A DNA stretch of 64,000 nt from Akkermansiaceae bacterium (GCA_905181965.1 CAJIZY010000013.1:124001-188000); one strand, 5' to 3'; positions 1-64,000 are shown, counted from the stretch's first letter. Notes: generated by a model not told the origin, from the letters alone. Numbers and translations are program-made.

Positions 1-564
1 CAGTCGACCGCCTAGAATGTCATTTCGAACTCGCCACCTCAGCCCTAGTGACAGGGCTCACCAACGTCGCCACCATTGCTTCAGGAGTCGGGCATCAGGA
101 CTTCTCAATTGTCTTCGATAAGCTCGGCGTTGGCCTTGAGAAACATTCCATTGGGCATGCCCTCTACAACAATGAACCGGTCGCAGTTGAAGCCTCAGAG
201 AAAATCCGCACGTTCCACTTCGAGTTGATCGCCCGCACCCTGAAAAAATTGGCCAGCATCCCGGAGGGTGACGGGACCATGCTCGACAATACACTCGTTG
301 TTTACCTCAGCGATGCTGCCAACGAACACCATACCAAATGCGACGAGTGGCCTTATGTGATTCTTGGCGGAAATCCCCCGAGTGAAGCTGGGCGGGCGCT
401 GCCTCACTTACGCTGATTTTGAAAATAAAGGCCATCGCACGGTCAACGCTATCCACAACACGCTGCTCCATTCATTCGGGCACCCCGTCAATGATTTTGG
501 CTTCAAGATTCCAGGTCTGGATCACGGCGTCCAAGAAGGTCCACTCAGCGAAATTTTCATATGA
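1..564 (+). pseudogene. DUF1552 protein, C-terminal part, frameshifted
   Basis: This is the C-terminal part of a DUF1552 protein, a secreted PVC family usually paired with cytochrome-type proteins and of unknown reaction. The reading frame is open from the window edge (frame of base 3), so the 5' end lies outside. Residues such as GDGTMLDNTLVVYLSDAAN match the end of the complete DUF1552 protein at 14833-16131 (EGTLLDNMMFVMGSGLG). The frame breaks at a run of five C at 375-379. With four C the protein would read on through KLGGRCLTYADFENKG and HNTLLHSFGHPVNDFG to the stop at 562-564. This is either a real +1 frameshift or a sequencing error. The stop overlaps the next start as ATGA. Confidence 0.75.
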
Positions 565-1668
565 GCTGCTACAGAATTATCGGCACATTATTCCTCGCTG
601 TCCTCCAATGCTCACTCGTCGCTGACGAAAAACCATTGATACTGCGTGGTCAGATCGACGGAAAACCATTCTCTGAGGTTGGAAGACTCTACGTCGATAA
701 TGACAAATTGATACATTTCAGGACAGACCAACGCCTCTACTACTTTTCTCATATGTATTATATCTGGGACGCGCTAACCAAGGCGGGCGTGGTCGTTGAT
801 GGAAAGATCGTTCGCCATGATCCCATCCGAATCACCGGTAACTATTCCAAGGCTGCCTACGTTTACAATTTTCTGGAGGAACCGGCGCTCCGCGGTAGCC
901 AGATCGTCTGGATTGACCGCGTCGAGAAAGTCGAGAGCTTGCCCGAGATGGAAGAGGCCTTCAGTTACCTCTTTGATGGCAAAAGCCTTTCAAGATTGGT
1001 CCGCGACTTCTAATTGGAAAATAGTGGATAACACTTTCTCCTGCTCGCCCCCCTCAACTGGGGTCGACGAACAAGTAATGAGCCACTCAAGCCACACCGA
1101 CTTCGAGCTCTCATTCGAGTATCGAGGATCTTGGGGTACGTCTGCGAGTCTTTTACTTCGAACCAACGAGAAGGGAGATGGGATATCGCTCAGCCTTGAT
1201 CATATTGACGAAGGAACGGTTGGCTTTCCCAAGTCCACCGCTGGCGCTTCTCGGCCCTACTCGTTGCGCGAAAACCGCGAGAAACGAGGTGTTGGGGCAA
1301 CCACGCACTATCATATTCAATATGAGGGACGTCCCTCCCATAATGGCATTGCCCATAATAAGCTGCTCGAATGCGCCCAATTAAGTGAGTTTCTCAGGGA
1401 ATGGGACGGCGGCTTTTGGAACATTGTCAGAGTCCGCTGCGTTGGAGTTGATCCGGAGATCACTCTCTGGATTAATGGTTTTCTAATCAGTAAGTTTAAG
1501 GCGAATTCGGTTGTCCTAAGGGAGAAAAATCCTGCTCATATCGGTGCTATCGAAAACTACGAAGTGCATTCATCAGGAAAAATCGGGTTTGTGGTACACT
1601 CCATGAAGGCCGAGAATCCTGAGTTCCTACTGCGCGAAATACGCATAATGAAATTGGATGAAAATTAA
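561..1668 (+). pseudogene. Secreted DUF1080 (3-keto-disaccharide hydrolase-like) protein, frameshifted
   Basis: The first frame starts at 561 with a signal peptide (MSCYRIIGTLFLAVLQCSLVA) and an unrecognised domain of about 115 residues. It then reaches the DUF1080 entry motif LFDGKSLS and stops at 1013. The next frame, open to 1668, continues as DWSATSNWKIVDNTFSC and a concanavalin-like fold with SFEYRG, LLLRTNE, NIVRVRCVG and ITLWINGF, ending in VHSMKAENPEFLLREIRIMKL, which is typical of DUF1080. Removing one base near 985-995 (one A of TCAAGATTGG) joins the halves into one protein of about 368 residues. DUF1080 members include 3-keto-disaccharide hydrolases and lectin-like domains. The gene overlaps the preceding DUF1552 gene and is probably co-transcribed. 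Whether the break is biological is unknown. Confidence 0.7.
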
Positions 1669-1734
1669 CCAACCAGCTGTGATAAACTATTAGTTCTAAG
1701 GAAGCTAAAATACTACATTCACCGTAAAATCAAA

Positions 1735-2820
1735 ATGAGCCGACACCTTTCTAAATTCCTTTTTTTCCTCGTCTTAATTCCAAGTTCATGGTCTAGACCT
1801 TTTCACGTTTATTCTCCAAGTTCTAAAGAAAACTTGCTTTGGGTTGTCGAGGCAATCCCCGAAGGAGAAAACTTAGAACTCAAGGTAGCAAAGAAGGTTA
1901 AACTCAATTTCCCAGGACAGGTCATCACAGCTCACCCAACCAAGCCATTACTCTATATCACTGCAACGAACGGGACTCCCGGCAAGGTCCCTGGGGCTGT
2001 TGTATTTCTGAACGCCGATGGATCTTACCTGAAGCATGAAAGAGTAAATTTTAACGATGGCGCCTGCTTCCTGAGCCTCGATAAGGAAAACAGACACCTC
2101 CTCGGAATTAGTTATAGAAACGGACGGCTCAACGTCTACCCACTCGATCAAGACGGCATTCCCGGCAAAGCCGTCACAACGATTGACGAAGGTAAAAGAG
2201 AAGCTCATTGCGTCCTTCTTCCGCCCGACGGAAAAAACATTTACGTTCCCTATGTTAAAGAAAACCTTGCTCTCCTGCAATATGCCTACGACAGCAAGAC
2301 CGGAAAGGTTACTCCGCTCGAAACCAAAAACGCCAAACCGCCCCTCGGATCGGGCCCACGGCACATGGCCTACCACCCTACCCTGCCCATGGTTTACTTT
2401 AGTAACGAACAAGGTATCGGACTCTCATCTTACCACCGTGAGATTAACGGCGAACTCAAGGTCGCACAGGACATCAACATCCTTCCTGCCGGCATGTCTA
2501 AGATCGGCTTGAGTGCTTCAGATCTCATCATCACCCCGGATGGGAAATTTCTTTTCGCAGGTCTTCGCGGCCACAGTCAGGATTTCAATCGTATCTCCCG
2601 CTACCGCATTCTGAAGGACGGCCGGGCCGAATTTGTTGGCCTAACTAAGGCCGACCGGATCCCTTGGGGACTGACTCTTTCACCAGACGGCAGATTTCTT
2701 CTCGTTTCCGCCACCGCCGGGGCCAGTCTTACCGCCTATCAAATTTCTCCAGATGGGGATCTTAAGAAGATCACATCTCTGCCATGGGACCCAAAAATGT
2801 CAGACTTAGTTGCTCAATAA
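1735..2820 (+). CDS. Secreted lactonase-family seven-bladed beta-propeller (YbhE/Pgl-like)
   Basis: The 361-residue protein has an N-terminal signal peptide (MSRHLSKFLFFLVLIPSSWS). Repeated propeller blades follow, with motifs such as ITAHPTKPLLYITAT, VLLPPDGKNIYVPYV, GPRHMAYHPTLPMVYFSNE, IITPDGKFLFAGLRG and LTLSPDGRFLLVSA. The blade pattern and length fit the COG2706 lactonase family, which includes cytosolic 6-phosphogluconolactonase. Secreted members in PVC bacteria probably act on other lactones, so the exact substrate is unknown. It is followed after 37 nt by another lactonase-type propeller (SMP-30), which suggests a small sugar-lactone module. The ATG at 1735 directly precedes the signal peptide. 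Confidence 0.8.
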   Translation: MSRHLSKFLFFLVLIPSSWSRPFHVYSPSSKENLLWVVEAIPEGENLELKVAKKVKLNFPGQVITAHPTKPLLYITATNGTPGKVPGAVVFLNADGSYLKHERVNFNDGACFLSLDKENRHLLGISYRNGRLNVYPLDQDGIPGKAVTTIDEGKREAHCVLLPPDGKNIYVPYVKENLALLQYAYDSKTGKVTPLETKNAKPPLGSGPRHMAYHPTLPMVYFSNEQGIGLSSYHREINGELKVAQDINILPAGMSKIGLSASDLIITPDGKFLFAGLRGHSQDFNRISRYRILKDGRAEFVGLTKADRIPWGLTLSPDGRFLLVSATAGASLTAYQISPDGDLKKITSLPWDPKMSDLVAQ

Positions 2821-2857
2821 AACTGCACCTCACCTTAATCATAATTCAATACCAACC

Positions 2858-3796
2858 ATGAAAAAACTAATACCCTTCCTCTGTGTTGTTACCTTTTCGG
2901 TAAACGCCTTCGGTCAATCTCTGGTCCAACCCAATGCCAAAGTTAAGAAACTTGCCCAAGGAATGAAGTTTACTGAGGGCCCGGTATGGTTACCCGATGA
3001 ACAAAAACTTATTTTCTCCGATATTCCCAACAGCATGCTCATGCAGTGGAAAAAAGAGGGTGGCCTATCCAAATTCCGAAAAAGTGAAAGTGCCAATGGC
3101 AACATTCTAGACCTGGATGGGAATATTATTTCCTGCCAGCACGGTGCCCGAAATGTCATTCGTATCGACAAAAAAGGGAAAGCCACAATTTTAGCCGATA
3201 AATTCAACGGCAAACGCTTCAACTCCCCCAATGATGTAGCGGTCTGGAAAGACGGCACCCTCTGGTTTACCGATCCACCTTGGGGATTAAGAGAACCGCA
3301 TGAAATTCCCGGGCACTGGGTCTATAAACTGTATCCGAAAACTGGAAAAGTAGAAGCTCTGATCAAGAATTTAGCCATGCCCAACGGCATCGTATTCTCG
3401 CCCGACTTTTCGCGCTTGTATGTCGCGGATACTGGGGGAAGTAAGCGGCACCCTGATTCCAAATATCATGACTATCCTGCTACTGTGACCTGCTATGCCC
3501 TGAGCAACGAGGGAACAATTGGGGAAGAACTTTTTACAATTAAGGAAGGAAGTGACGGCATGGCCGTCGATGTGAAGGGAAACCTCTACCTGACTCAGGG
3601 AAATGTTCAGGTCTACGACCCCGAGGGCAAAAAAATCGAAACCATTAAAGTTCCACAGAACCCAGCCAATGTCTGCTTCGGAGGTTCTGATTACAAAACT
3701 CTTTTCATCACAGCTCGAACGTCTCTCTACAGCGTAAAGATGGTTTTTCCGGGTGCAGTTTCCAAACGGTCGGTTTTCAAAAAGAACAAAAAGTGA
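2858..3796 (+). CDS. Secreted SMP-30/gluconolactonase-family hydrolase
   Basis: The family is calcium/zinc-dependent beta-propeller lactonases that open aldonolactones such as gluconolactone. Recognisable elements are the acidic metal ligand in FTEGPVWLPDE, the Asn ligand in NSPNDVAVWKDGTLWFTDP, and the catalytic-site Asp in LYVADTGGS. MPNGIVFSPD and GSDGMAVDVKGNLYLTQG are further blades. The start was set at 2858 because it opens a clear signal peptide (MKKLIPFLCVVTFSVNAFGQ); the frame extends a little upstream to 2810 but that would overlap the preceding gene and bury the leader. It is about 312 residues, normal for the family. The periplasmic location pairs it with the upstream propeller. 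Confidence 0.87.
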   Translation: MKKLIPFLCVVTFSVNAFGQSLVQPNAKVKKLAQGMKFTEGPVWLPDEQKLIFSDIPNSMLMQWKKEGGLSKFRKSESANGNILDLDGNIISCQHGARNVIRIDKKGKATILADKFNGKRFNSPNDVAVWKDGTLWFTDPPWGLREPHEIPGHWVYKLYPKTGKVEALIKNLAMPNGIVFSPDFSRLYVADTGGSKRHPDSKYHDYPATVTCYALSNEGTIGEELFTIKEGSDGMAVDVKGNLYLTQGNVQVYDPEGKKIETIKVPQNPANVCFGGSDYKTLFITARTSLYSVKMVFPGAVSKRSVFKKNKK

Positions 3797-3928
3797 AAAT
3801 TAAAGATGAGCTAACCCGGAATGAGCTTGAACCTCTTCTGCGGCTTACTTTCGACCAATACATTATCAGGTCGATCTCGCCTAATCTAATGAAAAGAAGA
3901 GATCGCTACCCAACCAGTCAAGATTCGG

Positions 3929-4777
3929 TTATTTCTTTCTAGCCTTGATAGGAGAGTAGGGATTTTTTGGCCCCTTGGCGGGGTCGACATACTGGGCTAG
4001 ATCTCGCATCGCGATAACGGTGCAACCTTCGTCCTTCAGATATCGAAGATACTTTTTAAAATCCTCCGGATCGCAGTTCACCCACGGATGCTCGAGGCCG
4101 GGCACCCCGTGGAAGCAAAGCACGGCAATTTGACCTTCACGAGCTTGTGCGACCGCCCACTGTAAATCCTTCATCCCCCAGTCCGGTCCAGCGTATCCAG
4201 TGGTCGGAACAAGGAGTGGATGGTCACTCTTCGGATCGTAGGCCGGGCCACGCGCGCCACGTCCACCGTCCAGGTATTCGGGACCTACACCACGACGGGC
4301 GAATTGATAGTTCTTCTTCGCCAAGACCTGCACCGCCGTCAAGCTGTGAGAGAAACCGGGATAGCAAAATGTCGTAGGCTTCGGTATCTTGTACTCGGCA
4401 CAGCGCTTCTCGATATGCTCAATTTCTGCGGCCACTTGATCCGCATTCAATCCTGCCACATTGGGATGACTCCGCGTGTGATTCGCAATCTCGAACCCCA
4501 TCTTGTCGAGCTCCGCGATTTCTTCCCAAGTTGTGTAATGGTTCTTATTCTTTAGGAAGCCTAAGCCCTCGGTCACAAAAAAGGTGGCCCCAAAACCGTA
4601 TTTCTTCACCTCCGCTGCCACGAATGAGCGGTCGGACTTGTTGCAATCATCAAAGGTCAATACTACGAGTTTGTCTGGTATGGGCTTCAACCCCGTTACT
4701 TTTTCCCCGGCATTTGACTCTGAAAGAATAAGACCAAAGGTCGTGATCAAGAGAACGAGAACCAAAGAAAATTTCAT
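3929..4777 (-). CDS. Secreted polysaccharide deacetylase (NodB domain)
   Basis: This is a carbohydrate esterase family 4-type deacetylase, a metal-dependent N- or O-deacetylase of polysaccharides. NodB motifs in order are VVLTFDDCNKSD (TFDD, base and metal Asp), ANHTRSHPN (metal-binding H-x3-H), TFCYPGFSHS (motif 3, lacking the usual Arg) and AVLCFHGVPGLEHPW (C-terminal His motif). The chosen start gives a signal peptide (MKFSLVLVLLITTFGLILS); an ATG 36 nt further upstream would add an unlikely hydrophilic leader. It is convergent with the lactonase pair. The C-terminal tail is basic (SPIKARKK). The substrate is unknown; acetylated glycans are likely. Confidence 0.88.
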   Translation of the reverse strand: MKFSLVLVLLITTFGLILSESNAGEKVTGLKPIPDKLVVLTFDDCNKSDRSFVAAEVKKYGFGATFFVTEGLGFLKNKNHYTTWEEIAELDKMGFEIANHTRSHPNVAGLNADQVAAEIEHIEKRCAEYKIPKPTTFCYPGFSHSLTAVQVLAKKNYQFARRGVGPEYLDGGRGARGPAYDPKSDHPLLVPTTGYAGPDWGMKDLQWAVAQAREGQIAVLCFHGVPGLEHPWVNCDPEDFKKYLRYLKDEGCTVIAMRDLAQYVDPAKGPKNPYSPIKARKK

Positions 4778-4948
4778 GTCCGGCGGCGTATCATTTCTCC
4801 AGCTCCAAGACAATCCAGCTTTCCTATTTGATAAAATTACCAGTATGCATGAAATCGCCTCTACTTTGTGATTCCCAAAGGTATGACCTGATTGCTTAAA
4901 TAGGGAGATGAAGCTTTAGCTCATAGACATCCTATTAATTCCTGTAAA

Positions 4949-7900
4949 ATGAAGGCTCTAAAACCAATTGCGATAGCTTTTATCGGAGTAGCTTGCGCGG
5001 CAGCTCAACCACTCGAATTGCAAAAAGGCGACGTAGTGGCCTTCGTAGGTGGTGCTGACTTGGTCAGGCTGCAGGAGGATGGTCGGCTTGAGGCCGCATT
5101 AACTCTCCGGTTTCGCGAGGCTACACCGCAGTTCCGAGACCTGGCATGGGAGGGCGATACAGTCTATTTCCAGAATGCCGTTCGCGAACGCTGGCGAACC
5201 GAGGCCTTTGGTGGGTGGCCCGAACAGCTACGGCGGATCAAGGCAACCGTTGTTATTTTCCAGTTCGGAAAAATGGAGTCTTTCGACGGGATCGGAAAAA
5301 TTGCTCAGTTCACAGAAGCCTACGGCAAACTGATTGATGAGTTAACAGGCGAGGGAAGACGGGCAATCCTGCTAGCACCATCTCCTTTCGAATGGCCAGC
5401 AGCCCGGGAACGCGCCGCCTTGGCCTCCTACACCAAAGCGGTCGCAACCCTCGCAAAAAACCGAAAGATCCCTTTCATTACGAGCGATCAAGCCAATTCC
5501 GTAAAAGCGTTTATTCGCGGCCTGACCGGTAAGACAGAGCCAAATGGACCTTTATATAAGCAAGTTCGCTTCACGGTTCGTGAAAAACACCGCCTTTGGG
5601 TGGAGTATTGGCGCCCCACAAACTGGAAATGTATTTTTGGTGATGACAGCAAGCGGATCTTTTCCAAGGCCTCGCATGGGCGACCTTCGATTCAGGAAGA
5701 GTGGGCAACCTATCCAGCCCTTATCCAAGACGCAGAGAACGCGATTCAAGAAGGAGTTACATGGCATGCACCCGCCCCTTCCGCTTTGACAGGATCGAAA
5801 GAAGCCAATCTTAAGAATGAGTTAGCTTCCTTTGAGGTGTTGGAAGGTTTCAAAGTAAATCTTTTTGCGGACGAGTCTAATGGTATTGCGAATCCTTTGT
5901 CTGTACGTTGGGACGCAAATGGCCGTATGTATGTCGCCTGCTCCGACGCCTATCCGCAAATCGAGCCAGGAGTGCGAGGTAACGATAAGGTCATCACTCT
6001 TCGTGATACGAACGGCGACGGTAGGGCTGACGAATCGAAGGTCTTCGCAGATGGACTTCGCATCCCCACCGGGATCGAAGTTGGGCCCGATCGAGTCTAT
6101 ATTGGTCAAGGAACCGAGTTGCTGACGCTGCGCGATACGACAGGCGACGGTTATGCAAATGAGCGACGCACTTTGCTCGCCGGTTTTGGTAACGGCGATT
6201 CACACCAAACCAGTAATTCTTTTGTGTGGAGTCCAGGTGGTGAGTTGTGGTGGTGTCAAGGCGACGGGATTGAATCTCGAGTGGAAACTCCCTTCGGTGT
6301 TTCTTCACTTTTCCAGGCTGGCGTATTTCGCCTTCGTCCGAACGAGTTAAAGCTCGATGGACTCCTCGATGATTTTATGGGCCCCGGAAATCCTTGGGGT
6401 ATCGCGTTCGATGACTATGGACAATCCTTTGTGATCGATGGTGCGGGAGGCGTTTCTTACCTGACTCCAGCTTCAATCCCTGCCAAACGCCGTCTTAGAT
6501 TACCCCGGATTGGCAAGCCTGGTGGCTATTGCGGAATTGATTGTCTTGGGGCGAGGACTTTCCCGGATGGAATGCAGGGCGAATTTTTGATTGGCGACTA
6601 CAAGAAGAACCAAATCAGCCGCTTTGCGACGAGCGATGACGGTGCCGGCTTCAAGCTCGATTGGAAGGAGCCACTTCTCCGCTCGAAACACCGCAACTTC
6701 CGTCCAATTGATGTGAAAGTTGGTCCAGACGGAGCGATCTATGTCGTTGATTGGTATAATCCAATCACCTGTCACCAAGATGATTTCTATCGCCATCCTG
6801 ATCGCGATAAGACACACGGAAGGATCTGGCGAATCGCTCCTGAAAAGGGTGTCTTGAGGCCCCCCAATCTAGTGGGCGCTTCGGTTTTAGAATTACTCGA
6901 GGCACTCAAAGCTCCAGAACGTTGGACACGACTCAAGGCGAAACAGGTTCTGGCGGGGCGTGAGCTGCCACAGGTTTTACCCGCAGCTAAGACATGGGCA
7001 AAAACTGCAGAAGGTCGCGACCTCATGGAAGTGGTCACATTATTAGAATGGCTCGACCAACCTGATTCTGAAATTCTACGGCGCTTACTGGCGTCGTCTG
7101 ATGATCGCGCGCGGGCCTATGGGGTGAGAGTGGCAGGTCGCTGGGGAGAGCGTATTGAAAATATCGTCGGACTACTTGAACACGCAGCCAAGGACAGACA
7201 CGCTCGGGTTCGGATGGAGGCCGCTCTGGCTTGTGCCACTCTGCCGGACACTGGAGCCATTATGGTGGCAACAACAGTTGCGGAAGAGCCACGAGATCGA
7301 TGGATCAACTACGCCTTTGCACAAGCGGTCCATCACACCAAAACAAATTGGCTCCCGGCCTTCCAGAAAGGTGAACTAGATTTTGGCAATCGACGCCGCG
7401 GGCTGACAGCAGTGCTTGGCGCAGTGGAATCGAAACAAGTATTGGACGAAGTACGAAAGCTCCTGCTTTCTGATCAGCTCGACGAGAATGTCCAATTGAC
7501 CCTTGCACGAGCCCTCGTGGCGGTTGGAGAAGATCGTGATCTCCAGACCGTTTTTCAGTTGGGTCAGCTCGACGCTGCAACGATCCGCGCCATGGCATCC
7601 CGGAAACGTCCCGAATTCGACGTGTCCGATTTTTTGGAGAGCCTCTGTGCCTCAAAACATGTTGAGGATAGTGTCGCGGCACTGGAATTGGCGGCGAAGT
7701 GGCGTATTCGAGAGCTCTACCAGACAGCAATGCGTCTCGCTCGAAGCTCGCAAGCTGACCCTCAGTTGCGATCCGCTGCGATGCGCGTGATGGGAGCTCT
7801 TGGAAACAAAGAAACGATTCCATTACTTAAGGTCATGGCAGGAAAACCAGCGAACCCCAAACCCGCAGCGATTATTGGCCTCCTCGAAGTTGATCAGGCC

Positions 7901-8617
7901 GAAGCTGCAAACAGCGCCGCCGACATACTACAAGGAACGACCCAAAACGAAGCAATTGGCAAGATCCTTAGCGCCTTTGCCGGTCGTGAGGGAGGTGGCA
8001 CACTCCTAGCAATGGAACTGGCAAAACGAAAAATTGATCGCACGCAGGGAAAACGACTGAAAAATGCGTGGATCGCAACCGGATTTGTTCAGGAAGAGAT
8101 CACAGAAGCACTTGAAGCGATCACAGGTTGGTCCATTGCAGGATTGAAATTTAACGAAGACCTTGTTCGTCGAATGGTAGCGGCAGGGCGTAAGGGTGAT
8201 CGGGTTCGCGGCGAAGCTCTCTTCAAGTCAGCTCGAGCTGGTTGTGTGGCCTGCCACAAGATTGGAAACCAAGGAGGAATGATCGGTCCGGAACTGAGCG
8301 CAGTCGGTAGCGGAGTACCTGCAGACCGCATCATCACGGAAGTGCTCTGGCCAGCCCGTCAAGTGAAAGGCGGCTACGCGCTAAGCCGGATCAGTATGAA
8401 AGACGGACGTGTCTTGCAGGGATATCTGCAAGAAAGCCGAGACAAGAACCTATTATTACTTCGAGATTTCGCTGGAGCAGGAATGCATGAAGTCGAAGCT
8501 GAAATGGTTACCAAGCAGGAATCGATCGGAAGCCTTATGCCTCCTACCGCCCAATCACTCTCGCGAGATGAACTCTCCGACTTGTTTGCTTACCTTTTCA
8601 GCCTTGTTGGAAAATAG
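4949..8617 (+). CDS. Giant secreted protein: SGNH-like, PVC propeller dehydrogenase, HEAT repeats, cytochrome c
   Basis: The 1222-residue protein starts with a signal peptide (MKALKPIAIAFIGVACAAAQ). Residues about 25-190 resemble an SGNH hydrolase, but the nucleophile block reads FVGGADL instead of GDS, so this part may be inactive. Residues about 290-640 form the PVC 'membrane-bound dehydrogenase' propeller, with repeats such as NGDGRADESKVFADGL, PTGIEVGPDRVYIGQG and DGAIYVVDWYNP. Residues about 650-1050 are HEAT-type helical repeats. The C-terminus carries one heme c site, CVACHKIG (about residue 1101), followed by GPELSAVG, the Pirellula/Verrucomicrobium heme-binding domain. The family is tied to periplasmic sugar or polyol oxidation by inference only. 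It stands alone, with 171 nt of upstream DNA. Confidence 0.85.
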   Translation: MKALKPIAIAFIGVACAAAQPLELQKGDVVAFVGGADLVRLQEDGRLEAALTLRFREATPQFRDLAWEGDTVYFQNAVRERWRTEAFGGWPEQLRRIKATVVIFQFGKMESFDGIGKIAQFTEAYGKLIDELTGEGRRAILLAPSPFEWPAARERAALASYTKAVATLAKNRKIPFITSDQANSVKAFIRGLTGKTEPNGPLYKQVRFTVREKHRLWVEYWRPTNWKCIFGDDSKRIFSKASHGRPSIQEEWATYPALIQDAENAIQEGVTWHAPAPSALTGSKEANLKNELASFEVLEGFKVNLFADESNGIANPLSVRWDANGRMYVACSDAYPQIEPGVRGNDKVITLRDTNGDGRADESKVFADGLRIPTGIEVGPDRVYIGQGTELLTLRDTTGDGYANERRTLLAGFGNGDSHQTSNSFVWSPGGELWWCQGDGIESRVETPFGVSSLFQAGVFRLRPNELKLDGLLDDFMGPGNPWGIAFDDYGQSFVIDGAGGVSYLTPASIPAKRRLRLPRIGKPGGYCGIDCLGARTFPDGMQGEFLIGDYKKNQISRFATSDDGAGFKLDWKEPLLRSKHRNFRPIDVKVGPDGAIYVVDWYNPITCHQDDFYRHPDRDKTHGRIWRIAPEKGVLRPPNLVGASVLELLEALKAPERWTRLKAKQVLAGRELPQVLPAAKTWAKTAEGRDLMEVVTLLEWLDQPDSEILRRLLASSDDRARAYGVRVAGRWGERIENIVGLLEHAAKDRHARVRMEAALACATLPDTGAIMVATTVAEEPRDRWINYAFAQAVHHTKTNWLPAFQKGELDFGNRRRGLTAVLGAVESKQVLDEVRKLLLSDQLDENVQLTLARALVAVGEDRDLQTVFQLGQLDAATIRAMASRKRPEFDVSDFLESLCASKHVEDSVAALELAAKWRIRELYQTAMRLARSSQADPQLRSAAMRVMGALGNKETIPLLKVMAGKPANPKPAAIIGLLEVDQAEAANSAADILQGTTQNEAIGKILSAFAGREGGGTLLAMELAKRKIDRTQGKRLKNAWIATGFVQEEITEALEAITGWSIAGLKFNEDLVRRMVAAGRKGDRVRGEALFKSARAGCVACHKIGNQGGMIGPELSAVGSGVPADRIITEVLWPARQVKGGYALSRISMKDGRVLQGYLQESRDKNLLLLRDFAGAGMHEVEAEMVTKQESIGSLMPPTAQSLSRDELSDLFAYLFSLVGK

Positions 8618-8814
8618 GGTTCATTTAGATGAATTCATGGGGCAATCATAGCTTAGCCACCTCCTACAAATCCACCCTTCGCTAACCCGACTCAATTTTC
8701 TCGTATCCAGATAGTGAACGGTGTCGAGAACCCTTTAAATTTGCTACTTTATCCTTAATTATCCCGGAAGGAGATTACTGAAAAACGGACCTAGAATTTG
8801 CCGTATTCTTAAGG

Positions 8815-10161
8815 ATGGCTACAGATCCAACTAATCGCCGGAGTTTTATTAAAAGCACGACTGCCGCCAGCGCCTTTGCAGGAATCATCCCATCGCGAGT
8901 CCAAGCAAAATCCTCTGCTGGCAAATTGAATATCGCAGCTATCGGGATTGGTGGCAGGGGCGCTCCGGTCATCAAAAGAAGCGCAGGAGAGAATATCGTG
9001 GCACTTTGCGATGTCGATTTTGACCGCGGAGCTGAGACTCTTAAACAGTATCCCAAGGCTAAGAGATTCAAGGATTTCCGAGTCATGTTTGACAAAATGG
9101 AGAATCAAATCGATGCGGTAATTGTAGCAACGCCTGATCACACGCACGCAGTCGCCACAATGGAAGCGATAAAAAGGGGGAAACATGTTTACACCGAGAA
9201 ACCCCTAACTCATACGATATGGGAGGCGCGTCAATTAACAGAAGCCGCGCGTAAATACGGAGTTGCCACACAAATGGGAAATCAAGGCCACTCTTCCGAG
9301 GGAGCCCGCCAAACAGTTGAGTGGATCCGTGCCGGAGTGATTGGCGAGGTGCGCGAGGTTCATTGCTGGAGTGATCGCCCACTGAGGGGCACGCGTTTTG
9401 AACAGAAAATGTACTGGCCTCAGGGTGTTTCTACCCGTCCAGTGGAGAAGCCTCCTATTCCCAGCGCTCTCGATTGGGATCTATGGCTAGGCCCCGCTCC
9501 CCATCGGGAATATCACCCCAATTATGTTCCATTTAATTGGCGAGGTTGGTGGGACTTTGGGACTGGCGCTTTAGGTGATATGGGTTGCCACATTATCGAT
9601 CATCCATACTGGGCCCTCAAATTAGGTTATCCTGAGAGTGTTGAAGCAAGCAGCTCTCATATTAATGACGAGACCGCTCCACTCGCTTCTATCATCACTT
9701 ACCAATTCCCAGCGCGTGAAGGCATGCCCCCGGTGCGAATGCATTGGTATGATGGTGGTCTTAAACCGCCTCGACCTGCGGAACTTGGTCCCGAAGATGA
9801 ATGGCTGGTCGATGGAGTTCTCTATGTCGGCGATAAGGGTAAAATTATGCACCGCTCCCACGGCGGAAAACCGACGCTCATTCCTTTGTCACGTATGGAA
9901 AATTTCAAGCGCCCAGCCGAGACAATTCCTCGGATCAAAGGTAGTCACGAACAAAACTGGATCGATGCTTGCAAAGGAGGGAGCCCCGCTTGTGCCAACT
10001 TTGATTATTCTGGACCTCTGACCGAAGTCGTCTTACTCGGTAACCTTGCTCTTCGCACCGAGGGGCCCTTGCTTTGGGATGGTCCAAATATGCGCGTTAC
10101 AAATAACGAGTCTGCTAATCAATTCATCCAAAGAGAATACCGCAAGGGCTGGGCTTTGTAA
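8815..10161 (+). CDS. Gfo/Idh/MocA-family oxidoreductase, Tat-exported
   Basis: The 448-residue protein starts with a twin-arginine-like leader (NRRSFIKSTTAASAFAGII), then a Rossmann NAD(P) fold (LNIAAIGIGGRGAPVI). Further family landmarks are IDAVIVATPDHTHAVA, KRGKHVYTEKPLTHTIWEAR (the EKP signature with the catalytic Lys) and GDMGCHIIDHPYWALKLG. It fits the exported sub-family abundant in Planctomycetes and Verrucomicrobia. Members are thought to oxidise or isomerise sugar derivatives with a cofactor carried through Tat; the substrate is not visible from sequence. It is followed after 37 nt by the PSD1 cytochrome gene and then DUF1501, so the three probably form one transcript. Confidence 0.88.
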   Translation: MATDPTNRRSFIKSTTAASAFAGIIPSRVQAKSSAGKLNIAAIGIGGRGAPVIKRSAGENIVALCDVDFDRGAETLKQYPKAKRFKDFRVMFDKMENQIDAVIVATPDHTHAVATMEAIKRGKHVYTEKPLTHTIWEARQLTEAARKYGVATQMGNQGHSSEGARQTVEWIRAGVIGEVREVHCWSDRPLRGTRFEQKMYWPQGVSTRPVEKPPIPSALDWDLWLGPAPHREYHPNYVPFNWRGWWDFGTGALGDMGCHIIDHPYWALKLGYPESVEASSSHINDETAPLASIITYQFPAREGMPPVRMHWYDGGLKPPRPAELGPEDEWLVDGVLYVGDKGKIMHRSHGGKPTLIPLSRMENFKRPAETIPRIKGSHEQNWIDACKGGSPACANFDYSGPLTEVVLLGNLALRTEGPLLWDGPNMRVTNNESANQFIQREYRKGWAL

Positions 10162-10198
10162 GATAGACCCACAATGTCGTGTCACCTTAATTCCTAAA

Positions 10199-13100
10199 AT
10201 GAATCGAATAAGAGGAAGAAAAAACCGCAAGAAGATGTCCTTCATGTTCTTCGTGTTGCTTTCTCTTTCTCTTTCAGCAGATGAAAATGAGAACGATACC
10301 TTTTTTGAAAACCATATCAGACCTTTGCTTACGGCGAAATGTCTCGAATGTCATGGGCCCAAAAAACAGGAGAATGGATTAAGACTCGACTCTCGAAAAG
10401 GTTGGGAACAAGGAGGAGACCACGGCCCAGCAATTATCGCCGGAAAACCAGAAAGCAGCTTACTAATGAAGGCTATCTCGTATCACGATACTGACCTTCA
10501 AATGCCACCAAAAAAGATGTTGGAGGCTCATGAAATAGCCGAGCTTGAACAATGGATCAAGCTTGGCGCTCCTGACCCGAGAACTGAAGAAACATCAGTC
10601 GAAACCATTAGAATGACCCTGAAAGAGGCTAAAAACTTTTGGTCATTTCAGCCGCTCAAAGAACCACTAACTCCCAACGCTAATAACAATCAATGGTCTC
10701 ATCAGCCCATAGACCAATTTATCTTTTCCGAGTTGGAAAGTCGTGGCCTCTCTCCTGTGAGAGATGCGGACAAACGAACTCTCATCCGCCGTGCCACCTT
10801 CGATCTTACAGGACTTCCACCAACGATTGGCGAAATCTCAGAATTTATCGAAGACGCCTCCCCAGATGCTTTTTTAAAAGTGGTGAACCGACTTCTTGCT
10901 TCACCCGCTTACGGAGAACGTTGGGGCCGCCACTGGCTGGATATAGCTCGATATGCTGACACGGCAGGAGACGGTTCAGATTACCCGGTGCGAGAGGCCT
11001 ACAAGTATCGTGACTGGGTCATACGAGCTTTCAACAAAGACATGCCATTCAATCAATTTGTGAGAGAACAAATTGCCGGCGACATCCTAGCTAAACGTCA
11101 TTCGATAGACGATCCCCTTCAATATTCAGATCAAATCACAGCGACCGGTTTTCTCGCTATTGGAAAACGCTATGGCTACAAAGATTCACCCGACTATCAA
11201 CATCTAGATTTTGCCGATGTCATCGATACTCTTGGCAGGTCTTTACAAGGACTCTCAATTGGATGTGCTAGATGTCATGACCATAAGTATGATCCGATCT
11301 CGGCAGATGACTACTATGGTCTATACGGAATCCTTCAAAGCACCAAATGGGCATTCCCAGGCGGGGAAGAGCAAAAAAGACCTGCTCATTTCCCACCGCT
11401 AGTTCCTCCACAAAAAGTGATTGCCTTAGAGAAAGTTAAGACTGAGAAAATTGCGCTTTTAGAGCGCGAAATGAGTGAGAAAATCAAATTACGAGACGCC
11501 TTAGATCGTAACGAGCGAGCGGGGGGTATTGATTTAGGATTTGAATCTCAAGAACCGAAGACCCCTCTTAGTGCTCCTTGGGTTTTCTCTGGGCCACTTG
11601 AGGTTCTCAAAGAGGCTCAGAGCCCATTCCAAGAAATTCACCCGAAAGGAAAAGTTGGGGTGAGACTTGGAAGTGGTCAAATTACCGATGGCATTCGCTA
11701 TGTCTTTAAAAATGGACTGACTGCAACGCCGGGGCAGGAGATCAATTTCACCCTAGACTTTCGGACCTTAGCTTCAGAACACACAGGGGCGTTTCGGTTC
11801 TATCTTGGCCAAGGGGTCATTCAATCTTTGGCTGTTCAATGCAGCATCACATCGACTGAATTCTCGGTGGCAAATGGCAACAAATGGGAAACGGTTTGCA
11901 ATCTAGAGCCCGGTAAATGGCAGACCCTGCGCATCACAATAAATCCAGGGGCGAAAAGTTACTCGGGATTTATTGGAACTGCTGAGAATTTAACTCATTT
12001 TTCTGAGAAAGATGTTGGGCCCAATTGGAATGGAATCATCGATTGCTTTATCTGCGATGGAGCTGGTCATGTGGAGGGAGCGGCTTGTGCTCGTGACATC
12101 GATAATGTCGGGCTTCAACCAAAGACATTTCAGGCACCCGGCAGCACCCCAGTCATTGCCGAACCTCTTTCGGCCGAAGAAGCACAAGAACTCAAAATAT
12201 TAACCAAATCAGTAGGAGACCTCGAAAAGCAGCTGGCTAAGATCAAAAAGAGTCAATCCTATCAAGTCGCCTATGGCGTAAGTGAAACCAAGCCTGTTGA
12301 TGCTCATTTCCAATTCCGAGGAGAACCGACAAAACCGGGTAAAAAAGTCACAAGGCGTTTTTTAAAAGTTTTAGGGGGGCAACCTGTAGGACAAGCGCCA
12401 TCTAGTAGCGGACGCCTTGAACTCGCTAATCAGATCACTCACGCAAGCAACCCCCTCACCGCTCGAGTCTTTGTGAATCGCGTCTGGCAATGGCATTTTG
12501 GACGAGGAATTGTTTCAACACCCAGCGATTTTGGCTCTCGTGGCGCAGCACCTACTCATCCTAAATTACTCGATTGGTTGGCCGTGAAATTCATCGAATC
12601 GGGCTGGTCGATTAAATCGCTACACCGCCTGATCATGTCATCTCGGACCTATCAGCTCGCGAGTGTCGATCACGAAAACAACCTACTCAAAGATCCCGAA
12701 AACCGCTTTCTCTGGCGTTACTCCAGACAGCCTTTGGATGCTGAATCGATTCGCGACGCTATTCTTTCTGTCAGTGGAAAACTTGACCGGTCTATTCCTA
12801 AAAGCCACCCCTTCCCTCCGGTCAACCAATGGGGGTTTTCAATCCACAATCCTTTTCACGCAGTCTACGATTCAAATCACCGCAGCGTCTATTTGATGAT
12901 ACAACGTAACAGGCGACATCCATATTTATCTCTTTTTGATGCTGCCGATCCTAATCAAAGCATCGCTAAACGACGGCCCACGACCACACCAACTCAGGCT
13001 CTTTTTCTTCAAAATTCGCGATTCATACACGATAATGGACAACAATTTGCGAAGCGAATCATGGATATTCCGGGTGATGATTCTAAAAAAATCCTTTGGG

Positions 13101-13273
13101 CCTTTGAGTCAGCTCACGGCACGATTCCAAATGATCAAATCATCCAAAGTTGCCTCAAATTCTTATCTGATTATCGAGATAAAATAAAAGGCGCTAAATC
13201 TAAAACACACTCTGACTGGGAGGCGCTTTCTAGGGTTCTTCTCACCAGTAATTCATTTCTCTTTGTTGAGTAA
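10199..13273 (+). CDS. PSD1-type cytochrome c protein (DUF1549/DUF1553) with lectin-like insert
   Basis: The protein is about 1024 residues. The start at 10199 puts a basic n-region (MNRIRGRKNRKK) before the hydrophobic leader MSFMFFVLLSLSLSA; M at 10235 is a shorter alternative. The planctomycete cytochrome c domain carries CLECHGP (about residue 48). DUF1549 follows (RRATFDLTGLPPTIGEI, YGERWGRHWLDIARYADT, CARCHDHKYDPIS, which is a second CxxCH). A concanavalin-like insert lies at about residues 440-650. DUF1553 closes the protein (NPLTARVFVNRVWQWHFGRG, RPTTTPTQALFLQNS). The family always pairs with DUF1501, as here (4 nt gap). It is a presumed periplasmic electron-transfer or oxidoreductase component in PVC bacteria; the substrate is unknown. 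Confidence 0.9.
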   Translation: MNRIRGRKNRKKMSFMFFVLLSLSLSADENENDTFFENHIRPLLTAKCLECHGPKKQENGLRLDSRKGWEQGGDHGPAIIAGKPESSLLMKAISYHDTDLQMPPKKMLEAHEIAELEQWIKLGAPDPRTEETSVETIRMTLKEAKNFWSFQPLKEPLTPNANNNQWSHQPIDQFIFSELESRGLSPVRDADKRTLIRRATFDLTGLPPTIGEISEFIEDASPDAFLKVVNRLLASPAYGERWGRHWLDIARYADTAGDGSDYPVREAYKYRDWVIRAFNKDMPFNQFVREQIAGDILAKRHSIDDPLQYSDQITATGFLAIGKRYGYKDSPDYQHLDFADVIDTLGRSLQGLSIGCARCHDHKYDPISADDYYGLYGILQSTKWAFPGGEEQKRPAHFPPLVPPQKVIALEKVKTEKIALLEREMSEKIKLRDALDRNERAGGIDLGFESQEPKTPLSAPWVFSGPLEVLKEAQSPFQEIHPKGKVGVRLGSGQITDGIRYVFKNGLTATPGQEINFTLDFRTLASEHTGAFRFYLGQGVIQSLAVQCSITSTEFSVANGNKWETVCNLEPGKWQTLRITINPGAKSYSGFIGTAENLTHFSEKDVGPNWNGIIDCFICDGAGHVEGAACARDIDNVGLQPKTFQAPGSTPVIAEPLSAEEAQELKILTKSVGDLEKQLAKIKKSQSYQVAYGVSETKPVDAHFQFRGEPTKPGKKVTRRFLKVLGGQPVGQAPSSSGRLELANQITHASNPLTARVFVNRVWQWHFGRGIVSTPSDFGSRGAAPTHPKLLDWLAVKFIESGWSIKSLHRLIMSSRTYQLASVDHENNLLKDPENRFLWRYSRQPLDAESIRDAILSVSGKLDRSIPKSHPFPPVNQWGFSIHNPFHAVYDSNHRSVYLMIQRNRRHPYLSLFDAADPNQSIAKRRPTTTPTQALFLQNSRFIHDNGQQFAKRIMDIPGDDSKKILWAFESAHGTIPNDQIIQSCLKFLSDYRDKIKGAKSKTHSDWEALSRVLLTSNSFLFVE

Positions 13274-13277
13274 TTCC

Positions 13278-14690
13278 ATGCCCACTTTCGATAGCTCCTT
13301 CCACCAAAATAAAACCCGCCGCGAGTTTTTGGATCGTGCTTCAGGAGGGTTCGGAGCTGTCGCCTTGGCAGGGATTTTCAAAGAGCTTCAGGGGTCTTCA
13401 ATGAATCCTCTTGAAGCGAGACCAAGCCACCATGCTCCTAAAGCCGAGCGGGTCATCTTTCTCTACTCGACGGGAGGAGTATCGCACATTGATACGTTTA
13501 ATCATCGACCGCAATTGACGAAGGATCATGGGAAATCAATTACAGCCTCTAGATGGCTAAACAAACCTGGGTCATATAAGCGTTTCCTGACGAAATCCCG
13601 CTTCTCGTTCAAGCAATACGGCCAGAGCGGAGCTTGGGTCAGTGAACTGTTTCCACACCTCGGCTCAGTCATCGACGATATATGTGTCCTAAACGCGATG
13701 CACTGTGAAAGTGATGGTCATGATAAGGCAACCTTAGCAGCCCACACAGGATCGGCTCAATTCGCTCGGCCAAGTGCAGGATCGTGGGTTAGCTATGGCT
13801 TGGGAACGGAGAACCAAAACCTCCCTTCTTTCATGGTCCTTGGTCCAGCTGCCCCCTACGCCGGTTCGCAAACCTGGGGGAGTGATTTTTTACCGGCATG
13901 TCACCAAGGAACTCATCTCGTCCCTGGAAAGGATCCCCTTCCCAACATCAAACCCCAGAATCCCAACCTCAGCCTCCAACAAATGGAGCTCGCGTTGCGC
14001 CAAAAGGTAAATCAAACCTATCTCACCGAGCCCTCCTCAGATCAACAACTGGAGGCTCGCATCCGCTCCTTTGAGACCGCTTTTGGAATGCAACGAGAAG
14101 CCCCTGAGGCTTTCAATTTCGCAGAGGAAACAGACGAAACAATGGATCTTTATGGGATTAAACGGGAAACTACGACCGGTTTCGGATGGCAATGCCTCGT
14201 TGCTCGAAGACTAGCAGAGAGAGGCGTGAGATTCCTCGAGCTCATTGATGTGGGATCAAGTAACAATTGGGATTCCCATGGAAACATTGGTGATCATGAG
14301 CGTTTAGCAAAGGCAATCGATAAACCGATAGCCGGACTTCTCACTGACCTTAAAAGGAGAGGAATGCTAGACAGCACACTGGTAGTTTGGACTACCGAAT
14401 TTGGTCGGACCCCATTTCATGAAAATCCAGATCATCCTGGCCGAGAACATCACAACCTCTGCTTTTCTTCTTGGATGGCGGGAGGAGGGATTAAGGGAGG
14501 AATCGTTCATGGAGAATCTGATGAATATGGAATCCGGACCGCTAAAGATGCTGTCCACACTCATGACCTACACGCAACGATGCTCCACCTTCTTGGTATC
14601 AACCACGAGCAATTGACCTTCCGTCATGCTGGAAGAGATTTTCGGCTTACCGATGTCTATGGAAACGTCATCAACAAAATCATTTCTTAG
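13278..14690 (+). CDS. DUF1501 protein, Tat-exported partner of the PSD1 cytochrome
   Basis: The 471-residue protein has a twin-arginine leader (TRREFLDRASGGFGAVALAG). The body matches DUF1501, a sulfatase/alkaline-phosphatase-fold family: VIFLYSTGGVSHIDTFNHRP near the N-terminus, WDSHGNIGDHERLAKAID, VVWTTEFGRTPFHE, GREHHNLCFSSWMAGGGIKGG and HDLHATMLHLLGINHEQLT. ATG at 13278 is preferred over the upstream TTG at 13263 because it lies 4 nt after the preceding stop and opens the Tat leader. Pairing with a DUF1549/1553 protein is a standing PVC arrangement. The enzymatic role is unproven. Confidence 0.9.
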   Translation: MPTFDSSFHQNKTRREFLDRASGGFGAVALAGIFKELQGSSMNPLEARPSHHAPKAERVIFLYSTGGVSHIDTFNHRPQLTKDHGKSITASRWLNKPGSYKRFLTKSRFSFKQYGQSGAWVSELFPHLGSVIDDICVLNAMHCESDGHDKATLAAHTGSAQFARPSAGSWVSYGLGTENQNLPSFMVLGPAAPYAGSQTWGSDFLPACHQGTHLVPGKDPLPNIKPQNPNLSLQQMELALRQKVNQTYLTEPSSDQQLEARIRSFETAFGMQREAPEAFNFAEETDETMDLYGIKRETTTGFGWQCLVARRLAERGVRFLELIDVGSSNNWDSHGNIGDHERLAKAIDKPIAGLLTDLKRRGMLDSTLVVWTTEFGRTPFHENPDHPGREHHNLCFSSWMAGGGIKGGIVHGESDEYGIRTAKDAVHTHDLHATMLHLLGINHEQLTFRHAGRDFRLTDVYGNVINKIIS

Positions 14691-14755
14691 AAAAATTCGA
14701 GGCCCTCATGATTAAGATTCTTGTCACTCTTTTCTTTGAACTCAAATCTTAAGCA

Positions 14756-14794
14756 TCAGGAGCTCCACCAACCAAAAAAGGAGTTGGTGCCTGA
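14756..14794. terminator. Hairpin between convergent genes
   Basis: An inverted repeat CACCAAC/GTTGGTG with a 10-nt loop, extended by an outer TCAGG/CCTGA pair with a one-sided bulge. It sits in the 142-nt gap between two convergent genes. There is no clear T-run on either side, so it is only a candidate bidirectional terminator. Confidence 0.4.
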
Positions 14795-14832
14795 AGATTA
14801 AAGCACGTCGGAATAAATGGCAGCAGTAAAAA

Positions 14833-16131
14833 CTAAATGGCCCAACCGTCTAAGGTCCTAGTGCTATCACCAATTCGGTCAATTTTGACGCCCATCCCTT
14901 TCGCGATTGAAAGCCACAAGTTTGCGATAGGAGTTCCTGGCGAGTGTCGATTGTGACGGTTTGTTTCAAAAAGACCGCCACCACTTCCTGCAATCAAAGT
15001 AGGCAGATTAGTGCAAGTGTGGTGCATCCCACTTCCAAGGCCCGAGCCCATGACGAACATCATATTATCTAAAAGAGTACCCTCTCCCTCTTCGATGGAA
15101 TCCATCTTGATGGCAAGATGAGCAAATTGTTCCATATGAAAGAGATCAAGTTTTTCGAGATCACGAAGAACCTCTTCTTTATTCTGATTGTGAGTCCAGC
15201 CATGATGACGAATCGGTTTGTCAAAAATTCCATGAAACATAAGCGGGCTATCCCATCGCTCGGGAGCCACCATCATACTAGCAACACGGGTGAGATCGGT
15301 TTGAAGGGCTAAAATCATCAAATCCCCCATCACTTGAATATATTCATCACGCCGCATTGTCGTCCATAATTTACCCGGCTCACTTAATTCAAGATCTCGA
15401 ATATCGTCTTGTCGTTTGGAAATTCGTTCGATTTGTTGTTCGACGGTTCTAACCGATTCTAAGTATTCCTCTAATTTATTCTGATCAAGCCGACCAAGTT
15501 TCGGCCGGAGGTCCTTAGCATCTTCCCGAATAAGATCTAAAACACTTGCGTTAGCTTGATGTTCTCTAACTGAGAAAAGCCGATTAAAAACTAAACGAGG
15601 ATCCTTCAGAGAACGTGCGACATGACCATGTCCATACCATGAGATATTGTCGAAATAGACGGACTCTCGATTGTCGGTATAACTGTTGCAGGAAAGTTCA
15701 AGGGACCGAAACGCGGTGGCCTTGCCTGCAACATCGGCAACAACTTGATCGATCGTACGTTTGAGCGGGTAACCAGCTGGGGAAAGTTCGTCTGGCCTAG
15801 CCGTGCTGAGATAGCAGGTCCCTGCTTGAGCGTGTCCATCAGTTCCAGGAACCTTGATTCGATCAAGATTAGTATGAAGTGAAATTTTCCGCCGAATACC
15901 CTCGAGAGGCTGAAGGGTGGGGCTAAGTTCGAAATCAACCCCAGCCGAAGAAGGGTGCCATGCTTTTTGGGCAACTCCATTGGGCGTGTAAAAAAAAGCT
16001 AACCGCTTTGGGTGAATTACTTCGCCCTTAGTCTTTGCCTGCATCACTTCAAGAAGTGGAAGAGCTAAAGCAGCCCCACATCCCTGCAAGAAAGTGCGAC
16101 GCGGAAGAGTTCTGTTCCTAAGGATATTCAC
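14833..16131 (-). CDS. DUF1552 protein, Tat-exported
   Basis: The 432-residue protein has an RR leader (LPRRTFLQGCGAALALPLLE). DUF1552 landmarks are KRLAFFYTPNGVAQKAWHP, TDGHAQAGTCYLS (the sulfatase-like early block), ELSCNSYTDNRESVYFDNISW, and EGTLLDNMMFVMGSGLG followed by HTCTNLPTLIAGSGGG at the end. DUF1552 normally accompanies a DUF1587/1592/1588/1585 cytochrome. Here it lies 11 nt downstream of one in the same direction, so the two form an operon and probably one complex. The function is unknown. It is a second, complete copy of the family seen broken at the left edge of the window. Confidence 0.9.
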   Translation of the reverse strand: MNILRNRTLPRRTFLQGCGAALALPLLEVMQAKTKGEVIHPKRLAFFYTPNGVAQKAWHPSSAGVDFELSPTLQPLEGIRRKISLHTNLDRIKVPGTDGHAQAGTCYLSTARPDELSPAGYPLKRTIDQVVADVAGKATAFRSLELSCNSYTDNRESVYFDNISWYGHGHVARSLKDPRLVFNRLFSVREHQANASVLDLIREDAKDLRPKLGRLDQNKLEEYLESVRTVEQQIERISKRQDDIRDLELSEPGKLWTTMRRDEYIQVMGDLMILALQTDLTRVASMMVAPERWDSPLMFHGIFDKPIRHHGWTHNQNKEEVLRDLEKLDLFHMEQFAHLAIKMDSIEEGEGTLLDNMMFVMGSGLGSGMHHTCTNLPTLIAGSGGGLFETNRHNRHSPGTPIANLWLSIAKGMGVKIDRIGDSTRTLDGWAI

Positions 16132-16142
16132 TTTGATAATCT

Positions 16143-18815
16143 CTAATTGCTTTTATTTCGGAATGGATGGCTCATGGCGACCTCTAAAATTAGCGTTGAA
16201 AATCGGCCATGATCCTCCATCCCTTTTCCAGCGATACGATCAACTGCAAGTTTGTCGGTCACCTTTAATTCGCGACCTAAGGCATAGGATAGAAGATGCT
16301 CACTGAATCCTCGAATGAACTTCTCTGGTCGAGCAAGAATCGCATCTTTAAATCCTACAATGTTTTTAAATTCAATTTCGCCAAAAAGTTTTCCACTTGC
16401 ATCAACTGGGAGACCGCCTGCGTAATCATCCCGCCAACGCCCAACCGCATCGTAATTCTCAAGAGCGAAGCCCATAGGATCAATCTTGGCATGGCAACTA
16501 GCGCATGTTTGGTCCGAAGCGTGTTGTTTAAGGCGGTCGCGAATTGTAAGCCCTGATGCCGCGATAGCGGCATCATCTTCCTCAATCTCTGGCACAAGAT
16601 CAGGAGGCGGAGGCGGAGGATCATTGAAAATGACAGTTGCAGCCCAAGCCCCCCTTTTAATGGGACTAGTTCGTAAGGGGGTAGAAGTCATCGTTAGGAC
16701 AGCCGCGGTGCTGAGAACACCCCCTTCCTTCCGTGTTGTTAAAGCCCTGCGACTGAAGGTTTGTGAAGTCGTGTTAAAGCGATTGCGATTTCCTTTCGTT
16801 CCAAAGGGGCTTTTTGGATTAGCATACCAGGACTGCAGTTCGTCAGAGCGATAGGAATAATTACTATCAATCAAGAGCATGATCGAACGATCCTCCACCT
16901 GAATGCTCTCGAACAAGAGAAGAGGCTCGACCATTGTCTGAAGACCAAACTTCCATTGCTCACAGCCAATCCGTGCATAATATTCTCCGAAGCGATCAAA
17001 GTCGGGCACTGCTGTCACAAGTTGATCGAGACGCAACCACTGGCGTGCAAAATTCTCAGAGAGAGCTCGGCTACGCCGATCAAGAAGCATTCGACGAATT
17101 TCTCTTTTGAGAATATCGGGTTTTCTAAGCTGCCCTTTTTGAGCCACAGAAATCAGCGCTTCGTCAGGAATACTACTCCAAAGGAAGAGAGCCAAACGCT
17201 GAGCTAGTTCGTAATCAGACAGCGGAATTTTCTTGGAGGCCTCTGATTTTTCTTCGACCACATAAAGAAACTTTGGCGAAGCTAGAGTTGCCGCAACGAC
17301 ATTTTTAAGTGCTTGGGAATGAGATGAAGTCTTTTGTTTTTCCGACTCATAATAGTTGGCGTAACGATTCAAGGCGATTTCAGTGACAGGCCTTCGGAAA
17401 GCTTTGCCTAGAAACGGTCGCAGCTTTTCCTTAATTGGGATGTCATCTTCCTTGAAGAAGGTATCTGCTAACTTGGTGTAAGAATCAAAGTTTGGGCTAT
17501 CGACAATTGATCGTCCAAGTTTGAGCAAGCTTTCTAGTAGAATCGTTGAGGTGCTTAGTTGTTCACCTTGGTTATTAAAGCCATGTTCGGCTTGAAGATC
17601 GATGGCGAAAGGGTTTACGCCTTTTAGGATTTGTCGTTCAACTTGGTTCTTTCCGAGCGTCCGATTACTCACGCGCACACTTCTTGGCATAATGCCAGAA
17701 GCAGGGTTAAAGTGATTGACCCCACGTATCGACTTCTCAGGAAGAGGATAAATATCACCTCGGAGTTGTAGGAGATCACGAACCGCGTTGTTATATTCAT
17801 AACGATTAAACCGCCTCATCACAACCGACTCTAGAATCGTGTTTTTCTGAGCATATTCATCTACAATCCTGTTGAAAAACTCGGAAATTTTTTTCCTTTC
17901 ACCGGCACTGGGTTGCTCGCTTTTTTCGGGAGGCATTTCACCGAAACTCACTGCTTCAGCACCCAGTCGAGAAGTTTCAACCTGCTGAGAAAACTTCGCT
18001 CTGGATTCCATCTCTCTCAAATTCACCTTCCCTTCCACCTTCTTTCCTGCCCCGTGGCACTCATAGCAATACTTTTGGAGTAAGGGTTGGACTTCCTCAA
18101 AGGAAATGGAGTCATTAATTGGAGGGGGCGACGACTTCGCTTCTTTTATTGGCTTCTTGGGCTCTAAATCCTTAGCAACAAGATAGTCAATTCCCATAAG
18201 ATGACCTGTCTTACGGAATTTATGGGCTTTGACATTAGCTCCAGAAAGAATGAATTCCAAATACTGTTCCCCAGCTGCAAGATTCAATTCTCCAAGGTCT
18301 ATCAACTTGCTGACTTCCACCTTACTTGCATAAAGGTCGATACTTTTGAGAATCAATTTACCATTTAGTTTAATGGTGAAAACACCGTAATCGGGTGCCT
18401 TTGTAAGCACCATAGTGATCTGATGTTTACCCACCTTTGGAATCCTGAAACTTGTTTTCATAGATTCACCTATCTTTCCGTCCCAAAGCAGATGAGATCC
18501 ACCACTCCACTGAGGGCCAAAATTAGCCATATCCTGAATTCGCGATCTCCCTTCTATCGCTAAGGATTCGCCCTCCCATTTCCCCGAAATTCCCTCTATG
18601 GCAGATTGCTCACTTCGAACGCTATGGTAATCGAATGGGGCGGCAGGAACTTCTTGTGACATCACTAATGAAGGAAGAAGCCACAAACTGATAAAAAACA
18701 CCCAGAGCTTACATTGCACTTCCAACTTGAGCCCAAGTGGCCTGCGCGCTTTCCAGTGTCGCACCCAACTTATTTTGGATTTTTTCGGGGGAAGGGAATC
18801 AGTTTTCTTCATCAC
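16143..18815 (-). CDS. DUF1587/1592/1588/1585 planctomycete-type cytochrome c protein
   Basis: The 890-residue protein has a basic n-region (KKTDSLPPKKSK) and a hydrophobic leader segment (LWVFFISLWLLPSLVMS). Residues about 35-220 look like a carbohydrate-binding, galactose-binding-like domain. A first heme site, YCYECHGAGKK, lies near residue 252. DUF1587 follows (RRFNRYEYNNAVRDLL), then DUF1592 (ALFLWSSIPDEALIS), then DUF1588/1585 with PIKRGAWAATVIFNDPPPPPP and a second heme motif CASCHAKIDPMGFALENYD near residue 772. Two heme motifs and its pairing with DUF1552 suggest a periplasmic electron-carrying oxidoreductase module. The substrate is unknown. Confidence 0.9.
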   Translation of the reverse strand: MMKKTDSLPPKKSKISWVRHWKARRPLGLKLEVQCKLWVFFISLWLLPSLVMSQEVPAAPFDYHSVRSEQSAIEGISGKWEGESLAIEGRSRIQDMANFGPQWSGGSHLLWDGKIGESMKTSFRIPKVGKHQITMVLTKAPDYGVFTIKLNGKLILKSIDLYASKVEVSKLIDLGELNLAAGEQYLEFILSGANVKAHKFRKTGHLMGIDYLVAKDLEPKKPIKEAKSSPPPINDSISFEEVQPLLQKYCYECHGAGKKVEGKVNLREMESRAKFSQQVETSRLGAEAVSFGEMPPEKSEQPSAGERKKISEFFNRIVDEYAQKNTILESVVMRRFNRYEYNNAVRDLLQLRGDIYPLPEKSIRGVNHFNPASGIMPRSVRVSNRTLGKNQVERQILKGVNPFAIDLQAEHGFNNQGEQLSTSTILLESLLKLGRSIVDSPNFDSYTKLADTFFKEDDIPIKEKLRPFLGKAFRRPVTEIALNRYANYYESEKQKTSSHSQALKNVVAATLASPKFLYVVEEKSEASKKIPLSDYELAQRLALFLWSSIPDEALISVAQKGQLRKPDILKREIRRMLLDRRSRALSENFARQWLRLDQLVTAVPDFDRFGEYYARIGCEQWKFGLQTMVEPLLLFESIQVEDRSIMLLIDSNYSYRSDELQSWYANPKSPFGTKGNRNRFNTTSQTFSRRALTTRKEGGVLSTAAVLTMTSTPLRTSPIKRGAWAATVIFNDPPPPPPDLVPEIEEDDAAIAASGLTIRDRLKQHASDQTCASCHAKIDPMGFALENYDAVGRWRDDYAGGLPVDASGKLFGEIEFKNIVGFKDAILARPEKFIRGFSEHLLSYALGRELKVTDKLAVDRIAGKGMEDHGRFSTLILEVAMSHPFRNKSN

Positions 18816-19000
18816 TCGAAGAGGCTTGGTGACGGCGCGACATCACGTCTAAACAGCCTATAGCTTTACGGCCTCAAAAAACGTTTATATCAGACAGCTC
18901 CTCTTTTCCATCATGATCAATTAATCTCAGAGCCGAAAAGACCACCCTACTCCCAATAACTCCGAATAGTCTGTCGACCCAAATTTTTTCCCGTATCTCT

Positions 19001-22000
19001 TTACTTCGTAATCGGTTGAGAGATTCGTAGATATGCGAAAAGGTTTCGAAGGGCAGCGTCATCCAGACCATTGAGAAGACCCGCAGGCATAAGACTTCGA
19101 CCAGCAGGCTTTAGAGACCTGATTTTTTTGCGGGGGATCGTGATGTCGGCCCCATCAAAACCCCGCAGGACGATACTATTAGTGTCTTCATCGGAAAGAA
19201 AGCCACTCAGGACCCGCCTATCGCGGGTTGTCACAATGACATTTTCATAGCCTTCTCGAATCTCTGCGTCTGGCTCAAGGATACTTACCAACATTGTGCT
19301 CAAGTCGTCCCTTTGGTAGCGAGTCAGATCAGGCCCGACCTCTCCGCCTTTGAAGAAAAGCTTGTGGCAACTGGCGCAGCGCACCATGAAAATGGACTCG
19401 CCAGCGTATGGATCTCCCGGTTGGACAGAAAGAATTTTTTCTAAGGCATCTAACCGTAGAGACGGAGTTTGCTCTTCGACATTGGGAAATTTTTCGTGAA
19501 GCAAATCATTAATTTTGGAATTATCGTGGAGCACAAGCCGGGCTAAAAGATCCCGATCAAAATCGCCGGGTGGAATATCATTTGGCCCGACGGCTTGCAA
19601 AAGAGTTAAAGCCCAGACAGGTCTAGAGGAGAGGAGATTGAGAATAGCGGATTGAAATTCTAGAGAGGACTTCGGGTAAAAGTTCACGAGAGTTTCTCCA
19701 ATCTCCTTGTCGTCATAATTTTGCAAGGCGACTATTGCATCTCGATTAAGAGACTGGGCATCCACCGAGATTGCGAGAGCGAGGAGCTTCTTCCAAACCT
19801 CAGCAGTGCCTTGGTAGGTTCCAAATGCCCTGATTACTACGAGCCGGTCTGCAGAAGTCGCCTGCGAATTAGAAAGTAGCTTGATGCCCTCTTCCAGAGC
19901 TTGCGCCTCTCCTCGCCGTATACGCATCGAGAGAGAAGGGCGACCCAATCTCGAATTCAGCTCGTCGGGAAGAGCTGGAATTGTCCTTCCCTCAAATGCT
20001 TTTTCAAAACCTCCCATCAAGGCGGCGCGAGCAGCCAGATCCGGCGCGAGTTCCAGAAGGCGCGCACAACAAAGAAAGTCGCCTCGGGTCCCCGCTTCTG
20101 CAAAGCGGCGCATTAGGCGAGGCGCAATATGATTTAGAAAGAAAGGTGATGCCCACAGCTTAGGATCAGTAAAAACTTCTAAGACAGCCTCAGCTTGGTC
20201 CTTGCAGTATGTCTCCACCACATGCCACGCCATCAGCGGAATAAAAGGATCCTGAAGATGATGAGGCCGCTCGATGATTTCCTTAGCAAGCGCAAGTCCT
20301 TGTGCGTATTCAAGGCAACCCGCCGTCGAGAGGATCTGACACTGAACTTCGGCATTTGTTTCCCTCCTAGCAAGCCTCAGGATTTGATAAAAAAGTTCAG
20401 GCTCAATTTCCCCGCCATCGGCAGAGAGCCTGATGATCCACGCCCGCACCATGGGGGACGGATGATTAAGATATAGGCGGGCAGCCTCGAGATGAAGACT
20501 GCCCATCTGATGAAGCACCCAAAGAGCTTCCAAAGCAGGGTGGGGGTTCTTCTGTTCGAGGAGTGCCTCTAATTGCGGGACGATGGTAAGATCCGCACGC
20601 TGGGCCAGCAAACGAACAGCCGTTTGTCGGTGCCAAAGGTTGTCATGTCCGAGGAATTCTATCAATTCCAAGGAGGTCTTACTTTCCAAATTTCGGTCCT
20701 TGATGAGCGAAGCGTCTTTCCCCCGGAGTCGATAGATACGTCCGCTATCAGGATCAATCTGACCTTGGTAATTTTGTCCGTGGGCAATATATTGTTCACG
20801 AAAATCTGAAATAATCACACCACCACAAGGGGCATTTGCTAGGTAAACTGGTCGGAAGGTGAGGTCCTTGCTTCGAAGGGGAAATCCCATGTCAGAAGTT
20901 TTAAAAGTGCTGCCCAACACACTCCGGCTTGAGGTGATGAGATAGTGGTGTAGCGGATCAACACTAAGCAAAGTCCCTTGCAACCGGGCGGGAAGAGCTG
21001 GGGCATCAACAAAAATCCCTAAATGAGAAAAACGTGGAACTGGATTGGTGCTTTCCATCATTGAGAGTTCCCCAAAAGCAAACGGATTTGGAGGAGGGCC
21101 AAACTTCCCAGGATTCTTTCCCTGCTTCAAATATTGTCCGTTTTGCACGAAATGAAAGCCCCGAGTTTCGCTCCCATTGTGGCCGCTAAAAAGCCGGCCT
21201 TCGGCATCGAAACTAAGCCCAAAGATATTACCTCCGCCATCAGCGAACACTTCAAATTTTTGGGAAGAAGGATGATAGCGCCAAACAAGGGGGCCTTCAT
21301 TGTAAATCGGCGGATCATTAAATCCAGGTCGAGTGACCCTACTAGTGGTCGTGCTGCCCTGACCACCGTAAAGCCATCCATCAGGCCCCCAAGTGAGACC
21401 GTTAGCCACGCTGTGAGTGTCTTCAAACCCGAATCCCGCAAGTCGAATCTCAGGATCTCCATCAGGAATATCATCACCATTTTTATCGTGGTAAAATAAG
21501 AGATATGGAGTGTGCATGACCCAAATACCACCCCATCCCCGCACGACAGAATTGGCCATATTGAGCCCTTCAAAAATATTTTTTCCTGTCTCATAAGTAC
21601 CGTCACCGTCGCGATCTTCGTGCACGCTTATAATATCTACTCCTCGGTCATGATGGGGCGGTGCGGGAGGAATACGATTATACTTCGAACGATAATACTG
21701 GTCCCGCCCGGTCATCTTGAGACCTGCTGGATAGGGATACTGTCGATATTGAGCGACCCATAAGCGGCCTCGGGCATCAAAGCTGAAGTGTGTTGGCTGA
21801 GCAATTTCTGGCTCGCTCAGTAAGCCCTCGACAGCAAGATCGTCATCGGTCTCCAATAGGAGTAGATCTTTCCCGGGAGGAATCTGTCGACCACGGATAG
21901 GGTTAATTGTGCGAGCCAGAGGACGGCTTGAGAGCTTAAATTGACTCCCTAAATAGGCAGCAAATTCCGGCTTCTTTACTTTAGCCTCGAAATCAGCAGC

Positions 22001-22468
22001 GTCAGGCTGAGTAGTCGTAAACTCCCACTCCTGATCTAGCACCAGTTCGTTAAAATAATCGATCAGCACCGGAGCCGAAGCCAAGCCCCTAGCGATGCCT
22101 TTGCTATCAATATGAATGACAAGCGCGTTGAATTTATTTTTTACCAGGATATCTTTAGGAATTTTAAAACGTTGTTCTTCACCCAAAGGAATTCCGTCAG
22201 ACTTAATGATGATTTTGCCATTCAAGAAGACCTCAAATTTTCCTGGGAGGTCAGCCATTGCGATAACCGTAGAGCTACGCCAAAGATCCCGCTCGTCCCC
22301 GGCGGAGGTCACAAGGCGATCGGGGACCTGAAGAAAACAACGCGCCCATAGTTGCTTGGAAATCTCGGGAGTTCTGGTCGGAATCTTAGTTCGGGCCCAT
22401 TGAGCACCTCTGACATCCACGATGGCAAATAGAATACAGCAGGCTACGAAAAAGGACCGGACAACCAT
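19001..22468 (-). CDS. Secreted PVC propeller dehydrogenase with HEAT repeats and heme c
   Basis: The 1155-residue protein has a signal peptide (MVVRSFFVACCILFAIVDVRG) and a galactose-binding-like N-terminal domain (KFEVFLNGKIIIKSDG). The membrane-bound dehydrogenase propeller follows (FDARGRLWVAQYRQYPYP, HEDRDGDGTYETGKNIFEGL, ANGLTWGPDGWLYGGQGS, HNGSETRGFHFVQ). HEAT repeats span about residues 590-990, then a single C-terminal heme site CASCHKLFFKGGEVGPDLTRY near residue 1030. It shares its plan with the 4949-8617 protein but has a sugar-binding-like domain where that one has an SGNH-like domain. It is probably periplasmic or surface-attached; the substrate is unknown. Confidence 0.87.
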   Translation of the reverse strand: MVVRSFFVACCILFAIVDVRGAQWARTKIPTRTPEISKQLWARCFLQVPDRLVTSAGDERDLWRSSTVIAMADLPGKFEVFLNGKIIIKSDGIPLGEEQRFKIPKDILVKNKFNALVIHIDSKGIARGLASAPVLIDYFNELVLDQEWEFTTTQPDAADFEAKVKKPEFAAYLGSQFKLSSRPLARTINPIRGRQIPPGKDLLLLETDDDLAVEGLLSEPEIAQPTHFSFDARGRLWVAQYRQYPYPAGLKMTGRDQYYRSKYNRIPPAPPHHDRGVDIISVHEDRDGDGTYETGKNIFEGLNMANSVVRGWGGIWVMHTPYLLFYHDKNGDDIPDGDPEIRLAGFGFEDTHSVANGLTWGPDGWLYGGQGSTTTSRVTRPGFNDPPIYNEGPLVWRYHPSSQKFEVFADGGGNIFGLSFDAEGRLFSGHNGSETRGFHFVQNGQYLKQGKNPGKFGPPPNPFAFGELSMMESTNPVPRFSHLGIFVDAPALPARLQGTLLSVDPLHHYLITSSRSVLGSTFKTSDMGFPLRSKDLTFRPVYLANAPCGGVIISDFREQYIAHGQNYQGQIDPDSGRIYRLRGKDASLIKDRNLESKTSLELIEFLGHDNLWHRQTAVRLLAQRADLTIVPQLEALLEQKNPHPALEALWVLHQMGSLHLEAARLYLNHPSPMVRAWIIRLSADGGEIEPELFYQILRLARRETNAEVQCQILSTAGCLEYAQGLALAKEIIERPHHLQDPFIPLMAWHVVETYCKDQAEAVLEVFTDPKLWASPFFLNHIAPRLMRRFAEAGTRGDFLCCARLLELAPDLAARAALMGGFEKAFEGRTIPALPDELNSRLGRPSLSMRIRRGEAQALEEGIKLLSNSQATSADRLVVIRAFGTYQGTAEVWKKLLALAISVDAQSLNRDAIVALQNYDDKEIGETLVNFYPKSSLEFQSAILNLLSSRPVWALTLLQAVGPNDIPPGDFDRDLLARLVLHDNSKINDLLHEKFPNVEEQTPSLRLDALEKILSVQPGDPYAGESIFMVRCASCHKLFFKGGEVGPDLTRYQRDDLSTMLVSILEPDAEIREGYENVIVTTRDRRVLSGFLSDEDTNSIVLRGFDGADITIPRKKIRSLKPAGRSLMPAGLLNGLDDAALRNLFAYLRISQPITK

Positions 22469-22557
22469 TGCGCTATCATCACGATGGAAGACAGAGAGAG
22501 AAGAAAAATCCTCAAAGCTTTAATCGCAATAAGCCACCTTTCTCAGACAACCCTACC

Positions 22558-23046
22558 CTATTTATTTAATTCCACATAAAGAGTCCGAGACAAATCTCCA
22601 CCCTGATCTTCAAATACCTCAACGGCCCTCTCACTTAACTTAATGAAGCATAAGCCCTCTTTACAGTAGATTCGCCCATCCAATGATTTTGATCGCGCAA
22701 CTCCTATCGTAGCCGCCCTTATTCCCTCTCTTAAATTCTGCTTAGAATCAGACGAAGAATACTCTGGAATCTGGTGAGTGTGAAAATTGACTACCCCGGA
22801 TACCGAAACTTCGAACTCAGCTGTTTCTAGAACCTCAGAAAAAATAGGATCCGGGCACTCTTTCTCATGGGTGTGCCATGACTCGCGGACACTTTTGAGA
22901 AAGCCTGCTTCTTCTTCACCGATTCGATAATTCACCAACTCATGGCCTCGAATGAGCGTTCGAATTTTGTTATATTCTTTTTGAGCATTCGAATGCCCAC
23001 AGGAACTGAAGGAGACAAGGGCAAGAAAAACCAAGCTTATAGCCAT
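22558..23046 (-). CDS. Small lipoprotein of unknown function
   Basis: The start at 23046 gives MAISLVFLALVSFSSC, a signal peptide ending in a plausible lipobox (FSSC), and a protein of about 162 residues. I do not recognise a domain. The body is mixed alpha/beta with HTHEKECPDP, AEFEVSVSGVVNFHTHQIPEY and a Cys pair in RIYCKEGLCFIKLSE. An upstream ATG at 23076 would add a basic decapeptide. It lies 118 nt downstream of the ankyrin lipoprotein in the same direction and may share its transcript. Confidence 0.6.
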   Translation of the reverse strand: MAISLVFLALVSFSSCGHSNAQKEYNKIRTLIRGHELVNYRIGEEEAGFLKSVRESWHTHEKECPDPIFSEVLETAEFEVSVSGVVNFHTHQIPEYSSSDSKQNLREGIRAATIGVARSKSLDGRIYCKEGLCFIKLSERAVEVFEDQGGDLSRTLYVELNK

Positions 23047-23164
23047 CTTCCACCTAACCCTTTCTTTTCCCCGCATTATCAGAATTTAAGAACACTGGAA
23101 CAGTCAAACCAGCTTTTTCCTAGCTAATCAGTCAACAAAGTATCCAACTATAAAATCAACAAGA

Positions 23165-24283
23165 CTATTTAGCACGGAGCATTTCAGCAATCTTAGGCCG
23201 GTTCTCTTGAAGTAAACCGTAATCAAGTTTGAATCCCACAGGAGCGAGAAGTCCTTCTAAAAATTCATAAACTGGCCTTACCTCCTCAAAGGAACTAGAG
23301 ACACCATCCAAAGCTGTAGCGCCGTCATTCGTCTTCACCGTCTTATCTGCCCCTTTTTCTAAAAGAGCCTTCACAAGTTCGACAAGGCCGAAAAATGAAG
23401 CGACATGCAGAGCCGTCGCGCCATCATCCTTCTTCACCTCAATATCCGCACCATTTTCAATGAGCAGTAGGGCGATCTCAGACCGATCAAAAACCGCGGC
23501 TACTTGCAAGGCCGTGCTTCCGTCTTCGTTAACGGCCTGATTTAAGTTCATTCCCTCTGCGAGGTATTTCTTAACCACTTCTTTGTTTCCTAGAACCACT
23601 GCATTCCCGACCAGCTCCGCTTTTATAGCATTGGAAGAAGCATCGCCCCCTGACTCTTGAAGCATCTTAGCGATCTTTGGCCGGTTCTTCTTGAGTAGAT
23701 CGTAATCAATTTCGAATCCAGCAGGAGCAAGCGCCCCTTCAATTATCTTATAAAATGGCATTAACTCGTCAAAGGGCATCATCACTATAGAAAGAGCCGT
23801 CGAGCCATCATTTGTTCGTGCGCTGGTGTTTACCCCCTTATCTAACAAGGCCCGCACAATTTCCAAACGACCGTAAAAAGCGGCAGCATGAAGAACTGTC
23901 GAGCCATCATCAATTTTCACCTCCAAGTCCGCGCCAGATTCGATCAAAAGAAGCGAGATCTCGGTATGATCAAAAGTTACCGCCATCACCAGTGCCGTGC
24001 TCCCATTTTCGGCAACTGCTCGATTCAAGTCAGATCCCGCTTCGATGTATGCTCTGACGACCTCGAAATCCCCTTCTACAACAGCCTCTTCGAGACTTTT
24101 TGCAGGTTTTTTTTCTAACGAATCTTCTGATCTTTTTTCTAGATTAATCGAGGTCGCCTCCTCGTTAAGTGAAGTCGTAGCATCTCCTCGTTCTGCTGCA
24201 GAATTATCGGGATCCCCGCAACTTACTTGGAAAACGCAGAAAGCTAATAATAACAAAATCTTTGCTTGGATTAGTCTTTTCAT
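23165..24283 (-). CDS. Ankyrin-repeat lipoprotein with internal duplication
   Basis: The 372-residue protein has a signal peptide and lipobox (VFQVSC, Cys22), followed by a low-complexity acidic/basic linker (about residues 23-62). Two homologous halves follow (about 65-217 and 221-372). Each has three ankyrin units (GSTALVMAVTFDHTEISLLL / GSTALQVAAVFDRSEIALLL; STVLHAAAFYGRLEIVRALL / TALHVASFFGLVELVKALL; TNDGSTALS / TNDGATALD) and each ends with a shared tail: APAGFEIDYDLLKKNRPKIA versus APVGFKLDYGLLQENRPKIA. Membrane-anchored ankyrin proteins bind partner proteins; no catalytic domain is visible. The start gives the canonical leader MKRLIQAKILLLLAFCVF. Confidence 0.85.
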   Translation of the reverse strand: MKRLIQAKILLLLAFCVFQVSCGDPDNSAAERGDATTSLNEEATSINLEKRSEDSLEKKPAKSLEEAVVEGDFEVVRAYIEAGSDLNRAVAENGSTALVMAVTFDHTEISLLLIESGADLEVKIDDGSTVLHAAAFYGRLEIVRALLDKGVNTSARTNDGSTALSIVMMPFDELMPFYKIIEGALAPAGFEIDYDLLKKNRPKIAKMLQESGGDASSNAIKAELVGNAVVLGNKEVVKKYLAEGMNLNQAVNEDGSTALQVAAVFDRSEIALLLIENGADIEVKKDDGATALHVASFFGLVELVKALLEKGADKTVKTNDGATALDGVSSSFEEVRPVYEFLEGLLAPVGFKLDYGLLQENRPKIAEMLRAK

Positions 24284-24869
24284 TGGTTCACTTAAATTGG
24301 GATGAAATCGGCGCTGATTCTACAGGCCAACGATGTTAATTCGTCTTCTCTTAGTAAGATCGTCGTCGAAATAGAAAACCGAAATTTTTAATGATTTTCT
24401 AGGAGCTCTGTCTACCGAACGATAAAAGTATTCAACTCTCAAATACTTTATTACCAATAATGAAACTTCTAAAATTAATCAGCCTCATCATCTTAACCTT
24501 ATCATCACTCTGCGAGGCACTTGATGAATTGGGAGTAGTTGAAATCATCGTCAAATCACATCATGGATTAATTCTATTCGGTGTTGTCCAATCAATTTCC
24601 GCATTTCAAGAATTCATTGAAAAATCGAAGGAAATCAGAAACTAAAATGAGTATTAGGATGTGCGTAGCTCAATTAAAAAAGCGCACTGATTTCTCATTT
24701 AGATTCGCCTTTGCTGCAACTATACGAAAATCCATTTACGCGTTCCTAAGTAACCAGGTTCAGTCAAAGCAGTGGGCTTCAAGGGATCGAGCTGGGATCT
24801 TTGAAAGGCTGGACATCTAACCAAAAAATTATCCAAGTTATCTTGCTGCTAAAAGAATAAGCATTCTCC
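24284..24869. other. AT-rich intergenic region, no firm gene
   Basis: This 586-nt stretch separates the divergently promoted ankyrin gene from the end of the EF-hand/SGNH gene. It holds one weak small ORF (24460-24645). A short stretch near 24661-24690 vaguely resembles a tRNA D-arm, but the stem does not pair. Nothing else was seen. Confidence 0.5.
24460..24645 (+). CDS. Possible 61-residue exported or membrane peptide
   Basis: An ATG-initiated ORF encodes MKLLKLISLIILTLSSLCEA, a good signal-peptide-like start, then a second mildly hydrophobic stretch (GLILFGVVQSISAF). No convincing Shine-Dalgarno sequence precedes the ATG and no family is recognised. It lies alone in an AT-rich gap where chance ORFs are common, so confidence is low. 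Confidence 0.25.
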   Translation: MKLLKLISLIILTLSSLCEALDELGVVEIIVKSHHGLILFGVVQSISAFQEFIEKSKEIRN

Positions 24870-26012
24870 CTAGTCTTTATTTAATTTCGCATTAAAAGGC
24901 GCAATTCTTTTGGAAACCACTTGTGCAAGCTCTTTCAAATCAATCTTTCCCAAGCCCTCAACCCTCTGATCCTCGAGCTTCGAAAGGTCATATTCATAAA
25001 GAGTTTGAAGCCACAATAATGCTCCTAGCTCTGAAACAAGCTCCCCCGAGTGACCAAGTTCGTCATTAAATAACTGTCGCTTCTTTCTCTTACTCTCGGC
25101 CCTTGTTTTTCGATTTGGATCCAAGATATACTTCACTCCAGATAATTTCTGATCCCGTAGTCGATCAATGAGTTCGTATGCTCCAAGGGCATATGGGCAA
25201 AATAAAACCTTATTTTTCGGATACTTCTCTCGCAAAGCAGCAATCAAAGTTTCGTTAAATTCGGTGACTTTTTTTTGCGCCATCTTTGATGCCGACTGTT
25301 CCACCTCATGAGGCTGCTTTGCCCAAGGCAGCGCGACCATAAATATGACCTCTGAATTTTGGGCAATCGCAAAGTCAAACCAACGACTGTAATGTTCTAT
25401 CGAGCTATCCTGCGGTGAGTAGTAAGTCATTACTAGAAGATCAATTTTCTTAGTCTCTAGAATTTCCTTTGCTTGCTCACGTTTCTTTTTGGCAGCCCAC
25501 AGGCCACCCGGAGAGCCGTTTGCACCACCACTAAAAACTGAATATTGGGCATGGCCCTTGATATCGCTTGGTATCATTTTCGCTAATTTCCATACACTCG
25601 GCTGAAAAAAACTATGGCCCATATATAGTCCATTATATCCCTTGATTTCACCCTCTTTCAGAATGGCGTTGCTTGGGGGATTTTGAGCCTTAGGCGGCTT
25701 AATCACTTCTTTCCGTATTTGAGACTCTTCTTCACCCCTCTGCTGGGCCCTAAAGGCCCTTGCTTCAATGAGCGTCAGAACTCCGTCTTTATTAGTATCG
25801 GCCTCAGGGAATTCTTTAAGCGCTTGTCTAAGCCGCTCATTATTTTTTGAAGAAATCTCCCCCTTTAAAGGAGAAGCCAAAAGGCTGGGCGCCAGCAGAA
25901 GTGAGAATAAAAATACGCAGATTTTGGGAGTGCTCCAAACCCAGTTTCCCCTATCAATTAAAAGCTGGTCACTTGAAACATTAACGGGCTGCTCTTGAGA
26001 GTAAAATGTCAT
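24870..26012 (-). CDS. Secreted protein with EF-hand and SGNH-like domain
   Basis: The protein is about 380 residues from the ATG at 26012 (an ATG at 26072 is also in frame). The n-region is long, with the hydrophobic segment ICVFLFSLLLAPSLLAS. Next is a single EF-hand loop, ADTNKDGVLTLIEARAF. The C-terminal 250 residues start with GYNGLYMGHSFFQPSVWKLA, where GHSF takes the place of the GDS block of SGNH hydrolases. LLVMTYYSPQDSSIEHYSRW and a final DELGHSGELVSELGALLW (His block) follow. It therefore looks like an SGNH-fold protein with a canonical Ser in GHSF. Substrate and pathway are unknown. Confidence 0.65.
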   Translation of the reverse strand: MTFYSQEQPVNVSSDQLLIDRGNWVWSTPKICVFLFSLLLAPSLLASPLKGEISSKNNERLRQALKEFPEADTNKDGVLTLIEARAFRAQQRGEEESQIRKEVIKPPKAQNPPSNAILKEGEIKGYNGLYMGHSFFQPSVWKLAKMIPSDIKGHAQYSVFSGGANGSPGGLWAAKKKREQAKEILETKKIDLLVMTYYSPQDSSIEHYSRWFDFAIAQNSEVIFMVALPWAKQPHEVEQSASKMAQKKVTEFNETLIAALREKYPKNKVLFCPYALGAYELIDRLRDQKLSGVKYILDPNRKTRAESKRKKRQLFNDELGHSGELVSELGALLWLQTLYEYDLSKLEDQRVEGLGKIDLKELAQVVSKRIAPFNAKLNKD

Positions 26013-26361
26013 GGCAATATCTAATAAACTTCTTCGTCGGGCAAATGTTACGAAAAAAATCAACAAAACCACCCCATTAAATCGCTGGTGGCGCGTATCG
26101 CGCTTCCGATGGTGCTAATTATTTAAGTTATTACCACTTTTGGCTGTGACTCCTAAAAACGTGACCCAACTCAATTTCCCCGGCCCCATCTCCAAAAGAG
26201 CCTTAATCGAAGGTGTCAAAGTCATGAGCGCCTGTCGAAAGCGTATCCCCTCGTTGGAAAATTTATTCGATGATAAAGATAGGCTCTAAAAGCACTGGAA
26301 AGAGGAGACTGAATCGAAGGTTGGACTAGCCAAGCCTAACTTGTGTTGATTAGGTTCCGGC
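26013..26361. other. Intergenic region before the MFS gene
   Basis: This 349-nt gap contains a short open frame from GTG 26146 to 26289 (48 codons, including LNFPGPISKRALIEGVKVMS). It has no recognisable family and no good ribosome-binding site. I see no clear promoter or terminator. Confidence 0.4.
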
Positions 26362-27564
26362 GTGAATTCTAGGAACCAACTACCCTACTACGGGTGGATG
26401 ATAGTCGCTCTCGCAGCGCTAGCCATGGTCGCGACCTTGCCTGGCCGAACCGTCGGTTTAGGGCTAATCACAGAATCTTTGATTTCCGAGTTTGGCATGA
26501 CACGTACTGAATACGCGAAGTTCAATATGATTGCCACCTTACTGGGCACGGCTGGTGCCTTAATCGCTGGGCCGCTTACCGATCGTTTCGGCATACGTGT
26601 CACCCTCTCAGGGACATTGATCTTATTAGGCTGCTTGGTCATGACCATGAGCCAGTGGGTGACGGCGGCTACCATCATGGCCTTTTTAATTCTGACGCGT
26701 ACGGTTGGGCAAAGTGCGCTATCGACTATCAGCGTCACCAGCGTTGGTAAATGGTTCACGACCCGCTTGGCAATTGCCATGGGTGTCTTCTCTGTAATCG
26801 TGGCTATAGGTTTCAGTGTGGCAATCGTGGGTGCCCAGACACAAATTGCGATCATTGGCTGGCGCAAAGTATGGATGACAATAGGCCTATCAATTCTCAT
26901 ATTAGGTTTACTGTGTGTCGCGTTGGCGAGACGAGGAGAATCGTCTCACCAAGCCAGCGAAGAGCTCGGAAACGGGACCGTTTTTACCTTACGAGAAGCT
27001 CTTCTTACACCGTGCTTCTGGGTTTTTGCGATTGGAATGGCTTTATATGGCGGTTTGATCGCAAGTGTGAGTTTGTTTAATGAATCGATCTTGCAAGAAT
27101 TAGGCTTTGGCCAAGAGACATTCCGTTATGCCATGGCAGGACTGATGAGTGCTGGCTTATTGGGTAACATGATAGCAGCATGGTCTGCGGGCCGAATCGG
27201 ATTACCACGTGTGATGGCTATCAGCCTTGCGATCTTAACCATTGTGATGCTCACTTACGACCGCTTGCAATCAGACTGGCAAGTCATCACGCATGCCGGC
27301 ATTTTCGGCTTCTGTGGTGGGGTGTTTTCCGTGCTGTTCTTTACTGGCTTTGGTCAAGCCTTTGGGCATACCCACCTCGGAAAAATCCAGGGCTGCGCCC
27401 AAGTTTTGGCTGTCATTGCTTCAGCTTTAGGGCCTTGGTGGTTGGCCGATGTTCAGCAGCGCCTCGGCAGCTACTTTTTCGCTATGACAAGCGCAGCGCC
27501 AGTGTTCGCCTTAGTCGCAATCTGCGCTTGGTTCACCAGGATACCCTCAAGGCAATCGCTGTAA
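26362..27564 (+). CDS. MFS transporter
   Basis: The 400-residue integral membrane protein has about 12 predicted helices. It starts at GTG 26362 just before YYGWMIVALAALAMVATLPG. The MFS loop 2-3 signature is GPLTDRFGIRVTLSG. The N-terminal pattern (YGWMIVALA followed by GLITESLISEFGMTRTEY) resembles the oxalate/formate antiporter-type group of carboxylate transporters, but substrate cannot be assigned. A related block, LTRTVGQSALSTISVTSVGKWF, lies in helix 4-5. It stands alone between an oppositely oriented gene and the end of the nine-gene catabolic operon. A carboxylate role would fit that neighbour but is speculation. Confidence 0.85.
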   Translation: MNSRNQLPYYGWMIVALAALAMVATLPGRTVGLGLITESLISEFGMTRTEYAKFNMIATLLGTAGALIAGPLTDRFGIRVTLSGTLILLGCLVMTMSQWVTAATIMAFLILTRTVGQSALSTISVTSVGKWFTTRLAIAMGVFSVIVAIGFSVAIVGAQTQIAIIGWRKVWMTIGLSILILGLLCVALARRGESSHQASEELGNGTVFTLREALLTPCFWVFAIGMALYGGLIASVSLFNESILQELGFGQETFRYAMAGLMSAGLLGNMIAAWSAGRIGLPRVMAISLAILTIVMLTYDRLQSDWQVITHAGIFGFCGGVFSVLFFTGFGQAFGHTHLGKIQGCAQVLAVIASALGPWWLADVQQRLGSYFFAMTSAAPVFALVAICAWFTRIPSRQSL

Positions 27565-27834
27565 TCGATCATCACTATTTATTAATTCAGCCTCTATAGG
27601 ACCGATGATCTTCAGCTTGAGAAAATTACACGCTGAAACTCCTGAAATCGCCATTATCTTAGGCGCTAACAACATGGCATCGAGGAAAACAGTAGAATTG
27701 ATAGACGTCCGATCATTTGCAGACAAAACATGAATGACTTGGGTAAGTAGGCGGATCTCTGAACTTCTCGTAAATCTTTGCGACTCCCGATCGAGTCACT
27801 TTTAGTTCGAAGCAAAGAAAGCAAAAGAGGGTTT

Positions 27835-29349
27835 TCACTCAGAGCCGTACAAACCACGTGTCGCAATATCTAGAATATCGCAGACATTTTTTTTGAGAGT
27901 TTTTCCAACTGATATTTCGTCACCAATTCGAAGATACTCTTGGTCAATTTTGTAAGGAGGCCATGACGGTAAGCCTTCTCCGTTTGGATCCCCGGTTCTT
28001 GCAAATTGAACCCATTGATCAGCCATGAGTTTTGCAAGAGAATCATCTTTAGAATCAACATGAGTATTAAACAAATATTTTAACTCTGCAGCATGAGGAG
28101 CCCAACCATTTTTAACGAATTCGTATTGGTAAGTGGGCGATTTCACCTTCCGCATCCCTTCCAATAGCTGCCGGGCTGGTTGCACAAACCAACTATCAGT
28201 AATATAATTTACCGCGGCTTTTTGAAGTTCTTCCTGGCTTTCACCTGGATACAACGCCAATACGGCATCTGTCTTATCCTGGTAAAATGCCTTAAGCTTG
28301 TCCGCAAACACCTTACGGTTTTTAGACTTTGCGAAATACCAAAAATACGCACCTTCATTTTTGGTTGTTCCAATCATCGTTGGAACATCAGCCTGCTCAC
28401 CCCTTGAAAAGATTTCTGCAGGATGAGCTGATAACAAACAGCCATCAATCGTTACTCGAGTTTTAAAATAGGACGACCTAGCTACGATTTTTTCCCCAGA
28501 GAGCTTTCGTAGATCTTTTATCGATAGCCCATCGGCATACTTAAGACCAATCTCCTCTGCACTCCCTACGGGGCCGACCGCATCTTTGAGCCGAACGATA
28601 TTAGGCTCAGCCAATTTATTGACGTATCCAAACATCCAAGGGCTCTGCATGATTGCCCGGGCAAAGAGCCCCTTCGCTAAAGGTGAAGAACATAGGGCGC
28701 TCACGCTAGTCCCCCCCGCTGACTCCCCAAAGATAGTCACGTTATTTGGATCACCACCAAAACCCTTAATATTTTTCTTAACCCAGTGTAGCGCTGCAAT
28801 CTGGTCGAAGAGACCATAATTTCCCGACACCCCTTTAGGAGACTCAGCAGACAACTCAGGGTGCGCTAAAAAACCAAGGGCCCCTAAACGGTAATTCAAA
28901 GAAACAAGAACGACATTACGATTTGCAAACCCTTCACCGTCTGAATACCCCTTATGCCCATAACCTTGATTAAGGCCACCGCCATGGATCCAAACCATGA
29001 CCGGTAAATTAGCCTCAGGTTTCCCAGCTCGCTTCGTCCAAATATTCAAATACAAACAGTCCTCACTCAGTGAGATTGATGCGTTCTTTTTTAGTTTTTG
29101 TGGGGCTGCCGCACTGAATTGATCGCATTCCCTTACTCCTTTCCACTTCTTGGGAGGTTTTGGCAAGCGCCATCGAAGCTCTCCTATTGGAGGCGTGGCA
29201 TAAGGAATTCCTCGAAAAACACGCAAGTGAGTTTTCTCGTCCAAGACGAGTCCTGAAACCTTTCCTTGTTGCACTTCAACATGGAGCTGCTCCGCCCCAA
29301 AGGATAAGCGGAAGCTCGCTAATAGTAATAATATTAATAGGGTTTTCAT
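27835..29349 (-). CDS. Exported type-B carboxylesterase
   Basis: The 504-residue protein has a signal peptide (MKTLLILLLLASFRLSFGAEQ). The alpha/beta-hydrolase features are those of the type-B carboxylesterase/lipase family: FRGIPYATPPIGELRW, SEDCLYLNIW, oxyanion hole HGGG (residues 122-125), nucleophile Ser210 in FGESAGGTS, the acid in GTTKNEGAYF, and the catalytic His in PHAAELKYLF. It is the last gene of the minus-strand operon, 11 nt after the aldehyde dehydrogenase stop. It probably hydrolyses an ester outside the cytoplasm, releasing the substrate that the operon's symporter imports. Which ester is not visible from sequence. Confidence 0.9.
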   Translation of the reverse strand: MKTLLILLLLASFRLSFGAEQLHVEVQQGKVSGLVLDEKTHLRVFRGIPYATPPIGELRWRLPKPPKKWKGVRECDQFSAAAPQKLKKNASISLSEDCLYLNIWTKRAGKPEANLPVMVWIHGGGLNQGYGHKGYSDGEGFANRNVVLVSLNYRLGALGFLAHPELSAESPKGVSGNYGLFDQIAALHWVKKNIKGFGGDPNNVTIFGESAGGTSVSALCSSPLAKGLFARAIMQSPWMFGYVNKLAEPNIVRLKDAVGPVGSAEEIGLKYADGLSIKDLRKLSGEKIVARSSYFKTRVTIDGCLLSAHPAEIFSRGEQADVPTMIGTTKNEGAYFWYFAKSKNRKVFADKLKAFYQDKTDAVLALYPGESQEELQKAAVNYITDSWFVQPARQLLEGMRKVKSPTYQYEFVKNGWAPHAAELKYLFNTHVDSKDDSLAKLMADQWVQFARTGDPNGEGLPSWPPYKIDQEYLRIGDEISVGKTLKKNVCDILDIATRGLYGSE

Positions 29350-29360
29350 TAGTTTTATTT

Positions 29361-30776
29361 CTATCGAGAGTGAATTACAACAGCCTTCATTTCCGTCATT
29401 TCCTCGATGGCATATTTAGGGCCTTCACGCCCGATACCACTCTGTTTCATACCACCATAGGGCATACCATCAGTCCTCCAGAGTGGGCCCCAATTAATAT
29501 GAATATTTCCGCTATCAACTTCCCGTGAAAAACGCATTGCTCTATCAATATCTTGAGTAAATACACTCGCATGTAGTCCATACTTTGTATCGTTTGCCAG
29601 TTTGATCGCCTCATCGATATCTTTCACCCGTAAAACTGCCAAGGCCGGGCCAAATAGCTCCTCTCGACAAACCTTCATTCCCGTTTTTGCATCATCCAAA
29701 ATAGTTGCTTGCATCATCGTCCCATCGCGATCGCCACCGCATAAGATCTGAGCTCCTTCTTTCGCCGCTTCATCAACCCAAGATTTAACTCGAGCTGCAT
29801 CACACTCACGAACCATTGGCCCCATGTCAGTTTTGGCATGCAATTGGTTCCCGACCACTAACGACTCAACCTTGGGTAATAAGGCGGACATAACATCATC
29901 ATGAATTGTATCAGCAACAATTAAGCGCTGAGCCGAAATGCAAACTTGTCCAGCATTTGCATATCCCGAGCTTAGAGCTGCTTGAGCAACTTGCTCAGGA
30001 TTAGCATCGGGAAGAGCAATCAAGGGGCAGTTAGAACCAAGTTCCATCGTCACCTTTTTGAGTCCTGCCACCCGGCAAATTTGCTCACCTACTTCTTGGC
30101 TCCCTGTGAAAGTAATTTTTCGAACTCGTGGATCACTACAAATAGCTTCACCAACCACAGCACCACTTCCCGTGAGACAAGAGATTCCTAGCGGAGGTAA
30201 TCCAGCATCTAACAAGATCTCCACAAGTTTGAGAGACACCAAAGGGGTATCACTCGCAGGTTTAAGAATAACGCTATTACCAGCTGCCAAAGCAGGACCA
30301 ACTTTATGACACACCAAATTCAAAGGGAAATTAAAAGGGGCAATGGCAGCCACTACCCCACAAGGCACACGAAGGGTGAAACCTAACTTGTTTTTCACGT
30401 CCTTCCCACCCTCAAGCGGCAATAATTCACCGCCTAGCCTTTTGGCCTCTTCACCACTTAATTCAATCGTCTGAACGGCCCGGTCAACCTCAAAACGAGC
30501 CTCCCCAATCGTCTTCCCCTCTTCGGAACTTAAGGTCGTCGCAAGATCATCCATTCTCTTTCGCATGAGATTAGAAACTCGCCGTAAAATCTCAAAACGT
30601 TCATAGCCCGTCAGACTTGCCATTTGTTCAGCACCTTGAACTGCACCACACAAGGCTTCTTCAACATCAGTCGTCGAAGCCCTAGGAACGGTATCAATAA
30701 CGCTTCCATCATATGGATTAAGCACTTCCATCAATTCCTGACCACTTTTCCACGATCCGTTGAGATAAAATTTCAT
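29361..30776 (-). CDS. NAD(P)-dependent aldehyde dehydrogenase
   Basis: The 471-residue cytosolic ALDH-superfamily enzyme oxidises an aldehyde to a carboxylate. Landmarks are NPYDGSVIDTVPRAS near the N-terminus, IAPFNFPLNLVCHKVGPALA and ILKPASDTPL (cofactor binding), TGSQEVGE, ELGSNCPLIA (general base Glu) and NAGQVCISAQR (catalytic Cys). LFGPALAVLRV, GLHASVFT and GGMKQSGIGREGPKYAIEEM follow. It is closest in feel to the lactaldehyde/glyceraldehyde-phosphate/semialdehyde dehydrogenase group. It lies 18 nt after the symporter gene. In context it probably completes oxidation of the alcohol handled by the Fe-type dehydrogenase. Confidence 0.92.
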   Translation of the reverse strand: MKFYLNGSWKSGQELMEVLNPYDGSVIDTVPRASTTDVEEALCGAVQGAEQMASLTGYERFEILRRVSNLMRKRMDDLATTLSSEEGKTIGEARFEVDRAVQTIELSGEEAKRLGGELLPLEGGKDVKNKLGFTLRVPCGVVAAIAPFNFPLNLVCHKVGPALAAGNSVILKPASDTPLVSLKLVEILLDAGLPPLGISCLTGSGAVVGEAICSDPRVRKITFTGSQEVGEQICRVAGLKKVTMELGSNCPLIALPDANPEQVAQAALSSGYANAGQVCISAQRLIVADTIHDDVMSALLPKVESLVVGNQLHAKTDMGPMVRECDAARVKSWVDEAAKEGAQILCGGDRDGTMMQATILDDAKTGMKVCREELFGPALAVLRVKDIDEAIKLANDTKYGLHASVFTQDIDRAMRFSREVDSGNIHINWGPLWRTDGMPYGGMKQSGIGREGPKYAIEEMTEMKAVVIHSR

Positions 30777-30794
30777 TGTAGCAATAATAGTGGA

Positions 30795-32285
30795 TTAAAA
30801 TTTCATAACCTCCTCAATATCTCGAGGAAGAGGATCTGGTTTTGAAAATAAAGAAAGACCCACGAATAGCGTGGTCGAAACCAATAAAGCGATTGCACCT
30901 CCAGCGATTCCATAGGCAATTTTGAAGCCCATTAGTTGATAGACCACGAAGCCACCATTAATCAGTAAGCTTGAGATAATCGCAGCCGATGCGGCCTTCT
31001 TGGTTGCTCCCCTCCAATTAAGGCCAAATCCAATCACAGGGACTAGAGCTGAAGCAAATACCCCCCATCCAAATGCCCCCAACTGACCCACCAGTTGGCT
31101 TGGTGAAGTAAGTGCACATATTGCGGCTAGTAAAGCCAGCCCCACCGTCGCAATGCGCGCCCAAAACAGCTCATCCCTAGGTGCCGAAAAACCCAAAGCT
31201 TTGGGAAGGTCATGGACTAAAGCCGCCGCTCCGATGTTAAGAAAACCATCAGCAGTAGACATAATTGCGGCAAACAACCCCGCAAAAACCAAGCCTGCAA
31301 GAACTGGATGGGCATAGTGCTGAAGGAACTGGGCTGCAGCGTCATCCGCACGACTAAGCTCAGCATGATCTCCACTAACAACGAGAGCTCTCATCAGAAG
31401 CCCAATACTAATCCATAGTAAGGCCGTCAAAGTGTAGCCTCCAAGCGTGATCGGAAGAGTCAACCGGGCATCTTCAACTCGCCGACTCATCATCATCTTG
31501 GTCACCACATGAGGTTGGCCAACAACCCCAAGGGTAAAAATTAATAGCCAAGAGAGACAACCAATCATACCAAGAGTCCCCCACGGACCAGCAGACTCTG
31601 CGTTATCGGCTAAAATCAAATGTGTCATCCCCCCGATACCCCCGTCAATCTCACCTATTGCAGTGAAAAAAATCAGAACCGCCACAAGCATCATAATAAT
31701 CCCCTGAAAGAGATCGGTGTAGACCGAGGCGATGATACCACCTGTCACACAGTAGAAGACCAAAACAGCGCTTGAAATGGCCACACAAAACATCACCGAC
31801 TCATGCCCCCACATCTCATTACGAGCGAAAATCTCCTGGAGAACAAAAGCCATCGCTTTGATCTGAGTTGCCAGATAAGCGACTACCCCACAGAGAATCG
31901 CAAGAGAAACTAACCCCCTAACTTTCTCAGAACTATAACGAGCTGCCGCAATATCAGGCAACGAAATGGCATTGCGAAGTTCAGCGAGAATTCGAATTCG
32001 CTTCGCCACTAAAAAAAATGCAAGTGCCCAACCAATCGGGGTGGTAACGAGAATCCAGAACGAACTCATCCCCATCCGGTAAACTAGACCAGGCCCCCCA
32101 ACAAAACCGAAACCACTCATGATACTTGAGAATAGGGCAATTCCGGTGATGACGACTCCGAGATTCCGACTCGCCATGAAAAAGTCATGGGTATTAGTCG
32201 TGCGTTTCCAAGCCCATAGACCAATAGCGATACATATAGCCATGTATCCAAAAACAAATCCCAGCGTGATCTGATTAGGCGTCAT
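30795..32285 (-). CDS. Sodium:solute symporter (SSS family)
   Basis: The 496-residue integral membrane protein has about 13 hydrophobic segments. SSS landmarks are TNTHDFFMASRNLGVVITGIA, SSIMSGFGFVGGPGLVYRMG, and the conserved GLVFAGLFAAIMSTADGFLN block near the sodium-binding helix, plus FFLVAKRIRILAEL. The family imports organic acids, sugars or amino acids with Na+. It overlaps by 11 nt a small four-helix membrane protein encoded just upstream, an arrangement similar to acetate permease ActP and its small partner. The operon predicts import of a carboxylate or hydroxy-acid released by the exported esterase. Confidence 0.9.
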   Translation of the reverse strand: MTPNQITLGFVFGYMAICIAIGLWAWKRTTNTHDFFMASRNLGVVITGIALFSSIMSGFGFVGGPGLVYRMGMSSFWILVTTPIGWALAFFLVAKRIRILAELRNAISLPDIAAARYSSEKVRGLVSLAILCGVVAYLATQIKAMAFVLQEIFARNEMWGHESVMFCVAISSAVLVFYCVTGGIIASVYTDLFQGIIMMLVAVLIFFTAIGEIDGGIGGMTHLILADNAESAGPWGTLGMIGCLSWLLIFTLGVVGQPHVVTKMMMSRRVEDARLTLPITLGGYTLTALLWISIGLLMRALVVSGDHAELSRADDAAAQFLQHYAHPVLAGLVFAGLFAAIMSTADGFLNIGAAALVHDLPKALGFSAPRDELFWARIATVGLALLAAICALTSPSQLVGQLGAFGWGVFASALVPVIGFGLNWRGATKKAASAAIISSLLINGGFVVYQLMGFKIAYGIAGGAIALLVSTTLFVGLSLFSKPDPLPRDIEEVMKF

Positions 32286-32793
32286 AATCTCCTTCCTTGG
32301 AATTCATTTCTGCCTTCAAATTTTCAAAAGCCTCTTGATCATGTGACGAGTAAACCCAACTGCGAAATTTGACGACGTATAAGATGGAAAACACGACAGC
32401 CATCGGCCACATCCCGAATACCAATAAAGTAGTTGGTAACGGAAACCCTAGGATAAAAGGAGCCTCTATCACACCCTGGCGATAACTGATCATGAGCATG
32501 GTGAAAATTAATAAATAGGCTCCTCCACATACGATCACCACCCATCGGTGGGTCTTCTCTCCACAGATGCTCACCCATATACAGACTACGAATAAAATAA
32601 TCTGAAGTGCTCCGAACAACCAACCCAGGGCCAAAAACCCATCATGTCGACTTGCATCCCCTCCTTGACTCATTGATGGGAAAATTGGGTGTAAATTACC
32701 ACTTATTGAATCGGGAGCTGGTTGGAGTAAGATCGTAAACACAATTCCCATAAGAGCTATAAGCAGGAAAAAAATAACGGAATAAGATTTCAT
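32275..32793 (-). CDS. Small membrane protein, likely symporter partner
   Basis: The 172-residue protein has about four transmembrane helices (VIFFLLIALMGIVFTILL; GALQIILFVVCIWVSIC; WVVIVCGGAYLLIFTMLMIS; LLVFGMWPMAVVFSILYVV), with a charged C-terminal tail. I do not recognise a named family. It sits 3 nt downstream of the Fe-alcohol dehydrogenase and overlaps the symporter start. Small accessory membrane proteins are commonly coupled to SSS symporters, so a role in symporter assembly or regulation is a reasonable inference. Confidence 0.7.
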   Translation of the reverse strand: MKSYSVIFFLLIALMGIVFTILLQPAPDSISGNLHPIFPSMSQGGDASRHDGFLALGWLFGALQIILFVVCIWVSICGEKTHRWVVIVCGGAYLLIFTMLMISYRQGVIEAPFILGFPLPTTLLVFGMWPMAVVFSILYVVKFRSWVYSSHDQEAFENLKAEMNSKEGDYDA

Positions 32794-32796
32794 AGT

Positions 32797-33984
32797 TCAA
32801 AAGCTTTCCTTCAAAATATTTAGCAAGTCAGACTCCGAGACTTCAGTAGGTGACAGCTCCATTAAACGCTTCAAAGAGAAGGCAGTAGCAGCCAGTTCCG
32901 GAAGATCTTCTCGCTCAGCGCCCACCGCACTCAAACAATCTGGCAAGCCGCACTCCTTTCTCAATCGAATCACTTCGTTGATGGCTTCTTCAGCAGAATT
33001 TGTAACCCCCAAAAATTTACCAATCTCAGCGATACGCGATTCTCGGACCGGTCGCATGTGGCGCATTACCTCAGGCAAAACGATACCATTGCCAATCCCA
33101 TGCGAGCACTGATACCGACCCCCAATCGGATATTCGAGAGCGTGAGCCAAAGTTACTCCACAATTTGAAAATGCTAACCCACCTAAGTTAGCGGCCAAAG
33201 CCATACCAGATCGGGCCTCAATATTTTTGGGGTTTTTCGTCGCCTCGATGAGGTGCTCACCAACCAGCCGAATAGCCTTTTCAGCATAGAGATCTCCCAA
33301 GGGATGATTCCCCTCATATGGTCGCACCCCTAATTCAGATTCCTCTAGGCGATAAAATTCTATAGCAAGGTATGCTTCAATCGCGTGCGTCAAAGCATCA
33401 ACACCGCTTTCTGCAGTGAGTTTAGCTGGGCAAGTTAAGCTTAGCTCGGGATCAATAATTGCAACTTCAGGCCGCAAACGAGAGCTTAGAGCTGCGGCCT
33501 TCATTCCGTTACAGCTATTCAAAACCACGGCGGATGCTGAAGATTCACTGCCTGTTCCCGCTGTGGTTGGAATACAAACAAGAGGTCCAATAGGCCCTGG
33601 GATCTGATCAAACCCAAATAAAGATTCAGGCTCTTTGCCGGAGCTCACTGCGGCACAGGTCATCTTTGCTAAATCCATATTGCTCCCCCCTCCAATTGCG
33701 ACGACAACATCAGGTTTAAAATCTTGATGTAGATTCATGCATTGCCTCACCATATCAGTTGAAGGCTCTGCCTCCCCATCAGCAAAAACATGCGTTTCAC
33801 CTTTAATTAAGTTCGCTGCACGTTTCAAAATACCAAGAGACTCGAGAATAGGATCCGACAAAATCATCACTCGTTTAGCCCGAAACTGATCAACAACTTG
33901 ACCCAAGAGATTCAATGACCCTGCTCCGAATATTAATCGGCTATTTGCAAAGCTGTTCCAAGTTGTCCTCATACCTAGTGTCAC
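32797..33984 (-). CDS. Iron-type (group III) alcohol dehydrogenase
   Basis: The protein is about 395 residues; GTG at 33984 overlaps the SDR stop, and ATG at 33972 is an alternative. Family features are SRLIFGAGSLNLLGQ, the NAD-binding VVVAIGGGSNMDLAK, PTTAGTGSESSASAVVLN, DPELSLTCPAKLTAESGVDALTHAIEAY (metal ligands Asp and His) and HALEYPIGGRYQCSHGIGN (two more His ligands). It is longer than maleylacetate reductases (about 350 residues) and lacks their typical start, so an alcohol or hydroxy-acid dehydrogenase is preferred. In the operon it would yield the aldehyde or semialdehyde used by the downstream aldehyde dehydrogenase. Confidence 0.88.
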   Translation of the reverse strand: MTLGMRTTWNSFANSRLIFGAGSLNLLGQVVDQFRAKRVMILSDPILESLGILKRAANLIKGETHVFADGEAEPSTDMVRQCMNLHQDFKPDVVVAIGGGSNMDLAKMTCAAVSSGKEPESLFGFDQIPGPIGPLVCIPTTAGTGSESSASAVVLNSCNGMKAAALSSRLRPEVAIIDPELSLTCPAKLTAESGVDALTHAIEAYLAIEFYRLEESELGVRPYEGNHPLGDLYAEKAIRLVGEHLIEATKNPKNIEARSGMALAANLGGLAFSNCGVTLAHALEYPIGGRYQCSHGIGNGIVLPEVMRHMRPVRESRIAEIGKFLGVTNSAEEAINEVIRLRKECGLPDCLSAVGAEREDLPELAATAFSLKRLMELSPTEVSESDLLNILKESF

Positions 33985-34736
33985 ATTGTTCTTCCGCCAT
34001 CCACCACTTGTAACTGCCCTGTTACCATTGCATTGCCAGTCGCTAGATACACGATCGCATCCGTAATATCATCTGGCGTGGAAAGGCGAGGGATTGGAAA
34101 AGAGGCCACTCGCCCTTCCATTTCTTCATCACTTAAATTCTGGCGTAGCCAACGACTATCAATTGGCCCCGGGCAAACGGCATTCACCCTAATCTCAGGA
34201 GCTAAGGCACGCGCAAGAGATTTCGTCATAGTATTGAGAGCCCCCTTACTTGCGCAGTATGCCAGTGACGAGCCAAATCCAGAGATGCCTGCAACCGATG
34301 AAACATTTACTACAGCAGCCTGATCACTTTTTCTTAACAGGGGGACTGCTGCCCTGATCACAAAAAAGGGGCCTTTTGTATTCACTGCTAAGATCTCATC
34401 CCATTTCTCTTCTGACATTGAATCCAAATCAGTCGGCTCCACGAAATGAGTCATGCCTGCACAATTAACCACTAAATCAAGCTGACCAAATCGTGACGCT
34501 ACCTTCGCTAGCAACTCGACCACTTGTGAATCTTGGCTCACATCACATTCCACTAAGATTGCTTTACGATCCTGGCCTTCAATTAATCTCACCGTCTCTT
34601 GCGCTTCCTCTTCATCAAACTTTGGATAAGTTACCACTATATCATAGCCCAAGGTGGCAAAGCGCAAAGCACAAGAGCGTCCCACTCCAGTTGCGGATCC
34701 TGTTACCAAGGCAATTCCTTGAAATTTTTTATTCAT
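33981..34736 (-). CDS. Short-chain dehydrogenase/reductase
   Basis: The 251-residue classical SDR has the cofactor motif ALVTGSATGVGRSCA, the VNCAGMTHF (NAG-type) block, the active-site Ser in VVNVSSVAGISG, YCASKGALN (YxxxK) and the family tail NAVCPGPIDSRWL and VTGQLQVVDGG. The substrate is not predictable from sequence. Its stop overlaps the GTG of the Fe-alcohol dehydrogenase and its start overlaps the thiolase stop. Being between a thiolase and an alcohol dehydrogenase, it could oxidise a 3-hydroxyacyl or cyclic alcohol intermediate; that is inference. Confidence 0.9.
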   Translation of the reverse strand: MNKKFQGIALVTGSATGVGRSCALRFATLGYDIVVTYPKFDEEEAQETVRLIEGQDRKAILVECDVSQDSQVVELLAKVASRFGQLDLVVNCAGMTHFVEPTDLDSMSEEKWDEILAVNTKGPFFVIRAAVPLLRKSDQAAVVNVSSVAGISGFGSSLAYCASKGALNTMTKSLARALAPEIRVNAVCPGPIDSRWLRQNLSDEEMEGRVASFPIPRLSTPDDITDAIVYLATGNAMVTGQLQVVDGGRTM

Positions 34737-35941
34737 GGCCTTTCAATTAAAATAGCAAACCCCTGACCTACGCCAACGCACATCGTACACAATGCATATC
34801 TTTTGCCCTTTCTTCTCTCAAGCTCATTCAGCATGGTTGTCATTAATTTTGTTCCTGTAGCTCCTAAGGGGTGACCTAATGCAATTGCTCCCCCATTGGG
34901 ATTCACGAAGTCTGCGTCATCGGGGATTCCCAGTTCACGTAAAACTGCAAGACATTGCGAGGCGAAAGCCTCGTTCAACTCGATGAAATCGACTTCGGAA
35001 AGCTTTACTCCAGTCCGGTCTAACAAGCGTCGAGTCGCAGGAGCTGGCCCAATTCCCATAATATTAGGTCTAACTCCGATGACCGCCGAACCAACGATTC
35101 GCGCCAATGGTTGAAGGCCATGTCGGTTGACCGATTGATCAGAAGCAATCAAAAGAGCACAGGCACCATCGTTGATGCCACATGCATTGCCAGCCGTGAT
35201 TGTCCCATCAGGTCTCACGAAGGGATTTAGCTTTGCCAATCCTTCAAGACTTGTTTGAGCCCTCGGCTGCTCATCCTTACTCATCACAAGAGCTTCTTGG
35301 CGGCGTTGTGGAACCAAAATCTCGACAATCTCTTCCGCAAAAAACCCAGCCCTCTCAGCACGCTCTGTTCGAAGCTGACTACGGTAGGCAAACTCATCTT
35401 GGTCCTCCCGACTAATCGCAAACTGCTCAGCAACATTCTCTCCAGTTTGCGGCATTGAATCGATACCAAACCGCGCCTTCATTTCAGGGTGAGGAAAACG
35501 CCAGCCCAGTGTGCTGTCGACCAATTCGGCTTTTCGCTCAAAAGAATGCTCTGACTTCGGCATAACGAAGGGAGCCCGAGACATCGACTCAACACCTCCA
35601 GCAAGACAAAGTTCAGCTTCGCCACATTGAATCGATCGAGCCACATTAGCCACAGCATCAGCACCTGAAGCACAAAGCCGGTTAACCGTCAGAGCTGCAA
35701 CAGATTCGGAAAGGCCACTTATTAAAGTCACCATCCGAGCAATATTCCGATTGTCTTCACCAGCCTGATTTGCACAACCTAGAACTACTTCATCTAATTC
35801 GCCCCAATCAATCTGAGTATATCGCTCTCTTAAAGCTTGGATTAGGGGCACGCAGAGATCATCTGGACGCACTGAGGAAAGCCGCCCTCCGTATGAACCT
35901 ATCGGTGTTCTTACTGCATCACAAATCCATGCTTCACTCAT
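34733..35941 (-). CDS. pcaF: 3-oxoadipyl-CoA thiolase
   Basis: The 402-residue thiolase cleaves 3-oxoadipyl-CoA with CoA to succinyl-CoA and acetyl-CoA. It follows the PcaF/PaaJ pattern rather than generic acetoacetyl-CoA thiolase: ICDAVRTPIGSYGGRLSSVR, DEVVLGCANQAGEDNRNIAR, TVNRLCASGADAV (acylated Cys), AGGVESMSRAPFVM, LGWRFPHPEMKARFGIDSMP, NPNGGAIALGHPLGATG (His) and LCTMCVGVGQG (second Cys). GWRF...MKA..G.DSMP is characteristic of PcaF as I know it. Start and stop overlap both neighbours, indicating translational coupling with the CoA-transferase and SDR. Confidence 0.9.
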   Translation of the reverse strand: MSEAWICDAVRTPIGSYGGRLSSVRPDDLCVPLIQALRERYTQIDWGELDEVVLGCANQAGEDNRNIARMVTLISGLSESVAALTVNRLCASGADAVANVARSIQCGEAELCLAGGVESMSRAPFVMPKSEHSFERKAELVDSTLGWRFPHPEMKARFGIDSMPQTGENVAEQFAISREDQDEFAYRSQLRTERAERAGFFAEEIVEILVPQRRQEALVMSKDEQPRAQTSLEGLAKLNPFVRPDGTITAGNACGINDGACALLIASDQSVNRHGLQPLARIVGSAVIGVRPNIMGIGPAPATRRLLDRTGVKLSEVDFIELNEAFASQCLAVLRELGIPDDADFVNPNGGAIALGHPLGATGTKLMTTMLNELERRKGKRYALCTMCVGVGQGFAILIERP

Positions 35942-36707
35942 GAGAGTTTCCTCCTCGCCTCTTTGGTTCTTCTAATCAGGTCGCGTAATGTCACAAGTTC
36001 TTCTTCGGAGGGAGATTCTGTTTGGCAAAGATTATTAGCAAAACGTATATCCCAGCCAGTTGAATCGCGTACTTGTTCTTTTGTCACACCAGCGTGGATC
36101 TTAGTGACAACCAATTCTTTACTCACTGAATCCGGTTCTAAGACCACCAAATCCGCTCTAACTTTGAAGGACCCCCAGAAAGTCCAGCATCCGATCGCTC
36201 GTTTCCACCTCGAAGGTAACCTGCTGAAGTCACAAAATCTACACGATCAACGAGCTTCCGTTTGTCATGTTCGATAATGATTAATGTCTTTTTTGCAAGT
36301 GCCGCAATTTCAGGAGCCCCACCAGCACCAGGCAACCGAACTTTTGGCGAGTCATATGAGCCAATCACCGTAGAATTAAGATTTGCAAATTTATCTACCT
36401 GCGCAGCACCTAGAAACCCTACTTCGACCCGGCCACTTTGTAACCAATGAGTAAAAATTTCAGGGGTGCTCACCACAGTATCAGCAGTTTCGGCAAGTTC
36501 TCCATCTCCGATAGAAAGCGGGAGAACCCTCGGCTTCGTTCCAATTGTCCCTGACTCGTAGATTAGGACTACGTTGGGCGCATGAGTCAACCTAGCTAGG
36601 TTGGCAGCCATTGATGGTATTCCAATACCAACAAAGCACACCGCACCATCACGGAGCAAGCGCGCTGCCGTGACTGTCATGATTTCCTGAGAGGTTGCTT
36701 CTTTCAT
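35938..36707 (-). pseudogene. pcaJ: 3-oxoadipate CoA-transferase subunit B, frameshifted
   Basis: The N-terminal frame (36707 down to 36138) carries PcaJ/CatJ features: TVTAARLLRDGAVCFVGIGI, YESGTIGTKPRVLPLSIGDG (catalytic Glu in ESG) and FLGAAQVDKFANLNSTVIG. KVRLPGAGGAPEIAALAKK follows. The frame is lost at 36172-36176, a run of five C on the plus strand. A sixth base would join it to the second frame (KVRADLVVLEPDSVSKELVV, then GVTKEQVRDSTGWDIRFA), which ends at 35938 overlapping the thiolase start. The rest of the operon is intact and the gap falls in a homopolymer, so a sequencing error is as likely as real decay. With subunit A it would transfer CoA from succinyl-CoA to 3-oxoadipate. Confidence 0.85.
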
Positions 36708-37549
36708 GAGCCGATACGTTCTCTAAATTCGCCAAACGATTTTGTCTCCAAAACGTGGTATTCCATCCACTCAAGAAAATTTTCTCTAGAACGTGATATT
36801 CCGTCCCACTCCTTATAGGCAGCATTATCGCGCTGATAATAATCATGCGCGTATGATGGAGACGCTCCACCCGGAACTTCACAAATTGTATCGATAGTCC
36901 AAGATGGTAACACCGTCACGTTTGACTTAACTGCAAACTCATCAACCACCTCTTCCACCGTCACCACGACACGTTTGGCTGCTAGCGCAATATCCTTCTG
37001 GACACCAATGATACCCCATAGCATCACATTACCTTGACGATCCGCTTGTTGGGCATGAATAATTGCGACATCAGGTTGAATCGCAGAGGTAACTGCGAGT
37101 TTATCCTTTGTAAAAGGACAATCTAAAAAACGAATACTCGGATTGTGCTGTGGGAGGTCAGAACCCACAAATCCTCGCAGAGCCCCAAACGGTAGCCCAG
37201 AGGCACCAGCTGTGTATGCCGCGCACATCGCGGCATGGCTACGCTCATCCAGCTCAAGGGAATTTGGCCAACCATTTTCGACGGCATCACGCAATCGATG
37301 TAAAGAACCCACGCCCGGATTACCTCCCCAAGAAAAAATGAGTTTATTCGCGCAACCCATTCCGATCATCTGATCATAAATTACATCAGGAGTGAGGCGG
37401 ATCAAAGTCAGACCTGTGATGCCTTGACGAATGATCTCTTGCGCCGCGGCAAAAGGAATCAAATGAGTAAACCCTTCAATGGCCACCTGCATTCCTGGTT
37501 CAATAGAGGACTTAATCGCTGATTGCAGATCGGTAATTTCAGGCATCAT
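36704..37549 (-). CDS. pcaI: 3-oxoadipate CoA-transferase subunit A
   Basis: The 281-residue protein matches the CatI/PcaI form known from Pseudomonas: VAIEGFTHLIPFAAAQEIIR, LTLIRLTPDVIYDQMIGMGC, KLIFSWGGNPGVGSLHRLRD, AAYTAGASGLPFGALRGFVG, DVAIIHAQQADRQGNVMLWG and VPGGASPSYAHDYY. It is the first gene of the nine-gene operon and starts at 37549 (ATG; a second ATG follows directly). A 17-nt palindrome lies 3 nt upstream of the start. Its stop overlaps the subunit B start (ATGA). Function: activation of 3-oxoadipate, or a similar dicarboxylate, to its CoA thioester. Confidence 0.92.
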   Translation of the reverse strand: MMPEITDLQSAIKSSIEPGMQVAIEGFTHLIPFAAAQEIIRQGITGLTLIRLTPDVIYDQMIGMGCANKLIFSWGGNPGVGSLHRLRDAVENGWPNSLELDERSHAAMCAAYTAGASGLPFGALRGFVGSDLPQHNPSIRFLDCPFTKDKLAVTSAIQPDVAIIHAQQADRQGNVMLWGIIGVQKDIALAAKRVVVTVEEVVDEFAVKSNVTVLPSWTIDTICEVPGGASPSYAHDYYQRDNAAYKEWDGISRSRENFLEWMEYHVLETKSFGEFRERIGS

Positions 37550-37552
37550 AAT

Positions 37553-37569
37553 TGTTCGTTAAACGAACA
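37553..37569. promoter_or_regulatory. 17-nt palindrome, putative IclR/PcaR-type operator
   Basis: TGTTCGTT-A-AACGAACA is a perfect inverted repeat around one central base, placed between the divergent IclR gene and the catabolic operon, 3 nt before the pcaI start. The GTTCG...CGAAC half-site pattern resembles binding sites I recall for PcaR/PcaU/PobR regulators; that match was not checked against a database. Confidence 0.6.
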
Positions 37570-37577
37570 GATTAAAG

Positions 37578-37593
37578 TTATGAGCCCTCATAA
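37578..37593. repeat. Second inverted repeat in the divergent promoter region
   Basis: TTATGAG-CC-CTCATAA has perfect 7-bp arms and lies 8 nt beyond the 17-nt palindrome. It could be a second protein-binding site for the same or another regulator. The surrounding DNA is strongly AT-rich, as expected for promoters on both strands. Confidence 0.4.
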
Positions 37594-37715
37594 TTAAACT
37601 TTTTATTGATATATAAAGATAATTTGTTTGATTCTTCAGCTTTTAATGTTCTTAATAAAAACAGTAAAATCGACTCTGCCAAAAAAGCTGACACCGCTCA
37701 GGAGATCCTGATTTC

Positions 37716-38456
37716 ATGACCTCTTTAGCGAGAGGCCTAGAAGTGATGGGGACTTTATCACAATCAGACTCAGAACTAAAAATGCCAGAGATAAGTAAGC
37801 AGACTAATCTTTCACGAGCAGTTGTCCGCCGATGTCTCTATACCCTCCAAGAATTAGGATACGTCGAATCCAAACCTCTCGGCTTTCGTTTACTCCCAAA
37901 GGTTCTCTCACTAGGCCAATCTTACTATGGAGCCAAAGCACTACCTCAAATTGCGCAACCTTTTCTTGAGCAAGTCCACCTCGAGACCGGCGAATCATGC
38001 TCACTCGCAATTTTAGATGGGTCAGAAGTAATTTATATTGCTCGATCAACATCTCGCAGGATCATGAACGTCTCGCTAAATATCGGTAGTCGACTTCCAG
38101 CTTTTTGCACCTCACTCGGAAGAGCTCTACTCGCTCATCTTTCTCCAAAAGAACTTCAAAATCACCTTAGTAAGGAGAAATATCGACCACTGACAGCAAA
38201 CACTATCACAACAATCTCAGAACTCACAAAGGCAATCAATCAGGTTGCCAAAGATGGCTACGCACTTGTCGACCAAGAACTTGAAGTGGGCCTTCGCTCT
38301 CTTTCCGTGCCAGTCATAAATCAACAAGGCTCCGTTATTGCTGCAATGAATGTAGGGGTTAGCGCATCCCGTATCTCTAATGCGCGTATGCTCCAAAATA
38401 TTCTTCCTGTTTTAAGAAATGCAGGGAAACTTTTGGGTGAACAAACTTCGCTGTAA
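37716..38456 (+). CDS. IclR-family regulator (PcaR/PcaU/PobR type)
   Basis: The 246-residue regulator starts with SLARGLEVMGTL, typical of the PcaR/PobR branch. A winged helix-turn-helix follows at about residues 25-60 (PEISKQTNLSRAVVRRCLYT, LGYV). The effector-binding domain reads LGQSYYGAKALPQIAQPFL, ETGESCSLAILDGSEVIYIA, RLPAFCTSLGRALLAHL, DGYALVDQELEVGLRSLSVP and VIAAMNVGVSASR. An AGGAG lies 11 nt upstream of the ATG. It is divergent from the operon, with two inverted repeats between them. Relatives sense beta-ketoadipate or protocatechuate-like ligands, so induction by a pathway intermediate is expected. Confidence 0.9.
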   Translation: MTSLARGLEVMGTLSQSDSELKMPEISKQTNLSRAVVRRCLYTLQELGYVESKPLGFRLLPKVLSLGQSYYGAKALPQIAQPFLEQVHLETGESCSLAILDGSEVIYIARSTSRRIMNVSLNIGSRLPAFCTSLGRALLAHLSPKELQNHLSKEKYRPLTANTITTISELTKAINQVAKDGYALVDQELEVGLRSLSVPVINQQGSVIAAMNVGVSASRISNARMLQNILPVLRNAGKLLGEQTSL

Positions 38457-38641
38457 AACGAGAGAGAATCAACTTTTCATCCGTATTTACAATATGAGCT
38501 GGGTTACCTCCACCCAGCTTATAACATTCAATGAAAATTGTAATCGACTCAGGATTCATGGAGTCGCTATTCCTAATTGGAAGGACAATTTAAATCTATT
38601 GGAACCCTTCATTCTAAACTACTCACATAGCACATTCGTCA

Positions 38642-39842
38642 ATGCCGTCTCAACCATATCAGACCGCAACCAATGGGACAAAGATTCGATGCCTTCCACG
38701 TGAGGAATGGGAGCCAGGCTCTATCACTTGGGAAATAACGAGTAATGACTCCAAAGTAATCGGAAAGCCTTTTAGCTTTTCAATTTTCACTAAAGTAAAA
38801 GTTACCCAAAGCCGTGGAATCCATTCCAGAATTCGTGCCCATAAACGGGATTTCACGATGCAACAATCCCAGAATCTGTCTGTTCCTTTCTCTCAGCTCA
38901 AAGCATTACCTTACCAAGGAAAATCTATCCAAATTGCACTCGAAGCTATTCTAGAAGGCAGGAGCAAAACTAAACACACCCCGAAAATAATTCATCATCT
39001 CGAGAAACCTTTTTTCCAACGTGCTCCACAAGTTAGAGATGCCGCCGATCTGATCGAGCCAAAAGACATCTTCAATTTTCGTAAAAATCTGCAAGTGATT
39101 CCCTTCCACAATCAAATCATCACTCTAGGGTTGACACTAATTGGTCTAGTAGTGGTAACCATTATCAACATTGTCGGGGTCCACGATCAATTTTGCATCG
39201 ACGGGCAACAATATCTGTTGTCCCGTACTGATAGTGATGGAGATCCGCAAAGTCCATTCCTAGTGGCACTCGGAGCTAGCGGGGCCTTTGGCGCAGCAAT
39301 CTGGATGCTCATAAAGGCGCAGTTACGAAGATACATGCATCTCGAAAAACGCCCTATTGCCGGTGGCCTTGTCCCAGGACTAGTCTGCCGCGCCGGTGAT
39401 TTATTCTATGGGAAATCGCGAATCGATCTTAAAAATATTAAGCTTCGAGTCGTGGCATGTAACCAGGAGAAAGGCCAACGCGTCGAGGGAGATGGATCAA
39501 ACAGGCGGACTGTTTCCTTTTCAAACCCAGTCCAAGGATTATTGATTTTCGAAAAACATATTGATCTGAGTGCAGCCAGCCAAAGCTTCGGAGCGCTGGT
39601 TCCCAGAAGAAGTTTATTTTGACCGTATTTTTAATAACTTACTACCGCCGATGATGATAAGCTCAACTCATGGTTTAGCTTTTTATTGGGAAATCCAACT
39701 GATCCATAATGAACTCGTCGATCAAGAGCTAATCGGAAAAGTTCACAAACTAAAAATTCAGGATTTTCTTGAGCGCGAAAAAAACATTCCCAAGCCGGAA
39801 GTTGGACCGATTGGAACTCTGCCCCCAAAAAGGAAAAATTAG
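38642..39842 (+). pseudogene. Two-helix membrane protein with beta-sandwich domains, frameshifted
   Basis: The first frame starts at 38642 (ITWEITSNDSKVIGKPFSFS suggests an Ig/arrestin-like N-terminal domain). It has two helices at about residues 158-180 (LGLTLIGLVVVTIINIVGV) and 207-227 (FLVALGASGAFGAAIWMLI), then a soluble domain, and stops at 39622. A second frame from about 39570 continues as SERWFPEEVYFDRIFNNLLP and ends FYWEIQLIHNELVDQELIGK, matching a beta-strand pair of the first domain type. One extra base between about 39570 and 39604 explains both. The joined protein would be about 400 residues. I know no family. The following ATPase gene overlaps its end, so they are probably one functional pair. 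Confidence 0.55.
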
Positions 39843-40347
39843 CACAAAACAATTTCATGACGCACATCGTCTGTGCGAACTGAATTATAGCGAGTCGAAG
39901 TGGGTCGTTTTTTGTGGCCTGAGTGGTTCTGGGAAAAGCACTTCAATTCAGTGGCTGCAAGACCGATATTCCGATATCGATTTTCTGGTAATTGACGAAA
40001 TTCGCACTGTGAGCGAGCTGCTTAAACTTTTGCTCCTTTCAAGTAAGAGGGAAAGACAAAACGTCCTGATCGCCAGTCATGTTCCAACATTTTTCCATAG
40101 ACTAATACGGCCTCTGTTCTATCCGCAAGTGATCGTGAAAACAGACAGCGATCAGGGGCAGATCGAAAAATGGCTGACTGATCGGGGAATTTATTTCTCT
40201 CCGGAAACAGTGAAAAATTTCAAACGACGCTATGGCATTAACTACCTTGACCTTGGCCTAGTGATGAAAGAATTCCCAGGAATCAACTTTGATGATTCTT
40301 GGCACCGCTTCGAAAAACAGTGCAAGGTAAAGCGTACTCCAGAGTAA
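39769..40347 (+). CDS. Small P-loop ATPase of unknown role
   Basis: The protein is 192 residues or fewer. Walker A is VVFCGLSGSGKSTS and Walker B is DIDFLVIDEIR. A stretch of basic and aromatic residues follows (LIASHVPTFFHRLIRPLF), then a C-terminal helical part (FSPETVKNFKRRYGINYLDLG). No ATG is available. TTG at 39769, 39802 or 39811 are possible starts, and the first two overlap the end of the membrane-protein gene, so translation may be coupled. It lacks the ABC signature motif, so it is not an ABC subunit. Fold and role are unassigned. The tight link to a two-helix membrane protein suggests a membrane-anchored ATP-dependent switch or assembly factor (inference). Confidence 0.6.
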   Translation: MSAKKTFPSRKLDRLELCPQKGKISTKQFHDAHRLCELNYSESKWVVFCGLSGSGKSTSIQWLQDRYSDIDFLVIDEIRTVSELLKLLLLSSKRERQNVLIASHVPTFFHRLIRPLFYPQVIVKTDSDQGQIEKWLTDRGIYFSPETVKNFKRRYGINYLDLGLVMKEFPGINFDDSWHRFEKQCKVKRTPE

Positions 40348-40398
40348 AGGCAGGATTTTAATTATAGATTCTGCACGAACAACTCTCCAGACCTTTTA

Positions 40399-43021
40399 TT
40401 ATTCCTCGGTGACACGATAATAGCGGGTCGCAGCTCCCTTGATATCATCTCCCAGCTCAGTGAATTCTGTCAAATCTCCCTGAGAAGGGTGGCCATCGGT
40501 GAGTTCCAACCAGTCATCTAGATTAGAACTTGCCTCAATCCGATAGCTCCGATTAGCGCGAGAAAACCACTTAATGGTGACATTCCCATTTTCTTGGAGG
40601 ACGATCTCATTAATCTGCAAACCTTTTGCCCCTGGAGCTTCAAAACCCTCCGCGCTCGGTCCACCCAGAGCCTCCATCTCCTCATTCGAGAGTTTTCCAT
40701 CAAAAATTTGGATTGAGTTTACATACCATTCACTTCGCTCATCAACATCGTAAAAGAGAATAGTTTCAGGTTCCATAGCACGACGAACATGATCCTTATT
40801 TTGTGGTCTCCACTCATCTTGCAAGACACCATCAACCCACTTTGTGATGACTTTTTCGTCGGCAAGATCAACCGCGAATCCGATTCGGTGCCACTCATCA
40901 GAAGTGAATGTCCCATCGCCATTATAACCTCCACCACCCTGTCCCATATTACCTCCCTGCCAGAAAAAGGTCGCATCCCCTGGGTTTTTTGTCGGAGACG
41001 CTTGAATGATTGCTGAAGCCCCACCTCCTCCAACTCTCATGACATCCATTAAAAGAGTATAACGGTTCACATATCGCCCACCGCCATTCGGAGCAATACC
41101 GTGAAGCAATTTATATCCTACACGACTTCCAAATGACCTTAATATGTTTTATTATTTCTTCACCTCCAATATCAGCAATTTTAAAACTCGTTGTAGTTCC
41201 AAATAATGTCTCAGATTCCGAGACATCGTCATTGAAGATTAAATCAGAACCGATCGTAGCACTTAGTCCATTCGAGAAATCCCATTGTCCAGTGACCATT
41301 GGTGGCTTCTCTCCCAGCGAATTCGCAAAAGACCATTCGCGGGTAAAACTTTCCCCAGAAGAATCCATGTATTCCAGCACGAGTTCATTGCGATCACTCT
41401 GACGTGCTGGGGGTGGCTGATAATTAATAGTCGTGCGACCATTTCCACTACTTACCGTCGCTTGCCCAGTGATATCTACTCCATTAAAGCTCAATTTTAC
41501 CGATTGTGTATTCACCGTTGTTTTATCGTCGCGGAGAAGAATCGTAATCGGCTCCTCTGGTGAGATGTCAGCAACACCCGGCACCGGAGACACCTCCGCA
41601 ATGTAGGCATGGCTATGACGGGGAGCAGTACTTTCGCGGAAAACAACAGTGGAACCGTCGGAATTCACCAACTGGTTCTGCTGCGAAAACTCCAAACCTG
41701 AATTTCCACTTTGTGTCCAATAAACAAGGCGAATCGGATATATTCCGTCAACTGGAGCTGTAATATTGAACTGAAAATCCCAAGGGGTCGATTCAAAGGG
41801 GGGCGCGTCGTCAGGACGGACAAAAGTCGCTAATTCTGTCGCAAAAAAATCACGCGGGTTGTTACCAGTTAAGACAACAAGCCCATTATCGTTACTTGGT
41901 GCAGCATCAACCCGATCCACAAAAACCTGACTATTAAAGGTATGAGTGCCCGCTGATAATTCTACAAACCCAGAGATCTCAGTGGTAAAAAGGGAGTAAT
42001 GATCGCCTGTTCCGGGGATGCCGGGAAAATTGGCATCATCTTCAAAATTGGTAATGAAAGGAAAACCGTCACCATCGAAAGCCTCGAGAAAATTAATAAC
42101 ATCCACATCAAAGCTACCGTCAGCGTTTTCTCCTTTTTTTGCTTCATCGGCTACAACCTTCCCTTCAGCCATGAGAGTGCCATTAAGCTGTTGGCTCGCA
42201 CGTGCGAAAGAATTTGAAATTTCAGAAAACAAGGGCGCCTGCGCTGTCACGACTCTGAATCCACGATTCTGACCCGCCTCAAGCGGTCCCGCAATCCCAT
42301 CTGGGATGATTACAGAATCCTTCACAAACTGGGCATCTGTTCCTGCCCAAAAACGGAGTCCTGTGTCTAGGTTGATCGTTGCGGTGTCTCCAAGGTTAGC
42401 AATCGCTGCGAGGTTCGTATTATCACCATTTCCTGCAGCAAAGTTTCCTCCGAAGATACCAAACCCAGCCGCGTTTGCTCCACTCCAGTTATTCTGAGTT
42501 CTGGCAACTTCAGTCGTATCGACAGTGGTTCCACTACTGGCTCCATCAACAAAGAGCTCCCATTCGATTTCGCTGGCATCGTATGCCCACACAACTTCGA
42601 CCTCTCCCCCTGAAACTTGCGCATCTGTAAGTTGATGAGTTACCACTCCCAAGGCATTTCCACTATTAGTTGAGTGGTGCACGCTCAAAGTGGCTGCAGC
42701 TTGATTGTAGGAAACGCTTGTTCCAATTGTTGCTCCACCGCTCTCCCAGATGACTCCGTTAGTTGCACTATCACCTGCGTTGAAATCAATCGAGACCGCA
42801 AAGGTAGCGTCCTTTGTAGTAACCGCCGCAACTCCACCAACAGTCCGATTTTGATACGTCGGGCTCTGCCCGATCGTATTGACAGTCTCGGAAGGCTCCC
42901 CGAGATCAGCCAGAGCACTCACACTGACAGTTTCCGATGAGGAGTTACTGATGAGAAAGGCACTTAGAGCAGCGGTTCCCAGCAGAACTCTAGGAAGAAC
43001 AAAAGGGCAACGAACTTTCAT
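40399..43021 (-). pseudogene. Large secreted LamG/concanavalin-type protein, frameshifted
   Basis: The first frame (43021 down to 41111) has a signal peptide (PRVLLGTAALSAFLISNSSS). A LamG-like domain near-identical to the PEP-CTERM protein at 47888-48628 covers about residues 36-235. A PA14-like region follows (GTHTFNSQVFVDRVDAAPSNDNG). Then an Ig-like region occurs (PEEPITILLRDDKTTV) and the start of a second LamG (GQWDFSNGLSATIGSDLIFN). The frame breaks near 41148-41150. One extra base would join it to the second frame, GYKLLHGIAPNGGGRYVNRY, which runs to 40399 and ends with a second-lectin and Verrucomicrobia-type tail (ANRSYRIEASSNLDDWLELT). It is likely cell-surface or extracellular; its target is unknown. 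Confidence 0.7.
42327..42915. repeat. 589-bp near-identical block, copy A
   Basis: This segment aligns without gaps to 47970-48558 (constant offset 5643). By eye I count about 8 mismatches, or about 98.6% identity. It encodes the LamG-like domain of the large secreted protein. Flanking DNA is unrelated: the signal-peptide and downstream coding parts differ. No terminal inverted repeats or target-site duplications are seen at the edges. Confidence 0.9.
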
Positions 43022-43252
43022 CTATGAGGTCTAACAAAATCACAAGGCCCAGAGCAACCTGTCTTTTAGAAAACTTTCCTCAAAACTCCTCGTATGAATG
43101 ACTTCACACGAACAGCGCCCTTTAATTAACAATAAAGCATCGAGATCTCCGTTAGATCTTTTGAGATGTTGGACACAACTGCGTGGTAAATTACGCAATT
43201 GCTCTCACTTGAGACATCCCTAAAAGATCTAAAACTCCCCACTACTTCTCTC

Positions 43253-45004
43253 ATGACCATAAAAAACATTTTTGCATGGATCCTCTTCGGGCTAATTTTA
43301 CAGGAGACCAGCGCCCTGCTGATTACGGAAGGATGGCGTATTCAAAAAGGCGATAACTCGGCATGGTCTCAACCCAATTTTGATGATTCAGCTTGGAAGG
43401 CTATTCCGGTAGGGCAGCCGTGGGAAAAAGGAGGGCTCCCGAAATATGATGGTTACGCTTGGTATCGCCTGAAGCTGACGATCCCCAGCACTTTAGATGA
43501 AAAAGCACGGGCTGAAAAACATCAGAAATTACTCCTAAATCTTGGTAAAATCGACGATGTCGATACTACTTTTTTTAATGGTGTCAAAGTCGGAGCGACC
43601 GGCGATCCGAGCAACCCAAGCGATTCTTGGACACAAGAACGAAAATACGAAATCCCATTAAATCTTGTCCGTTGGAATAAAGACAACGTGATTGCCGTAA
43701 AAGTATTCGATCACGATGGCAATGGTGGATTACACAAAGGACCTTACACCCTCTCGGCTCCAGCTTGGAATCACTTTATAAAGATTAAATTAGGGCTAGG
43801 CCGTGGTGACGGTATTTACCCAAGCAGCGAATCAACAAGATTGACTGCTATTATCCAAAACGAAGGCCTTGAAAGTTTGTCCGGCACTATTTCCTGGCAG
43901 GTGCATAATGAAACTTGGCGGATCGAAAATCGCGGACCAGCGTTGAGCGCTCAAAAGGCTGACCTTTCTCTTAAAGTGAAGCGTGACACTCCCGTAAGTT
44001 ACCTATTTTCACCTCCCACTCCTGGCTTCTACCACGTTACCTGTTCGTTTAGTAAAGGAGATAATAGCAAAACAGTATCTCAAACTATGTTGATTGGATT
44101 TGCTCCAGAGGAAGCCGAGCGGCTTCCCGATACACCAGAGGATATGGATACCTTCTGGAAAGATGCGAAAGCAGAACTCGCAATGGTAAGACCCAAATTT
44201 AAAATCAGTCCGAGCCCCAAACACTCTACCTCTGAGGTGGCGTGTTATCTCGTAGAAATGCGCAGTCTAGGGAATCTCCTGATCAGAGGGTGGTTTCAAG
44301 TCCCCAAGAAAAATGGACCCCATCCAGCACTCCTCAGAGTGCCGGGTTATAAGGGTAACATGCAACCCATCACTATGATAAATGACATGGCGGTCCTTTC
44401 TCTCAATATTCGTGGCCACGGCAATAGTCAGGATGAAATTTCTAGCGAAGATTTAGAATTCGTCGTGATGGGCGTCGATAAGCCTCGAGAATATTTCTAC
44501 CGTGGTGCCTTCATGGATTGCCTTCGCGGGCTCGACTTCTTAGCGACTCAACCGGAAGTCGATGCTCAACGATTGGGGGTCACCGGAGGCAGCCAGGGCG
44601 GCATGCTTTCTTTTGCTACTGCTGCACTGGACTCTAGAGTTGTGCTTTGTGCTCCAGATATTCCTTTCGTCATTGATTCCTTCCGAGCTTTTGACACGAC
44701 GGAATGGCCTGGGAGTATCTTTCGTTACGGCTTTAAAGCGAATTTAATCAAGCGCTCCGTAGCCTCTAATGTTCTTCGCTACTTTGACCCTAAAAATCTC
44801 GCTAGTCGCATCAAGTGCCCCGTTTTCATGGGAGTGGGACTCCAAGATCCAGTGACTCCCGCACCCACAAACTTTGCAGCTTACAACCAAATCACAGCTT
44901 CAAAAGAGTATCGAGTTCATCCATTTGCAGGTCACGGCTTACCCGAGGAACATTACATCGAACAGCTCGCATGGATTCGAAAGCAGTTCGCGCAGAAGCG
45001 CTAA
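43253..45004 (+). CDS. Secreted acetylxylan esterase-like (CE7) hydrolase with beta-sandwich domain
   Basis: The start at 43253 gives a signal peptide (MTIKNIFAWILFGLILQETSA). Residues about 20-160 form a galactose-binding-like beta-sandwich (WSQPNFDDSAWKAIPVGQPW, YAWYRLKLTIP, LLNLGKIDDVDTTFFNG), the kind found in beta-glycosidases. Residues about 330-580 are an alpha/beta-hydrolase of the acetylxylan esterase/cephalosporin-C deacetylase group: VLSLNIRGHGNSQDE, nucleophile Ser in TGGSQGGMLS, Asp in GVGLQDPVTP and His in PFAGHGLPEEHY. It would remove acetyl or other acyl groups from polysaccharides. It precedes the GH13 amylase by 35 nt in the same direction. Confidence 0.85.
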   Translation: MTIKNIFAWILFGLILQETSALLITEGWRIQKGDNSAWSQPNFDDSAWKAIPVGQPWEKGGLPKYDGYAWYRLKLTIPSTLDEKARAEKHQKLLLNLGKIDDVDTTFFNGVKVGATGDPSNPSDSWTQERKYEIPLNLVRWNKDNVIAVKVFDHDGNGGLHKGPYTLSAPAWNHFIKIKLGLGRGDGIYPSSESTRLTAIIQNEGLESLSGTISWQVHNETWRIENRGPALSAQKADLSLKVKRDTPVSYLFSPPTPGFYHVTCSFSKGDNSKTVSQTMLIGFAPEEAERLPDTPEDMDTFWKDAKAELAMVRPKFKISPSPKHSTSEVACYLVEMRSLGNLLIRGWFQVPKKNGPHPALLRVPGYKGNMQPITMINDMAVLSLNIRGHGNSQDEISSEDLEFVVMGVDKPREYFYRGAFMDCLRGLDFLATQPEVDAQRLGVTGGSQGGMLSFATAALDSRVVLCAPDIPFVIDSFRAFDTTEWPGSIFRYGFKANLIKRSVASNVLRYFDPKNLASRIKCPVFMGVGLQDPVTPAPTNFAAYNQITASKEYRVHPFAGHGLPEEHYIEQLAWIRKQFAQKR

Positions 45005-45039
45005 CTCGCTTGTAAAACGTAACTGTATTCTTTTTCTTT

Positions 45040-46920
45040 ATGCCCATCAGATCTCAACTAATCCGCGCAAGCTTCGGTAGTATTCTTTTCCTTTTTTCGC
45101 CTACCTATGGCGCTCCTTTCGATCAACCGCCTGAATGGTCTCGGGATGCAATTTGGTATCAAATTTTTGTCGAACGATTTGAGAATGGTGACTCTAAAAA
45201 TGACCCCCGCCCAATCGACATGGAAGGATCATATCCAGGATTTGTTCCGGCGGGTTGGAAGATCACTCCTTGGGGGCACGATTGGTATGAGCAGGAAAGC
45301 TGGGCTAGAAAAACAGATGGAGATTTCCACAAAATCGTCGCAGCTCGCCGCTATGGGGGAGATCTCCAAGGAGTCTTAAACAAGCTAGACTACCTTCAAG
45401 ATCTTGGCATCACCGCAATCTACTTCAACCCACTGAACGATGCTCCTTCGCTGCATAAATACGATGCTCGAAACTATCGCCACATTGACCGGAATTTTGG
45501 GCCAGACCCAATTGGAGATCATACGATCATCAACAAAGAAAATCCGCTTAACCCTGAAACTTGGTCTTGGACTTCTGCTGATCGCCTGTTTCTAAAACTC
45601 ATCAACGAAATCCACCGTCGCAAAATGCGCGTGATCATCGACGTCTCGTGGAACCACACCGGCAACACCTTCTGGGCCTGGAAAGACGTCGTGAAAAATC
45701 AAAAGAATAGCAGGTTCCGTGACTGGTATGATATCAGTTCATTCGATGATCCAAAAACTCCCGAAAACGAATTTCAATTCGAAGGCTGGCTCGGAGTAAA
45801 AACGCTCCCCGAGCTTAAAAAAGTAAATGTTTCGGGTAAACGAAGAGGACATGTATTCGAGGGGGATCTTCAACCTGAAGTGAAAGAGCACATCTTCAAC
45901 GTCACTCGGCGCTGGATGGACCCAAATAACGATGGAGACCCAAGTGACGGAGTTGATGGTTTCCGCCTTGATGTCGCCTCACACGTCCCTCTTGGCTTTT
46001 GGCGAGATTACCGAAAATTCGTCCGCGAGATAAACCCAGGCGCCTTACTACTCGGTGAAGCATGGTGGACCAAGTGGCCAGACACCTTAATGGATCCGCG
46101 CCCATTCCTCCGAGGAGATACCTTTGATTCGGTGATGCATTATCAATGGTATAAGCCAGCACGCCAGTTGTTTGCCAAAGCAGGAGGCGGGATCAAACCC
46201 AGCGAATTCATCGCAAAGATTAAACGGGTCTATGCGGGATATAGCCCTGCCCAGTCACAGAGCTTAATGAACTTGGTCGCAAGCCACGACAGCCCGAGAC
46301 TCAGCACCTCTTTCCTAAATAAACAAAAATACAAATTTCAGATGGGAGCCCGTGGAAACAAGCAACTCAAGCTTGGACCACCAGACAAAACCACTACCAG
46401 TGAAATACGTATGATGTTGTTGCACCAATTTACCTACCTCAGTGCACCACACATCTGGAATGGTGACGAACTTGGAATGTGGGGAGCAGACGATCCCGAC
46501 TGCCGAAAACCTCTACTTTGGGGAAATATTGATCACAGTCCTCAGATCTTCGCTCCAGATGGCTCTCGAAGTAAGGCCATAGCCGTCTCCCCGAACCAAG
46601 AGCAGTTTAGCTACCAAAAAAAGCTTATTTTATTGCGTAGAAAACGTCTCGAATGGACTAGAGGAAGCGCTCGTTTTCTTCACTCTAATGACGAAGCCCT
46701 CACTCTCGCCTATCTTCGTGAAATTGACCAACATCGATCACTGGTAGCTTTCAATTTTTCAAACAAAGCTCGAACCCTCTCGCTAGACAACCAATCAGTT
46801 TCAAGCTTCGAGCTCCTCGTAGCATCTCGCCCAGAGGCCCTACTGGCAGGGACTATTGAAGCCCGCACCCTGCGCCTCAAGCTCGCACCTCTCTCTGGCG
46901 TAGCCCTCCATCTAAATTAG
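45040..46920 (+). CDS. Secreted alpha-amylase family (GH13) glycoside hydrolase
   Basis: The 626-residue protein has a leader (MPIRSQLIRASFGSILFLFS). GH13 conserved regions are DVSWNHTGNT (region I), GFRLDVASHVP (nucleophile Asp), LLLGEAWWTKW (acid/base Glu) and NLVASHDSPRL (transition-state Asp). IWYQIFVERFENGD at the start and a long insert before GVDGFRLD (GHVFEGDLQPEVKEH) resemble neopullulanase/cyclomaltodextrinase-type enzymes. Its leader makes it periplasmic or extracellular; the substrate is probably alpha-glucan. It shares a transcription unit with the acetyl esterase. Confidence 0.92.
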   Translation: MPIRSQLIRASFGSILFLFSPTYGAPFDQPPEWSRDAIWYQIFVERFENGDSKNDPRPIDMEGSYPGFVPAGWKITPWGHDWYEQESWARKTDGDFHKIVAARRYGGDLQGVLNKLDYLQDLGITAIYFNPLNDAPSLHKYDARNYRHIDRNFGPDPIGDHTIINKENPLNPETWSWTSADRLFLKLINEIHRRKMRVIIDVSWNHTGNTFWAWKDVVKNQKNSRFRDWYDISSFDDPKTPENEFQFEGWLGVKTLPELKKVNVSGKRRGHVFEGDLQPEVKEHIFNVTRRWMDPNNDGDPSDGVDGFRLDVASHVPLGFWRDYRKFVREINPGALLLGEAWWTKWPDTLMDPRPFLRGDTFDSVMHYQWYKPARQLFAKAGGGIKPSEFIAKIKRVYAGYSPAQSQSLMNLVASHDSPRLSTSFLNKQKYKFQMGARGNKQLKLGPPDKTTTSEIRMMLLHQFTYLSAPHIWNGDELGMWGADDPDCRKPLLWGNIDHSPQIFAPDGSRSKAIAVSPNQEQFSYQKKLILLRRKRLEWTRGSARFLHSNDEALTLAYLREIDQHRSLVAFNFSNKARTLSLDNQSVSSFELLVASRPEALLAGTIEARTLRLKLAPLSGVALHLN

Positions 46921-46928
46921 GGGCAGCT

Positions 46929-46954
46929 AAGTCCAACCTTTGAGGTTGCGACTT
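46929..46954 (+). terminator. Hairpin after the amylase gene
   Basis: AAGTCCAACCT-TTG-AGGTTG(C)GACTT forms a stem with one bulged C, starting 8 nt after the amylase stop. No T-run follows, so it is a weak terminator candidate or a stability hairpin. Confidence 0.45.
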
Positions 46955-47034
46955 GGGTTCCCAATCAGTTGGAGTTTCCCAGATAAGGGGTTTACGGATA
47001 CAAGCTGCTAAACAACCTTTCGCTCAGCAGGAAA

Positions 47035-47631
47035 CTACTCAGCAATACGAACCAAGATCTCATTCCGTCGCATAAAGGGAGGAGTGAAAGGGGGGTCATA
47101 GCTGGCCTTCTCCATCACCGACCTTAAAGTGAGATTCTGTTCTTCGATCCATTTGGCGAGTGTTTGACGTGCTTTCTTGTCTCTAGCCTCGGTCCAACGA
47201 CCACTGTAGCGATAGACCGCGAAACGTCCTGCTTGTCTCTTACTGACGGCGATATTATTGTTGTTCGCTTTCGGCGCTCCATCTTTAGCAACCTCCTCGG
47301 GCAGCACAAAACTCATCTCCTGAAGATCACCAGCTGTCTTAGAAAAAACCGGCGTTGTCATAGCGATCTTTTGTTCGGCTTCGTTTTTTCCAGAAATGTA
47401 TCGAAACAAGCTCATGAATCCTGAATTTTGATTGTTGTTGCCGTTTTTCATAGTGGCGGTCGCAACGACAATTTCGGGGTAGTCTCGAACCTCAAAAGCT
47501 CCATCAGTTTTTACTGTCTTGTAAGGCGCGGATTCATATCCGGCCCGTCCCAGAGGACCGGTACAGGAAGAAAGCACGGTAAAAAGAAGAGTTCCTCCGA
47601 TGGCAAGGGCGATAGGAAATTTGATTTTCAT
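47035..47631 (-). CDS. SOUL heme-binding family lipoprotein
   Basis: The 198-residue protein has a lipoprotein leader (IGGTLLFTVLSSC) and the SOUL/HEBP fold: YKTVKTDGAFEVRDYPEIVV at the N-terminus, GFMSLFRYISGKNEAEQKIA and AMTTPVF (the most conserved SOUL block). MSFVLPEEV and RFAVYRYSGRW follow. Bacterial SOUL lipoproteins are thought to bind heme or related tetrapyrroles, but the ligand is not shown here. It stands alone between the amylase and the PEP-CTERM gene. Confidence 0.9.
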   Translation of the reverse strand: MKIKFPIALAIGGTLLFTVLSSCTGPLGRAGYESAPYKTVKTDGAFEVRDYPEIVVATATMKNGNNNQNSGFMSLFRYISGKNEAEQKIAMTTPVFSKTAGDLQEMSFVLPEEVAKDGAPKANNNNIAVSKRQAGRFAVYRYSGRWTEARDKKARQTLAKWIEEQNLTLRSVMEKASYDPPFTPPFMRRNEILVRIAE

Positions 47632-47837
47632 TAAGACAAGATTAAGTCAGGGGTGATGTGAAGCGTGATGGAGCTAGGCGACGGTATTTCTATTGGACAC
47701 ATACCACCAAACTTCAGGTTGAGACTCTAACACGAAAATCGTTAATGGCAACATTCGCCAAAACTTCATTGATCGATTTGTTTTTAAGATGCTCAAGCCT
47801 AGATGCCATAAACACCCTCTCCGTCCTATAAAAAGAA

Positions 47838-47864
47838 AACCTCACCGCTGAAAGCGGTGAGGTT
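47838..47864 (-). terminator. Strong intrinsic terminator
   Basis: AACCTCACCGCT-GAA-AGCGGTGAGGTT is a perfect 12-bp hairpin with a 3-nt loop, 23 nt past the PEP-CTERM gene stop. On the minus strand it is followed by a T-rich TTTTCTTTTT tail, a typical Rho-independent terminator for that gene. Confidence 0.85.
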
Positions 47865-47887
47865 TGTAAAAAAAACTTGGAATCGCG

Positions 47888-48628
47888 TTAGCGGCGTTGG
47901 CGCCTCATTGCGAACAAAGAAGCTAAACCAAGAAGAGCGATACTAGAAGGCTCCGGAACTGCCACGGCGAACTGAGCATCTGTTCCTGCCCAAAAACGGA
48001 GCCCTGTGTCTAGGTTGATCGTTGCGGTGTCTCCAAGGTTAGCAATCGCTGCGAGGTTCGTATTATCACCATTTCCTGCAGCAAAGTTTCCTCCGAAGAT
48101 ACCAAACCCAGCCGCGTTTGCTCCACTCCAGTTATTCTGAGTTCTGGCAACTTCAGTCGTATCGACAGTGGTTCCACTACTGGCTCCATCAACAAAAAGC
48201 TCAAAGTCGATTTCGCTGGCATCGTATGCCCACACAACTTCGACCTCTCCCCCTGAAACTTGCGCATCTGTAAGTTGATGAGTTACCACTCCCAAGGCAT
48301 TTCCACTATTAGTTGAGTGGTGCACGCTCAAAGTGGCTGCAGCTTGATTGTAGGAAACGCTTGTTCCAATTGTTGCTCCACCGCTCTCCCAGATGACTCC
48401 GTTATTTGCACTATCACCTGCGTTGAAATCAATCGAGACCGCAAAGGTAGCGTCCTTTGTAGTAACCGCCGCAACTCCACCAACAGTCCGATTTTGATAC
48501 GTCGCGCTCTGCCCGATCGTATTGACAGTCTCGGAAGGCTCCCCGAGATCAGCCAGAGTATTTATGTTCACAGTTGCCGCCGAAACAGCGCCTACGCAAA
48601 TGCCAGAAATAAGAAATGAAATCTTCAT
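47888..48628 (-). CDS. PEP-CTERM-anchored LamG-like secreted protein
   Basis: The 246-residue protein has a signal peptide (MKISFLISGICVGAVSAAT), then a LamG/concanavalin-like domain (DATFAVSIDFNAGDSANNGV, ATLSVHHSTNSGNALGVVTH, WELFVDG-type strand, GFGIFGGNFAAGNGDNTN). It ends in a PEP-CTERM sorting signal: VPEPSSIALLGLASLFAMRR with basic tail. PEP-CTERM proteins are exported and processed by an exosortase, often with exopolysaccharide. Most of its domain is nearly identical in DNA to part of the larger gene at 40399-43021. The tail is intact here, so this may be the source copy. Confidence 0.9.
   Translation of the reverse strand: MKISFLISGICVGAVSAATVNINTLADLGEPSETVNTIGQSATYQNRTVGGVAAVTTKDATFAVSIDFNAGDSANNGVIWESGGATIGTSVSYNQAAATLSVHHSTNSGNALGVVTHQLTDAQVSGGEVEVVWAYDASEIDFELFVDGASSGTTVDTTEVARTQNNWSGANAAGFGIFGGNFAAGNGDNTNLAAIANLGDTATINLDTGLRFWAGTDAQFAVAVPEPSSIALLGLASLFAMRRQRR
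47970..48558. repeat. 589-bp near-identical block, copy B
   Basis: Partner of 42327-42915, same orientation, 5643 bp apart. Differences by eye include a cluster in the codons around the pair SEIEWELFVDG/SEIDFELFVDG plus a few isolated bases. The repeat lies inside the PEP-CTERM protein gene and ends before its sorting signal. Confidence 0.9.
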
Positions 48629-48882
48629 AAAATGTGATATAGTGTCTATCGAGATAAGGTATTTGCAAAAAAATGGCTCTCGTCAATAAGAATTGTTCCA
48701 AATCTGAATCGCCAGACGGGCTTTAGATCCTAAGATCTTGTTGTTAGTTAGGAGATTTACCATCTCTTTTCCTCTAAAAAAGGGGCCGCCAGCCCGCCTC
48801 CCCCGGCCAAAGGCTGCCTCCAGTAAAAAGGCTGCTTTTATTGACGCCCCTCAACAAAGAATTGTGGTTTGGCCAACTAAGA

Positions 48883-50679
48883 TCATTCGCGCTTCTTACT
48901 TTTGATAAACTGGGCTGGCGTCACGATATCCAAGAAGCCCTTGCGGTGAATCGAAGAGGTTGGATGACCAGCGTAATGAAGGGCTGCCTGAAGAAGGGTG
49001 ACGCAGGTGTATTCGTAGGCGATTTCTTCAGGCGTCTCAGGAGTCGTCGTGCGATTGTGAAACCCGATTACGCCGGAATAGTCATACGATTTTTTAGGAT
49101 CGGAAAGCTTTCTGAGTGAAAGGGTAACAAACTCCTCGAGGCGCTTTTCATCAAGATCGGAAGTGGGACGAAAAATGGCCCATTTTTTGTCATCAAGGTA
49201 TTCCAATCCATCGTCGATATTGGCAGCCTGCTTCATCGCGAGTTGGAGTAGTTTTTTCTCCCCATTGCTTTCAACAACAAGAGCAAGGTGACCGTAATCA
49301 AAAAGTTGATAGGGAAGCTTTTGGATCTTTCCTTTTTTCAGGTAAGCCATTGCTTCCTTTTTCGTCATGTGGAATGCCACAATGTCGCCATTTTGGAGGA
49401 GTGATTTTTGGGAACCAGATATTTCCCGAAAAGCAGCGACCTCAGTCCCGAGGTGTGTTCCTCCAGGAGGGCGCTCAATTATGGCACAGGATGAAACGGT
49501 AAGGACGATCATTAAAGTGCTCAGAGTTTTAATGATCCGTTCCTGAACCGCAGCGGAAGGAATCATACAGCTTCTATTTGACCCAAAATAATGACGCTTC
49601 TTTGCAACAGAATCGTAAAGAAAATCTCGAATAGGCCGGGGGATGATCCGCGCGACCAAAGAGAGCACCTTCCAATGACCTCCGAGAGAATCGAGGATGA
49701 CAATAACTGCTGTAGAACGGCGAGAGATTCTCCCTTCCCGTGTGACAATCATACTAGTTTTTTCTCCATCATCGGGAAGAGCTTCGAAGGTGAGGAGTCG
49801 TGCTTCATCTTCGCAAGCCAGGAAAGCTAGAAAGCGATTGCACATGAGACAATCGGCATCGAAGGCGACGCGGACCGGCGTCTTAGTCTTTAGCCATTTA
49901 GGATCGAAGGTGAAGAGATGGATCATGATCATCCCCATTGAGAGATCCGCAAAGTCGATGAGAAGGATGAGGCCAAGATGCATCCCTAAAAGGGCGACCC
50001 AAATCCAGGGTCGTGATTTTTTGTTTAGAAAAAGAGGCAGATAGCAAAGTTCTGCTAAGAGAGCTCCCCAAGTCAGAAACCCAAGAATGCCGTCGGGCAT
50101 CGCGAGCAGTAAATCCCGGAAGAATCCTGGTCGAGCGAGAGGATTAGTTAGGAGGTGAGCGATGGCGCCCCCATCAACCCAGCTGGGCGATGAGAGCTTA
50201 GTCCAACCACTAAAGGTATAACCGAGAGCGAGGAGAAAGGTTGCTACAGGTATGATCCATCTGGGCATGAACCAGTGGTCGTTCTTCCGACTTAGGGAAA
50301 AGTTTTCGCCAACTGGAATCAAGGTCGTCAACATAAGAATCAGTCCGAGATAAGGCAGCGAGGGGTTGGAGGTGAGGTTGTTTCGATGAAAGAGGGCCGT
50401 GATCATGAACCACAAAACAACCGCCGAAGTTCTGCGGGCCCATCCGAGAGTGAAGCTCAGCGATGCCAGAATCGCGATCCCGAGGGTCACTATGACCGCC
50501 ATCGGCGTGTCCCAGAAGTAAAGGTGGTTCGGAAAAACCCCATAGGTGGGATTGAGGGCAGGGTCGCTGATGAGTCCTTCGTTTGAAAAGAGCTCCGACC
50601 CATAGGGAATCAGGGCGATGAAATGCCAAGTCAGGAAGACTCCAAAAAAGATACGGAAGAGAGCAAACTGTGAGTTCAT
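48883..50679 (-). CDS. HTTM - DCC1 - YiiX-like cysteine peptidase fusion protein
   Basis: The 598-residue protein has three parts. Residues 1-265 are an HTTM (gamma-carboxylase-like) membrane domain with many helices (LFRIFFGVFLTWHFIALIPY, FFRDLLLA, LGMHLGLILLIDFADLSMGM). Residues 268-375 are a DCC1/DUF393 thiol-oxidoreductase-like domain, VAFDADCLMCNRFL (Cys277, Cys280). Then comes a hydrophobic segment with a lipobox-like VSSC (Cys398). Residues 405-598 resemble permuted NlpC/P60, YiiX-type peptidases: LFDYGHLALVVE (His464) and YEYTCVTLLQAALHYAG (Cys559). Its start overlaps the 150-residue gene. HTTM plus DCC1 is known; the added peptidase looks unusual. The end may instead be a separate lipoprotein gene joined in frame. 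Confidence 0.8.
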   Translation of the reverse strand: MNSQFALFRIFFGVFLTWHFIALIPYGSELFSNEGLISDPALNPTYGVFPNHLYFWDTPMAVIVTLGIAILASLSFTLGWARRTSAVVLWFMITALFHRNNLTSNPSLPYLGLILMLTTLIPVGENFSLSRKNDHWFMPRWIIPVATFLLALGYTFSGWTKLSSPSWVDGGAIAHLLTNPLARPGFFRDLLLAMPDGILGFLTWGALLAELCYLPLFLNKKSRPWIWVALLGMHLGLILLIDFADLSMGMIMIHLFTFDPKWLKTKTPVRVAFDADCLMCNRFLAFLACEDEARLLTFEALPDDGEKTSMIVTREGRISRRSTAVIVILDSLGGHWKVLSLVARIIPRPIRDFLYDSVAKKRHYFGSNRSCMIPSAAVQERIIKTLSTLMIVLTVSSCAIIERPPGGTHLGTEVAAFREISGSQKSLLQNGDIVAFHMTKKEAMAYLKKGKIQKLPYQLFDYGHLALVVESNGEKKLLQLAMKQAANIDDGLEYLDDKKWAIFRPTSDLDEKRLEEFVTLSLRKLSDPKKSYDYSGVIGFHNRTTTPETPEEIAYEYTCVTLLQAALHYAGHPTSSIHRKGFLDIVTPAQFIKSKKRE

Positions 50680-51128
50680 GGTTTCTGTAGTGAGTATTGA
50701 TAGTGCCTAGGCGACTCGCCGGGGCGTGGAGTAATTACGATGAAAGGTTCATCGAGATCGGAGAGATCGAGTTCTTCGGACAGGGTAAATTCCTTGGAGA
50801 GGATTTTACCAAAGAGATGGTCGCGCAAATCTTCGGGAAGCCGGGGAGCGTAGGCCAGAGCGGCACCGTAGACATTGCGCCGTTGATAAGGACCTTCGAG
50901 TTGAGAATAGCGCTCGGGAGTCAGGTGAATTTCGGTGTCATTACAATCAATGATTTTAAATTCAGCCGCGAAGGGTTCATAACCGCTAGATTCGCAAAAA
51001 ACCTTGGGAAAGGGGGAAATTCCAGTCGCTAACCCGATTCCCCGAAGAGCACGTGAATCGGCAAAGTATCCGACAATTTGCAGACATGAGATTCCCCCGA
51101 TGAGGAAGGTGAGAAGATTTCTTTTCAT
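50676..51128 (-). CDS. Small exported protein of the HTTM operon, unknown function
   Basis: The 150-residue protein has an N-terminal hydrophobic segment (LLTFLIGGISCLQIVGYFA). Cys residues lie in VFCESSGYEP and IIDCNDTEIHLTPE, and the C-terminus ends PRPGESPRHYQYSLQKP. No family is recognised. Both ends overlap neighbours as ATGA, so it is translated with the hydroxylase-like gene upstream and the HTTM fusion downstream. Two cysteines beside a DCC1-containing partner make disulfide exchange conceivable, but this is inference. Confidence 0.7.
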   Translation of the reverse strand: MKRNLLTFLIGGISCLQIVGYFADSRALRGIGLATGISPFPKVFCESSGYEPFAAEFKIIDCNDTEIHLTPERYSQLEGPYQRRNVYGAALAYAPRLPEDLRDHLFGKILSKEFTLSEELDLSDLDEPFIVITPRPGESPRHYQYSLQKP

Positions 51129-51913
51129 GAGTTAAAACATCGTTCCTTTTGTGAATAGCAAGCCCAACGCTTATGGCAGCCGAGGCAGATTGGCGAGAGG
51201 CCATGGACATCTCTGAAAACGAGCATCGCACCCAGGCGGTTCTCTTTTTCCGAATCGAAGCCACATTTCTGGGGAGACGATTTGGGGTTGTTGTAGGTCC
51301 CGAAAAGAAGGTCCCAGATCGGGAGATCCGCGTAATTCTGGGTGTGATGTCGGCGCATATGGTGCACACGGTGTGATTCTGGACGCTGGAAAATCGGACC
51401 AAGCCAGCGTGGAGTACGGATATTCCAATGGTAAAAAAATTCTGCGATGGCAGTGAAAAAAGTATAAAGTGCCGCCGCTTCTGCAGTGAGCCCGAGAACC
51501 ACGTAAGTGAGAGTCGCCGAGATCAGAGAGTTAATCGTGATCTCGACGGGGTGTTTATAAAAGCTGGTAAGGATCTCGATGCGTTGTGGCGAGTGGTGCA
51601 GTTGATGGCAGAGACGCCAGAATAAATTGGATTCGTGCCGAACGCGATGCCACCAGTAATAGAAGAAAGTCGAGATGAGGTAGCATATGGCGGCACCCCA
51701 AAAGAGGGAGAGGCTTTCTCCCAGATGAAAGAGAGAGGCTTTTTGAAACCAACGATCCCAAGTGTGCCCCGCTAGAATAAGAATACCGACCTGAACGGTA
51801 TTAATCACCACAATGCGGAGCCACCAAGCTTTCGAAGACGGCAATTCATTACCTGGCCAAATCCGTTCAATGAGAACGAGTAGCAGAGCAATCCCAAATA
51901 ACAGGAGAATCAT
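51125..51913 (-). CDS. Sterol desaturase/fatty acid hydroxylase-family membrane protein with CxxCH tail
   Basis: The 262-residue di-iron membrane enzyme has N-terminal helices (ILLLFGIALLLVLIERIW; VQVGILILAG). The His clusters that hold the two irons are WWHRVRHES, CHQLHHSPQR and ESHRVHHMRRHHTQNY, the HxxxH/HxxHH pattern of the sterol desaturase superfamily. Members hydroxylate or desaturate lipids. After the usual end (LLFGTYNNPK) there is an unusual tail, PICLGCHKRWACYSQKERC, with a CxxCH motif and two more Cys. It is the first gene of a three-gene overlapping operon ending in the HTTM fusion. Confidence 0.88.
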   Translation of the reverse strand: MILLLFGIALLLVLIERIWPGNELPSSKAWWLRIVVINTVQVGILILAGHTWDRWFQKASLFHLGESLSLFWGAAICYLISTFFYYWWHRVRHESNLFWRLCHQLHHSPQRIEILTSFYKHPVEITINSLISATLTYVVLGLTAEAAALYTFFTAIAEFFYHWNIRTPRWLGPIFQRPESHRVHHMRRHHTQNYADLPIWDLLFGTYNNPKSSPQKCGFDSEKENRLGAMLVFRDVHGLSPICLGCHKRWACYSQKERCFNS

Positions 51914-52236
51914 GGAAGCATCATGCCCTTTAGTGCTGATTCCTCCTAATCGATCTTTTCCATTTTAACATCGTTTATTTCAATGATTTCACGTGGAGTT
52001 TTGGTGAAACTCAAATCGAGTCATGGGCAGTTTCCCAAGAGGCATCCCTCTAAGGGGGCTCTTTCAACCCGAATCACGGCTAAAACGTGTTTCCTTTTGC
52101 CTCCAATAAACGACCGATCTTGAAGATCTTGAGAAAACTGCCAAGAAGATAGAATTATCGATAAAACTGGATTATTCAGAATAATTGATGAATTTAGTTT
52201 GACAGGTGAATGAATTTGAGTCATACGGTGCATGTT
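51914..52236. other. Intergenic promoter region between divergent genes
   Basis: This 323-nt AT-rich gap carries the upstream DNA of the hydroxylase-like operon (minus) and of the outer-membrane protein gene (plus). I see no clear riboswitch or named operator. Confidence 0.4.
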
Positions 52237-52953
52237 ATGAGCTTCAAAAGAACGCTATCAATTGTCGGACTCTCATCTTCTTTAGTTGGCTTCGCCAGCG
52301 CTGAAATCGAGAGTAGTATTTCAGCCGGGTATAACTCTCAGTATGTTTATCGTGGTGTTGATTTTGGTGATGACCAATCAACTCTCAGCCTTGGTGCCTC
52401 AGGCAACGCGGGTGACCTCGACTGGAGCATCGGCTTGTTCCACGGATCAAGCGAAGACGCTACCAATCTTGGTGGTGCAGCCGGAGCTAGCCTCGACGAG
52501 ACCAGAATTCACGCTGGTGTTTCAACAGGACTTAGCGATTGCCTCAGCGTAAGCGCAGGTATCATCAACACTTCTTACAACCTTCTTCCTTCAGATCGCC
52601 TTGAAGTCTACGTCGGAGCAGCCACAAGTGTGAGCGGAATCGACGTGAGCGCTACTGCTTACTTCAACGAGTCTGATAATTACACTGGTGACACTTACTA
52701 TGAGTTGGGTGCGAGCAAAAGTTTCGACGTTGCTGAAAATGTGACCGGAACACTTGCTGTTACCTACGGTAATTGGAATAAAGATCCTCTCGGTGGAGCT
52801 GTTTCAAACGTTGTAGTTGTTGCTGATTATGGAGTATTTGTTGATCTTGGTGATAATGTTGGCGCATCAATCGGAGTTACTCATAGCTCAAGTGATACTG
52901 CCCTCACCGAAGACCAGACTGTTGTGGGAACATCCCTCACACTCGGATTCTAA
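52237..52953 (+). CDS. Outer-membrane beta-barrel protein
   Basis: The start at 52237 (MSFKRTLSIVGLSSSLVGFASA) gives a signal peptide; an upstream ATG at 52210 is possible. The roughly 238-residue body alternates polar and hydrophobic residues in short strands (ISAGYNSQYVYRGVDFGDDQ, LDWSIGLFHGSS, LEVYVGAATSVSGIDVSATA) and ends in a Phe (TSLTLGF), a typical barrel C-terminus. SQYVYRGVDF is the conserved opening of a porin-like family of bacterial outer-membrane proteins. No ligand can be assigned. It is monocistronic, with its own strong terminator. Confidence 0.85.
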   Translation: MSFKRTLSIVGLSSSLVGFASAEIESSISAGYNSQYVYRGVDFGDDQSTLSLGASGNAGDLDWSIGLFHGSSEDATNLGGAAGASLDETRIHAGVSTGLSDCLSVSAGIINTSYNLLPSDRLEVYVGAATSVSGIDVSATAYFNESDNYTGDTYYELGASKSFDVAENVTGTLAVTYGNWNKDPLGGAVSNVVVVADYGVFVDLGDNVGASIGVTHSSSDTALTEDQTVVGTSLTLGF

Positions 52954-52990
52954 ACCCTTTGCTAGCTACTTATTAGTTAACATTAATTTT

Positions 52991-53021
52991 AAAAGAGGAG
53001 CTTAACGGCTCCTCTTTTTTT
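52991..53021 (+). terminator. Intrinsic terminator of the outer-membrane protein gene
   Basis: AAAAGAGGAGC-TTAACG-GCTCCTCTTTT is an 11-bp stem with a 6-nt loop, followed by T residues (TTTTTTT). It starts 37 nt after the barrel gene stop and is a textbook Rho-independent terminator. Confidence 0.9.
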
Positions 53022-53160
53022 ATCGCGCTGTCACTGATTACTAGAACTGAATCAGGTCATCTCTTAAAAAGCTGACCCACCAAACGAGAGCTCTCCCCCT
53101 ATTCCCTTACCTTACCTCTCCCCGCAGAAGCCAGACTCCGAAAAGCGAGCCTACTCAAAG

Positions 53161-55128
53161 CTAAAAGCCTTGTTGATAAAGCTTCCTCACTTTAACGGCA
53201 TCAAGAACGTCCTGCCAAATAGTAAGCTCATCGATCTTCCCCTCAAAATTGCGTCCTGTCCCTGCCCGGTGTCCCCCAATGATGAGGCCACCATGCTCAG
53301 CAGCAGGCCCTGGGTGCTCAAGCACATGTGTTGCAATAATTTGACCATTCAGGAATACCTTTAGGTATTTCGAATCAAAGCAAACGACGAGATGTGACCA
53401 TTTCCCTTCGATCTCTGATCTCAGGTGACTCGACTGAAATGCCCCCTGTCCTTTGGCGACTGGAGCCTTCTGTGGACCGCCCGGGCGTAGTGTTTGGGTA
53501 TGGAGCCGAATCGCAATATTTTCAGCCTCAGTTGCTGTGCTAAGTTCAAGGGAGAGATGGTAAGCCGCTTTTGAAGAGGGCTTCCCCTCGGCAGTCGTTT
53601 CAAGAATGAATTGGCGATCCTTACTTCCAAATGCAGGAAGCTTATTGGGCTGAATCCAACAAGAAACCGAATGACCGGCCGAGTTATCATCGAGAAAACT
53701 CCGGGGGACGTTGACGAATTGTCCCCTTGCTCGCTCAAGCTGGAGTGCCCCATCGGAAATTTCAGCACCATTCTGAGGGCTCCCATCGAGGCGTTCCCCA
53801 AGAATTGAAGAATTTGAAAAATCCTTATCGAAGGACCAGTGAGCTCGCAGAGTTTCGTCTTTTTTAGGAGGAGTAAGCTCGGAAAGCTTGAGGATGATTT
53901 TCTTATTCACTTTCCCTCCGGGCTGCCGGTAAGTGGCAGTTAGAGTTGGGTCATCTGGAGTAGGGTCAGCTTCCAAAAAGAGAAACTGCTGGCCTTCTAC
54001 GAGGGACCATTCAAGCGAGGGGTGATAAACATTCAGAGAAGGTATAATGCGGTTATGGCCTGGTGACATAATGAAGTCATGAAGGTCATAACCGACTCGA
54101 CGTGGGTGTATGAGATAGCGTGAGACGTGGATATCTCCACCGTGAAGAACAACCCCACTGATGCGCTCATGCTTCACGAAGTCAAGAATGGCATCACGCT
54201 CATACCAATAGGTAAACATATCATCTGTTTCGGAATTCTTTTTGTCCTGCCAGATTCCGCCGATCGAGAGAACCTTGAAGAGGGCTTTTGAATCCTTGAG
54301 TGATTTAAGAAGCCATTCCCATTGCTCCTTCCCGAAACAGGAAGGCTGAGATGGATCGACGGGAGATGGTTCCGACTGTGAGAACCAGCGCGGGTCGAGG
54401 TGAAAGATCTCGATCGCTCCGAGATCTGTCTTGTGGTAGACCCCTTCAACCCCATTCCCATACTGACGGTGTGCTCGGTATTCTACAAATCCTTTGCGGG
54501 TCGCCATCTTCCCTTCTTCAAAATTTTTCCCGTTGCCATTGTTAAGCCCAAAGTCGTGGTCGTCCCACATACCTACGGTTGAAGTGCTTCGAATGACTCT
54601 TGCGAGGGGCAGTTCATTAAGGAGGGTCCGGTGCTTTTTCCGCACTTCTGCAAGATTAGTGGTGTCTATGTAAGGAGTATCACCACCAAGGTAGAGGAGA
54701 TCTGGCTTTAATTTGCCGATCTCTTCCCAGACAGGGGCCGTATCCTTAGCTGAGACACAAGAAATCAGCGCGGCACTCACACGCTCACCACGGGATCTAT
54801 CCGTAGTCTTAAAGAAAAGATCATTTCCCCCAGCGACAATTTCGGACGAGGCTTGATTTGAAATTTGGTATCGGTATTTAGTCCCACTGACCAGTCCTTC
54901 GATATGGAATTTTGCGACAAAATCATCGGCCTTTAAAGCCGTGGTTTCAGCGGTGGAGACAACTTTACCCTCTTGATTGAGAACCGAAAGCTCTAGATCA
55001 ATTTCAAATTCTCCAGGCCGATAGAGAAAAAACGCCTCAGTTGGGCCTAAACTTCCAATACAGGGGCCAACCGTCTCAGCGTTGGCTATCTTTACAAACA
55101 AAAGAGAGAAGAGCAGAACACGAATCAT
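53161..55128 (-). CDS. Secreted PhoD-like phosphatase/metallophosphoesterase with LamG domain
   Basis: The 655-residue protein has a leader (MIRVLLFSLLFVKIANAE), then a short beta-sandwich (VAKFHIEGLVSGTKYRYQIS) as in PhoD N-domains. The metallophosphatase core reads AALISCVSAKDT, LYLGGDTPYID, TVGMWDDHDFGLNN, IGGIWQDKK and VVLHGGDIHVSRYLIHP. From about residue 435 there is a LamG/laminin-G-like domain (LRAHWSFDKDFSNSS, CWIQPNKLPAF, WSHLVVCFDSKYLKVFLNG, KIDELTIWQDVLD). It probably hydrolyses phosphodiesters or phosphomonoesters of a glycan or cell-surface polymer. It is transcribed opposite to the barrel gene. Confidence 0.87.
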   Translation of the reverse strand: MIRVLLFSLLFVKIANAETVGPCIGSLGPTEAFFLYRPGEFEIDLELSVLNQEGKVVSTAETTALKADDFVAKFHIEGLVSGTKYRYQISNQASSEIVAGGNDLFFKTTDRSRGERVSAALISCVSAKDTAPVWEEIGKLKPDLLYLGGDTPYIDTTNLAEVRKKHRTLLNELPLARVIRSTSTVGMWDDHDFGLNNGNGKNFEEGKMATRKGFVEYRAHRQYGNGVEGVYHKTDLGAIEIFHLDPRWFSQSEPSPVDPSQPSCFGKEQWEWLLKSLKDSKALFKVLSIGGIWQDKKNSETDDMFTYWYERDAILDFVKHERISGVVLHGGDIHVSRYLIHPRRVGYDLHDFIMSPGHNRIIPSLNVYHPSLEWSLVEGQQFLFLEADPTPDDPTLTATYRQPGGKVNKKIILKLSELTPPKKDETLRAHWSFDKDFSNSSILGERLDGSPQNGAEISDGALQLERARGQFVNVPRSFLDDNSAGHSVSCWIQPNKLPAFGSKDRQFILETTAEGKPSSKAAYHLSLELSTATEAENIAIRLHTQTLRPGGPQKAPVAKGQGAFQSSHLRSEIEGKWSHLVVCFDSKYLKVFLNGQIIATHVLEHPGPAAEHGGLIIGGHRAGTGRNFEGKIDELTIWQDVLDAVKVRKLYQQGF

Positions 55129-55228
55129 CGTTTCTGCTTAGATGCTCAGGAAGATCCAAGCAAGTTCCAATGATTACGACGCCTCGACAAGAAGTTGGCG
55201 AACCACCCCCTTCAAATGGTGAGAGGGA

Positions 55229-55252
55229 ATCCTCACCCTTGCGGGTGAGGAT
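55229..55252 (-). terminator. Hairpin after the FG-GAP gene
   Basis: ATCCTCACCC-TTGC-GGGTGAGGAT is a perfect 10-bp stem with a 4-nt loop, 8 nt past the FG-GAP gene stop (minus strand). The T-run on that strand is poor (TTCCC), so it is only a probable terminator. Confidence 0.6.
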
Positions 55253-55260
55253 CAAAGCGT

Positions 55261-56370
55261 TCACTCCTTCTCCAATGAGAAGCGTAGGAATTTTTTCCCT
55301 GCCTCAAGCGGGAAACCTGCTTCGACAGACTTGCCTTGTTTTGTCCAAGTCTTCAAATCTGCACTTTCTTCAATAGAAAACTTCAAGGTAGCCGTGTTAT
55401 TCTGACCGGCACTCATGACGATTGAGTTCAAGCGGGCATCCTGAATTTGTTCAAGCGTTGGGCGCTTAGAAAGTTCGGTAATCTGGGCTTGGAGCTGAGC
55501 AATTTGCGCCTCAAGCCCAGCGATAATCTGCGGCGATCTTGCGTCGGCATTGTCGCCAACTCCGTCGTTATCACAATCTGCAATCTCAGTAGGGTCATTG
55601 GGGAATACATCCGCATTATCGCCGACCCCATCATTATCAGTATCAGCTGTTTCTTTGAGGTCATTGAAAAATGCATCTTCGTCATCATTAACACCATCAC
55701 TATCCTTGGCACCACCACCCAGCTGCTCATACCAAGCAATCTTATTGTCGCCAGGCGAAGCTAAAATCACATCTAAATCACCATCGCCATCAATGTCTGC
55801 TGCATGGAGACTTCGGGGCTCGTCACCGGTATTTGTGCCAGTCTTAGCCGAGATCAAGCTTCCCCAGCTAGAAAGGTTACCGGAATTGATATAAATCCCA
55901 ATCTGATCAAAACTACCTCCGAGGCTAAAAATAATTTCCGGACGATTATCGCGATTCAGGTCTACCAAATGAATATCCCATAGACCGGGTGCATTCCCAT
56001 TATCAAAGGTCCTCGTGAAAGAAAGATTTCCATTGTTGCGGTAAACTCGCACTCCACCAGACGAAAATCCCGAGCTCCCAACAACTACGTCGATATCGCC
56101 ATCATTATCAAGGTCAGACCCCACAACGTTGCTTACAAGAGCCGCTGAACTCCCGGGGAATCTATTATTGAGCTCCATAAAACTGCCATTTCCATTATTA
56201 CGATAAATGACGATGCTGCCCCCACCAAAGGGTGAACCTGGCTTGGCGGCTAGCACGTCAATGTCACCATCACCATCCATATCAGCAAATTGTGATTTTC
56301 CTGTATAATAATTATAACCATTAATATTACTATTTAAGTTAAGCCCAAATGGATTTTGTGATCGTAAAGA
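55261..56370 (-). pseudogene. FG-GAP/VCBS calcium-binding repeat protein with damaged 5' end
   Basis: From ATG 56280 there are 339 residues with FG-GAP-type repeats (DMDGDGDIDVLAAKPG, GSDLDNDGDIDVVVGSSG, AADIDGDGDLDVILASPG). Thrombospondin-type calcium loops follow (DTDNDGVGDNADVFPNDPTE, DCDNDGVGDNAD), then a coiled-coil (GLEAQIAQLQAQITELS) and a Verrucomicrobia-type tail (SADLKTWTKQGKSV). Coding sense continues upstream of the ATG (NPFGLNLNSNINGYNYYTGK, QFADMDGDGD) until an in-frame TAG at 56371-56373. Beyond that TAG in the same frame a leader-like ELLVLGLIALSTRLVF appears. So the original gene was probably exported and the TAG, or an indel, cuts off its leader. Start and functional status are uncertain. 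Confidence 0.7.
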
Positions 56371-56373
56371 CTA

Positions 56374-56817
56374 AAAGACCAAGCGAGTTGATAGCGCAAT
56401 TAGACCAAGCACTAACAGCTCTTCTTAAAATTTTTTGTATATTTTTTAATAACTTTATTATCTAATTGATATACGTTCATTTTTGAAAGATTAAAAAAAC
56501 TTCCTGCTTTCCCCTTTTTGGGCAGGCGCTTGTAATGCTCAGAACCTTTCTGTAGATCCCTTCCAATTTACCATTTCCTCTTCAGCAGTGGCGCTTGTCC
56601 CGACGCATTTATTTGCGTTTATCCAAATTAGGATGATCCTTACATATGATTTGACTGCTTTTCAAAGTCGCCAAGGAACGGTCCGGTCGGATTTTTCTGA
56701 TTTTAGTAGCCGTTGCCATTTCGGCCGGTTTCATCTTCAACGAGATTTTTTGAACTCTAATTTGCAGGAATTTTTTGCAGTGACACATCAGGAGCACGAT
56801 CAAAAATCTTGGGTTAA
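56374..56817. other. AT-rich intergenic region
   Basis: This 444-nt stretch upstream of the FG-GAP gene has no convincing coding sequence. On the minus strand it may hold remnants of the FG-GAP gene leader near its left edge. Open frames on the other strand lack family features. Confidence 0.5.
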
Positions 56818-58170
56818 TCATTCAACATTATTGACCATGGCCACTTGCGAAGCCTCCTCAAGCTCTACCTCCCCCTTGATTTGGCAGGAAGAAACCTGGT
56901 TCTTTTTTCCTACGCCTCGAAATCGAATCGCACCTCTTCCACGTTGACCGACCAAATCGCCCGCTAGGGTAGAACCGGTGATATTGATCTCGCTGCTATT
57001 TAGGGCATCAAGCCCCCACGGCGCTCCGTCGAGTAGCTGCACTCCTTGGATGTTGATTCGCTTGCAGCCAGATATTTCCAGTAATGACGCGCCACTCCCC
57101 TGCCCCTCTTCGGACTCATCTTGGATGATACACCCACTCAGAATACAATTCTCCGAATCTACCATGCGCACACCGACATTAGCGCGGGGCGTGTGACGAC
57201 GGAAATTATTCCCTGTCAGGTTGATCTGACTGCAATTCTCCAACAGGACATTTCGCCGTTCACAAGAATAGATACAGTTCCCGCTCAACGTGATCCCATG
57301 ACAGCCGGTCAGATGAACGTTGTTTTCCTGGCTCCCGATCACATTCCCTGAGATTGACCAAAGCCCCGGAGGGCGATCCTGACCTCTCTTTTCATAGATC
57401 CGAATATTAGCTCCGCCCGGGGATGGGGTAGCCTGAATCGTATTAGAGGAGATTGTAACTTCGTTCACACTGGCTTTCTCGCCAGTCGTGTCGATATAGA
57501 TTTCGGCCGTTAATTCTGGCTCGGTTTTGAACTGTTTATGATTGTTATACTCAATATCGTTTCCGGTAATCTGTAGATTACGCACTTCGGAACGCTCGAT
57601 CCGAATACCTCCCAGTCGGTTGTAACTAACGTGATTCCCACAAATATTGATTTGATGAAGGTTTACGTCATCGAGATAAATACCGACTCCCGTATTATGA
57701 TAAATATGAGAATCGCTAATGACCACATTACGGTTTCGTCGATGCAGCCGGACCCCATGTCTTACCTGCCGAATCAAGACACCCTCAAGAATTGCCTGCA
57801 TTGTTCCAATTAACTCAACACCATCTGCACTAGGATGATTTCCGGTGATTTCGATGTTTCGAATCGTTGGCATTCTCTGACGCTCCCATACCTTAGGTTC
57901 GACTGACAATGGATCTCCAGTCCCCTGATGGCTTCCAATAATCCGAAACGCGGGTCCTTCTCCCACCATGATAATCGTAGCGGTGCCATCGTTGCCAGTA
58001 ATAGCAATACGCCCCACCTCATCTAACTTGATTTCAATCGTCTTGTTGATGAGATAATTCCCACGTGGAAATTCGAGCTGACCATCAGCATCGGAAACGG
58101 CATGCTGGACCGCTAAAGTATCGTCAATTTTACCGTCTCCCACCGCTCCGAAGGCTTTTACATTGCTCAT
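56818..58170 (-). CDS. Right-handed parallel beta-helix protein (pectate-lyase-3-like)
   Basis: The 450-residue protein starts with NVKAFGAVGDGKIDDTLAVQ, the standard opening of pectate-lyase-3/tailspike beta-helices (FGAxGDGxxDDTxA). Successive coils have repeated N-x-I-x-G-N patterns (ITGNHPSADGVELIG, INICGNHVSYNRLGGIRIER, LQITGNDIEYNN, ISGNVIGSQENNVHLTG, INLTGNNFRRHTP). No signal peptide is visible at the ATG. Catalytic residues cannot be fixed from sequence. It could be an intracellular or surface glycan-acting enzyme or a phage-like tailspike adapted by the host. It is followed on the same strand by nothing within 1.4 kb. Confidence 0.85.
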   Translation of the reverse strand: MSNVKAFGAVGDGKIDDTLAVQHAVSDADGQLEFPRGNYLINKTIEIKLDEVGRIAITGNDGTATIIMVGEGPAFRIIGSHQGTGDPLSVEPKVWERQRMPTIRNIEITGNHPSADGVELIGTMQAILEGVLIRQVRHGVRLHRRNRNVVISDSHIYHNTGVGIYLDDVNLHQINICGNHVSYNRLGGIRIERSEVRNLQITGNDIEYNNHKQFKTEPELTAEIYIDTTGEKASVNEVTISSNTIQATPSPGGANIRIYEKRGQDRPPGLWSISGNVIGSQENNVHLTGCHGITLSGNCIYSCERRNVLLENCSQINLTGNNFRRHTPRANVGVRMVDSENCILSGCIIQDESEEGQGSGASLLEISGCKRINIQGVQLLDGAPWGLDALNSSEINITGSTLAGDLVGQRGRGAIRFRGVGKKNQVSSCQIKGEVELEEASQVAMVNNVE

Positions 58171-58228
58171 TAGATTATTAATGGATTTTTAATTATTACC
58201 CTGGAAATTCCTATGATGATTATTGTGA

Positions 58229-59110
58229 TTACGGCAGATCATTACGATTAATCTCCTTTCCCTCCTCAGCATTAACCTGATAAGTCACCATGCTGTTTTG
58301 TTCATCGATTTCAACAATGCGATAACCCTTTGCAGCGCCCCAGCTCCCTCCTACGTGACTATCAAAGAAATAACGGCGTTCGCCTGAAATCCACATGCTG
58401 TTTTGGTTGTGGTTATGGCCATGAAACACACCACGGACGTTTGGCGTGCTCTCTAAGAGGTCCATTACAGCCTCTGCTTTTTTGATTTGAGCAAGATCAC
58501 TCACCCCATGTTCCGGCCAACCATCCACCTTGTGCTTACGCTGCTGGATATGAATCAGCGAGAAGATAGCTGGTGCCTTCGCATACTTTTCAAACTCAGC
58601 CTTCAGCCAATCTCGGTTGGCAGCTAAGTAGACATTACTCTTTGCTGGAGCTGACGTGTCGGCCAATACAAAGACAAAATCTTTATGCACCACCGTATGA
58701 TTGGAATTATATCCCCAGATCTTTTTCCACGATTCGGTTAAAGATCCTTTTTTCGAGCTTAGGTAGTCATGATTTCCTTTGTTACAGTAATAAGGCATCT
58801 CAAGCTTCGAGAGGTGTTTGTCACGCAGGGACAACAGCATCTCAGTCTTATCTTGAGTCAGATCTCCGTTGATGAAGAGTAAATCGAGCCCCCTACTCTC
58901 TTTCTCCTTATTCATCCAGCCCACCATATCCTCCGCCATTTGCTCATAAGGGGTATTCCCCTGGCCATAGTGCAGATCTGAAGCCACCGCAAATCGCATC
59001 TTGAGTTTGCGATTCACGGGCAAATCTTTTCCACCGCACCAACGCGCAGGTAAAGTTGTAGCGGCAGTAACAAGGGCAGCATGGTTCAAAAAACCTCGGC
59101 GATCAATCAT
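58229..59110 (-). CDS. Tat-exported metallophosphoesterase
   Basis: The start at 59110 gives MIDRRGFLNHAALVTAATTLP, a Tat leader; the frame extends further upstream but that would make an implausible N-terminus. Metallophosphoesterase motifs are VASDLHYGQG, LLFINGDLTQDKT, YCNKGNHDYLSSKKGS, SLIHIQQRKHK and VFHGHNHNQNSM. The protein is about 293 residues. It would bind two metal ions and hydrolyse phosphoesters in the periplasm. It is divergent from the SGNH hydrolase, with about 265 nt between starts. Confidence 0.88.
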   Translation of the reverse strand: MIDRRGFLNHAALVTAATTLPARWCGGKDLPVNRKLKMRFAVASDLHYGQGNTPYEQMAEDMVGWMNKEKESRGLDLLFINGDLTQDKTEMLLSLRDKHLSKLEMPYYCNKGNHDYLSSKKGSLTESWKKIWGYNSNHTVVHKDFVFVLADTSAPAKSNVYLAANRDWLKAEFEKYAKAPAIFSLIHIQQRKHKVDGWPEHGVSDLAQIKKAEAVMDLLESTPNVRGVFHGHNHNQNSMWISGERRYFFDSHVGGSWGAAKGYRIVEIDEQNSMVTYQVNAEEGKEINRNDLP

Positions 59111-59297
59111 CATCCCCCCCATCACAAACAGCCCGAAACGCCGTGACAATAGAAAAGAAATTCTTTTCTCCTCTTCAAATTCACCAATCAGCAAAATCCC
59201 AACATTACCAGTCAAAGGTGAATTTTTGGTAGACCTAGTCGCTACTGATTTGAAACCGAGAAAATGCCCCCTATCAGTTTTTAATAAAATCAGGGTA

Positions 59298-59318
59298 AGC
59301 GCTACAAATCGTAGCGCT
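59298..59318. repeat. REP-like inverted repeat
   Basis: AGCGCTAC-AAATC-GTAGCGCT is a perfect 8-bp inverted repeat with a 5-nt loop, in the spacer between divergent genes. The GC-rich palindromic look resembles extragenic palindromic repeats. No second copy was seen in this window. Confidence 0.5.
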
Positions 59319-59375
59319 CCTATTCCCCACAAGAAAATTCCTAGTCTTTCATCATCCTTATTTCTAAGTTGAGGC

Positions 59376-60053
59376 ATGCCGAAACGAACAAAATTTCTTC
59401 ATCTACTTTTTGTCGCTACGGTAGGAGTCCTTCATGCAGCCCCCGATCCCTTCTCCAAACCTTTCGACAATCCCGTCGACAAGCCAGGACTGCCACGAGT
59501 TTTAATTTTAGGAGACTCAATTTCCATCGGGTATACTCCCCGACTACGAAAATCATTGGATGGAAAAGCCAATGTCCATCGACCCACCACTAACTGTCGA
59601 TGGTCCGCCTTTGGAGATCAAAAAATCGTTGAATGGATCGGCAACGGAAAATGGGATCTGATTCATTTTAATTTTGGATTATGGGACTGGTATGGATGGT
59701 CGCAAGACACCAAAGCAACTCCTGAATCCTACTCCAAAAGCCTTGAAAACATCGTCCAGAAACTCAAAAAATCAGAAGCTAAGCTGGTTTTTGCCATGAC
59801 CACTCCGCCCTGTGTCGGACCTGAAAAAAAGGCGAAGATTAAAATCTCAAAGGCAAGAGCTCAGGAATTCAACCAAGCCGCCCTGAGAGTCATGAAAAAG
59901 CACGGAGTCTTCGTAAATGATCTCTATGCCTTAATTGAAAGCGAACGGGGGAAATATCAACTGGGAGAAAACAACGTCCATTACAACGAAGCTGGACGTG
60001 ATTTGCTTGCCGCCCAAGTGGCCAAAGTCATAAAGGAACAATTATCCCAGTAA
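59376..60053 (+). CDS. Secreted SGNH/GDSL hydrolase
   Basis: The 225-residue protein has a leader (MPKRTKFLHLLFVATVGVLHAAP). SGNH blocks are VLILGDSISIGYTP (nucleophile Ser in GDSI), HRPTTNCRWSAFG (Asn block), LIHFNFGLWDWYGW (Gly block) and GENNVHYNEAGRDLLA (Asp/His block, with NVHYNEAG). Family members are esterases or acetyl-hydrolases on carbohydrates. It is divergent from the metallophosphoesterase. Confidence 0.88.
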   Translation: MPKRTKFLHLLFVATVGVLHAAPDPFSKPFDNPVDKPGLPRVLILGDSISIGYTPRLRKSLDGKANVHRPTTNCRWSAFGDQKIVEWIGNGKWDLIHFNFGLWDWYGWSQDTKATPESYSKSLENIVQKLKKSEAKLVFAMTTPPCVGPEKKAKIKISKARAQEFNQAALRVMKKHGVFVNDLYALIESERGKYQLGENNVHYNEAGRDLLAAQVAKVIKEQLSQ

Positions 60054-60075
60054 CTAAGTCAGGCGGCATAATGAC

Positions 60076-60093
60076 AGAGCTCAAATGAGCTCT
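60076..60093. terminator. Inverted repeat after the SGNH gene
   Basis: AGAGCTCA-AA-TGAGCTCT has perfect 8-bp arms and starts 22 nt after the SGNH hydrolase stop. The loop would be tight and no T-run follows. A second perfect 14-nt palindrome, CCGAAAATTTTCGG, lies at 60110-60123. These are either weak terminators or protein sites. Confidence 0.4.
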
Positions 60094-60262
60094 ATTCCTT
60101 TCAGTGAGACCGAAAATTTTCGGGGGGCTTTAAAAACTCCGGGATGCTCTTTCAATGTGAGTTGAAAGCCATTACCTTATTCTCACTCCCAGCTTAAAGC
60201 TGAAGGTCACGATTTCCTACCTTCACAACGAATTTACCACCACTTCCATAGCCTCCTTGATT

Positions 60263-63200
60263 ATGCACCTAGTCCCCCGCCCTTTTTTAACCGCTACCGC
60301 GGCACTTCTCCTCACCTTGGTCGGACTAAAATCTATCTCCGCCGATGTGGTTATTCCGAGTTCCATCAAAGCCTTTCACCAAGGCGATAGCCTAACCGGA
60401 AATGGCGCGGCATTACAGGTCATCAACGGAAGTGGCATGTCAAAACCCGACCCTAATGATCCATCGACCTGGACCGTCAACTCCACGGCATGGGCGGACG
60501 ATTGGCAGGGGTTTTCAACTCCGTCGGGCAACAATACCACATGGACCGTTCTTGATCTCGGTTCACCAACTCCCAATCTTGATCAAATCTACCTTTGGAA
60601 CGTCCAAGAAAATAATGCTCGTGATCGGGGAACCAATCGCTTCAACATTTTCCACGCTACCTCCCCAACGATCACGCCCCCCGCAACTAGCGGCACTGTC
60701 ACCTCCTACAATTTTGCAAGCGGCGGATGGTCCAAAATCAACGGGACCTTTTCACTCGCCCAAGGCACTGGAAATGGCGATAGCGGGCAATCATTTGACG
60801 TTTCAGCGGCGGGTGGGGCCCGCTACATCGGCCTTCAGCTTGTCAGCAACCACGGCGGAGTTCGCGTGGGATTCGGCGAGATTGCTTTTACCACTGGAGT
60901 CCCAATCGGAATTGCCGATATCAGCAACACCAAAGCTGATGCAATCACTTCTACCTCTGCCCGGTTGAATGGAAAAGTAAACGACATCGGCGATGCCGCT
61001 CCATCAATTCACATCCGTTGGGGAAACGAAGATGGCGGCAGCGATCCAAACGCTTGGGACCATACGGAGACCTTGCCTAGCACCCACAGCGATACTTTTT
61101 CCATCGCTACAAGTACGGTGCTGACACCAAATACTCGCTACTTCTTTACGGCTTTCGCTAACAACAGCGCAGGCGACTCAGTCGCATCGCCAAGCCTGTC
61201 GTTCACAACGCTGCCGGCCGCACCAGCAGTCACCAATCTTGCCGCAAGTGAGATTGCCGCGGACTCGGCAACGATCGGCAGTATTGTGACCGATAACGGT
61301 GGGGAAGACCCGACGATGTTTATTTACTGGGGCACGATCAATGGCGGCACCAACGCTGATGCTTGGCAGAATTCGATCCTGCTTGGCGCTCAGAACAGCT
61401 CGGCAAGCACCAACCTGAGCGACCTGACCAGTGGCACCAAGTATTTTTACCGAACCCTAGTCACGAACGGCGGAGGGTCCACTTGGGCAGCTAGTAGCTC
61501 AAGTTTCTCAACTAGGACGCCGCAACCACCAAGTGTGACCAACGATTCGGCCAACGGCGTCACCGGCAGCTCAGCCAACCTACGCGGTGAAATCGCCAAC
61601 ACCGGATTCGAAGCACCAACGGTCACGATATACTACGGAACTACTGATGGGGGCACGATCTCTAACCTGTGGGATGATTCTATCAACCTCGGTATCCAAG
61701 ATGGCAAGTTCTCGTTTTTCCTCACAGGCTTAGATCCACTCAGCAACTTTTTTTTCCGCGTCCAAGCCCGAAACTCGGCTGGCTCCACCTGGGCATCAAC
61801 CACAGAATCTTTTAGCACTACTCAAATCATCACGAATTCCATTGTCATCAATGAGATCCATTACGACCACGATCCCAAAACGGAACGTGGCGAGTTCGTC
61901 GAATTATTCAACGCGGGTGACTCCCCGGTTGATCTCTCGAACTGGACTTTGCGCGGCGCGGTCGATTACCAGTTTTCGGCAGGCGCAACCATCGTGGCTA
62001 ACAGCTTTATTGTGGTCGCCGAAGATCCAGCAACCCTAACATCAAAATTTGGGATAAGCGGGGTTGGCCCTTACTCGGGAAAGCTGACGAATGACGGCGA
62101 GCGCCTTGAACTCAGAGATGCAAGCGGCGCAATAATCGATGAAGTCGATTACGGCATTGGCTTCCCTTGGCCAAGCGCCACGCGGGGCAAAGGACCATCA
62201 ATGGAACTAATCAACGCCGATCTTGATAACGATCTTGGAAGCTCGTGGCGCGCTGCAACCTCTGGCTTTGCAGGCCCACAAGCCACCTACGTCACGGCAG
62301 GTAGTGACTGGAATTATCGTAAAGGAACCAGCGAGGCATCCACCCCGACTGACGCCTGGCGCAAAGCGGGCTTTGCAGAAGACGCCACCTGGCTAGTGGG
62401 CACTGCAGTCATCGGGTTTGGCGACGGAGACGATAACACCGAACTGCCCGATATGCAGAGAAACTACTCCTCGGTCTTTATGCGCAAAAAATTTAACGTT
62501 TCTGGCCCTATTCCTAACCAATTGCTTGTGCGTGTCTACTACGATGATGGTGCAATCGTTTGGATTAATGGGGTCGAGGTTGCTCGACTCGATGTCGACC
62601 CTGGGGATATTACCTTCGAGGGCATCCGCGCTTCGGATCCCGCAGGAAGAAACCCAGGAGCAGCGATCGGAAGCCACGAACGCGCCTGGGTTGACGTCAC
62701 CGTCCCTGGTACCGCCGGATTCCTAGTTTCAGGCAGTAACACGATTGCGGTGCATGGATTTAATACGAGCCTGAACAGCAGTGATTTCTCGATCGATTGC
62801 GAAATAAAAACTCCCGCCCCGAGTTCCAATTCGCTGGGTAATCCGACACCCGGCGCTTCAAACTCAGTATTCTCGCCAAATGCCGCACCGAACATCCGCC
62901 AAGTCATTCACAGCCCGCAACAACCGATGGCTGGCGAGAACGTTTTGATTACCGCCAAAGTTACTGACCCAGACGGTGTCGATGCGGTAACACTCAGCTA
63001 CCAATTGGTCGATCCAGGTGCCTACATCAACTTGGAGGACGCAAGTTACGATTCCAACTGGACCGACTTATCAATGGTTGATAACGGCAGTAGTAGTGAT
63101 GCCATCGCTGGAGACTCAATTTTCAGTGTGACTTTGCCCGGCACGCTGCAGACCCATCGGCGGCTGATCCGCTATCGTATCACCGTCACGGACATTACTG

Positions 63201-64000
63201 GTGCATCAGTGCGCACGCCATACGCCGACGACGAGTCACCAAATTTCGCCTATTTTTGTTACAATGGAATTCCAGATTGGAATGCTTCAAAGAGACCCGG
63301 AGTTGCTCCAAACGTGACCTATCCTGCAGAAGCGCTTGATAGCATTGCAGTCTACCATCTCATCACCAAGCAATCCGACGTTGTTGCCTGCCAATGGACT
63401 GGACCCAACGATGGCGCTTATCGTTACCTCGGCACCTGGGTCTACGACGGAAAGGTCTACGACCACATGCGCTACCGAATCCGTGGAAATGCTTCAACTC
63501 GGCAGGTCGGACGTAATAAATGGAAGATCAACTTCCCTAACACTCATCCGCTCGAAGCACGCGATAACTACGGTAAAAAATACAAGGTCCCTTGGGATAA
63601 GATCAATGTTCTTCCCGGTTCCAATCCGTGGTGGCGTAATGACGCCTCAACCGACGGCACGATGTTCTGCGAATCACTAGGCTTCAGAGCCTACCAGATC
63701 TCCGGTGGCACAAGCTGCAACACACATTTCTTCCACTTCCGTGTGATCGACGACGACAATGAGGCCCCAGCTGGTGACCAGTATGGTGGCGACTTCTGGG
63801 GATTGTATAACGCGATCGAGCAGCCCGAAGCCGAGTTTCTCAACGAGCGTGGCCTACCCGATGGTAATATCTACAACGTGCATGGCGGAAGCGGTTCCAG
63901 CCTGCGAAACCAAGCCGCCACCCAAGTTTCTAACAAAAGCGACCTATTTGCCTTCCAGAGGTTGCACAATAGAGGCACCTCGCAGGCGCAGTGGGAAGCC
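60263..64000 (+). CDS. Large secreted FN3-like/LTD/CotH-kinase protein, partial
   Basis: The frame opens at ATG 60263 with a leader (LTATAALLLTLVGLKSISA) and stays open to the window end: at least 1246 residues, C-terminus missing. Order: discoidin-like region (about 30-200); three FN3-like units (about 212-525), each with a shared G-x2-x-GG...W pattern (HIRWGNEDGGSD, FIYWGTINGGTN, TIYYGTTDGGTI); a lamin-tail domain (IVINEIHYDHD, RGEFVELFNAGDSPVDLSNW); and a beta-sandwich (about 675-860). An Ig-like region follows, then from about 1025 a CotH-like kinase domain (YRIRGNASTRQVGRNKWKIN, YGGDFWGLYNAIEQPEAEFL). CotH-type proteins are atypical kinases; here it is probably a surface or extracellular protein. 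Confidence 0.87.
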   Translation, partial: MHLVPRPFLTATAALLLTLVGLKSISADVVIPSSIKAFHQGDSLTGNGAALQVINGSGMSKPDPNDPSTWTVNSTAWADDWQGFSTPSGNNTTWTVLDLGSPTPNLDQIYLWNVQENNARDRGTNRFNIFHATSPTITPPATSGTVTSYNFASGGWSKINGTFSLAQGTGNGDSGQSFDVSAAGGARYIGLQLVSNHGGVRVGFGEIAFTTGVPIGIADISNTKADAITSTSARLNGKVNDIGDAAPSIHIRWGNEDGGSDPNAWDHTETLPSTHSDTFSIATSTVLTPNTRYFFTAFANNSAGDSVASPSLSFTTLPAAPAVTNLAASEIAADSATIGSIVTDNGGEDPTMFIYWGTINGGTNADAWQNSILLGAQNSSASTNLSDLTSGTKYFYRTLVTNGGGSTWAASSSSFSTRTPQPPSVTNDSANGVTGSSANLRGEIANTGFEAPTVTIYYGTTDGGTISNLWDDSINLGIQDGKFSFFLTGLDPLSNFFFRVQARNSAGSTWASTTESFSTTQIITNSIVINEIHYDHDPKTERGEFVELFNAGDSPVDLSNWTLRGAVDYQFSAGATIVANSFIVVAEDPATLTSKFGISGVGPYSGKLTNDGERLELRDASGAIIDEVDYGIGFPWPSATRGKGPSMELINADLDNDLGSSWRAATSGFAGPQATYVTAGSDWNYRKGTSEASTPTDAWRKAGFAEDATWLVGTAVIGFGDGDDNTELPDMQRNYSSVFMRKKFNVSGPIPNQLLVRVYYDDGAIVWINGVEVARLDVDPGDITFEGIRASDPAGRNPGAAIGSHERAWVDVTVPGTAGFLVSGSNTIAVHGFNTSLNSSDFSIDCEIKTPAPSSNSLGNPTPGASNSVFSPNAAPNIRQVIHSPQQPMAGENVLITAKVTDPDGVDAVTLSYQLVDPGAYINLEDASYDSNWTDLSMVDNGSSSDAIAGDSIFSVTLPGTLQTHRRLIRYRITVTDITGASVRTPYADDESPNFAYFCYNGIPDWNASKRPGVAPNVTYPAEALDSIAVYHLITKQSDVVACQWTGPNDGAYRYLGTWVYDGKVYDHMRYRIRGNASTRQVGRNKWKINFPNTHPLEARDNYGKKYKVPWDKINVLPGSNPWWRNDASTDGTMFCESLGFRAYQISGGTSCNTHFFHFRVIDDDNEAPAGDQYGGDFWGLYNAIEQPEAEFLNERGLPDGNIYNVHGGSGSSLRNQAATQVSNKSDLFAFQRLHNRGTSQAQWEA

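Follow-up and report, generated by a model that had tools for sequence, protein, structure and literature searches.

HTTM proteins form a family to which both vitamin K-dependent carboxylase (GGCX) and SdpB belong, and to our knowledge the role of most of its bacterial members is unsolved. GGCX binds menaquinone-4 and uses Lys218 as the base for deprotonation of vitamin K hydroquinone; the glutamate is held by N159, H160 and Y395, and Lys217 has a part in substrate binding (PMC12589487). SdpA and SdpB are required for the processing of SdpC to the SDP peptide (PMC6818787). Within the permuted NlpC/P60 superfamily, a conserved Tyr has a catalytic role; a fatty acid was found in the pocket of the Escherichia coli member YiiX, and cleavage of amides between lipids and amino acids has been proposed for such enzymes (PMC3142127). 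The YiiX-related protein LnsA is required for lipoprotein N-acylation (PMC7387801). Among the papers searched, none dealt with HTTM together with DCC1 and sterol desaturase, or with HTTM and SdpB.

Architecture of the three-gene locus

We analyzed a stretch of 64,000 nucleotides (the window) from an Akkermansiaceae bacterium (GCA_905181965.1 CAJIZY010000013.1:124001-188000). On its minus strand, where all cassette features given below lie, three genes follow one another in the 5' to 3' direction. They encode a 262-aa fatty-acid-hydroxylase-superfamily enzyme (FAH; 51125..51913), assigned by Pfam (PF04116) and an alignment of 15 relatives; a small one-helix protein of 150 aa (50676..51128), defined by alignment and an AF2 model; and a 598-aa fusion of HTTM, DCC1, lipobox and YiiX-like parts (48883..50679), defined by an open reading frame that is intact in eight genomes. 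Successive genes overlap by 4 bases at each junction. The linkage of the three genes proposed in the preliminary description is thus confirmed in coordinates, strand and overlaps, and their order recurs in 8/8 fused loci. The architecture, its recurrence, the co-occurrence of the genes and the domain identities are solid. The unit, intact in several Verrucomicrobiota families, looks like an undescribed cell-envelope lipid-modifying pathway.

The FAH scores 100.1 bits against PF04116 (cut-off, 31), and its His motifs H89-x3-H93, H103-x2-HH, H162 and H181-x2-HH are invariant in 15 relatives; its sequence marks it as a membrane di-iron enzyme of this superfamily. The protein ends in a Cys tail (51158..51265) with C217 and C243-x2-C246-x5-C252 (CxGCxK[RK]xxC). 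The C-x2-C-x5-C pattern occurs in 14/15 aligned cassette FAHs, the exception being L074. In weaker FAH matches, the aligned part ends at model positions 210-233 of 267, before the Cys tail.

The small protein is predicted to be exported, with one N-terminal membrane helix (residues 2-23) followed by a small domain in the AF2 model. Its family alignment contains two invariant motifs, SPxPKVF..GYExF and GPYxRRNVxGA. It belongs to no Pfam or NCBIfam family, its model gave no match above Z 2.4 among the PDB matches listed, and a plasmid search returned no match. It had been described as a two-Cys protein, a label that does not hold for the family: some members have Ser in place of Cys45, and the second Cys is confined to the window protein and the relative closest to it. 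By position and size, and by analogy with SdpA and SdpB, it may be the partner of the HTTM protein. Membership in the SdpA family itself was rejected, as the SdpA model TIGR04034 matches no member of the small family; the model also found no match in the window's genome or in 144 other genomes of the phylum.

The genes around the cassette vary, and neighbors are kept only between closest relatives; flanking genes were therefore rejected as pathway members. In the window, a PEP-CTERM protein gene (47888-48628, minus strand) lies immediately 3' of the fusion and has no cassette linkage in other genomes. A SOUL haem-binding family protein (143.9 bits), encoded two genes from the cassette (47035-47631, minus strand), has a lipobox-like signal; its gene is not kept beside the cassette elsewhere. 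Farther out, an acetyl xylan esterase-family protein and then an alpha-amylase-family protein are encoded at 43199-46920 (plus strand), and a PhoD-like phosphatase with a C-terminal LamG-like domain at 53161-55128 (minus strand).

The fusion frame and the older core cassette

The preliminary description proposed a single HTTM-DCC1-YiiX polypeptide and named a stop missed between residues 375 and 398 as the finding that would undo it. A join of two genes by an assembly or annotation artefact would fit the lipobox-like stretch at the junction and the separate HTTM-DCC1 and YiiX genes of other genomes. Against this, the frame is uninterrupted in eight genomes, with 54-96% identity to the window protein; these are seven genomes of the window's genus, its own among them, and a single one from a different family of the same order. 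Across the fusions, no start codon is conserved in the interval between DCC1 and the C-terminal domain, and L027 has no internal start at all. Before as well as after the junction, most substitutions affect the third codon position. Because the frame is open in all eight genomes and third-position changes dominate across the junction, a missed stop is excluded, and we regard an artefact as vanishingly unlikely. The fusion is real.

Phylum profile searches recovered the order FAH, small protein and HTTM(-DCC1), without YiiX, in seven genomes (G476, G437, G203, G381, G496, G532 and G236), with DCC1 lacking in G236. A further genome, G320, has the small protein and HTTM-DCC1 and lacks both FAH and YiiX. 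This YiiX-less core is spread over several families. The small protein occurs in 7/388 genomes of the phylum, and the identical seven carry cassette-type HTTM-DCC1. Of 16 cassette genomes, 15 have a cassette-type FAH (E < 1e-100); the 13 other genomes searched have none and gave at best weak FAH-superfamily matches. Since the search models were built from the cassette genomes themselves, it is the absences elsewhere that carry the weight. In one cassette, L039, the HTTM gene (8527-9330) lacks DCC1, and none was found in the 19 kb searched. With DCC1 missing there and FAH missing from G320, neither is strictly required.

The YiiX part has a narrower distribution. In G437, G476 and G532, the three unfused cassette genomes of the window's family (3/3), separate YiiX-like genes lie well away from the cassette, and within this family close separate relatives occur only in cassette-bearing members. 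The five cassette genomes outside the order yielded no YiiX of the fusion type. More distant YiiX relatives were found in G010, G014, G015, G056 and G477. The FAH tree groups the eight fused loci together (support, 95/95); in the HTTM tree, this group has weaker support (65/71), and it is not recovered clearly in the YiiX tree. Given the separate genes in the three unfused genomes of the same family, YiiX was probably fused once, and a single event is the simplest reading. Collectively, the FAH-small protein-HTTM(-DCC1) cassette is older and YiiX is a lineage-specific addition, so that the core cassette, rather than the fusion alone, is the larger finding.

Domains and predicted topology of the fusion

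The HTTM domain (49882..50679; residues 1-266) is identified by PF05090 (32.2 bits; gathering cut-off, 27.7), by its fold, and by helices and loop charges that give about eight membrane helices with the N terminus predicted inside. In the AlphaFold model of the fusion (mean pLDDT, 76.9), residues 1-261 match residues 60-313 of human GGCX with a Z of 16.3. GGCX was recovered by structure only, a comparison of the fusion profile with PDB sequences having found no relative. The invariant Y..SG..K of the cassette HTTMs aligns with GGCX YFIAGVKKL, which makes Lys161 (50197..50199; invariant in 16/16 cassette HTTMs) the counterpart of the catalytic base Lys218, placed by profile alignment with GGCX sequence stretches that were verified in the PDB. 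The invariant Trp167 corresponds to GGCX Trp223. The suggested kinship to vitamin K-dependent carboxylase is accordingly borne out by both fold and catalytic Lys. At the position of the Glu-binding His160, all 16 cassette HTTMs have Leu or Phe, a match made by eye through a shared N-N motif, as the profile alignment begins just past it. Lys217 is not conserved. The luminal propeptide-binding domain of GGCX is absent, as the match stops near residue 261 and DCC1 follows. Retention of the base together with loss of the glutamate site suggests related chemistry on another substrate. VKOR was rejected as a partner: it is absent from all eight unfused cassette genomes and from two fused ones, and its presence does not follow the cassette, so the classical (animal) vitamin K epoxide cycle is not supported.

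The DCC1 thioredoxin-like domain (49537..49881; residues 267-381) matches PF04134 with 44.8 bits (cut-off, 27.8) and has its CxxC at C277/C280. It is followed by an internal lipoprotein-type signal (49486..49536; residues 382-398, IIKTLSTLMIVLTVSSC) that ends in the lipobox Cys398. Ser-Cys precedes the YiiX part in 7/8 fusions, the Cys being lost in L028, and five of the eight fit the pattern [LVI][ASTVI][GAS]C. The separate YiiX relatives L076, L077 and L029 also bear lipobox-like sequences. The hydrophobic stretch at the junction, typical of lipoprotein signals, is shorter than expected of a membrane anchor. From the helix positions in the model and the loop charges, the N terminus is predicted to be inside, with about eight helices followed by a cytoplasmic DCC1, the short hydrophobic stretch and an outside YiiX part. 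As the lipobox-like signal is kept at the junction, signal peptidase II may release YiiX as a lipoprotein, in which case it would not act within one polypeptide. If used, the internal lipobox would let one chain yield both a lipoprotein and a membrane enzyme, an unusual arrangement.

The C-terminal third of the fusion, like the small protein, matches no Pfam family. Its model resembles Bacillus cereus 3kw0 (Z, 12.0; residues 395-596) and E. coli YiiX 2if6 (Z, 10.8; residues 426-596), with scores well above those of other matches over this range. We place a YiiX-like permuted NlpC/P60 domain at 48886..49407 (residues 425-598) on the basis of these folds and the Peptidase_C92 profile. Peptidase_C92 (PF05708) matched 0/8 proteins at the Pfam gathering score, and a profile comparison returned an E value of 0.0027 but a probability of only 11%; in that comparison, His, Tyr and Cys are in register, in agreement with the fold match. 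The predicted catalytic His464 (49288..49290), the predicted nucleophile Cys559 (49003..49005) and Tyr532 (49084..49086), the profile-aligned counterpart of the superfamily's conserved catalytic Tyr, are invariant in 16 relatives. The presumed third catalytic position, Glu in the family, is Gln479 in the fusions and Ser or Thr in some relatives, as placed by alignment only. The identity had been given as permuted NlpC/P60-like with a His464/Cys559 pair; the YiiX and 3kw0 folds, the His-before-Cys order, and the invariance and register of both residues agree with it.

A domain of this type is also encoded in L030 (8057-9046), L031 (547-1536) and L032 (7914-8903); the proteins, about 330 aa long, have hydrophobic stretches at the N-terminal end, which are perhaps another membrane tether for such an enzyme. 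In the window's genus, ordinary Peptidase_C92 genes repeatedly adjoin a gene for a putative iron-sulphur NADH dehydrogenase subunit (L084, L085, L086, L090, L091 and L093).

Proposed function and comparison with described systems

The reading that we prefer, with a probability of roughly 0.4, is that the cassette carries out a cell-envelope modification of a substrate bearing an acyl chain, be it a membrane lipid, lipopeptide or lipoprotein. The FAH would hydroxylate this substrate from the cytoplasmic face. With menaquinol, O2 and Lys161 as base, the HTTM domain would generate a strong base or an oxidant on the periplasmic side. It would act on the substrate of FAH, which the small one-helix protein would hold or present. 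DCC1 would supply or sense thiol redox power on the cytoplasmic side. The internal signal would direct export of the YiiX part, which signal peptidase II would probably separate from the rest at Cys398; once lipidated, this part would act outside the membrane on an acyl amide or ester bond, by cleavage or transfer. The substrates of FAH and HTTM cannot be read from sequence, and we infer the lipid substrate, the menaquinol chemistry and the release of YiiX. The bolder statement, that a menaquinol-powered GGCX-type enzyme modifies a lipid, lipopeptide or lipoprotein in place of glutamate, in one conserved pathway that also uses a di-iron hydroxylase, a small partner dedicated to it and a YiiX enzyme released from the same polypeptide by signal peptidase II at the internal lipobox, is rather unlikely to be right in full.

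The envelope-modification reading is favored by the conserved order on varying flanks, the co-occurrence in 7/388 genomes, the distribution of cassette-type FAH, the GGCX fold with Lys161 and the menaquinone bound by GGCX, the YiiX fold with its invariant His, Cys and Tyr, the lipid links of YiiX and LnsA, the separate YiiX genes of the unfused family members, the predicted topology and the lipobox. Counting against it are the independence from VKOR, the DCC1-less L039, the FAH-less G320, the fusion without a lipobox Cys, and the five YiiX-less cassette genomes outside the order. The pairing of an HTTM protein with a small co-encoded partner equally recalls SdpA/SdpB, and the HTTM and one-helix proteins could instead process or modify an exported peptide that FAH and YiiX acylate or deacylate. 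This is distinctly unlikely: TIGR04034 matches neither the small family nor the phylum genomes searched, no conserved small precursor gene stands beside the cassette, whose flanks differ, and we know of no SDP system with an FAH.

Marginally less credible again is an isoprenoid or quinone pathway, in which FAH would hydroxylate an isoprenoid, HTTM would oxidize menaquinone or a relative, and YiiX would be a housekeeping lipoprotein fused by chance. The FAH superfamily also holds sterol and carotenoid enzymes, and the menaquinone bound by GGCX points the same way, but retention of the fusion in eight genomes and the restriction of close separate YiiX genes to cassette-bearing family members argue against a chance fusion. 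The cytoplasmic placement predicted for the DCC1 CxxC, the C-x2-C-x5-C tail of FAH and the lack of VKOR in many cassette genomes would also suit redox maintenance, with HTTM-DCC1 as a transmembrane electron carrier that links menaquinone and thiols, the Cys-rich tail of FAH as its partner and the lipid-like parts secondary. The L039 cassette without DCC1 and the L074 FAH without a Cys tail speak against this, the least probable of the three.

The preliminary description had suggested an unrecognized membrane-lipid or lipoprotein modification pathway. Lipid chemistry does emerge as the common theme, from the FAH superfamily, the fatty-acid-binding YiiX and the need for LnsA in lipoprotein acylation, and on the sequences such a function is plausible, though inferred. 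The fusion, the linkage and the domain identities stood; YiiX as an integral component did not, being a lineage addition that may be cut free, and neither did the two-Cys label. A kept catalytic Lys, a lost glutamate pocket and conserved partners point toward lipid chemistry and offer a compact gene set in which to test the role of HTTM.

The cassette HTTM shares with GGCX the membrane fold, the Lys218/Lys161 and Trp223/Trp167 pairs and, by predicted topology, an active site on the outer (luminal or periplasmic) side. It differs in the replacement of His160 by Leu or Phe, the lack of conservation of Lys217 and the absence of a VKOR partner, and carries DCC1 and YiiX in place of the propeptide-binding and arch domains. 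With SdpA-SdpB of Bacillus subtilis, it has in common an HTTM-type membrane protein and a small co-encoded partner, but the small protein escapes TIGR04034, no SdpC-like precursor adjoins, and FAH, DCC1 and YiiX are extra. OlsE, the ornithine lipid hydroxylase, is of the same superfamily as the FAH and its best NCBIfam match; assignment to the OlsE equivalog (NF052566) was rejected, as 62.9 bits is far under the cut-off of 475, and the cassette enzyme has an extra Cys tail. E. coli YiiX, 3kw0 and Peptidase_C92 resemble the fusion domain in fold, His-before-Cys order and conserved Tyr, whereas the latter falls below Pfam detection, has by alignment Gln, Ser or Thr for the family's Glu, and follows a polytopic membrane enzyme in the same chain, with an internal lipobox-like signal in between. 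Finally, although the partner of LnsA is a CPBP protein, not HTTM, and no FAH is involved, LnsAB of Staphylococcus aureus, like the cassette, combines a permuted NlpC/P60 enzyme with a polytopic membrane protein in work on acyl chains.
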